Virus record (IMG/VR): IMGVR_UViG_3300047322_001258
Coordinates: 1 to 31,167 of that record
Origin: a virus
Reading direction: 5' to 3' (one strand)
DNA: 31,167 nucleotides
The notes beneath the pieces were generated by a model. It saw nothing but the letters and a program-made list of their open reading frames with translations. It was not told where the DNA came from and did not search any database. Positions 1 to 31,167 of this stretch are shown here, in pieces (position 1 is the stretch's first letter; each line of letters starts with the position of its first letter). The position numbers and the translations under genes are program-made.

Positions 1-290
1 ATGGGCGTGATGTCGAGGTTCTGCCAGAACCGCTCGGCGCGGCCGTCCTTGTCCATGTCGGGGGTGTTCCAGCCCATGCGCTTCTGCACATGCCGCTTGA
101 CGATCGCCATGTCCACTTCGGGATACCAGCCGAAGATGTGGTTGGCGGCGTCGATCGGGATGGCGACCGCGCGGTTCTGTTCGAACACGTAGGGCACGCC
201 GTCGAAGCGGTCGCTGATCGGAAAGTCGTTCCGGTTCACGATCTTGACGTTCATCACCTGCGGGGCGGCGAGTTCTGCGTCCTCGGTCAT
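1..290 (-). CDS. virion-associated protein, N-terminal part (runs off the left edge)
   Basis: An open frame begins at ATG 290 and stays open to the window edge, giving about 96 residues starting MTEDAELAAPQVMNVKIVNR. It starts 3 nt after the stop of the Ig-like gene upstream, so it belongs to the capsid-block operon. The visible part is soluble, with acidic and aromatic patches (HIFGWYPEVD, AERFWQNL). I do not recognise the family. Its position after the capsid genes suggests a head-completion or virion protein, which is inference. Confidence 0.75.
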   Translation of the reverse strand, partial: MTEDAELAAPQVMNVKIVNRNDFPISDRFDGVPYVFEQNRAVAIPIDAANHIFGWYPEVDMAIVKRHVQKRMGWNTPDMDKDGRAERFWQNLDITP

Positions 291-292
291 GG

Positions 293-907
293 TCACCAAC
301 GTCCCTTCTTCTTGGCCTTCTTCGGCTTGTCGGGCGAGTCGTCTTCCGCCCCGCCGCCCTCTTCGTCGTCTTCCAGTTGCTCTTCGTCGGCGGCAAGCTG
401 CGCGTCATCCGCAGCGATTCGTTGCTGGTCGGCGGCAATGCGAGCCTTGTCCGCAGTCACCTTTGCCGGGTCGGCCACCGGGGCCGTGAAGGTGAAGTCC
501 ACCGGGTCGGAGAACGCCACGCTGTTGTGCAGCTTCACCGGCACGGTGTCGGGATTCACGAAGATGGACGGCTTCACAACGGTGGTCACCTCGGTGTCGG
601 ACACAAAGGTGGTCGGCTCGTCGAAGTTCCCGAAGGTAATGACGGTGGATTCGTTGAAGCCGGTGCCGGTGCAGGACAGCACGATGTCGGCGGCATCTCC
701 CGCCACTGCCGTGTCCGGCGAAATCGCGTCGAGCACCGGCGCCGGGTGGTCGACCACCCACTGGGCGTAGGCCTGCGTTTCGGACACGAACATGGCCGCC
801 TCCAGCGCGTCGTTGCTGGTGCGCGGCGCGGTGTTGTAGGCGTCCCGGCGCGCCGCCGCCACGAAATCGATCATGGCTAGAACCTCGGGGGTGTAGGGGC
901 TAGTCAT
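293..907 (-). CDS. Ig-like (IPT/TIG-type) virion protein with charged tail
   Basis: This 204-residue protein has three parts. Residues 1-50 are helical. A beta-rich segment at about 55-140 has the IPT/TIG-like look of surface Ig domains (GTGFNESTVITFG, then short valine/threonine strands). A helical repeat of AADxxRIAAD type follows, ending in an acidic stretch and a lysine-rich tail (KPKKAKKKGRW). ATG 907 overlaps the upstream stop by 8 nt, which fits coupling; a second ATG at 874 is possible. It may be a capsid decoration protein. The domain call rests on pattern only. Confidence 0.7.
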   Translation of the reverse strand: MTSPYTPEVLAMIDFVAAARRDAYNTAPRTSNDALEAAMFVSETQAYAQWVVDHPAPVLDAISPDTAVAGDAADIVLSCTGTGFNESTVITFGNFDEPTTFVSDTEVTTVVKPSIFVNPDTVPVKLHNSVAFSDPVDFTFTAPVADPAKVTADKARIAADQQRIAADDAQLAADEEQLEDDEEGGGAEDDSPDKPKKAKKKGRW

Positions 908-1820
908 TGATGAACATCTGCAAGTTGACACTGTCGTTGGCCGCCGCGCCCGCGATCACGCCGGCCAGCGTAATGGTGCCGCCGAGCGCGCCGCCGGCGG
1001 TCGCGACCGTGGGGGCGGCGGCGTGGAGCGAGCCGCCCCTGGTGATGACGATGCCGGTGATGATGCCGGAACTGGTCAGGGCGCCAGAGGTCACCAGCGC
1101 GCCGCCTGGAATCGGGAACGAGGGCTGCAGGCCCTGCATCCAGATCTGCGGCGGCAGGTTCTGGATCTGGCCGGGCGGGAAATTCGGCGGCGTGGGCGAA
1201 GTCGTGTAGGGCAGCGGCGGCTGGCCCGGATAGTCCAGGAATTGCGGCACCACGTAGTAGGTGGGCGGCGTCAGGTAGCCGGCCCCGGCATTGACCAGGG
1301 TGACGGCGGCCAGGACGCCGGTGGCCGGGTTGATGGCGGCTGTCGCCGTCGCCTGGATGCCGCCGGGTGGCGGCGGGTCGATCAGGATGATGGGCGCGGC
1401 CACGAAGCCGGAGCCGGCGGTGGTGATGGTCGGGGCCGAGAGCGCGCCGCCAATGATGACGTAGCCGCTCGCGGTCAGACCGTTGCCGCCGGGGGCCGTA
1501 AAGGTCAACGAGGTGCCGGTCTGGGTCGGGCCGATGCCGTTGGTGCCGCCGGTGCCGCCGGCCGTGATGGTGACGCTGGTGACCGTCCCGAGCAGGTTGA
1601 TGACGCGGAAATTGTAGCCATCGAACGAGATCGGGTGCGGCGTGAAGAGGTTGCGCCAGGTGCCGGTGACCGGGTCCCACCACTGAATAACCGTGGTGGC
1701 GGTGGTGATTGGAGCAGCCAGATAGGAGCCCGCCGGCGGATAGAAGTACTGGCCACCGGCCAAGGCGACCACAAAGGAGCCTGCCGGGTTGAAGGGGAAC
1801 GAGCCGCCAATTCTAGCCAT
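900..1820 (-). CDS. glycine/proline-rich beta-structured virion protein
   Basis: This 306-residue protein is dominated by Gly, Thr, Ala and Pro. It has loosely repeated AGxGY-PP and ITTAGSGF segments (around residues 85-190), as in beta-rich phage surface proteins. ATG 1820 follows a good AGGGGG Shine-Dalgarno 6 nt upstream. It lies directly downstream of the capsid gene, so a capsid-surface or head-fibre role is plausible. I cannot assign a family. Confidence 0.75.
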   Translation of the reverse strand: MARIGGSFPFNPAGSFVVALAGGQYFYPPAGSYLAAPITTATTVIQWWDPVTGTWRNLFTPHPISFDGYNFRVINLLGTVTSVTITAGGTGGTNGIGPTQTGTSLTFTAPGGNGLTASGYVIIGGALSAPTITTAGSGFVAAPIILIDPPPPGGIQATATAAINPATGVLAAVTLVNAGAGYLTPPTYYVVPQFLDYPGQPPLPYTTSPTPPNFPPGQIQNLPPQIWMQGLQPSFPIPGGALVTSGALTSSGIITGIVITRGGSLHAAAPTVATAGGALGGTITLAGVIAGAAANDSVNLQMFIND

Positions 1821-1866
1821 GGGTTTCCCCCTTTATGCGTCAAGACGGGCGTGAACGCCCTTTCGG

Positions 1867-2853
1867 TTAGATGTTCAGGAAGGCGATGTTGTCGAACTTG
1901 CCGTGGGCCTTGCATTTCACGTCCACCATCTCCAGAAGCGTCAACAGCGCCCCGAGATAGCCGAACTGGCCGTTGGCGAGCGTCGATTCGAAGCCGGTGA
2001 AGTGGAAAGAGGCCCGCTCATGGACGTAGAGCGAGAGGTAGTCGGTGTTCAGGAGATAGAGGACCCCTTCAGGACAATAAGGGTCAGGATAGAACGGAAC
2101 ACCTGCTACATCGAGGGCGCGGAACAGGGCCTCGACCTTGCCCTCGCCGAACGCCTGGTTGGGTGTAACCACATAGCGTTCATTCGGTGTGAAATCCTGT
2201 GCGAGGTTGGTCCAGGTGCCAAACCCCATAAGCCCCATCTTGGGGATTTCGCCCGTCACCTTCGTGACCTGGCTGATGTACTGGAGCATCAGGTTGCGGG
2301 TGGGCGTGGTGGGCGATCCGTTGTGGACGTAGACCGATTTCCAGAAGGTATTGTTGGGACGGGATAGCCCACCGTAGGTGGCCGCAAAGGTGCCGTCATC
2401 AACCGCCGCCGGCAGCCCAATCATCGACTGCGGGTTGGCAATGTTGTTGTACATGTCGGTCGAGAAGCGGTCCAACGTCACGTTGGTGGCGTCGTTCATG
2501 CGCGCCTCGATCAGCGGGACGACCGAGTAGTCGAGCTGAACCAGCCCTTCCATCCCGAGGAACGGGATCGCCGTCAGATAACCCTTGAGGTTGAACTCGG
2601 CGTTCTGCAGCCCCGGCGTCACACCCGGCTGGTTGAACGAGCCGTCATATCCAATATTTTGGATCGTAACCATTGGGTTGCCTTGCAACGGCACAGTAAT
2701 CGGGGACAATCCTCCAGATGCCACCTGGGCATGGCTAAGCATAGCCGCCATCCATGGTGTAGATTTCCAGAGCTGAATGAAAACTTTTGGCAGGAATGCC
2801 CTTCTGGTAATCGCCGCCAATTCTGCTGCTATGGCTCCCTGAGCCGGGATCAC
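1867..2853 (-). CDS. major capsid protein (probable)
   Basis: The product has 328 residues from the first standard start (GTG 2853), the usual size for an HK97-fold coat protein. It has a typical N-arm (AITRRAFLPKVFIQLWKSTP) and a mixed alpha/beta body, and it follows two scaffold-like genes. No Shine-Dalgarno precedes GTG 2853. A perfect AGGAGG (2885-2880) lies 5 nt before an in-frame AUU at 2874, which would add seven residues (IPQFGQG), so the real start may be AUU. The HNH gene ends just 18 nt upstream of that AUU. The capsid call comes from size, order and general look, not from a search. Confidence 0.75.
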   Translation of the reverse strand: MIPAQGAIAAELAAITRRAFLPKVFIQLWKSTPWMAAMLSHAQVASGGLSPITVPLQGNPMVTIQNIGYDGSFNQPGVTPGLQNAEFNLKGYLTAIPFLGMEGLVQLDYSVVPLIEARMNDATNVTLDRFSTDMYNNIANPQSMIGLPAAVDDGTFAATYGGLSRPNNTFWKSVYVHNGSPTTPTRNLMLQYISQVTKVTGEIPKMGLMGFGTWTNLAQDFTPNERYVVTPNQAFGEGKVEALFRALDVAGVPFYPDPYCPEGVLYLLNTDYLSLYVHERASFHFTGFESTLANGQFGYLGALLTLLEMVDVKCKAHGKFDNIAFLNI

Positions 2854-2891
2854 GCCTTGGCCAAACTGAGGAATAGTAGCCTCCTATCTAA

Positions 2892-3503
2892 CTATACTTG
2901 CGAATACTGTGGGAACAGTCGCAAGACATCCGCCATCCCCTGGTCGATGTGCTTCTGACCAAAGGGTTCCGGCCCGTAATCCTTGAGAATGCTCTCGGCC
3001 CACGCCTGCTGATCAGCCACGCGCTGGCCAGGACCGTGATTGGTGGCCCACAGTTCGAGATTTTCCGGTCGGTTATCGAGCCGGTCGCCATTCTTGTGGT
3101 GGACAGTCTCACCCTTGCGCAGGGGGCGACCGATGACGCCCTCCATCACGCGGCGATGCTCGCCAACCCATTTGCCCTTTTCGCTGAAGTAGCGGTAACC
3201 GTATTCAGCGTGGACGAAGCCCTTGCTGACGCGATTGCGCTCTCTCTCATTTGCACAAGACTTGGAGCAGAACCTCTGCCGAAAGTTCATTCCCTTGCCG
3301 TCCGAACGTAGAGAGCGGCCTGTCTCCTTGCCGCACCTCTCGCAGACGAATGTTGGGTCAAGGTTGGATTTTGCCCTCGCCTTATTGCAGCATTCGATGG
3401 TGCAAAACCGCTGCCTCTTGTTGAAAACACGAGAAAGCGGGTTATACAACCGCTCGGCGACCTTCCCGCAGCCTTCGCAAGTGAATTTTGGAGCCTGTTT
3501 CAC
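2892..3503 (-). CDS. HNH homing endonuclease with two zinc-finger modules
   Basis: This 203-residue protein has two Cys4 treble-clef-like fingers: CEGCG with a later C-x4-C pair (residues 9-40), and CERCG with CSKSC (53-84). An HNH nuclease core follows at about 133-152 (VHHKNGDRLDNRPENLELW: HH, N and a second N). The start is GTG 3503 with GGGGAG 6 nt upstream. The gene sits between the scaffold-like and capsid genes, 2 nt after the scaffold-like stop. This is the usual place for a free-standing homing endonuclease. It is predicted to cut alleles that lack the insertion. Confidence 0.88.
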   Translation of the reverse strand: MKQAPKFTCEGCGKVAERLYNPLSRVFNKRQRFCTIECCNKARAKSNLDPTFVCERCGKETGRSLRSDGKGMNFRQRFCSKSCANERERNRVSKGFVHAEYGYRYFSEKGKWVGEHRRVMEGVIGRPLRKGETVHHKNGDRLDNRPENLELWATNHGPGQRVADQQAWAESILKDYGPEPFGQKHIDQGMADVLRLFPQYSQV

Positions 3504-3505
3504 CG

Positions 3506-4009
3506 CTATCTCCCCTGCCTCATCTCATCGATGATGGCATAGGCGGCGTCGGATGCGGCTTTTTCGGGGTTTTGCAGCAGTCCTGGCAGGTTGGGGAACT
3601 CCCAGATCTGGCCGTGGCGGAATTTCTCGCGGTTGGACGGCTTGGCGGGGGCCACATCGGCGGCGTAGAGCTTGGCGGCGGCCTCGTAATCGGCCAGGCC
3701 GTACTTCTTCATCACCGCGGTTTCGATTTCCTTGACCTGGTCCTCGGTGTATTTGCCGGAACTGATCAGTTTCGCGCGCTGATTGGAGCGGAAATTCTGC
3801 TGGCGGGCGGCCTGGGCGCGGATTTCGCGCTCTTCCTGGTCCTTTTTGATCTCGGCCTTGAACTCCTCGAGCTGCACGTCGGCGGGCGGGCGGTAATTCG
3901 GGTCTACGGCCTGCACGTCTTTGAGGAAATTCTTGCGGGTCTTGGGGTTGCCGGCGAGCTTGAGCGCCAACTGGCCCAGTTCCATCAGTGTTTGCTGTGA
4001 GGGAGGCAT
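3506..4009 (-). CDS. scaffold-like protein
   Basis: This 167-residue, highly charged protein is mostly helical, with a coiled-coil-like middle (EEFKAEIKKDQEEREIRAQA). It lies upstream of the capsid gene, the classic place for a scaffold. The N-terminal module (LKLAGNPKTRKNFL, then DPNYRPPADV) recurs in the 76-residue protein at 4462-4232, so the two genes probably arose by duplication. The start ATG 4009 lies 3 nt after the upstream stop. The scaffold role is inferred from order and composition. Confidence 0.75.
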   Translation of the reverse strand: MPPSQQTLMELGQLALKLAGNPKTRKNFLKDVQAVDPNYRPPADVQLEEFKAEIKKDQEEREIRAQAARQQNFRSNQRAKLISSGKYTEDQVKEIETAVMKKYGLADYEAAAKLYAADVAPAKPSNREKFRHGQIWEFPNLPGLLQNPEKAASDAAYAIIDEMRQGR

Positions 4010-4011
4010 GA

Positions 4012-4239
4012 TCAGTATCCGTCTTTGAGCTTGAGGCCGGCCAGACCGGGGTAGCCGCCGGGATTGCCGTAGCGTTTGGCGGCAGATTCGTCCTTGAGGT
4101 TGCCGGCCGGGAACGCAGTCTCGGCGGTGCGGCCGATGTCGGCGGTCATCTTGACGGAGGTCGGCACCAGGTAGCCCTTGCGGCCAAATGGATTGATGGC
4201 GTTCTCGACCTCGACGGTGTCCTTGGCTTTGTCAGGCAT
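4012..4239 (-). CDS. small virion-block protein
   Basis: This 75-residue soluble protein ends in a Gly/Tyr-rich tail (GNPGGYPGLAGLKLKDGY). The tail resembles the PGYPELGG segment of the 65-residue protein at 5067-4870. Its ATG overlaps the upstream stop by 8 nt. The function is unknown. Its steady company with scaffold-like genes suggests a role in head assembly. Confidence 0.65.
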   Translation of the reverse strand: MPDKAKDTVEVENAINPFGRKGYLVPTSVKMTADIGRTAETAFPAGNLKDESAAKRYGNPGGYPGLAGLKLKDGY

Positions 4240-4462
4240 CGGATATGACCTCCATCTTCGGGGCCACGTCCTCCGGCAACTTGTACTTGGGGTCTATCTC
4301 CGCGACGAGCCGGAGAAACCGGGCGCGGGTCGAAGGATTGCCGGCAAGATGCAGGCACAGCGCAGTAATCTCGTAGACCGTTTCCAGCTTGAGGCTCGCC
4401 AGCAACTCGTTGTTGCCGCCAGAGTTGACCTTCGAAGCCATGAAATGTTTCAGGAAGTTCAT
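4232..4462 (-). CDS. short scaffold-like paralogue
   Basis: This 76-residue protein starts at ATG 4462, where the codon forms an ATGA overlap with the stop of the HNH gene upstream. Residues about 40-70 (LHLAGNPSTRARFL, DPKYKLPEDV) match the N-terminal module of the 167-residue scaffold-like protein: L-x-LAGNP-x-TR-x2-FL-x2-V, then DP-x-Y-x2-P-x-DV. It lacks that protein's long helical region. It may be a minor scaffold or an assembly chaperone. Confidence 0.7.
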   Translation of the reverse strand: MNFLKHFMASKVNSGGNNELLASLKLETVYEITALCLHLAGNPSTRARFLRLVAEIDPKYKLPEDVAPKMEVISDA

Positions 4463-4866
4463 ATGGCAGCCCTCTTTTCGCGCGCCGCCTTGGCGCGGGC
4501 AGCACTGCATTTCCGACAGTGACGGCCGCCTCGGTAAAGGTAGGCGTCATGGAGGTCGTGGCCGTGGATGCAATGGGTTTTGGTCGCCCTAGAACCACGC
4601 CTGTGGTTCTCCAGATGCGTCACAGGCTCCAGATGGTCTGGGTTCACGCACAGCCGAACCCGACAGAGATGGTCGAGTTGCAGACCTTCTGGAATTGGAC
4701 CAACAAACCGCTCGTAGGAAAATCGATGCGCAAGAATTTTGGTCTTCGTAGCCGGAGTAAATGACCCGTATCCCTTTGGAATAGACGCGCCGGTCCATAT
4801 CCAGCAGCCGCTCATCGGCTCGGGAATGAACTTGTCGTCAAACCTATCGTTGACTGGTCCTCGCAT
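4459..4866 (-). CDS. HNH endonuclease (GCWIW type)
   Basis: This 135-residue protein has the core GCWIWTGASIPKGYG, AHRFSYERFVGPIPEG, LDHLCRVRLCVNPDHLEPVT. The His-Asp-His triad region and CxnCVNPDH are typical of small phage HNH enzymes. A C-terminal zinc pair follows (CIHGHDLHD, HCRKCSAARAKA). It ends in an ATGA overlap with the next gene, so it is translationally embedded in the capsid operon. It resembles the enzyme at 5564-5067, although the tails differ. Confidence 0.87.
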   Translation of the reverse strand: MRGPVNDRFDDKFIPEPMSGCWIWTGASIPKGYGSFTPATKTKILAHRFSYERFVGPIPEGLQLDHLCRVRLCVNPDHLEPVTHLENHRRGSRATKTHCIHGHDLHDAYLYRGGRHCRKCSAARAKAAREKRAAI

Positions 4867-4869
4867 CGG

Positions 4870-5067
4870 CTAAATTGGCTTTCCTTTACGCGTTAAGTCC
4901 CCTTTTTCGAGCGCCAGCGGCCGGTCGGACGCCTTCACCTTGGAGGCGGCGGAGAAACCGCCGAGTTCCGGGTAGCCGGGCACATTTTGGAACAAGCCGT
5001 TCTTCTTCTTGCGCTCGCCCATGTCGCCAGTGGAGACTTTGGGCTTGAGATACGTGTACTCCGCCAT
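4870..5067 (-). CDS. small virion-block protein
   Basis: This 65-residue basic protein contains PGYPELGGFSAASKVKASDR. ATG 5067 overlaps the preceding TAA (TAATG) and follows AGGAGG by 5 nt, so the start is well supported. The tyrosine/glycine segment loosely recalls the end of the 75-residue protein at 4239-4012. The function is unknown. Confidence 0.68.
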   Translation of the reverse strand: MAEYTYLKPKVSTGDMGERKKKNGLFQNVPGYPELGGFSAASKVKASDRPLALEKGDLTRKGKPI

Positions 5068-5564
5068 TATTCCCTCCTAGGTTGTGGGCCTCTCTGGTTC
5101 CGATGAATCGGCCCCTGGAGATGTTTCCACAGTCGGCGTTGCTTGATGGCGCTCACAGTCGCCCAACTGATTCCGAACTGCTCGGCAATCGCCTTTTCCG
5201 GCAAAACAGAAGCGCGGATGGCCAGCACCTCGGCCTCGGACAGCTTGTTCATGCCGTGCTTGACGCCGAAGGCGTTGCGGCCCTTGGCTTTGCAGTCCCG
5301 ATTATTGTCGGCAGTTGTTCCCACGAACATGTGGTCTGGGTTGACGCAGCAAGGATTGTCGCAGCGGTGCAGCAGGAGCTTTCCGGAAGGGATCGGGCCG
5401 ACCAAAATCTGGTAGACGAGGCGATGAGCGACGATCGTCTTCTTCAACTCACCGTCCCAGCCCATGCCGTAGCCATCGGTTCCGAGCGCACCCAGCCAGA
5501 TCCAGCACCCGCTCATGGGTTCCGGCATGACGAACTTCTCGATGTTCACCGGCAGGCTCATCAT
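5067..5564 (-). CDS. HNH endonuclease with C-terminal HTH
   Basis: This 165-residue protein has an HNH core (GCWIWLGALGTDGYG, AHRLVYQILVGPIPSG, CDNPCCVNPDHMFVGT). It then has a helix-turn-helix DNA-binding tail (LSEAEVLAIRASVLPEKAIAEQFGISWATVSAIKQRRLW), as in many homing endonucleases. Two adjacent ATGs (5564 and 5561) overlap the upstream stop; GGAGG suits 5561 slightly better. It lies between two virion genes and is predicted to be a mobile endonuclease. Confidence 0.88.
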   Translation of the reverse strand: MMSLPVNIEKFVMPEPMSGCWIWLGALGTDGYGMGWDGELKKTIVAHRLVYQILVGPIPSGKLLLHRCDNPCCVNPDHMFVGTTADNNRDCKAKGRNAFGVKHGMNKLSEAEVLAIRASVLPEKAIAEQFGISWATVSAIKQRRLWKHLQGPIHRNQRGPQPRRE

Positions 5565-6001
5565 TCTCCTCCCGGCATGCCCATCGGGGCCATCATGGGC
5601 GGTGCGATGGGCGGGCGCGGCGTCATGCCTGGGGGCGGCGCGCCACCGCCCATTGGAGCACCGACCTTGGCCGCTTGCGCCATCTGCTTGACGGCGGCCG
5701 GCTGCAGTGCGGCGTCCGACTCCTTGCCGAAGTTTGCGGTCAGCGCGCGCACCGCGTTGATCAGCCCGTTGTATTTCTTCGAGGCGATCGGATACTTGAG
5801 CAGCGCCTGATGCAGCGTCTCGATTGCGGTCTTCACCTGCGCGTCGGCCGCCGCCTCGTTGCCTGCGCCCGCGCCTGGAGCAAGCGCCGGAGTAGATCCG
5901 GGACCGGCAGGACCGCCGGCCGGATTGCCCGGCAAGGTCGGGCGCGGCGGCAACATTCCGCCGGCTGTCATGGGAGGTTGCGGGCCGAAAGGCGGAGGCA
6001 T
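5561..6001 (-). CDS. Pro/Gly/Ala-rich virion-block protein
   Basis: This 146-residue protein has proline/glycine-rich ends (MPPPFGPQPPMTAGG at the start and a PPPGMTPRPPIAPP-like end). A single helical domain lies at about residues 50-105 (VKTAIETLHQALLKYPIASK, then ALTANFGKES). CGGAG sits 5 nt before ATG 6001. Low-complexity arms around a helical core suit a structural or assembly protein, but the family is unknown. Confidence 0.68.
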   Translation of the reverse strand: MPPPFGPQPPMTAGGMLPPRPTLPGNPAGGPAGPGSTPALAPGAGAGNEAAADAQVKTAIETLHQALLKYPIASKKYNGLINAVRALTANFGKESDAALQPAAVKQMAQAAKVGAPMGGGAPPPGMTPRPPIAPPMMAPMGMPGGE

Positions 6002-6104
6002 TTTCGCTCCGGGAATTATTCGGCCGAAATAATTAAGCTGAAAAAGTCCTTCGGAAAAGTGTCAACTCGCCCTAATATCCTGGCGTAACTATTGGGAGGT
6101 TGAG

Positions 6105-6623
6105 ATGGGGAGAGGACCGAAGCCAAGACCGGTGCATTTCTGCGAATGCGGCAACCACGCTTGGACTGTGATGACCAGAGGCTACATCACGATGGTTTCC
6201 GTGCCAGATGCCCACCTTTTACAAGCCAGGTCTTGGTCCTCCAACCACAACAGACCAAAAGCAACTTTTTACGCTGTGGCCTACACAAAAGGGAAAAGAA
6301 AGGGGGAGAGGAAAGCTCTCTCCCTTCACCGGCTAATTCTGCGTTGCCGCGAGGTTGACCACAAAAACAGGAATGGAGCCGACAACAGGTATGAAAACCT
6401 TAGAAAGGCAACATCGTCCTTGAACCATGCAAATTCAAAGAGAATTGGGTCTTCCGGATTCAGGGGCGTAAAAGTCAAAGGGAAGAAATTTTCCGCATCC
6501 ATAGGATACCGTAAGACCACAAAACATATCGGGACCTTCGACACGGCCGAGGAGGCCGCTCGGGCCTACGATGTCGCCGCCCGAAAGCACTTTGGCGAGT
6601 TCGCCCGCCCCAATTTCCCATGA
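6105..6623 (+). CDS. HNH endonuclease with AP2 DNA-binding domain, antisense to the late genes
   Basis: This 172-residue protein has an HNH core at about 78-105 ([20 protein letters not shown], then [10 protein letters not shown]). An AP2-type domain follows at 117-170 ([34 protein letters not shown]). GGGAGG lies 5 nt before ATG 6105. It is on the plus strand inside a minus-strand block and looks more AT-rich than its neighbours, which supports recent arrival. Its layout matches the enzyme at 26372-26866. Confidence 0.88.
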
Positions 6624-6652
6624 AAAAGGCCCCCGGCGGTGTGGGCGGGGGC
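6623..6652 (-). terminator. intrinsic terminator, minus strand
   Basis: On the minus strand, GCCCCCG and CGGGGGC (plus coordinates 6629-6635 and 6646-6652) form a 7-bp GC stem with a 10-nt loop. A CTTTTT run follows (6628-6623). It lies after the portal gene and micro-ORF and just past the convergent HNH-AP2 stop. It should stop or attenuate portal-operon transcription before the capsid block. Confidence 0.7.
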
Positions 6653-6690
6653 TGAGGTTGGTCAAAAAACTGTTGAAAGGTCTGGTCGGA

Positions 6691-6726
6691 TTAGCGCCGA
6701 CGACCGCGCCTATGACGTCTCGCCAC
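6691..6726 (-). CDS. 11-residue arginine-rich micro-ORF
   Basis: GTG 6726 opens a 12-codon frame encoding MARRHRRGRRR. A perfect AGGAGG (6737-6732) stands 5 nt upstream. Seven of the eleven residues are Arg and one is His. It lies between the portal stop and an intrinsic terminator. It could be a nucleic-acid-binding peptide, a leader peptide or chance. The very good Shine-Dalgarno argues against chance. Whether it is expressed is unknown. Confidence 0.45.
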   Translation of the reverse strand: MARRHRRGRRR

Positions 6727-6776
6727 GTGAGCCTCCTGTTGTTGGTTACCCGTCGAGCGGGCGGGAGAGTCTTGCC

Positions 6777-6815
6777 GGCACAGTGAACACCGGATCAGGT
6801 CCGGTGAATAGTGCC
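6777..6815. repeat. two-part stem-loop after the portal gene
   Basis: An inner inverted repeat (CACCGGA 6788-6794, TCCGGTG 6800-6806, 5-nt loop) sits inside an outer pair (GGCAC 6777-6781, GTGCC 6811-6815). On the minus strand it lies between the portal stop and the micro-ORF. It has no T-run, so RNA processing or stabilisation is more likely than termination. Confidence 0.5.
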
Positions 6816-6834
6816 AAGTCACGCCGCCTCGCGG

Positions 6835-8559
6835 CTAGGCCGCCTTGCCCTTCTCCTTGATGCCGGCGGCCATCTTCTGCGCCGCCTGTTGCGTCTCCGC
6901 CTTCACCCGCTTGCGCAGAGCGTGGATCATACCATCCACGCCTGGAGGATTGAGGGTTCGCAAGAGCATTTCACGGTCGATACAGCCTGCTTTAAACAAA
7001 CCGGCCGCTTGTTCGCGACTATCATCAGCAAACAAAGGGCTATGTGAATGCCCGGCGACCCGCATCTTGAGCTTGCGCTCCGCCACCAGGGCGGGGATCA
7101 GCTCCTGCTGGGTGTCGGTGGTGATGCGCTCGGCGGAATTGCGCTGCAGCAGTTTGATGCCGATGTCGCCGATCTTGACCAGCGGCTGCTCCAGGCCCAC
7201 GGCAACCTTCTTGATGCGGCCCGAGCCGGTCGTCGCCAGTTGCTTGGCGTGGCCGCGGCCCCGCACCCCCGCCGTGCCCTGCCCGGTGACGGTTTCGGTG
7301 AGGCCTGAGGCTTCCAGGAAAATCTGACCGATCTGGTTGAACTCAACGAAGATGTCCTCGGGCATAGAGGGCTTGAGTTCGTCGACCTTGGCCCCCGGAA
7401 CCATGTCGGTGACCCAGGTGCCGGGACCGCCGAGCGCCTCGGCCTTTTCGTCCGTCAATCCCATGAACCCGCTAAAAACCTTGGCCGGATCGACCTGGCG
7501 CTCCAGAATATCGCTGATTTGCTGTAGCCGTTCGTTGGTCCATACCTGAAGTGGGATCAGCCGGTCGCTATGGGCTTCACCCCAGAAGAAATCATACTTG
7601 GGGTATGGTCTGACATGGATGAACGGGTGCTCGTTCTCGATGAAGATGTTGGACTTGCCTCGGTATCGTTTCTTGAGACTGTCCAGGTGGGTGACCTTGG
7701 CCATCGCCTCGACGGTGTCGCGCGAGTCGGACAGCACACCGTCAACGCCCTCGCACATGGTGAAGACGGCGTAGTCCTCGGTCACGTCGTCCCACACCCA
7801 GACCTCGTGGAAGCGGACCATCGGGTTGTCGGAGTTGGGGTCGTAGGTGGCGCGCGGCTCGTAGTCGACGGTGGCGCGCCCGGTCATGGCCCCGGAGATG
7901 TTGGGTCCGCCGGTCGATGAAATGAGGAGATTGGCGAGCACCGGGGGCATGTCGTCGGAGAACACGCCGGGGCGCACCGCCATCTTCTTGATTTCGGGCT
8001 TCTTGCCGGCGCGCAGCAGGCGCATCACGGCGTTGTCCCAGTTGATGCTGTAGGAGTGGACGAAGGCCTCCTGCGAGTCGAGGTCGGGTTCGCTCTCGTC
8101 GTAGACCGCGAAGTCGTGCGGGCCGAACAGGCGGCCGAACATCTGGTCGCGGGCGTCGTTCCAGCCCATCTTGATGAACATGCTGTCGTAGATCAGCGCC
8201 CAGAGCACGGCCTCGTTGAACATGTAGGCGATGCCGGTGTCCCTGAAAGTGTCGTTCCACTCGTCTTCCAGGGCGGTGATCTGCGCCACCGTCTCGTCGT
8301 CGGAGTTGCGCGGGGCTGCGATGTTGTAGCGGCAGTGGTCGGCGGCGTAGAGGAACGACGCCACCAGGTCGGTGTGGGCCTGCAGGCGGTTATACTTTAC
8401 TTCCACGGCGTAGTCGGTGGTGCCGAACATGAAGTAGCGTTTGCGGCGCAGGTAGAGCGCCTCGCGGTCGCGCTTACTGGCCAGGCAGATGTCGAGGATC
8501 GTCTGCACCTTGTCGTCGCGGTCCTTGCCGCCTTTGACCTTCCCCCGCGGCACGATCAT
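6835..8559 (-). CDS. portal protein (probable)
   Basis: This 574-residue protein starts at ATG 8559, in ATGA overlap with the gene upstream. It begins with a basic N-terminus and a helical segment (KYNRLQAHTDLVASFLYAAD). A large mixed domain follows, then a C-terminal half rich in helices and glutamine (ETQQAAQKMAAGIKEKGKAA). The size and the order terminase, small genes, portal, scaffold, capsid are those of a dodecameric portal of a head-tail phage. No short diagnostic motif exists, so the call rests on order, size and general look. Confidence 0.83.
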   Translation of the reverse strand: MIVPRGKVKGGKDRDDKVQTILDICLASKRDREALYLRRKRYFMFGTTDYAVEVKYNRLQAHTDLVASFLYAADHCRYNIAAPRNSDDETVAQITALEDEWNDTFRDTGIAYMFNEAVLWALIYDSMFIKMGWNDARDQMFGRLFGPHDFAVYDESEPDLDSQEAFVHSYSINWDNAVMRLLRAGKKPEIKKMAVRPGVFSDDMPPVLANLLISSTGGPNISGAMTGRATVDYEPRATYDPNSDNPMVRFHEVWVWDDVTEDYAVFTMCEGVDGVLSDSRDTVEAMAKVTHLDSLKKRYRGKSNIFIENEHPFIHVRPYPKYDFFWGEAHSDRLIPLQVWTNERLQQISDILERQVDPAKVFSGFMGLTDEKAEALGGPGTWVTDMVPGAKVDELKPSMPEDIFVEFNQIGQIFLEASGLTETVTGQGTAGVRGRGHAKQLATTGSGRIKKVAVGLEQPLVKIGDIGIKLLQRNSAERITTDTQQELIPALVAERKLKMRVAGHSHSPLFADDSREQAAGLFKAGCIDREMLLRTLNPPGVDGMIHALRKRVKAETQQAAQKMAAGIKEKGKAA

Positions 8560-9050
8560 TTGACGCCTCCCGGCGGGTTGTGGCGGGCCTCGTAGCTGGG
8601 GACCGAGCCGGTGGGCGAGGGCGAGGCCTTGCTGAGAGGTGTCTTCACGCCCAGACGGTCGGCACCCACGGCCAGGCGGGCCGTCACCCCGGTGGGGGCG
8701 CAGACCGACACCGGCTGGCCGTTGGCATCGACCGGCATGTCGACCGCCCAACCGGCCATGCCGGCCGGCTGGAACCGCTGGGTTTTGCCGGGCGTCTGGA
8801 CCGGATTGACGCGCGGCGCCACCGATTCATGGGTGCGCGGCGAGCGGTAGTTCTTGTCGCCGTAGGTGGCCACCAACTGGTTGACCGTCATGTCGATCTT
8901 CTTGGTGGCCTCGGAGCGGATCGCGACGGGCTTCGGGATCCAACGGGTCCTGATACCGCCGCACTTCGGACAAGGCGGGTAATCGTCGCCGTGGTCGAAC
9001 TCCAACAGGCACCATTTATTAAGGCAGATCCACGACCTCGTAATACTCAT
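8556..9050 (-). CDS. zinc-ribbon-like protein upstream of the portal gene
   Basis: This 164-residue protein has an N-terminal zinc-binding-like region: two cysteines at residues 9 and 13 (WICLNKWCL), an acidic turn, then CPKCGG at about 25-30. A proline-rich tail follows. ATG 9050 forms an ATGA overlap with the HTH gene upstream, and its own stop overlaps the portal start. A virion or assembly role is likely from position, and the family is unknown. Confidence 0.7.
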   Translation of the reverse strand: MSITRSWICLNKWCLLEFDHGDDYPPCPKCGGIRTRWIPKPVAIRSEATKKIDMTVNQLVATYGDKNYRSPRTHESVAPRVNPVQTPGKTQRFQPAGMAGWAVDMPVDANGQPVSVCAPTGVTARLAVGADRLGVKTPLSKASPSPTGSVPSYEARHNPPGGVK

Positions 9051-9289
9051 GCGGCCCTCCGGGTGCGCGGGCGGCCGGATTCGTAGCGCGGCATCCGCTG
9101 CCAGGTGTCGTCGCCAACGATGTGGTAGACGCCGTCCCTGCGCTGCCAGCGCAGCCCGTTCTGCACGCACTCGATCGCGTATTCGAGGCGGACGCGATAG
9201 TTCTCGGTGAGCGCAATTTCCTTGCGCAGGATGCGGTGGACGTTCTGCCGGGCGATGCCGGCAATCTCGCACAGCGGCGCGAGCCTCAC
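9047..9289 (-). CDS. small helix-turn-helix protein (start uncertain)
   Basis: From GTG 9289 the product has 80 residues. It has an HTH-like segment (LAPLCEIAGIARQNVHRILR) at the N-terminus and a WQRRDGVYHI strand later. The frame is open upstream to 9376 and reads convincingly (LDEIIRWFRRFKYDPEF). The only start near a Shine-Dalgarno-like GGTGAG is CTG 9370, which would give 107 residues. GTG 9289 has no visible ribosome site. It lies between a zinc-binding protein and the portal-associated gene. It may be a small-terminase-like or regulatory protein, which is unproven. Confidence 0.65.
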   Translation of the reverse strand: MRLAPLCEIAGIARQNVHRILRKEIALTENYRVRLEYAIECVQNGLRWQRRDGVYHIVGDDTWQRMPRYESGRPRTRRAA

Positions 9290-9413
9290 CGTGAGGGAGC
9301 CGTTCTGGTCCCGGAATTCCGGGTCATACTTGAAGCGACGGAACCACCTGATGATCTCGTCAAGAGTCAGGGTATCTCACCATCTTGCAAACTCCCCGTG
9401 GATTTCGACCGCA

Positions 9414-9698
9414 TTAGGTTGACCCTAGGCCTCTACAAGTCGGACAGTAGGACCTGCGATTCTGGAACTTCCAGCCGATCTTGTCGAAGGCGAGCTGCAC
9501 CGCCCTGGTGACATCGGTTTCGCCGCGCTTGACCGGCACGCCGAACGCGATGGTGCCGAGCGGGACGTGGATGATGGGCGAGTCCACGCCGCAGCGAAAG
9601 CAGGCGGTGCGCATCGGGGTGATGTTCTGCACCCATTTGTCGCGCACGTAGGCCAGCGCCTCGTCCACCGGATTCGGAACAAGGGCCGTCTCGCTCAT
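9414..9698 (-). CDS. small zinc-binding protein next to the terminase
   Basis: This 94-residue protein has two cysteine pairs, CFRCG (about 33-37) and CPTCRG (about 85-90), flanking a basic middle. This is consistent with a zinc ribbon. ATG 9698 forms an ATGA overlap with the terminase stop, so it is translated after the terminase. Its role is unknown; a DNA- or portal-contacting packaging accessory is possible. Confidence 0.7.
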   Translation of the reverse strand: MSETALVPNPVDEALAYVRDKWVQNITPMRTACFRCGVDSPIIHVPLGTIAFGVPVKRGETDVTRAVQLAFDKIGWKFQNRRSYCPTCRGLGST

Positions 9699-11527
9699 TG
9701 CAGTTTGCTCCCGTCCACCAGAATGCGCTGGCCCTTCAAATAGTTAATCCCGATCTGCTGGACCTGGTTGGGGCCGGCCCCGATAGACTCCATGTAGGCG
9801 CGCTCGAAAGTCAAGCCCATGTTGCGCAGGCGGGGCTGCACCCAGCGCCGCCAGGCCTCGTGGGCGAGCGCCGCCGCAATCACCCGGTCGTCCTTGTTGC
9901 TGCCCTCGGCCAGGATCGAGCCGTCCTTGATGACGATGGTCTTCATCTCGTCCAGCAGCGCCATCGAGTTGATGACGAAGCGGTGCAGTTCGAAGGCATC
10001 CTTGAGCGAATGCATCATCGGCGGCTTGTTGGTGCCGTTGGTGCGCCACTGGTAGGCCAGGCCGGCCCCCATGCTGTCGGCGCGGCGGTAGAGGTAGTGC
10101 CGCATGTTGTTGAGCACATAGCGCAGGTCATCGGCCTCGCGGCCGTCCTGCTTGTGGTTGATCATTTCGTGGGTCTGGGTGCGCAACGCGTTGATTTCGT
10201 TGAACACGGCCTCGCCGGGGCCGTTCATTTCCAGGTTCACCATCACGTTTCGGTAGTATCCGGCGAGGTGGCAGAGCGCCCAAGCGCATTGATACGTCGA
10301 GATAACAGGTGAGACAAATTCAGCAACCTGGACAATTCGGTCGGAGAAGCAGCGTGCAACATGGATGACGGCTCGGTCAGCTTCATCAGAGCTTCCATAT
10401 GCCGGATCGCAACCGATAACGTAGTGTCCTGCGGGGTCGCTCTCCTCCCATACTTTAAGCTCGGCACGGCGGTCCCTCGTTGCGATGACAACAGTATCCT
10501 GCCAGCGTTCCGACATCATGTATTTGAACGGCATGAAGGCCTGCTGGCGCGCCCGCTTCATGCCGGCGGTGAGGCTGTCGTTGGTGAAAAAGATGGAACC
10601 CGTTGCGACGAAGGCGTCGTCCTCCAGCCAGGGGAACTGCTCGTCCATCTTGGCCTGATCGCCCTGCTTTTCCGACTCCAGGTGCCAGCGATACCAGGCT
10701 ATCTGGTTGTGGGTGATCTCCACGCCATACTGTTCCTTGACCAGTCTTCGTCGCTTGCGTTCGAGGATGTGGAGAGGGGTGTCCGCTCCTTGCGGCATAT
10801 ATATCTTGTACCACGGGTGGTCGTCAGGGAACTGATAATGATCATGTCGCCACCAACCAACAAATACACATCGGATAGTCGGATCATTCTTGGCTTCGGC
10901 GTATCGCTCCTGCCAGAAGTTGAAGCCATTGCCGGTGGTTTCCTCGATCTTCATGCGGTACGGGTAGTGCGCCGACATGGTGGCGGAGAGTTCGTTCAAG
11001 TCGTCGGGCGAGCCCCAGAATGCCGTTTCAGTCCCGTGGATGAAGTTGTTGGCCGACGAGCGTCCAAGTCCGCCCTTTGATTTCTCTTTTATGCCAGCGA
11101 CTAGATATTGCAGGACCGACCCGTTCTTAAGCACCAGCATGTCGCGGTTTTCCACGTCCCAGCGTAGCTTGTGGGTCTTGGGCAGGCCGGAGAAGTACAT
11201 CTTGATGGTGTTGCGGAACTGCGCCTTGGACTGGTCGGTGTGGGTGACGAAGGCGCCGAGCAACCCGTCGTGCTCCATCGCCCAGAACAGGTCCAGCGCA
11301 ATGAAGAAGCTGGTGGAGCCGAGTTGCCGGGCTTTCAAGATATAGAAGGTGGTGACGCCCTCGGCCAGGCCGGCGCAGAGTTCGTCCAGTATGTATTTCT
11401 GGGTTCCCAGCAACTGCATGGGAATGCGGCCGAAGTCCTTGGTTTGGATCATCAGCTTGGAGCAGAACGCCTCGAACCGCGCTCGCGGGAACGGCGCTAC
11501 GCCCAGTTTCGGCAAGGGGGCGGCCAT
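9695..11527 (-). CDS. terminase large subunit
   Basis: This 610-residue protein packages DNA into the prohead. The N-terminal ATPase has a Walker-A-like LKARQLGSTS (about 64-73) and a Walker-B-like FIHGTETAFW (about 162-171), in which the usual Asp is replaced by Thr or Gly and the glutamate is kept. The C-terminal RNase H-like nuclease shows GCDPAYGSSDEAD (about residue 375), VNLEMNGPGEAVFNEI (about 420) and DDRVIAAALAHEAW (about 565), which supply the acidic metal-binding residues. ATG 11527 overlaps the stop of a 35-residue membrane gene. The size and motif order fit the family well. Confidence 0.93.
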   Translation of the reverse strand: MAAPLPKLGVAPFPRARFEAFCSKLMIQTKDFGRIPMQLLGTQKYILDELCAGLAEGVTTFYILKARQLGSTSFFIALDLFWAMEHDGLLGAFVTHTDQSKAQFRNTIKMYFSGLPKTHKLRWDVENRDMLVLKNGSVLQYLVAGIKEKSKGGLGRSSANNFIHGTETAFWGSPDDLNELSATMSAHYPYRMKIEETTGNGFNFWQERYAEAKNDPTIRCVFVGWWRHDHYQFPDDHPWYKIYMPQGADTPLHILERKRRRLVKEQYGVEITHNQIAWYRWHLESEKQGDQAKMDEQFPWLEDDAFVATGSIFFTNDSLTAGMKRARQQAFMPFKYMMSERWQDTVVIATRDRRAELKVWEESDPAGHYVIGCDPAYGSSDEADRAVIHVARCFSDRIVQVAEFVSPVISTYQCAWALCHLAGYYRNVMVNLEMNGPGEAVFNEINALRTQTHEMINHKQDGREADDLRYVLNNMRHYLYRRADSMGAGLAYQWRTNGTNKPPMMHSLKDAFELHRFVINSMALLDEMKTIVIKDGSILAEGSNKDDRVIAAALAHEAWRRWVQPRLRNMGLTFERAYMESIGAGPNQVQQIGINYLKGQRILVDGSKLQ

Positions 11528-11634
11528 CAGCGGCTCATGTATTCGTAGAAGAAGTAGAACAATATGGCAAGCAGGATGCAGATGACCATCCCCATGAAGG
11601 TGGCGGCGACGGCTTCCAGGCTGTCGCGGCTCAT
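11527..11634 (-). CDS. 35-residue single-pass membrane protein
   Basis: The product (MSRDSLEAVAATFMGMVICI, then LLAILFYFFYEYMSR) has a short soluble start and one strong hydrophobic helix at about residues 13-31. The stop TGA shares a base with the terminase ATG. It is the last of three tiny membrane genes in tandem. Possible roles are holin-like or antiholin-like. There is no homology evidence. Confidence 0.55.
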   Translation of the reverse strand: MSRDSLEAVAATFMGMVICILLAILFYFFYEYMSR

Positions 11635-11639
11635 GTGCG

Positions 11640-11747
11640 TCACCAGAACTTCATGACAAAGTGGATGGCGATGATGACGACGGCGAGCGCTACCATGCCC
11701 GACACCATGGCGGCGGTCGCAAACCAAGCATCTTCCTCGCGGTTCAT
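11640..11747 (-). CDS. 35-residue single-pass membrane protein
   Basis: ATG 11747 forms an ATGA overlap with the stop of the 22-residue gene upstream. The protein (MNREEDAWFATAAMVSGMVA, then LAVVIIAIHFVMKFW) has an acidic N-terminus and one membrane helix at about 11-32. Its stop lies 5 nt before the next membrane gene. The function is unknown; it may help form pores or regulate lysis. Confidence 0.5.
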   Translation of the reverse strand: MNREEDAWFATAAMVSGMVALAVVIIAIHFVMKFW

Positions 11748-11812
11748 CGGTGCGGCCCGAACAGGACGAGGATGAGGATGAACACGGCGATGACGAACGC
11801 GACGGCGGCCAT
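11744..11812 (-). CDS. 22-residue membrane micro-protein
   Basis: ATG 11812 lies 4 nt after the stop of the 108-residue gene. The product (MAAVAFVIAVFILILVLFGP, then HR) is almost entirely a membrane helix. Its TGA overlaps the next ATG (ATGA). The Shine-Dalgarno is weak, so it probably depends on translational coupling. It is credible mainly because it is one of several such genes in a row. Confidence 0.42.
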   Translation of the reverse strand: MAAVAFVIAVFILILVLFGPHR

Positions 11813-11816
11813 CACG

Positions 11817-12143
11817 TCAAACTTCAGGGTTCTCCATCTCGGGTTCATCGGCGGTGTCCTCGGCCGCGTCGGCGGCCCGTGACATCGCCATATACACCAT
11901 TCCGATGGTCACCCGTAGGTGGTAATCGTTGCGCCAGTCGAACGACGCCAGCTTGAACTTCTCGTCCAGGCCGGGCTTGCCGGTGGGCCAGTGCAGGCAG
12001 GCGTATTCGCGGAACTTGGCCACCCCAGCGTCCAGGATGGCCTTGTCGGGCATCGCCACAACCTCGACCCCCGCATCCGCGAGGGCAACCGCCACCTCGG
12101 CCTCCGGCCCCAGCGCGACCTTGATGTTGCCCTTACGCGCCAC
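11817..12143 (-). CDS. conserved-looking small protein in the membrane/lysis cluster
   Basis: This 108-residue soluble protein starts at GTG 12143, 5 nt after GGAGG and 11 nt inside the upstream gene. It has an alpha/beta first half (IKVALGPEAEVAVALADAG), a tryptophan-rich middle and an acidic tail (DEPEMENPEV). I do not recognise it. Confidence 0.6.
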   Translation of the reverse strand: MARKGNIKVALGPEAEVAVALADAGVEVVAMPDKAILDAGVAKFREYACLHWPTGKPGLDEKFKLASFDWRNDYHLRVTIGMVYMAMSRAADAAEDTADEPEMENPEV

Positions 12144-12564
12144 TGCCGCCTCCCTGGCTGGTTCCCTTCAACAGCGGCACATCGATGGTGCAATGATCAT
12201 CGGTCTCAAGGCCCAAAGCCTTGGCCAGCCCCGGCGAGAGGTCGCAGATGCGGCCAGTGTCGGAATTGGGTCCCCAGTCAACCGGGCGGGCGGCCAGCAT
12301 CTTGTTGTTGGCCGAAACCTGCACCTTGATGTTCTGCAAATAGCCGCGCGGGGTGACGGAATAGTTCCAGCGCATGGCGATGTAGTGCGAGGTGGGATCG
12401 AGGCGCCGCGCCAATCCGGTGGTGCCGGCGGGCTGCTTGGGCAGGAAGTAGCCGGCGAACTTGTTGATTTCGGACGGCTCGCACAGCGCGAGGCCCTCGG
12501 ACGGGGAGACGCCGGTGTCGTGGGGGCCGCCGAAGGTGGACATCTTGCCGGAGAAGGAGGTCAT
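12133..12564 (-). CDS. possible double-psi beta-barrel (RlpA-like) protein
   Basis: This 143-residue protein starts at ATG 12564 (ATGA overlap with the two-helix membrane gene). From about residue 60 it reads like a double-psi beta-barrel: SHYIAMRWNY, IKVQVSANNK, then VDWGPNSDTGRICDLSPG and ALGLETDD. These resemble the D-x-GP and DLS-x-G signatures of RlpA-type barrels, which act on peptidoglycan. With tiny membrane proteins around it, a lysis-related role is plausible. It has no signal peptide. The fold call is tentative. Confidence 0.5.
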   Translation of the reverse strand: MTSFSGKMSTFGGPHDTGVSPSEGLALCEPSEINKFAGYFLPKQPAGTTGLARRLDPTSHYIAMRWNYSVTPRGYLQNIKVQVSANNKMLAARPVDWGPNSDTGRICDLSPGLAKALGLETDDHCTIDVPLLKGTSQGGGSGA

Positions 12565-12797
12565 CGCAAGTTCCCGCCGAACGGGCCGCCGACATGGATG
12601 CCGGCAAAGCCGAGCATGGTGGCGATGACGTACAGCACCACCACCAGGATGATGAACGCCAGGATGATCTGGATGAAGGTCATAAACGGCTGGCCGATGT
12701 AGGGGGAGATCAGCGGGAACAGCTTGCCGACCACGGCCCACCAGACGAAGCCGATGATGATGCACAGAAAGATGAGGCCGACGAGGGTGCCGATCAT
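12561..12797 (-). CDS. two-helix membrane protein (holin-like)
   Basis: This 78-residue protein has two clear membrane helices, residues about 3-25 (LVGLIFLCIIIGFVWWAVVG) and 38-65 (MTFIQIILAFIILVVVLYVI). A short polar loop and glycine-rich end complete it. The size and topology suit a class II holin, but many small inner-membrane proteins look the same. It overlaps the barrel protein by ATGA. Confidence 0.6.
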   Translation of the reverse strand: MIGTLVGLIFLCIIIGFVWWAVVGKLFPLISPYIGQPFMTFIQIILAFIILVVVLYVIATMLGFAGIHVGGPFGGNLR

Positions 12798-12826
12798 GGC
12801 GGCGCCGTCCTTTCAGGACAGGATTG

Positions 12827-12934
12827 CTACTCCGGCGCGGGAGGCAGCGGAACTTCAAAGTAAATCAATAACAGCGCCACCACAATGGCGATGAAAATGG
12901 CTCCGGCAACGATGGCGGGGCGCTCCAGCCGCAT
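12827..12934 (-). CDS. 35-residue single-pass membrane protein
   Basis: ATG 12934 has GGAGG 6 nt upstream. The product (MRLERPAIVAGAIFIAIVVA, then LLLIYFEVPLPPAPE) has a basic start, one hydrophobic helix (7-26) and a proline-rich end. It overlaps the 3' end of the zinc-finger gene by 70 nt in another frame. It heads the membrane/lysis cluster. Confidence 0.5.
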   Translation of the reverse strand: MRLERPAIVAGAIFIAIVVALLLIYFEVPLPPAPE

Positions 12935-13185
12935 TCCTGTCCTCCCCCGGTCAACTCATTATACATAGGGCGCGAGGCGCGCCGGCGTCCAGTGCGCTGG
13001 TGCTCTCGATAGGCTTGGCATCCGGGGCATAAGCGAGAGGGCGGATCAGATCGATTCTTGCCGCACTCCTCGCACATTGGCGGCAAGCCGCGTATTTGTT
13101 CCGCCTTTGTCAATTCCGGGCAACATTTAGGACATCCACAAGATAATGGTGATCGAACATCGCCGGCCGCAAATTTGCAGATCAT
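12865..13185 (-). CDS. small zinc-finger protein
   Basis: This 106-residue protein has three cysteine clusters: CGCPKCC (16-22), CEECG (38-42) and CPGC (53-56), followed by arginines. ATG 13185 lies in a junction element that gives an ATGA overlap with the upstream stop. The C-terminal 24 codons overlap the 35-residue membrane gene. It may be a nucleic-acid-binding accessory protein. Confidence 0.55.
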   Translation of the reverse strand: MICKFAAGDVRSPLSCGCPKCCPELTKAEQIRGLPPMCEECGKNRSDPPSRLCPGCQAYREHQRTGRRRASRPMYNELTGGGQECGWSAPPSLPEPFSSPLWWRCY

Positions 13186-13218
13186 TTCTGGTTCGCACTT
13201 TCCGTGTCTGCAAACCGC
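13182..13218. repeat. junction element, copy 1
   Basis: This 37-bp sequence matches 15487-15523 with one mismatch. It carries the stop of one gene and the ATG of the next as ATGA (core AACCAGAAATGA on the minus strand). Confidence 0.85.
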
Positions 13219-13484
13219 GCGACGGATGCCCGCACCAAGCGGTCAACAGCGGCCGGAACTTCCGGGCCGTTTGGAACAATCTCAATGGCTATATCTTGCT
13301 CCTCGCCATCGATCTCTTTGACCGCCGTCAGGCTCGCCTCCCCGGTAGTTAGGTGCTCGCATTTATAACGGCCGCCGCTTTCGATGAATTGACGCGCCAA
13401 GGCCTCGATGTCAGACGGGCGATCAATTTCCTCATCCCGTTGCCGCCCATTGGGGCGCATGTACTGTGTGAAAGGTATTGTCAT
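13182..13484 (-). CDS. accessory protein ending in the junction element
   Basis: The product has 100 residues from ATG 13484; an earlier ATG 13511 is possible but sits in a GCAGAC/GTCTGC hairpin. The protein is acidic (VKEIDGEEQDIAIEIV). It ends RFADTESANQK, the same C-terminus as the otherwise different 66-residue protein at 15687-15487, because both end inside the same repeat. The function is unknown. Confidence 0.55.
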   Translation of the reverse strand: MTIPFTQYMRPNGRQRDEEIDRPSDIEALARQFIESGGRYKCEHLTTGEASLTAVKEIDGEEQDIAIEIVPNGPEVPAAVDRLVRASVARFADTESANQK

Positions 13485-13488
13485 TCCT

Positions 13489-13505
13489 TCATCTCTGGTG
13501 CGCAG
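13489..13505. repeat. junction element, diverged copy
   Basis: TCATCTCTGGTGCGCAG resembles the core TCATTTCTGGTTCGCAC. It lies at the start of the gene at 13484. The match is imperfect. Confidence 0.4.
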
Positions 13506-13526
13506 ACTCATCGTCTGCGGCGCGCT

Positions 13527-13946
13527 TTAGGCGGCGTTGACCGCTGCCTCTGGTTTCTCGCTCAAGCTGTCAACCATATGCTGCATGGCGGCGATTTCCT
13601 CGCGGGCCTTGACCGTTAGTCCATCGGCATCGGCGCGCATCATTTCCGCCATGCTCTTGAAAATCGCCTCGTTATGAAAATTGATAGCCCGGACGAGGTA
13701 CTTTTTGGCAAGATCGGCGTTGCAACTCATGAAGGTCGAGCAACTAGAGCTGCCGTAATAACCAAGGTAGCTGTCGAACGACAGCTGGACCGCGAATGAT
13801 GAGAAGCGACTGTCGATATTGAAGCTCGCGTCATGCTTGTCGCACTTCGGGTCTGAGGTCTTTTGACGGTAGCGCGCCCAAAATGAGCCAAATTCCTTGC
13901 TGTTGGTAAGCAGGGCACGGATCAGGTCCAAGGTCTTCGTGTCCAT
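13527..13946 (-). CDS. accessory protein of unknown function
   Basis: This 139-residue protein has helical ends (DTKTLDLIRALLTNS, and KAREEIAAMQHMVDSLSE) and a cysteine/serine-rich middle (GYYGSSSCSTFMSCNAD). ATG 13946 follows AGGA by 7 nt. A copy of the junction element lies just upstream (13961-13991). I do not recognise the family. Confidence 0.6.
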   Translation of the reverse strand: MDTKTLDLIRALLTNSKEFGSFWARYRQKTSDPKCDKHDASFNIDSRFSSFAVQLSFDSYLGYYGSSSCSTFMSCNADLAKKYLVRAINFHNEAIFKSMAEMMRADADGLTVKAREEIAAMQHMVDSLSEKPEAAVNAA

Positions 13947-14244
13947 CGTTCCATCCTGTTTGAAATCTGGTTTCCACTATTCCCGTGAGCGAACCTGTTG
14001 GGGTACCGCTGACCTCACCGTCAGGCAAACAGTCAGCAGGCGCGTGACGGGATCGAACCGGCACACCCGTCACTATTGGGCAACTACGCGGAATTTGCCG
14101 GCCTTGTCGGCGTCCGTGAGTGTTCATGGATACCACTCCTACCCTAGTGGCCTGCTGACAGTGACCCGCCGGGGTGCATGTGATGGATGGGCCCCGGCGG
14201 GCCTTGTGAGCTGACGGAGCGGGAGCTACGCCAGCCTACTTATG
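13947..14244. ncRNA. gene-free stretch with several stem-loops; possible structured RNA
   Basis: I see no supported gene here. It has a perfect 8-bp stem GTGACGGG/CCCGTCAC (14044-14051, 14066-14073). There is a 9-bp stem CCGCCGGGG/CCCCGGCGG (14166-14174, 14192-14200). A long-range 9-bp pair GTCAGCAGG/CCTGCTGAC (14032-14040, 14151-14159) encloses the first stem. A junction element copy lies at 13961-13991. It could be a structured leader or a small RNA. A tRNA was considered and rejected. Confidence 0.35.
13961..13991. repeat. junction element, second form
   Basis: Most of this 31-bp sequence matches 16454-16483, including CCACTATTCCCGTGAGCG. It shares the CTGGTT-x-CCACT core with the other form. 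Confidence 0.75.
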
Positions 14245-14904
14245 TTACGCGAGCCTGTTGGACTTGCGCTTGCGCACCAGCGCCATGAGGCCCACCAGAC
14301 CGGCGCCGAAGAACGGCAGTGATGCCGGCAGCGGGGTCGCCGCCAAGGTGGCGTCGAAGTTTCTCAGCAGTACGTTGGCGTTGCAGCCAGAGCCACACTG
14401 ATTGACGCCATTACCGAAGTAGAAGAAGTTGTAGTTGTCCCAGCCGCCGGCGAGAGTGTGGAAGCCTTCCTGCCCACCGGGATCAGTCGAGCTTGCCAGC
14501 AGGGTGAACTGGAACGGATGGTCATCGTTCGAGCCGAACACCTTCCAACCTTCGTTCTGGGTGGTCGATCCCATCTGGAACGTGAACCCATTGATATCCA
14601 GCAGGCCCAGCAACCCATCCAGGTTCAGTTGGACGAAGTTGCCCCCGGTGATCTCGTGATCGCCGGACGCATCGTTGTTGAGGCCGAGGCCGTTCTCGTC
14701 GCCGCCGCCGTTCTTGCCGAACAAGGCGGTGCCGGCGTCACTGGCCGTGAAGCCACGCGCGGTGAGGCCGTGGCCGCCGGCCGTGAAGGTCTGGGTGTTG
14801 CCCAGCACGCCGAGATGGTCCTGGAAGTCCCAGTCCAGGATGGCGGCCGAAGCCGGCAGTGTGCAGATCGCCAGCAGGGCGGTCGTTGCGAGAAGTCGCT
14901 TCAT
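14245..14904 (-). CDS. secreted protein with PEP-CTERM-like sorting tail
   Basis: This 219-residue protein has a Sec signal peptide (MKRLLATTALLAICTLPASA, cut near 21-22). Its mature domain is Gly/Asn/Phe-rich and beta-like, with one cysteine pair (QCGSGC). The C-terminus has PLPAS (about 191-195), a hydrophobic helix (SLPFFGAGLVGLMAL) and RKRK. This is the tripartite pattern of PEP-CTERM (VPLPA subtype) substrates processed by exosortase in Gram-negative bacteria. ATG 14904 was chosen over an upstream frame because the signal peptide starts there. It is an unusual cargo for a phage, probably host-derived. Confidence 0.85.
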   Translation of the reverse strand: MKRLLATTALLAICTLPASAAILDWDFQDHLGVLGNTQTFTAGGHGLTARGFTASDAGTALFGKNGGGDENGLGLNNDASGDHEITGGNFVQLNLDGLLGLLDINGFTFQMGSTTQNEGWKVFGSNDDHPFQFTLLASSTDPGGQEGFHTLAGGWDNYNFFYFGNGVNQCGSGCNANVLLRNFDATLAATPLPASLPFFGAGLVGLMALVRKRKSNRLA

Positions 14905-14989
14905 GAGAACATCCTTTGTTGGTTCGTTTGTTGCCCCTAATGACTCGTCGTCGGCAGCATTAGGACGTGCCGTCGCCTCCTCAGAACGC

Positions 14990-15008
14990 TCATTTCTGGT
15001 TCGCACTT
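14990..15008. repeat. junction element, copy 2
   Basis: These 19 bp are identical to the core at 13182 and 15487. It holds the methyltransferase stop as ATGA. Confidence 0.85.
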
Positions 15009-15490
15009 CTGTCATGTGGGCCGCGCTTTGAACGTAGCGTCCGTAGCGTCGGCATCAGCGCGGGCACGTCACCACACAGGTAGAACGATCCGAAGTTCCA
15101 GCGCGCCCGCCCGACCCTTTTCTGCGCCCCGCGCACGTTCTCAACGATCAGCGGCACCTTGTGGCCGGCCGCCTCCGAGGCCTCGCGCTGGATGCGAAAG
15201 CACGCCTCGAACAGCGTGTTGTCAGGCGGCGGCAGCGCCTTGGCGCGCTTCCACGGCATCGCCCGGTAGCTGTAGGCCTGGCAGGGGGGACTGGCGATGA
15301 TGAGCGCGGCGTCCCGAAACTGGCTGCCGTGCAGCGTCAGCACGTCCTGGACGACAAGCATCCCCGGATAGCGATGCTCGCCATATTCGTGCCGCTCGAT
15401 GTCGAAGCCAATCACGTCATAGCCTTCCGCAAGTAGGGCCTCGGTCCAGCCGCCCAAGCGGCAAAACAAGTCGATCGCCAGCGGCTTCAT
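14990..15490 (-). CDS. compact C5-cytosine DNA methyltransferase-like protein
   Basis: This 166-residue protein has the C5-methyltransferase motifs: I (IDLFCRLGGWTEAL, residues 6-19), IV with the catalytic Cys (ASPPCQAYS, 66-74) and VI (IVENVRG, 115-121). A QKRVGRAR stretch may stand for motif VIII. Known enzymes are usually over 300 residues with a target-recognition domain and motifs IX-X; these are missing. It ends RSANQK in the junction element. It may be a minimal enzyme, need a partner or be decayed. ATG 15490 overlaps the upstream stop. Confidence 0.8.
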   Translation of the reverse strand: MKPLAIDLFCRLGGWTEALLAEGYDVIGFDIERHEYGEHRYPGMLVVQDVLTLHGSQFRDAALIIASPPCQAYSYRAMPWKRAKALPPPDNTLFEACFRIQREASEAAGHKVPLIVENVRGAQKRVGRARWNFGSFYLCGDVPALMPTLRTLRSKRGPHDRSANQK

Positions 15491-15523
15491 TTCTGGTTCG
15501 CACTTTCCGTATCTGCAAACCGC
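15487..15523. repeat. junction element, copy 3
   Basis: This matches 13182-13218 over 37 bp with one mismatch. It encodes the shared C-terminus RFADTESANQK and the next ATG. Confidence 0.85.
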
Positions 15524-15687
15524 AGGTGTTCCCGCCGCGCGAAATTGACTAGGCACATGATGAGAAACACGGCCTTCTGCTCCCTCACTTCCTGGCCGAC
15601 GAACTTTCCCAACGAGTCCAATCGCTCGAACTGATCGAGTATTTCATTCGCCTCAGTAGCGGCCCTATCTTTCACCTGGTCGTCCAT
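15487..15687 (-). CDS. small helical accessory protein
   Basis: This 66-residue protein has one long charged helix (VKDRAATEANEILDQFERLD) and a hydrophobic patch (KAVFLIMCLVNF), and it ends RFADTESANQK in the junction repeat. ATG 15687 lies 6 nt after AGGGG; ATG 15693 is too close. It sits between the two methyltransferases. The function is unknown. Confidence 0.6.
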   Translation of the reverse strand: MDDQVKDRAATEANEILDQFERLDSLGKFVGQEVREQKAVFLIMCLVNFARREHLRFADTESANQK

Positions 15688-15699
15688 CTTCATCCCCTA

Positions 15700-15724
15700 T
15701 GGTGCCCACTACTCTCGTCTGCGC
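15700..15724. repeat. junction element, diverged copy
   Basis: This partly matches the 16454 form (TGGTGCCCACTACT against TGGTTCCCACTATT). It lies just after the adenine methyltransferase stop. Confidence 0.4.
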
Positions 15725-15725
15725 A

Positions 15726-16457
15726 CTACGCCGCGAATAATGATTCTTTGAGACGGTTCGTGGCAGCGGCGTGGTACGCCTCATTGATCTCAGACCCAAA
15801 GTAGTCGCGGCCAGCGTGGCTGCACGCTTCCGCAACCGCAGCCGAGCCAGCAAAGAAATCCCCGACCAGACCTCCAGGTGGGCAGGACGCGCGAATGATG
15901 ATCTCGAGCAGCCCGACCGGCTTTTCCGTGGGGTGGATAGCCTCGCCGTGGCACGACCGCATGTAGATCACAGAGCGCATCAGGCGCGGGCCGCCGTCCT
16001 CAGACGTGTACGAGCTGGCCTCGACGTGCCCGGTGTGGGGCGGCCGTTTCTTGCGCCGCACGGTGCGCGCCGTGGCGTCTGGAGTGGTCGGAACATCGTT
16101 GTAGACCTGTGACCACTCAGCGTCCGCCCGATAGAATTGAACCGCATGTTCATGGACGCGCTTGAACCTGTCCGCGTGAAAGGCGCTCCCGTTATGCTTC
16201 TCCCAAACCAAATCTTGGGCATAGCGAAGGCCGGCGGCCTCGATCTCCGGGCCGCACGCCATCAACGAGCGCATGGAGCCGAATAGCCAAAGCGACCCCG
16301 ACTTCTTGAGGCAGGAGGCGGCAATAGGCAGCCACCCATCTACCGCCCGATCCCATCCGAGGGACGTGACGGCATAGGGAGGGTCGGCAATGATCAGATC
16401 GTAGGGGCGGCCCATCATCACGCACCGACAATCACCTTTGACCAATTGAGCCCTCAT
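15726..16457 (-). CDS. beta-class DNA adenine/cytosine-N4 methyltransferase
   Basis: This 243-residue protein has catalytic motif IV DPPY (25-28), then HPTEKPVGLLE (175-185) and the SAM-binding GDFFAGSAAVAEA (199-211). The order DPPY first, SAM motif last is that of the beta class, which includes CcrM. The central target-recognition part (RRKKRPPHTGHVEASSYT) is present, so it looks complete. ATG 16457 lies in the junction element. It may protect phage DNA or alter host methylation signals. The target sequence cannot be read from the gene. Confidence 0.9.
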   Translation of the reverse strand: MRAQLVKGDCRCVMMGRPYDLIIADPPYAVTSLGWDRAVDGWLPIAASCLKKSGSLWLFGSMRSLMACGPEIEAAGLRYAQDLVWEKHNGSAFHADRFKRVHEHAVQFYRADAEWSQVYNDVPTTPDATARTVRRKKRPPHTGHVEASSYTSEDGGPRLMRSVIYMRSCHGEAIHPTEKPVGLLEIIIRASCPPGGLVGDFFAGSAAVAEACSHAGRDYFGSEINEAYHAAATNRLKESLFAA

Positions 16458-16483
16458 TCTGGTTCCCACTATTCCCGTGAGCG
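16454..16483. repeat. junction element, second form
   Basis: This copy matches 13961-13991 in most positions. The methyltransferase ATG lies inside it, and CCCG-CTCA-CGGG on the minus strand forms a small hairpin at its edge. Confidence 0.75.
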
Positions 16484-16485
16484 GG

Positions 16486-16710
16486 TCAGCGCCAAGAACG
16501 GCGGCGCGATGTATCTCGCACGGTGTCAATCAGAACTCCGGAGGGCTTTGGGCCGAGCCCTTCCATCCATAATGCCGCCGCGATTTCGATCTCTGCCATT
16601 CGGTTGAACAGGGCGCGCTTTTCGGGCGACAGAGCAGCAATAACGGCGGTGCACTTTGGCTCATCCTTAATTCCCAAGAACCTCGCCAGTTCATCATTAT
16701 TCATCGTCAT
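16486..16710 (-). CDS. small helical protein
   Basis: This 74-residue protein (MNNDELARFLGIKDEPKC, then ALSPEKRALFNRMAEIEIAA) is helical and may bind DNA or protein. GGAGA lies 7 nt before ATG 16710. The function is unknown. Confidence 0.6.
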   Translation of the reverse strand: MTMNNDELARFLGIKDEPKCTAVIAALSPEKRALFNRMAEIEIAAALWMEGLGPKPSGVLIDTVRDTSRRRSWR

Positions 16711-16735
16711 CTATTCATCTCCATGAACGGTGCGG

Positions 16736-16987
16736 TCACCTGCTGTCTGCGCCATCGAGTGTGTGCCTCTCGACTTCATGAATATCGCGGCATTCCATTT
16801 TCTTGCATACATGCACGCTTGCTGCGCCGCCGGCCTCGATCGCACAATCCGAACAGGCAAAAATAGTCTGGTCGCCACATACCACGCATGGGGTGAGAAT
16901 AAACGGGCATTCGTGCTGCCCCCAGTGGTCGCCGCCGCATTTCGGGCAATCCTTGATCGTCATGGTGGCACCGCTGATGTGGGTCAT
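16736..16987 (-). CDS. small protein with multiple zinc-binding cysteines
   Basis: This 83-residue protein has CPKCGG (14-19) with HEC, CVVCG (34-38) with CSDC (45-48), and CKKMEC near the end, so probably two or three zinc sites. ATG 16987 overlaps the upstream stop (ATGA); a second ATG (16963) is possible. It resembles general zinc-ribbon accessory proteins, with no clear function. Confidence 0.65.
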   Translation of the reverse strand: MTHISGATMTIKDCPKCGGDHWGQHECPFILTPCVVCGDQTIFACSDCAIEAGGAASVHVCKKMECRDIHEVERHTLDGADSR

Positions 16988-17220
16988 GGGGGTTTCTGCT
17001 CCAGGGTCGGAGCCGCTATCGTTTCAGTGAGGCGCAAATCGACGTATGAGCGACCGTTCTTCGCTCCAATCCAAAAATGCCTGTAACTTCCATCCGCCGC
17101 GCCGATTTCCATCCACCACTCGCTGTCGGACATTCGCTCGATGTGCAGCGTGCAGCCGTGCGCGATAATCTCATCGATCGACTCATCGGGATTGCTGCGG
17201 ATTTCGATCGCGGTGGTCAT
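16984..17220 (-). CDS. small protein of unknown function
   Basis: This 78-residue mixed alpha/beta protein (SIDEIIAHGCTLHIERMSDS, then WWMEIGAADGSYRHFWIGAK) starts at ATG 17220 with GGAG 8 nt upstream. The gene upstream is 186 nt away, so a transcript may start between them. I do not recognise the family. Confidence 0.6.
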   Translation of the reverse strand: MTTAIEIRSNPDESIDEIIAHGCTLHIERMSDSEWWMEIGAADGSYRHFWIGAKNGRSYVDLRLTETIAAPTLEQKPP

Positions 17221-17238
17221 CTCACACATCTCCAACAA

Positions 17239-17267
17239 CGGTAGCCCAACAACGGTAGCCGTTGTCT
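17239..17267. repeat. short direct and inverted repeats
   Basis: CAACGGTAGC occurs twice. The second copy forms CAACGG-TAG-CCGTTG followed by TCTTTTG on the plus strand, a weak hairpin that could regulate or terminate. The remaining bases up to 17406 hold nothing I can name. Confidence 0.35.
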
Positions 17268-17406
17268 TTTGTGTACCAAGTATGCCGGCGCTGGCCGCCT
17301 TGTCGGCTCTATCTACCCCCTGGGACAGGCCCCTGGGGCGGCACCCACCGAGGCGGCCTTGCTTATCCAGACGAGCCGCCGGCCACCCGCGGAAAGGACG
17401 GGTGCC

Positions 17407-17826
17407 TCAGATATCCTCGTACCGGTCGCCGCCTTCGCGGCCGGCCTGCAGGCGCTTCATGCCGTCCCCTTCTCTGCCCCCTTCTCTTGCGTGGGGGTGG
17501 GGGTGGGGACCCTGCAGGGCGGCGATGCCGTCCTGCACCGGACGCGCCTCCTTGATCGACTGCCCGATGTGGGAGAGCAGTTGCTCCAACCGGGCGTTCT
17601 CCCGCAGCAACTGCCCAATCCGTTCGCCCAGCACCTTCTTGTCGTTGCGCAAGTCCTGCAAGGCGATGTTCAGTGAGTCCAAGGTGCGGCGCAGGTCATC
17701 GCATTCCCGGTCCAATGCCTCCTTGGCCTCGGCGGTGGCCCGCATGTCGGCCAATACGTCGGGCACCTTCTCCATGAAGTGCCGGAACGACACCTCGAAC
17801 CGCTCCACCGTCTCGGTACTAATCAT
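17407..17826 (-). CDS. coiled-coil protein
   Basis: This 139-residue protein has a long heptad-like helix at about 35-95 (ALDRECDDLRRTLDSLNIAL, then LLRENARLEQLL) and a histidine/glycine-rich tail (HPHPHAREGG). It should form a dimer or trimer. It may pair with the 57-residue protein upstream. The function is unknown. Confidence 0.65.
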   Translation of the reverse strand: MISTETVERFEVSFRHFMEKVPDVLADMRATAEAKEALDRECDDLRRTLDSLNIALQDLRNDKKVLGERIGQLLRENARLEQLLSHIGQSIKEARPVQDGIAALQGPHPHPHAREGGREGDGMKRLQAGREGGDRYEDI

Positions 17827-17848
17827 GTGATTTCGTCCTTTCCTGCCG

Positions 17849-18022
17849 TTAGTGGGCGTCAATCGACGCTATCAACGAATTCAGCCGGGCCTCGACCGTC
17901 GCCGTCAATTTGTCGATCGCCATCGCCACGGCGTCGAGCCCGTCCGACACCTGCTCCAGCAACTCGCCCATCTCCTTGACGAACGCCGCCGTCACGTCCT
18001 CGTCATCGTGCTCGTCGCTCAT
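17849..18022 (-). CDS. small acidic helical protein
   Basis: This 57-residue protein (MSDEHDDEDVTAAFVKEMGE, then DAVAMAIDKLTATVEARLNS) has an acidic start and one amphipathic helix. The gene ends 23 nt before the coiled-coil gene. It is likely a partner or a small regulator. It is missed by longer-ORF searches but has good reading-frame quality. Confidence 0.5.
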   Translation of the reverse strand: MSDEHDDEDVTAAFVKEMGELLEQVSDGLDAVAMAIDKLTATVEARLNSLIASIDAH

Positions 18023-18037
18023 GTGTGAACACCCTCA

Positions 18038-18316
18038 TTACGTCGGTTGAAACTGGAACACGCCGGCCACGCCGAGAATGTTGATCGACGCCTTGAGCTG
18101 CGGTGAGGCCGCTCCCTGCACCACATAGCCGTTGGCCTTGAGCAACTCCATCTCGGGCGAGGTGGCCGACAGCAGTTCCACGTCCAGCCACAGGCTGCCG
18201 CCGTAATTGTTGGTGGCGTCGATGTGACTGATGCCCACCAGGGTGCCGTCCGTCAGCAACAGGCCGAACAGGCCGGTGGTGGTGAGCGCACGCTCGATGA
18301 TGACGGGATTGGCCAT
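18038..18316 (-). CDS. small virion or accessory protein
   Basis: This 92-residue protein is beta-like (TGLFGLLLTDGTLVGISHID) and overlaps the upstream stop as TAATG. It has no membrane helix or cysteine motif. The family is unknown. Confidence 0.6.
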   Translation of the reverse strand: MANPVIIERALTTTGLFGLLLTDGTLVGISHIDATNNYGGSLWLDVELLSATSPEMELLKANGYVVQGAASPQLKASINILGVAGVFQFQPT

Positions 18317-18768
18317 TAGACTGGGATCTCCACGATGGTGATGCCGTACTGCGCCTCGATGAGGCGCTTCTTCAGCTTGTACACCGCCGTCCGCACCCCC
18401 TTCACATCCTCGTAGAGGCGGACCGGAACCGGCCCGGTGTGATCCGTGTATTCGAAATCCGGCATGTAGACGAACATGGTGTCGCCCGCGATCTCGAACG
18501 CCAGCCGAGTGTGCACCGCCAAATCACTGATCTGCCCGGCCTTCACCAGCAACAACAACTCGCCATAGCGCTTGGCCTCGGCCTCCGAGTCGAACCAGAT
18601 GCCGTCGACCTCGACGCGCCGGTTGCCGTATTTGCTGCGCTGGTTGCCGTATTTGCCCCCTGCGAGCAGAAACCGCACGTCCTTGCCCTTATGCAGACGC
18701 GCCAGCTCGCGCGGCGTCACGGTCGCAGTCGCAGTCGGTGTCGGTGTCGGTGTCTTGCGATAACCCAT
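18316..18768 (-). CDS. DUF1064-type nuclease-like protein
   Basis: This 150-residue protein starts with a low-complexity TPTPTPTATATVTP. It then matches the DUF1064 pattern: KYGNRRVEVDGIWFDSEAEA, AKRYGELL, PDFEYTD, YEDVKG, KKRLIEAQYGI. The acidic D/E and K residues suit a PD-(D/E)XK fold, so a Holliday-junction- or structure-specific nuclease is likely. GAGGGG precedes ATG 18768. It is the first gene of the minus-strand block. Confidence 0.82.
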   Translation of the reverse strand: MGYRKTPTPTPTATATVTPRELARLHKGKDVRFLLAGGKYGNQRSKYGNRRVEVDGIWFDSEAEAKRYGELLLLVKAGQISDLAVHTRLAFEIAGDTMFVYMPDFEYTDHTGPVPVRLYEDVKGVRTAVYKLKKRLIEAQYGITIVEIPV

Positions 18769-18815
18769 GAACGTCCCCCTCCTCTGGCGTGGGGGCAGGC
18801 CCTCATGCCCATGCG

Positions 18816-18835
18816 AAGACGGATGTGAACATCCT
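18816..18835. repeat. 20-bp repeat, copy 1
   Basis: Identical to 18962-18981. It contains GGATGT-GA-ACATCC, an inverted repeat of 6 bp per arm, a possible protein site. Confidence 0.7.
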
Positions 18836-18961
18836 CATGCCCATGAGTCAATAACTGACATGTCGCCTTACGGCTGTCAACAGGGAAGCGACAGAAAGCA
18901 GACTCCCGAGAGAAGAAATCAGCAGGTTGTAGAGGCCGGCCCCCAGCCGCCATGACACGCC

Positions 18962-18981
18962 AAGACGGATGTGAACATCCT
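18962..18981. repeat. 20-bp repeat, copy 2
   Basis: A perfect copy of 18816-18835, 146 bp away, in the same orientation. Confidence 0.7.
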
Positions 18982-19352
18982 GATGTGTCCGCAAGCCAGG
19001 GGCCAGCCCGTGCTCCCGTCGCATGGCGAGAAGCAACACCAAAGATGACACACCCTTCACCAAAACCCAACGCCTGACGTGCTTGAGGCAAATCAGCAGT
19101 GCCAAATACAACCGCCCCCGAACTCCCGGTTGCCGCAGCCCGCAGATGCTCCCCCTGTCCCCGCAACTTTTGGGGGGGCGTGGGAACATGGGCGCCCGCA
19201 TCGGCCCTCTCGGGGCCCAGGGGGCTTGCGCGGGGGCTCGCGCGCACCGTCGCAGCCAGGCCCCTCCCGGCCCCGGTTCACTGATAGGCAGTTAGCGGCT
19301 CAGGCATCGGAAAGCCCAATGAACACAGAGAGTTAGGAGATGCAGATGGGTT

Positions 19353-19377
19353 CAGGGTAACGGCCCAGGGTAACGGC
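19353..19377. repeat. tandem repeat
   Basis: CAGGGTAACGGC occurs twice with one base between copies (19353-19364, 19366-19377). Confidence 0.6.
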
Positions 19378-19622
19378 ACGGCAATGTCAGGCCTAGTGCC
19401 ACAAGCACGGCCCATGTGCCTCTCGGCTGGCTCTATGCTGCAGTGCAGCACAGAGGCGCTCTAGCGTCCGTCCTCTACGTCTTGTCGCGAGCGACTGACG
19501 TTCGGAGTGCAGGCCTTCGCTTGGGGAAGCTCAGGGAAGTCAGAGCCGCGCGCGATGTGCAACTATCGCACGGCATGTGTCAATCCCCCTTGTAGTGTTC
19601 GGAACGGATTGTGGAATATTAG

Positions 19623-19652
19623 TCGCATATCGGGATTATGAGCCTCGCATAT
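19623..19652. repeat. octamer pair at 22-bp spacing
   Basis: TCGCATAT recurs at 19623 and 19645, on the same DNA face (about two turns apart). It could be an operator about 80 bp upstream of the early promoter. Confidence 0.4.
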
Positions 19653-19721
19653 GATTGATTCGGGGGCTGCAGATTTGGACGATTGATCATGCGAAGGGGG
19701 GGGTAGGAAGGTGACATGTCA

Positions 19722-19751
19722 TTGACAGTGGCCGATATGGCCGAGTAGGAT
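19722..19751 (+). promoter_or_regulatory. sigma70-type early promoter
   Basis: TTGACA (19722-19727) and TAGGAT (19746-19751) are 18 bp apart. The first gene of the plus-strand operon starts 67 bp downstream. The palindrome TGACATGTCA (19712-19721) abuts the -35 box, so repression is likely. Confidence 0.6.
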
Positions 19752-19818
19752 GCTGGCGTTGAGACCAACCACGAGCTAGCGCCGCTAGCCTGAACCGTTA
19801 CCGGAAAGGACCTCTCCC

Positions 19819-20082
19819 ATGACGACCGCCAATCTCCCTAAATCCCCCCACCTGACGCCCCTGACGGAGGATCAGATCGAGCGCCGCGTCGAGCGCGTGA
19901 TGGATGCGTTGGATGCCCGGTTCATGGCCGGGAAGCTATCGCGGGCCGACTACGACTGGGAGGTTAAGAGCCTCGCGGCCTGGGCCGATGAGCAATACCG
20001 CGACGAGACGCAATACAATCGCGAGTTAGCGTTGCGCATTCGCCATACCGGGCCGAACGGCATCCTGCCGCCGCGCTCCTGA
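19819..20082 (+). CDS. small early protein
   Basis: This 87-residue charged helical protein (EDQIERRVERVMDALDARFM, GKLSRADYDWEVKSLAAW) opens the plus-strand operon. GGAAAGGA stands 8 nt before ATG, the element shared by the operon. It resembles short helical proteins of unknown role. Confidence 0.7.
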   Translation: MTTANLPKSPHLTPLTEDQIERRVERVMDALDARFMAGKLSRADYDWEVKSLAAWADEQYRDETQYNRELALRIRHTGPNGILPPRS

Positions 20083-20108
20083 ACCCATGAACTGGAAAGG
20101 ACTCCACC

Positions 20109-20630
20109 ATGCTTACGAAGCTGGACATTGCTGCATTGCGCAGATGCGACGACATTTGCGTGCATCTGGGATCTCGGCATCCGGAAGGGCTTGTGCGGGC
20201 GATCAAGCGCAAGGGTTATGGCAATACCGATCCGTTTGCGACGGATATTGAGCACATTGTAACGGCCAAGGTTGCGATTGATACCTTGCGCGGGCGGCGA
20301 GCTATGGAGGCTGGCGGCGTCGAATGCTTTGCGATGATCGGCGTGTATATCCCGCAGCACACCGGGCAATCGGCCATCTTGAAGACGTTGCGTGCCGATG
20401 ACGAGATTACGTTCCGGTTTTATCCTGACGCCCATACCAATGGTTACGTTGCGATGGGCGGATTGCACGCCGACGTGCTTTATTTGGATGTCCGTCGCGA
20501 TGGCAAGACGATTGCGCGATGGCAGCTCGCGATTAGCATTTGCCCGGCGAATTCCGCTCGCATGTGTCGTGGCGTTCCCAACTCGGAGCATTACAGCGCA
20601 GAGGCCGAATCGGCCCGCAAGGTTGCGTGA
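20109..20630 (+). CDS. early protein of unknown function
   Basis: This 173-residue alpha/beta protein starts with a helical segment (LTKLDIAALRRCDDICVHLG) and has a beta-rich second half (ITFRFYPDAHTNGYVAMGG). It shares GGAAAGGA-N7-ATG with its neighbours. I do not recognise it. Confidence 0.68.
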   Translation: MLTKLDIAALRRCDDICVHLGSRHPEGLVRAIKRKGYGNTDPFATDIEHIVTAKVAIDTLRGRRAMEAGGVECFAMIGVYIPQHTGQSAILKTLRADDEITFRFYPDAHTNGYVAMGGLHADVLYLDVRRDGKTIARWQLAISICPANSARMCRGVPNSEHYSAEAESARKVA

Positions 20631-20634
20631 GGCG

Positions 20635-20684
20635 TGATTGCAGCCAATGGGGCTTGCGGGCCCCATTACCGGCAATCATGCCGA
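20635..20684. repeat. 50-bp hairpin repeat, copy 1
   Basis: Identical over 50 bp to 21071-21120. The centre, AATGGGGC-TTGCGG-GCCCCATT, is an 8-bp stem with a 6-nt loop. It lies in the gap between two early genes. Confidence 0.9.
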
Positions 20685-20707
20685 CAACGGACGGGAAGGA
20701 CTCTGCA

Positions 20708-21073
20708 ATGGCATACGCAGAACGAAATCGGGCCTTGAAGGCATTGCTTGAGCAAGCTTTCGGCAGGGGCAAGGTGTCGGTGAAAGGCCATCGCGGCACG
20801 GCGAGCGGCTGGGCAACGATCAAGATCGCCCATGCGCCGCGCAACCAGCGTGAGGCGCAGGAGCTGCGGGCGCAGGTGTGGAAACTGATCCGCGCTGGCA
20901 AGGTTGAGATTCCGACCTACGGCTATGACGATCCGGGCTCGGACTATGGCCACGGCAATTGCCTCCATATCCATTTCGAGCCATCCCGCGAGCAGGCTGA
21001 TTTCCATGGCCCCGAGGCTTGGCGGCACCACCTGAGCGCGGCCGATTGGGACGCTCTCAAGTCGCAAGCCTGA
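20708..21073 (+). CDS. early protein of unknown function
   Basis: This 121-residue protein starts at ATG 20708 with GGGAAGGA 7 nt upstream; the frame's upstream extension runs through the repeat and is not used. It has a Gly/basic start (FGRGKVSVKGHRGTASGW) and ends in an aromatic/acidic half (YGYDDPGSDYGHGNCLHIHF). It resembles no family I can name. Its stop codon starts the second 50-bp repeat. Confidence 0.68.
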   Translation: MAYAERNRALKALLEQAFGRGKVSVKGHRGTASGWATIKIAHAPRNQREAQELRAQVWKLIRAGKVEIPTYGYDDPGSDYGHGNCLHIHFEPSREQADFHGPEAWRHHLSAADWDALKSQA

Positions 21074-21120
21074 TTGCAGCCAATGGGGCTTGCGGGCCCC
21101 ATTACCGGCAATCATGCCGA
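21071..21120. repeat. 50-bp hairpin repeat, copy 2
   Basis: A perfect copy of 20635-20684. Its first three bases are the stop of the gene at 20708. As RNA it would form the same stem-loop 26 nt before the next ATG. Confidence 0.9.
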
Positions 21121-21145
21121 GCACGAACCTGGAAAGGATTCCACC

Positions 21146-21355
21146 ATGGCCGACAACCGATTTCCCTATACGCCAGAACTGGCGCCGTTCCAGCGCGCCT
21201 TTGACGCTTGGCTTGACGAAATCATCCGCGTTTATGGGCCTGATTCGGGCGCCGGATGGGATGAGCGCGGGCGCGGCGCGGAAGGTTCGCATCTGCGCAA
21301 GCTTTGGGATGCGCGGCACGCGGCGCGACAAGCTTGGCTTAGGAGCGCAGCATGA
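21146..21355 (+). CDS. small early protein
   Basis: This 69-residue protein is helical and aromatic (PFQRAFDAWLDEIIRVYGPD). ATG 21146 has GGAAAGGA 7 nt upstream. Its stop makes an ATGA overlap with the next gene. The function is unknown. Confidence 0.65.
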   Translation: MADNRFPYTPELAPFQRAFDAWLDEIIRVYGPDSGAGWDERGRGAEGSHLRKLWDARHAARQAWLRSAA

Positions 21356-21450
21356 GCCGGATCGATGTAGCCGGAACCGTCATCCTGCTCACGGGCACGG
21401 CATTCCTGGTGTTCGCGTGGAGCACCATCCTGCTCCTGGCCATGCCATGA
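21352..21450 (+). CDS. 32-residue membrane protein
   Basis: The product (MSRIDVAGTVILLTGTAFLV, then FAWSTILLLAMP) is one membrane helix. AGGAG lies 6 nt before ATG 21352, and both ends overlap neighbours by ATGA. It is a tiny early membrane protein of unknown role. Confidence 0.5.
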   Translation: MSRIDVAGTVILLTGTAFLVFAWSTILLLAMP

Positions 21451-21572
21451 GGCGCCTAGCGACTGCGTTGGCCATTGCGGCGGGATACCTCGCCAATATC
21501 CCGCCGAAGGAATTCGTCGAGAACATCCAGGACTGGCTCGCTATCGCGGCGAGCCTGTGGGGAGGCCCGTGA
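21447..21572 (+). CDS. 41-residue small protein
   Basis: ATG 21447 forms an ATGA overlap. The protein has a weakly hydrophobic start (MRRLATALAIAAGYLANIPP) and a second helix (FVENIQDWLAIAASLW). It may be a membrane or a membrane-associated peptide. Confidence 0.45.
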   Translation: MRRLATALAIAAGYLANIPPKEFVENIQDWLAIAASLWGGP

Positions 21573-21808
21573 CGACGCCAATGGAACTCTACATCGGCCG
21601 CAAGGCTACCGGCATATCGGTTTGGCCCGATGGCCAATGGCCAGGAATGTGGCGCGTCCATCAAGGCGAGCGGGTGTCGGACATGGTGAACTTGGCCAGG
21701 GCCAAGGACGCGGCCGTCACTTGGGCACGGCCCCGGGGACTTGGCGGCAGCGAAGTCGCCCATTGGCGCCATCGGGAAACGGGCGGGGAGGCACCGCCCG
21801 TTCGTTAA
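21569..21808 (+). CDS. small early protein
   Basis: This 79-residue protein starts at GTG 21569, overlapping the previous stop as GTGA. It is beta-like and tryptophan-rich (IGRKATGISVWPDGQWPGMW). The last gene of this operon, it ends 25 bp before an intrinsic terminator. Confidence 0.62.
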   Translation: MTTPMELYIGRKATGISVWPDGQWPGMWRVHQGERVSDMVNLARAKDAAVTWARPRGLGGSEVAHWRHRETGGEAPPVR

Positions 21809-21833
21809 AACCGGGGGGCCTTGTTTGGGTATA

Positions 21834-21876
21834 GGGGAGGGGGGGGATTCGGCTCACGCCGCGTCCTCCCCTTTTT
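21834..21876 (+). terminator. intrinsic terminator of the plus-strand operon
   Basis: GGGGAGG (21834-21840) pairs with CCTCCCC (21865-21871), a 7-bp stem, and TTTTT follows (21872-21876). The loop is 24 nt and may form a smaller inner stem. The stretch after it to 22111 has no gene. It holds an 11-bp tandem repeat, GGTGGGAAGAT at 21916-21937, and purine-rich DNA. Confidence 0.75.
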
Positions 21877-22111
21877 GCGTTGTGCGGGTTTGTCCGTAGG
21901 CACATCCGTTAAACGGGTGGGAAGATGGTGGGAAGATGGTGGGAGGAAAGTGGGAAAGCGGGAGAAAGCACAGTTCCATCAATGGCCTAACTTTTTCGCG
22001 GGGGCCAAAATGGCAATGGCCCCTGGGAACCTGAGGGGTTGCCCGAGGGGGCGCCGAGCCCCGGCCCCCCTGGTACGTGAAAATCCTCTAACCACTTGGA
22101 AAGGTTGCTAA

Positions 22112-22495
22112 ATGCGACACATGCCGGCCAGCACCTATCGCCGCCTCATCAAGGAACTCGGGTGGAACGAGGCCACGGCGGCGAACAACCTCGGGATCGG
22201 GGCGCGGCATGCCCGCAAGCTTGCCGCCGGCCACGTGAAGGTCACGCGCACGCTGGAGCTGCTGCTGGCCGCCATGCTGGAGCTGCGGGAGCTGCGTGGC
22301 GACGCCAATTCGCTGGCCGGGGTCGACGAGGCGATCGGGGGCCGCATCATGCGGCTGGTGGAGGTGCTGCGCGAGACCAATCCGCCGCCGGTGTTGCCGC
22401 CGGAGCCGGTGCCGCCTGCGCCGCCGGCGCCCGAGCCGCCGCCGCCGGTGTTCTGGGCGCCCTCGCAGCGGCTGCCGGGGGCACCTAGACGCTAG
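22112..22495 (+). CDS. HTH protein with proline-rich tail
   Basis: This 127-residue protein has an HTH-like N-terminus (IKELGWNEATAANNLGIGAR) and a helical middle (LLLAAMLELRELR). A low-complexity proline/glutamate tail follows (about 90-115). GGAAAGG is 7 nt before ATG. It may be a DNA-binding regulator. Its stop TAG overlaps the convergent minus-strand stop in CTAG. Confidence 0.68.
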   Translation: MRHMPASTYRRLIKELGWNEATAANNLGIGARHARKLAAGHVKVTRTLELLLAAMLELRELRGDANSLAGVDEAIGGRIMRLVEVLRETNPPPVLPPEPVPPAPPAPEPPPPVFWAPSQRLPGAPRR

Positions 22496-22674
22496 GGCGC
22501 CGGCTTGTCCGGGGTGGCGCGACGGCGGGCCAGCGTGCGCTCGATGCGGCGCACGATTTCATAGGCCTCCTGGTCGGCCTCCTCGGTGGCGATGCGGGCG
22601 AACGGGTTGGCCTCGATTTCGGCCACGATGGCGCCGATGCGGGCGCGGGTCGCCGCCGGGGTGTCGTCAGTCAT
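22492..22674 (-). CDS. small helical protein after the helicase
   Basis: This 60-residue protein (MTDDTPAATRARIGAIVAEI, then AYEIVRRIERTLARRRATPD) starts at ATG 22674 in ATGA overlap with the helicase stop. It is helical and basic at the end. It may be a helicase partner or regulator. No family is recognised. Confidence 0.6.
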   Translation of the reverse strand: MTDDTPAATRARIGAIVAEIEANPFARIATEEADQEAYEIVRRIERTLARRRATPDKPAP

Positions 22675-23507
22675 GTTACGTTTCCGTATTGCGGCGTGAA
22701 GATGCCGGTCGCGGGGTCGACGGTGAACTCGCACTTGCCGACCTTGCCGGCGCCGTTCTCGCGCACCTTGGCGCTGATCACCCTGGCGGTGTTGGCCTCG
22801 GTGTCGCGCACCACCACCAGGCCGTTGTCGCACTTGTTGAACCAGTTCATCGAGCCCTCGATGTCGGCCAGCCCGGTGATGCGCCCGCCGTGCTCGTTCA
22901 CCGCCTTGGTGGGGTGCGCCACCATGATGACCACCACGTTGTAGATGCGGCAGAACTGCTTGATGACCATCAGGGATTCGCCGATGTAGTCGGTCATCAG
23001 CATACCCTTGGGGATGGCACGCTCCAGTTCGTTCCAGGGATCGATGAGCAGCACGTCGGCGCCGTCGTGCTCGATTGCTTTCTCGGCCATCTCCAGCACC
23101 CAGTCGAGCGTCTTGGGGCGGGCGTCGAAGCTGGTGGGCGTGGCCGATTGGACGAACATCTGACGGCTCGCAAACACCGGAAAGCTTTCGTCGTGGTTCC
23201 AGATCTTCTGCAGTTTCTCCCGCAGATGGCCTTCGTTCTCGGGCACGTAGAGGCACGAGCGGATGTCGTTCTTGCGCGCGATGTTGCACAGGATGTTGAG
23301 CAGGAACGTGGACTTGCCGTGGCCGGCAACGCCGGTGCAGACCACGAACTGGCCGGGGTAGAGCTTGAAAATCTGATCCAGTTCCCACCAGCCGGTGGAA
23401 ATGGCGTGGTCGGCGATGGAAAGACGTTGGGGAAGGTCGGCGAGCGCGTAATAGCCGGGCTGGCCGTGCCGGTGCGGGGTGATGGGAACGATTTTTTCGT
23501 CGTCCAT
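22671..23507 (-). CDS. replicative helicase (DnaB/T7 gp4-type ATPase domain)
   Basis: This 278-residue protein has Walker A GVAGHGKST (59-67) and Walker B DVLLIDPWNE (151-160). It also has the IMVAHPTK motif (194-201) and the late GSMNWFNKCDNGLVVVRD (about 217-234). Together these mark the ring helicase domain of DnaB, gp4 and Twinkle. The N-terminal primase or DnaB domain is absent and no primase is seen here, so host primase may be used. ATG 23507 overlaps the stop of the replication gene upstream. Confidence 0.88.
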   Translation of the reverse strand: MDDEKIVPITPHRHGQPGYYALADLPQRLSIADHAISTGWWELDQIFKLYPGQFVVCTGVAGHGKSTFLLNILCNIARKNDIRSCLYVPENEGHLREKLQKIWNHDESFPVFASRQMFVQSATPTSFDARPKTLDWVLEMAEKAIEHDGADVLLIDPWNELERAIPKGMLMTDYIGESLMVIKQFCRIYNVVVIMVAHPTKAVNEHGGRITGLADIEGSMNWFNKCDNGLVVVRDTEANTARVISAKVRENGAGKVGKCEFTVDPATGIFTPQYGNVT

Positions 23508-24028
23508 CAGATCACACCCTCGATGCCGTTCCAGCGGAACGCCGGCCGCTTGGCCTCCGCCTCGACGCGCGCCTTGACCTCGCGGTTACGCTTGGCGAGC
23601 GCGGCCGACACCGCGAAGAACCACCGCTTGCCTTGGGCATTGGCCCACTCGGTGAGCGCAATGAGTTCCGCAGAGAGGGACAGGCAGGAAAAAGCGGACT
23701 CCCAACGGTCGAAATCCTTCTGGTTGAGCTGAATGATTCCACTCTCGAAAGCATACGTCGGTGTATCTTCTTTCTTTCTTACTTTCTTACTTACTAAAGA
23801 AGATACACCTTCGTCAGCACCAGCTTGATGACATGAGCGTTGATTTTGCTGGGGAATTTTCGATGTCATCAAGTCAGCGCTGACATGCTGACGCGAGCGT
23901 TGATTTTGCTTGTTAATTCGGTTTTGCTCGCGACGGCGCAATATTCTTTCGCTCTCGTCGGTTTGCAGGACGCGGACGATCTGCTCGTCGGTCAGGCCAG
24001 ACGCTTTGAGGACGTGGATTGAAATCAT
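23507..24028 (-). CDS. replication initiator-like protein carrying origin-like repeats
   Basis: This 173-residue protein has an N-terminal HTH-like part (LKASGLTDEQIVRVLQTDES). The middle is low-complexity with repeated NQRS words (residues 40-75) and a basic stretch (SKKVRKKED). The C-terminal domain (WESAFSCLSLSAELIALTEW) includes FAVSAALAKRNREV. It lies just upstream of the helicase, like lambda O or DnaT-type loaders. The middle is odd because it also carries the repeat array at 23760-23910. The initiator role is inferred. Confidence 0.65.
   Translation of the reverse strand: MISIHVLKASGLTDEQIVRVLQTDESERILRRREQNRINKQNQRSRQHVSADLMTSKIPQQNQRSCHQAGADEGVSSLVSKKVRKKEDTPTYAFESGIIQLNQKDFDRWESAFSCLSLSAELIALTEWANAQGKRWFFAVSAALAKRNREVKARVEAEAKRPAFRWNGIEGVI
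23760..23910. other. candidate replication origin inside the initiator-like gene
   Basis: There is a 14-bp perfect inverted repeat (23760-23773, 23796-23809) around a 22-nt pyrimidine-rich, AT-rich tract. An 11-bp inverted repeat is at 23824-23834 and 23863-23873. A 16-bp direct repeat is at 23835-23850 and 23895-23910. A 12-bp palindrome GTCAGCGCTGAC lies at 23873-23884. The layout resembles the lambda origin within O, where iterons sit next to an unwinding region. Confidence 0.55.
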
Positions 24029-24171
24029 GGGGGAGCCCTGTGACTTGGGCGGAAAATTGAACAGCCGGTGAGCGCTCTGTCACGAGAGGCAACGGGAGCT
24101 ACCCGCTGTCCCGGCTGACGGCCAGCATGGCCGGCCGTTCGTATAGCGTCAAGCCATAGCGGTGGCGTGTC

Positions 24172-24279
24172 CTATCGGTTGCAGCGCCAATAGCGGTAGC
24201 CGTTGGGCTTGGTGAGCCAGTTGCGCCCCTTGGGGCCGCACACCGGGTCCGCCCGCGCGGACGGTGCGGACGGTCTCAC
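24172..24279 (-). CDS. 35-residue Cys/aromatic micro-protein
   Basis: GTG 24279 forms a GTGA overlap with the upstream stop, and GGAG lies 6 nt before it. The end VCGPKGRNWLTKPNGYRYWR, then CNR, has two cysteines and many aromatics, like half a zinc ribbon. The next gene (24028) is 143 nt downstream. That gap holds only a CGGCC/GGCCG hairpin and nothing else I can name. Confidence 0.45.
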   Translation of the reverse strand: MRPSAPSARADPVCGPKGRNWLTKPNGYRYWRCNR

Positions 24280-24680
24280 GGGGCGCTCCACTGGCGCCCG
24301 AAAGGGGGCGCCCCCCCGGACCCTTCCGAAAAGGGGAAGGGTCCACTAATCGGGGTTGTGGGCAGCGCCAGCGCGCCGGTGAACAGCGGATTGTCGGGGA
24401 CATTGGGCTGGATCTTGCCGACGAGCGGGCGCTTGTCGAACAAGAGTTCCGGCTCCGGGTTGGTGCCGCCCTGGAGCGCGTCCGGCAGCGGGTAGGTGGC
24501 GACGACCGGGCGCGGAGCCACCCGATCGCCGTCCTTGGCGGTGGTGGCCAGGCGCGGATCGGTGGTGGCGACCTCGTCCATATCGATGCCGGGCGGCGGC
24601 GGCCGCAGCAACAGGCCGGTCCAGAACATGATCAGCCCGGCGAGGAGCGAGAGGGCGGCGAGTTGAGGCGGCGATGGCAT
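24276..24680 (-). CDS. membrane-anchored small protein
   Basis: This 134-residue protein has one N-terminal membrane helix (PQLAALSLLAGLIMFWTGLL) followed by a Pro-rich, soluble part (LLRPPPPGIDMDEVATTDPR). ATG 24680 overlaps the gcrA-like gene by 49 nt. A TTG 6 nt upstream, closer to a GGAG, is possible. It would face the periplasm. The function is unknown. Confidence 0.6.
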   Translation of the reverse strand: MPSPPQLAALSLLAGLIMFWTGLLLRPPPPGIDMDEVATTDPRLATTAKDGDRVAPRPVVATYPLPDALQGGTNPEPELLFDKRPLVGKIQPNVPDNPLFTGALALPTTPISGPFPFSEGSGGAPPFGRQWSAP

Positions 24681-25087
24681 GGGCAATAGACTCCTTCACG
24701 GGGGGTGGTGGGGGCGCCGCAATACCAGAACGGCGGGTGATCGCCGGCCACCGGCCAGCGGCAGGTGAAATCGGTGAGGTCCCAGATTTCCACCGGGATG
24801 CTGCCGGGGGCGAGCGCCCCGGACGGCGGTGCCGGCGGGGTTGGCGGCAGCTTGATGCGGCTGCGCCGGGGCGGCGGGCCTTCCTCTGGCGGCTTGCGCG
24901 GAGTGAGGCTGAGGTGCAGGCGCCTGGCCTTGCCGATGACGGCGTTGCGGGTGATCCCCATCTGGGCCGCGATGACGCCGCTGGAGAGGCCGAGCTGCAC
25001 GCCGTCGCGCAGGGCCTGCACCATCTCTAGCGTCCAGCTAGCCTGCCCCCGCGAAGGCGGGGGCTCCTCGTCGAGGGTGGGGCTCAT
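24632..25087 (-). CDS. GcrA-family cell-cycle regulator
   Basis: This 151-residue protein has the GcrA DNA-binding start: WTLEMVQALRDGVQLGLSSG, then GITRNAVIGKARRL (about 45-58). After a proline-rich linker, the C-terminus has CRWP (109-112), FWYCG (120-124) and YCPCH (134-138), as in GcrA. In Caulobacter, GcrA binds sigma70 and acts at GANTC-methylated promoters. ATG 25087 forms an ATGA overlap with the HTH gene. A phage copy may redirect host transcription or serve phage promoters. Confidence 0.85.
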   Translation of the reverse strand: MSPTLDEEPPPSRGQASWTLEMVQALRDGVQLGLSSGVIAAQMGITRNAVIGKARRLHLSLTPRKPPEEGPPPRRSRIKLPPTPPAPPSGALAPGSIPVEIWDLTDFTCRWPVAGDHPPFWYCGAPTTPREGVYCPCHRRLNSPPSRSSPG

Positions 25088-25320
25088 AGCTTGTTCCGGG
25101 GTTTCCGCAGCCTGGCTTCCGATCGCAGTTGCCGCATCCGGCGCAACACGTATTCCCGGACTGGGCCTTTCACCGGCGGGCCACAGGTTTCCCAGTTCAG
25201 GATGGTGGTGCGCCCGACCCGGAAATGCTCGGCGAACTGTTCCTGGGTTTCGCCGCGTGCGGTGCGCATGGCCATGAGTTGCGCCGCCGTCTTGGCATCT
25301 CTGATGATGCGATTTGCCAT
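25084..25320 (-). CDS. XRE-type HTH repressor
   Basis: This 78-residue protein has an XRE-like HTH (TRGETQEQFAEHFRVGRTTI, then NWETCG). ATG 25320 has GGAGG 5 nt upstream; longer starts are less likely. It is short, like Cro/CI-type or antitoxin-like regulators. The intergenic region just upstream has two matching palindromes, so it probably regulates itself and the divergent recombination genes. Confidence 0.75.
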   Translation of the reverse strand: MANRIIRDAKTAAQLMAMRTARGETQEQFAEHFRVGRTTILNWETCGPPVKGPVREYVLRRMRQLRSEARLRKPRNKL

Positions 25321-25331
25321 TGGTTCCTCCG

Positions 25332-25380
25332 TGTCACCACTTGACATATCCCGACTATGGTGTCATGTCAACATCTGACA
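25332..25380. promoter_or_regulatory. divergent operator region with two TGTCA-N5-TGACA sites
   Basis: Two palindromes, 25332-25346 and 25366-25380, are 34 bp apart, with another TGTCA at 25361. A minus-strand promoter, TTGACA (25371-25366)-N17-TATGTC (25348-25343), overlaps both. A plus-strand promoter is not clear. Confidence 0.62.
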
Positions 25381-25393
25381 TCGGGAGGCTGCA

Positions 25394-25603
25394 TTGGAGG
25401 ACAAGAAGGCGGCAAGAAACCTGCGCAGGGCATTCGACCGCCACTTGGATGCGTGGGAGACCGGCATCGATTTCGTCGTCGCCACGGCCATCGTGCTGGG
25501 CGTGGGCCGCGAGAACTTCCTCGAATTGCTGGCGAACGCCTACGATTATTTCGATGCGGAGAACGAACAACCGGGAAAGGACGCAATCGATGTTGACGGC
25601 TGA
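25394..25603 (+). CDS. small protein at the start of the recombination operon
   Basis: This 69-residue protein starts at TTG 25394 with GGAGG 5 nt upstream. It is helical (LRRAFDRHLDAWETGIDFVV, then LELLANAYDYFDAENEQ). Its stop lies 11 nt inside the exonuclease start. It may be a Cro-like or accessory protein. The function is unknown. Confidence 0.62.
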   Translation: MEDKKAARNLRRAFDRHLDAWETGIDFVVATAIVLGVGRENFLELLANAYDYFDAENEQPGKDAIDVDG

Positions 25604-26375
25604 ACAGATAGCGGCGCGGCGCGGCAAGCTTACAGCGAGTAGAATTGGCGTGCTGATGCGCGGCGACCGCGACGGCATCATGCGGCTGTACCGCGAGATG
25701 ATCGGCGAGGAGGCCGAGGAGGACTTGTCCGATGTCTGGGCGGTGCGGTTGGGCGAGATAACGGAGCCGCTTTCCTTGGAATGGTACGAGCGCATGAACA
25801 ACCCGCTCACGCGCAAGGGCGAGGTGGTTATTCACCCAAAACTAGAATGGGCCGCGGCGACGTTGGACGGTTTTGACGAAACACTGAAGTGTTGCGTCGA
25901 GGCAAAGCACTGCGGTGGGAGAGAACCCATCGAGGTGTTGGTCGAGAGATACTCCCCCCAACTGCAATGGCAAATGTTTGTGACCGATACCAAAATTGTG
26001 GCGCTATCGATAATCTTGGGAGCGAATGAGCCTGTTGTTGATTACATCGACCGCAGCGACCCGTATATTCAGGAAATGGTGACCAGAGCGGAATCATTTA
26101 TGATGTGTGTTGGTCTTAAAATGCCTCCGTTTGAAGTTCTGCCAGTGCCCGCCCCCATCGTAGCCGACAAAACAATAGACATGAGTTCGACTGCGGCATG
26201 GGTCGCTGCGGCTGAAAAGTGGATTCAGTCATACGGCGCGGCCCAGACGGCAAAAGACTCGGAGAAGGTTCTCAAGAGCCTTGTCCCGCCGGAAGCAAAA
26301 AAGGCATTCGGCGGTGGCGTGGTGATTACAAAAGACCGCGCCAACCGAATGTCGTTGCGAGAGGATAGAAAATGA
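25590..26375 (+). CDS. YqaJ-type viral exonuclease
   Basis: This 261-residue protein has the YqaJ/lambda-exonuclease pattern: ARRGKLTASRIGVLM (9-23), GEITEPLSLEWYER (55-68), LDG (92-94) and VEAKHCG (103-109). QLQWQMFVT follows. The Glu, Asp and E-x-K residues form the metal site. It would resect double-strand ends for annealing-type recombination. ATG 25590 with GGAAAGGA 8 nt upstream was chosen; upstream frame residues are not real. Confidence 0.88.
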   Translation: MLTAEQIAARRGKLTASRIGVLMRGDRDGIMRLYREMIGEEAEEDLSDVWAVRLGEITEPLSLEWYERMNNPLTRKGEVVIHPKLEWAAATLDGFDETLKCCVEAKHCGGREPIEVLVERYSPQLQWQMFVTDTKIVALSIILGANEPVVDYIDRSDPYIQEMVTRAESFMMCVGLKMPPFEVLPVPAPIVADKTIDMSSTAAWVAAAEKWIQSYGAAQTAKDSEKVLKSLVPPEAKKAFGGGVVITKDRANRMSLREDRK

Positions 26376-26866
26376 GTTTGCTTGAAAATCTCTGGTATGA
26401 TTCTGGTAGCGGGAAATTTTACTGGATCAAGGCAACTAGGAACCGGCACGCGGGTGCGCTTGCCGGCTGGGTGGACGAACGAGACGGTTACGTCAGAATT
26501 CAAATCGACAAGAAATCGTATCTGGCGCACAGACTGGCGTGGCTTGCGGTTTACGGCGCTTTACCGACAGGTTTGTTGGACCACAAAAATGGTGACCGTG
26601 CCGACAACCGAATAGATAACCTACGGCTCGCAACCCGTGCGCAGAACACGCAAAACTCCAAAACCTATTCCAATTCTCCGGTGGGCCTTAAAGGTGTGCG
26701 CTTGAGCGGAAATCGTTGGGTGGCTCGCATCACGGTTTCAAAGGTGTTGCTGCACTTGGGGAGCTTTGGGACAAAAGAGGCCGCCCATGCTGCCTACTGT
26801 GCAGCAGCACATAAATATTTTGGCGAGTTTTCCAACTCAGGAGGAGCAGCGTGTCCATCCCAGTGA
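26372..26866 (+). CDS. HNH endonuclease with AP2 domain
   Basis: This 164-residue protein has an HNH core at about 50-92 (LAHRLAWLAVYGALPTGLLD, HKNGDRADNRIDNLRLAT). It has an AP2 domain at 105-155 (GLKGVRLSGNRWVARITVSK, LHLGSFGTKEAAHAAY). ATG 26372 overlaps the exonuclease stop (ATGA), and its stop is 16 nt inside the next gene. It is an insertion between the exonuclease and annealing genes, related to the enzyme at 6105-6623. Confidence 0.88.
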   Translation: MSLLENLWYDSGSGKFYWIKATRNRHAGALAGWVDERDGYVRIQIDKKSYLAHRLAWLAVYGALPTGLLDHKNGDRADNRIDNLRLATRAQNTQNSKTYSNSPVGLKGVRLSGNRWVARITVSKVLLHLGSFGTKEAAHAAYCAAAHKYFGEFSNSGGAACPSQ

Positions 26867-27594
26867 AGACGGCAACCGCCGAGGACGCCATCGAGTCGGC
26901 CCTGATGCAGGGCGACCTGTCCAAGCTCTCAGCCCCGCAGCGGCTGGAGCACTACCGCGCGGTCTGCCGGAGCCTCGGCCTCAACCCGCTCACTCAGCCA
27001 TTCGCCTACATCGTGCTGAACGGCAAGCTGCAGCTCTACGCGCTGCGCAACTGCGCCGACCAGTTGCGGGAGATCAAGAAAGTGTCGCTGCAGATAGTCT
27101 CGCGCGACGTGGCGGATGGCATTCTCACAATTCATGTGAAGGCCAGTCTGCCGGATGGCCGCTGCGATGAGGAATTGGGGGCGGTGCCGTTCCCCGAGAG
27201 CCTCAAGGGCGAGGCCAGGGCGAATGCAGAACTGAAATGCATCACCAAGGCCAAGCGCCGCGCCACGCTGTCCATCTGCGGCCTCGGCTGGCTTTCGGAG
27301 GAGGAGGTGGAGTCGATACCGGGGGCGCGCAAGCCGCCCGAGCCCGCCCCCGATGTCATGCAGAAGGCGGAGCCCCCGCCGGTCAAGCCGGCCGCCGAGT
27401 TGCTGGAGGCGGCCAGGTCCTTCGCCAAGCGCGGATCGAAGGAGTTCACCGCATTCTACCGCCCGCTGACGCAGGCGCAGCGCGATGCGCTGGTGCCGCA
27501 TGGGGCCGAGCTGCGCGAGCTGATGAACGAGGCCGACGCCGACATCGCGCGCGACGAGGCGCTGGTCGACCCGGAAACCGGAGAGGTGGCGTGA
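26851..27594 (+). CDS. putative single-strand annealing / recombination protein
   Basis: This 247-residue protein starts at GTG 26851 with AGGAGG 6 nt upstream. It has a clear conserved-looking core (YRAVCRSLGLNPLTQPFAYI, LNGKLQLYALRNCADQLR) and LKCITKAKRRATLSICGLGW. A proline-rich linker follows, then a helical tail (LTQAQRDALVPHGAELRELM). It follows the YqaJ exonuclease, where an annealing protein (RecT/Erf/Rad52-like) is expected, but I cannot match it to a named family. Confidence 0.62.
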   Translation: MSIPVKTATAEDAIESALMQGDLSKLSAPQRLEHYRAVCRSLGLNPLTQPFAYIVLNGKLQLYALRNCADQLREIKKVSLQIVSRDVADGILTIHVKASLPDGRCDEELGAVPFPESLKGEARANAELKCITKAKRRATLSICGLGWLSEEEVESIPGARKPPEPAPDVMQKAEPPPVKPAAELLEAARSFAKRGSKEFTAFYRPLTQAQRDALVPHGAELRELMNEADADIARDEALVDPETGEVA

Positions 27595-27773
27595 GCGAGT
27601 TCACCGTGCAGGAGAAGCTCAAGGCGGTCGAGCGCGAGTTGGCGATGCGCCGCAATGTCTACGCCAAATGGGTCGCGTCGGGAAAGATGAAGCCGTTCCA
27701 CGCCGAGCGCGAGATCGGCGTGATGGAAGCCATCGCCGAGGACTACCGTGCGCAGGAGTCAAAGCGGTCATAG
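27591..27773 (+). CDS. small helical protein after the annealing gene
   Basis: This 60-residue protein (FTVQEKLKAVERELAMRRNV, then YAKWVASGKMKPFHAEREIG) starts at GTG 27591 in GTGA overlap with the annealing gene. It is similar in style to small helical proteins in phage recombination operons. The gene ends convergently with the tail gene. Confidence 0.65.
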   Translation: MSEFTVQEKLKAVERELAMRRNVYAKWVASGKMKPFHAEREIGVMEAIAEDYRAQESKRS

Positions 27774-29099
27774 CCACACGTTGCCGAACAGGGTGTTTGA
27801 GGCGGTGGTGTCAAACTTGTTGGCGTTGACTCCGTCGCCTGCCTCCACCGCGACGACAGTCGTAAACCCGGTGGAGGCGAGAAAATACGGAACATTGGAC
27901 GCGAACGTCAGCACACTGGGAGAAGAAGCACTGGCTATGGCGGTGAAGGACGTGCCGGTGTTAATCCCCAGTCCCACACTCGTCCCGCCATTGGCCACCG
28001 TTATTTGCTGTCCAGAGTTGTAGCTGAACATTGCAGCCCGCTCCGAGTCCGACTGCATGTAAGCAATCGAGTTCTGCAGGCTACCGCGCGCTGGTCTGAC
28101 GGTCGCGGACGAGTAGGTGTAGGACGCTCCATTGTCCAGAACCAGGGTGTTGAACAGAACCTTGTTGTAGTAGTTGCACAGACCGAACGAGGCTCCAGCG
28201 CCCCCGGTTCCGACCCCGCCGTAAATCCACTGAACCGTCCCTGCCGCCGCCGCTGTGAAGAAGGAGCCCACGAAGGTGCCCTGGTTGGCCGCCACGGGTA
28301 TGGTCGTCGTAGGATTGACTCGCATGGTGGCGGCAACCGCATTGGTCATCAGGCCGCCGAACAGGGCCAAGCCGACAGCACGGGTCGTGAGGCTGGCCCA
28401 TTGCGTGGTGGCGATGGCGGGGACTCCGCCGTTCAGGGTGATGAACACATCGAACGGCGTGGAGACGGGCCAGTTTCCGCTTCCGCCCAGGTTGGTGAGC
28501 AACCCGGCCGTGTCGCCCAGCGACGAGCAGAAATTGTATTGCTGCAGCGTTGCGCCATTCCAAATTGGAATGAATTGTCCTCGGAACGGGGCGTAATAGA
28601 TGCTGCCGGTCGGTGTCTGGTTTGAGGTCATTACCGGCACGCCGGCTTGCAGCGTCAGCCGACCGCCGGGCAGACCTGAGCCTACGAAGGCGGCACCGCC
28701 ACCGCCCGAGCCGAGCGCCGGGGCCTCCAGAAACCAGCCGCCGCCGCCGCCGCCGAGAGCCTGGCTGAACCGCACCACGTATTCGAACCCGATGACGAGG
28801 TCGTTGGATGTCGCCTGGGTGACGCCATCCGCCTTGTAGACATTGAGGAAGCCGAGGCCGTTGACCTGGGCGGTGACGCCGGCGCCCGAGTTGGCGGTGG
28901 CGCGGAAGCGGGCGGCGCAGAATTCGGTGTAGCCGGTGAGCACCGGGCAGTTGACGAGCGGCGTGAGCGAGATGGCGGTGGCGCCCGAGGCCGAGCACGG
29001 TATGTCCAGCATCTGCGCGGTCTGCTGGAACATGCCGTCGATGAGCGACAGCGGCTCGTTGCCACCGAACAGATTGCCGAAGTCGGTCGGCCAGGTCAT
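27768..29099 (-). CDS. tail or surface protein
   Basis: This 443-residue protein starts at ATG 29099 (GAGG 8 nt upstream). It has a short N-terminal head (MTWPTDFGNLFGGNEPLSLI) and a long Gly/Thr/Ala-rich beta body with glycine runs near 140-160. The C-terminus is also beta-rich. This composition is typical of phage fibre or needle proteins. The gene order places it at the end of the tail block. Receptor binding is inferred. Confidence 0.75.
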   Translation of the reverse strand: MTWPTDFGNLFGGNEPLSLIDGMFQQTAQMLDIPCSASGATAISLTPLVNCPVLTGYTEFCAARFRATANSGAGVTAQVNGLGFLNVYKADGVTQATSNDLVIGFEYVVRFSQALGGGGGGWFLEAPALGSGGGGAAFVGSGLPGGRLTLQAGVPVMTSNQTPTGSIYYAPFRGQFIPIWNGATLQQYNFCSSLGDTAGLLTNLGGSGNWPVSTPFDVFITLNGGVPAIATTQWASLTTRAVGLALFGGLMTNAVAATMRVNPTTTIPVAANQGTFVGSFFTAAAAGTVQWIYGGVGTGGAGASFGLCNYYNKVLFNTLVLDNGASYTYSSATVRPARGSLQNSIAYMQSDSERAAMFSYNSGQQITVANGGTSVGLGINTGTSFTAIASASSPSVLTFASNVPYFLASTGFTTVVAVEAGDGVNANKFDTTASNTLFGNVWL

Positions 29100-29109
29100 A
29101 AAATCAACC

Positions 29110-29592
29110 TCATCGCACCCGCCTCGCCCGCAGAATGCCCCACGCCGACACTGTGCTTGTCGAAAACTGCGCGTTCGCCACGGCAAACACCGTCGTCGGG
29201 GCCGCAAGACTCAAACGGCGCACCCCGGCAAACAGCTCGTTGTTGACAAGACCTCCGAAAGTAGCGCCGGGGCTAGCATAGCTCGTTACTGCATAATTTC
29301 CAGCGACAGTATCAAGTGTCGCGTTCGTCAGTGAAATGCTGGCATTTAGGTTGGCTACACTGGTGGTTCCCGCTATCAGGAAATATGAGGAAAACGACAC
29401 ATCCCAATCACCGGCGGTCAGGATTATGCTGGTCACATTGGCGCTCACGGTAGACGTTAGCGCGACAGGAGCCCCCGAGGCCACGGTCGAAGAGATGAAT
29501 TCCCCGACGTTGCCGGCACTGGCATTGTCATTGGTGCCCGTTCCAGCGAGCTGGCCGGCAGCAGCCGCGCTGGGAATGTTGACGTAGCTCAT
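29110..29592 (-). CDS. tail protein with duplicated C-terminal domain
   Basis: This 160-residue protein has the segment LTAGDWDVSFSSYFLIAGTT and ends GILRARRVR. It parallels the C-terminal part of the gene upstream (SPGDWDVFCSGAFTIAPTT, ending GGFLRARRMR), so the two are paralogues. ATG 29592 forms an ATGA overlap. A trimeric fibre-tip or host-recognition domain is likely from location. Confidence 0.75.
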   Translation of the reverse strand: MSYVNIPSAAAAGQLAGTGTNDNASAGNVGEFISSTVASGAPVALTSTVSANVTSIILTAGDWDVSFSSYFLIAGTTSVANLNASISLTNATLDTVAGNYAVTSYASPGATFGGLVNNELFAGVRRLSLAAPTTVFAVANAQFSTSTVSAWGILRARRVR

Positions 29593-30383
29593 CGCATTCG
29601 CCGCGCCCTCAGGAAGCCGCCCACCGACATCGTGCTGACTGAAAAGGTGGCTATCAATACGGCATACACCGTCGTATTGACTGAAACACTCACGCGCCGG
29701 GGTCCAGAAATCAAGTTGTTGACGACGAGACTGCCGAAGACAGTGCCCGCGTAGTTGATCTGAACAGTAGAAACAGCATCCACTGTGGCGCTCACCAACG
29801 ATATGCTGACAGCAATGCTGCTCGCGGCGGTGGTCGGCGCGATAGTGAAAGCGCCGCTGCAAAACACGTCCCAGTCGCCAGGCGACAAGACTATGCTAGA
29901 CATGTTGACAGTTACCGCCGTCGTCAACGGAATACTGCTGTTTGGCGTTGACGCAGAGATGATTTCTCCGACATTTCCAGGCAGCGCATCACTGCCGTTG
30001 GTAACGCCGGGAATCTGACCGGGAATTATCGAGAAATTAGCCATTTCTTCCACCTCGAATCTAGAGTGTTGGTAGCATTCCCACACGGTGAGCACGTTGC
30101 CGGTTCCGCTGTCAGCGATGGCGTTGATGGAGCCAGTGAACCCTTCCGCGAAGAAGGTGTTGCCGGGAGGCACCGGGATCGACCCGACGCCACCCACGCT
30201 GGCCGCCAGCGGTAACTGGTCGGTGCCGACGCCGGGACAGAGCCAGATGGTGGCGGGGCCTGGGTTGAACATGTAGAGCGCATCGCGCGCCAGGTTCTGC
30301 GGCACGATGGCTACGCTGAAGGTCCCGACGTTGCCGACGATGGGCGTGTTGAACGAGGCGGGCGATGGGTACGTACTCGCCAT
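29589..30383 (-). CDS. tail protein: N-terminal domain fused to the paralogous C-terminal domain
   Basis: This 264-residue protein has two parts. Residues 1-113 (MASTYPSPASFNTPIVGNVG, GSIPVPPGNTFFAEGF) look like a complete small protein. After VEE, a new unit begins with an internal ATG 30044 (MANFSIIPGQIPGV) that has GAGG 8 nt upstream. This second unit (151 residues) parallels the 160-residue protein downstream. So it may be a fusion with an extra internal start product. Confidence 0.72.
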   Translation of the reverse strand: MASTYPSPASFNTPIVGNVGTFSVAIVPQNLARDALYMFNPGPATIWLCPGVGTDQLPLAASVGGVGSIPVPPGNTFFAEGFTGSINAIADSGTGNVLTVWECYQHSRFEVEEMANFSIIPGQIPGVTNGSDALPGNVGEIISASTPNSSIPLTTAVTVNMSSIVLSPGDWDVFCSGAFTIAPTTAASSIAVSISLVSATVDAVSTVQINYAGTVFGSLVVNNLISGPRRVSVSVNTTVYAVLIATFSVSTMSVGGFLRARRMR

Positions 30384-30384
30384 G

Positions 30385-30726
30385 CTATGGCCCCTGTAAG
30401 TAAAACACATCGGCGCCGACCTGGACGGCGGCACTCGAATTGATTTGGATTCCTCGGCCGAGCGGCGATACCCACCACGGGTCGCCGTTGATGGGCGTGT
30501 CGAGCGTGATGGAGCCGCCCGAGGCCCCGAAGGCGAACGGCGCCGAAAGCGCCGCCCCGGTGGTGTCCTGGATGGTGATGATGGTGGTGGCCGGGGTGGT
30601 GAGGATCATCCGGTAGATGCCCACGCGGGTGCCGGCGACGGCGGGCACCGTGGCCAGAGCGCCGCCGGCCGCGCTGTTGACGATGGCGTGGGCGCATTCG
30701 GAGGTGGTGTGAAGTCCTACGCTCAT
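30385..30726 (-). CDS. small virion protein
   Basis: This 113-residue protein is beta-rich (GIYRMILTTPATTIITIQDT, then GGSITLDTPINGDPWWVSPL). It resembles small head or tail decoration proteins by composition only. It ends 1 nt before the ATG of the next gene. Confidence 0.65.
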   Translation of the reverse strand: MSVGLHTTSECAHAIVNSAAGGALATVPAVAGTRVGIYRMILTTPATTIITIQDTTGAALSAPFAFGASGGSITLDTPINGDPWWVSPLGRGIQINSSAAVQVGADVFYLQGP

Positions 30727-30741
30727 GTTCTATTGCCTCTC

Positions 30742-31167
30742 TTAAACTGGCCAGCCTGATGTGAACCCGCTCGGCGCCGCGCCGCTGAACGCTGACGAAC
30801 CAAAATTGGCAGTCACCACATTGTTCGCAGCGCCACTACCGCCGCCGAACGTCACGAACGGAACCATGGTTCCGGCCGGAATCGCAATGCCGCCGACATT
30901 GGTGGCAGGATTAGCCGTACCACCAGCATTCCAGCTCCCCGCCGGCGATGCGCGTACCCAGAGCTGCCTGTTATCGAGATCAACCGCCATACCCATGATC
31001 TGGCCAGCACCCCAACCGGACAGGCTCGCCAGATTGCTGCCGCCAGACCAAACCGACCCTAAGAAATACGCGATGGTCCCGGTCACCCCACCAGTATTTC
31101 CCATTCCGATGTAAGTCGAAGCATAAGTGCCGATGCCAACTCCTTCGTTGGCCCCTCCTGTTCGTGT
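30742..31167 (-). CDS. tail or surface protein, C-terminal part (runs off the right edge)
   Basis: The frame is open to the right edge, giving 141 residues. It is beta-rich and glycine-rich, with VDLDNRQLWVRASPAGSWNA and MVPFVTFGGGSG, a pattern like SPRY or lectin-like domains in tail fibres. The true N-terminus lies outside the window. Confidence 0.7.
   Translation of the reverse strand, partial: TRTGGANEGVGIGTYASTYIGMGNTGGVTGTIAYFLGSVWSGGSNLASLSGWGAGQIMGMAVDLDNRQLWVRASPAGSWNAGGTANPATNVGGIAIPAGTMVPFVTFGGGSGAANNVVTANFGSSAFSGAAPSGFTSGWPV

Follow-up and report, generated by a model that had tools for sequence, protein, structure and literature searches.

The window analysed here is the whole of a 31,167-base virus record, and it carries seven copies of a short element, all on the minus strand and all within 3.3 kb (13182-16483). 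Three copies share an identical 19-bp core, TCATTTCTGGTTCGCACTT, at 13182, 14990 and 15487, and over 37 bp there is one mismatch between the copies at 13182 and 15487 (97% identity). A related form occurs in the copies at 13961 and 16454, in which the stretches 13966-13991 and 16458-16483 are 96% identical, while the weak copies at 13489 and 15694-15730 proved to be genuine family members in a weight-matrix scan. When the whole window was searched with an 18-base core pattern, allowing up to two mismatches, only the three strong copies matched, and the reversed control of this pattern gave no match in the window. The copy comparisons and scans bear out the repeat as it stood in the preliminary description, with its core, its 37-bp pair, its related form and its weaker copies.

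Read along the minus strand, the array opens with element copy 1 (type I, GCTCACGGGAATAGTGGGAACCAGAATGA, 16454-16482), which precedes a cassette gene for a 243-residue N6/N4 methyltransferase (N6_N4_Mtase, PF01555; 15726-16457). At copy 2, a weak one (GCAGACGAGAGTAGTGGGCACCATAGGGG, 15694-15722), the stop of the upstream gene is positioned exactly at -6. The 68-aa cassette gene at 15487-15693 follows, and the element after it, copy 3 (type II, GCAGATACGGAAAGTGCGAACCAGAAATGA, 15487-15516), encodes its C-terminus, RFADTESANQK. Thereafter come a 166-aa cassette gene matching the C5 DNA methylases over part of their length (PF00145; 14990-15490), copy 4 (type II variant, CCACATGACAGAAGTGCGAACCAGAAATGA, 14990-15019) and a 219-aa PEP-CTERM-like gene (14245-14904), which is not bounded by elements and whose relatives are found away from them. 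Copy 5 (type I, GCTCACGGGAATAGTGGAAACCAGATTTCA, 13961-13990), in which the next gene's start codon lies 44 nt in, is followed by a 139-aa cassette gene (phrog_25872, unknown function; 13527-13946), and copy 6, again weak (GCAGACGATGAGTCTGCGCACCAGAGATGA, 13489-13518), by a 100-aa cassette gene within a 109-aa ORF (13182-13484), which recurs in five further phages. The last copy, copy 7 (type II, GCAGACACGGAAAGTGCGAACCAGAAATGA, 13182-13211), is followed by the last cassette gene (106 aa; 12865-13185), a relative of which comes after an element in contig G004. All of these genes are on the minus strand. Elsewhere in the window, an 83-bp repeat with 87% identity is located at about 20632-20714 and 21068-21150.

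At 13182 and 15487 the minus-strand sequence AACCAGAAATGA contains the stop that ends one gene as well as the ATG from which the next begins; at 14990 it gives the stop, but the ATG there opens just 18 codons. The translations confirm that two unrelated proteins of the window share the C-terminus RFADTESANQK, as had been described, and a third, which ends at 14990, closes with SANQK. The overlap of stop and start had been put forward as a feature of the clearest copies, and it is found in two of them, but among all the copies described below the 4-nt ATGA overlap occurs in only 10 of the 31 that are assignable.

Pattern scans of IMG/VR, followed by the merging of near-identical records, yielded 12 distinct viral contigs, the window included (503,481 bp). 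A 27-position weight matrix detected 38 element copies in these contigs, all 38 on the coding strand and in one cluster per contig, whereas the reversed control of the 12 contigs contained no match at a score of 10 or more (10 being the cut-off for the control comparison, with one copy among the 38 at 9.8). All but one of the 38 are followed, no more than about 50 nt from the first base of the element, by the start codon of an ORF that has 45 codons or more. The upstream gene has its stop in one of three places: in the same frame and exactly six bases ahead of the element, inside the element, or at the TGA of an ATGA. The element is described here as a leader of about 30-36 bp, with a coding-strand consensus near GCNSACGRGARTAGTGGGAACCAGA-ATG and copies that are alike over about 25-37 bp.

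Neither the contig scans nor the genome scans found the element outside gene junctions. The type III pattern, its commonest form, was absent from the genomes of 84,980 bacterial and archaeal species, and a blastn search of the region against GenBank phages returned no element-bearing record, just a methylase match and one short match. Single 18-mer matches in L004-L008, L011 and L012 were considered as further copies; they are missing the left half and were taken as chance. The 109-aa protein has relatives with 45% identity in Rhizobium phages, where they occur without the element. The weak protein matches in Rhizobium phages and Methylobacterium point to a possible host among the Hyphomicrobiales.

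Copies of the element precede unrelated genes, which in the different contigs encode a C5 methylase, N6/N4 methylases, Dam, MazG-like, HNH and PAPS-reductase-like proteins, together with many unknowns. In total, 42 array genes were examined, 22 of them singletons, and those that were shared had mostly differing neighbours between contigs. The 68-aa cassette gene (15487-15693), for example, is also present in G007, with 94.5% DNA identity and another downstream neighbour. The genes around the repeat had been regarded as exchangeable cargo. The PEP-CTERM-like gene is not cargo of the element: its own start is about 85 nt beyond the element, and its relative in G004 (82% amino acid identity) is more than 1.3 kb away from any element. 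This gene joined the array of the window without an element at its own start. PEP-CTERM-like proteins recur in this phage group, in the window, in G004 and apparently in G008. The product of one array gene in G012 (oriented 8276-8896) contains a long YGYGYG / GDGSGDG run. The arrays are adjoined by a conserved protein of 409-473 aa with no Pfam match (L037, 14502-15923, minus strand; on the right side in G002, G007, G010 and G011), for which bacterial genomes yielded only a 41% relative, on a Methylobacterium oxalidis contig.

Gene content in the 12 contigs and their relatives was found to switch, for the most part, exactly between copies of the element. The alignments show what appear to be exchanges of single genes between otherwise divergent phages, with homology blocks that start and end inside the element. 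The gene of the 109-aa protein occurs in the window (G000), G002, G006, G008, G011 and L115 with 88-96% amino acid identity and differing left neighbours. The window and G002 have little in common, yet one 301-bp match (95.7%) spans this gene, and both of its ends in the window fall inside elements; the same element-bounded match was obtained with G006 (92.6%). Between G009 and G010 there are only three HSPs in all, totalling 1207 nt, and one of these, an element-gene-element block of 294 nt, is 98.3% identical in the two, with an abrupt drop in identity at both elements and about 99% identity in its 69-aa gene. In G008 and L050, the 2.4 kb that lead up to an element are 99.7% identical, and beyond it a 56-aa gene is missing from L050. 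The flanks of L119 (the phage of G010) and L123 are about 95% identical on both sides, and the border elements enclose three genes in one of the two and a single short gene in the other. Since the homology blocks begin and end inside the element, each mobile unit comprises the right half of an element, the gene and the left half of the next element.

Over all contig pairs, 29 of 73 breakpoint clusters were located in elements; shifted positions gave 6.6 on average, and none of 5000 shifts reached 29. The remaining 44 are outside elements, some of them at gene starts that have no element (for example, G002 37001). The array data are all from metagenome contigs with joints at repeats, as might be produced by short-read assemblers that fused unrelated genes at a common 30-37 bp repeat. 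Such misassembly is extremely unlikely, because separate records agree: the arrangement of the window recurs in G001 and G003 (99.99%; array identical to that of G001), and agreement is also seen between G008 and L059 at the element contexts, among G010, L058 and L062, and from L115 to L117. Moreover, the collapse of one identical repeat could not give rise to differing switch points inside the element.

Such differing points are evident for the 109-aa gene, whose 3' switch point occupies different element positions in the window, G002, G006, G008, G011 and L050, whereas the right half TCTGCGCACCAG keeps to the 5' end of this gene in every context except L115. G002 and G007 match through GCAGACGGGAAT and diverge after it, and in general the switch points are spread across 14 bp or more of the element. 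The left forms GCTCAC, GCACAC and GCAGAC are combined with the right forms GGGAATAG and GAGAGTTC in all six possible ways, as would be expected if crossovers fall within the element. Scattered switch points together with reassorted halves are the pattern that crossovers within the element, at no one fixed base, would leave in aligned contigs. Composite elements with a type II left half and a type III right half (CACATACGGAACCCGCGCCCGAGAGTTCTGCGCACC) are present in G004 (oriented 25714) and G006 (oriented 8206). In G011 (oriented 43579-44271; L080), loss of the stop from the element has led to an in-frame fusion of the 109-aa protein with the following gene.

The same junctions could be viewed in another way, with the element as a mere translation-start or expression signal, comparable to the SAS of cluster K mycobacteriophages, and with random illegitimate exchange from which the cuts inside genes have been lost. 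Nearly all copies directly precede a start codon, and some exchanges stop at gene starts without an element. In addition, anti-Shine-Dalgarno pairing is moderate for starts no farther away than +27, yet better than for random 17-mers (mean of -5.1 versus -2.8 kcal/mol). A role of the element in translation start is likely, if weakly supported. As a full account, however, the signal reading is rather unlikely, albeit deserving of some weight: crossovers inside the element reassort its halves, and the left half tracks the upstream gene while the right half tracks the downstream gene, which would not result from a leader that travels whole.

Integron attC arrays have an integrase beside the array, one fixed cut position and a conserved imperfect hairpin as the site. 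The arrays described here resemble them in their tandem single-gene units between like sites in direct repeat, and a dedicated tyrosine recombinase could be envisaged that has the element as its cutting site and single-gene cassettes as its cargo. The direct repeats around single genes, the half-sites that move with the cassette and the integrase near the array in G005, G006, G008 and G012 all agree with such a scheme. It is nonetheless very improbable. The array has no fixed cut position, the 3' switch points varying with context over the 14 bp or more noted above. A PF00589 integrase was detected in 7 of the 12 contigs (some of which may be incomplete) and is missing from the other five, the window among them; it is not always near the array, and in G002 it is about 9 kb off. 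A conserved folded site is likewise lacking in the element: individual copies can fold well, with z values as low as -3.4, but z averages -1.06 and is not uniform. A conserved RNA hairpin was rejected, with 60% of its pairs formed versus 58% in shuffled sequences, 69 of 1000 shuffles as high, and no more covariation than in the shuffles. It is highly doubtful that the locus is a dedicated cassette system, in which an evolved site with its own putative recombinase would insert single counter-defence genes, in the proper reading register, into a fixed locus with borders, in integron-like fashion.

Other signals were sought at the element. A consensus scan limited to promoters of the sigma-70 type gave two sites in the region, neither of them on the element, and no coding-strand terminator was called at the element copies. 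A search of Rfam with the element returned no matches up to E=1. A tRNA attachment site was rejected, as the window is without any tRNA.

The promoter-early stem-loops (PeSLs) of T4-type phages, reportedly treated by Arbiol in 2010 and Comeau in 2014, carry an early promoter and a stem-loop terminator. In passages of a citing paper, these mobile regulatory cassettes are reported to mediate gene shuffling (PMC4503421). The PeSL resembles the element as a repeated short intergenic signal that lies among small accessory genes of hypervariable regions and is credited with shuffling between related phages; the element, too, has gene content that differs between relatives at its repeats. In contrast to the PeSL, the element has no sigma-70-type promoter call, coding-strand terminator call or supported conserved stem-loop, and it extends over the start codon and in some copies over the last part of the upstream gene.

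The SAS/ESAS of cluster K mycobacteriophages is described, in the relevant passages, as a short asymmetric repeat with the consensus GGGATAGGAGCCC, suspected of a role in translation initiation and present in 11-19 copies spread through the genome (PMC3203893). According to the same passages, its copies are almost all in one orientation and immediately upstream of small-gene starts of different families, in which the element is similar (37/38 copies at starts, 38/38 in one orientation). The consensus of the element, however, is unrelated to GGGATAGGAGCCC; the element is confined to one locus, whereas SAS is genome-wide; and exchange is documented at the element, while the SAS passages give no description of exchange points. 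The element is closest to the PeSLs by behaviour and to the cluster K SAS by placement, and is a member of neither, since it has no promoter or stem-loop as in the former and its sequence differs from that of the latter.

We consider it fairly probable that the element is a leader that also provides the patch of homology through which cassettes are exchanged within a hypervariable locus of mosaic tailed phages. The element forms the joint between successive small accessory genes, and its copies, being alike over about 25-37 bp, would act as homology patches for recombination. Homologous or annealing-type recombination, for example by the phage RecT, would join a new gene to the array at the element. 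As the exchange would leave the leader and start codon in place, often together with an in-frame stop, the incoming gene could be expressed at once in the operon. The copies would be held alike by such recombination together with the role in translation start. From the size of the element, equal to the minimal efficient pairing segment of Red-beta (23-27 bp) or RecA (31-34 bp) (PMC3945230), and from a RecT encoded in 5 of the 12 contigs, we infer exchange of a homologous or annealing type, probably the latter. RecT had no match in the other seven contigs, the window included, although contigs may be incomplete, and the ERF and AAA_24 recombinases had no match in any of the 12.

The preliminary description had proposed that the element acts as a recombination seam. 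The switching of gene content at its copies partly supports this proposal, but the element as the driver of exchange stays conjectural, as it may just mark boundaries at which recombinants survive. If only gene-boundary recombinants survived, breakpoints would also accumulate at boundaries, and the excess of breakpoints may be partly due to selection for breaks at such positions.

It has long been asked how phages acquire and lose individual accessory genes while keeping their operons intact. In this locus a dozen relatives reveal the joint base by base, and near-identical backgrounds differ by one gene, so that the idea of a repeated leader that serves as a homology patch becomes directly testable. 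The presence of DNA methylases (C5, N6/N4 and Dam), a MazG-like protein and an HNH nuclease among the exchanged genes suggests that the exchange locus may tune the phage against host restriction.
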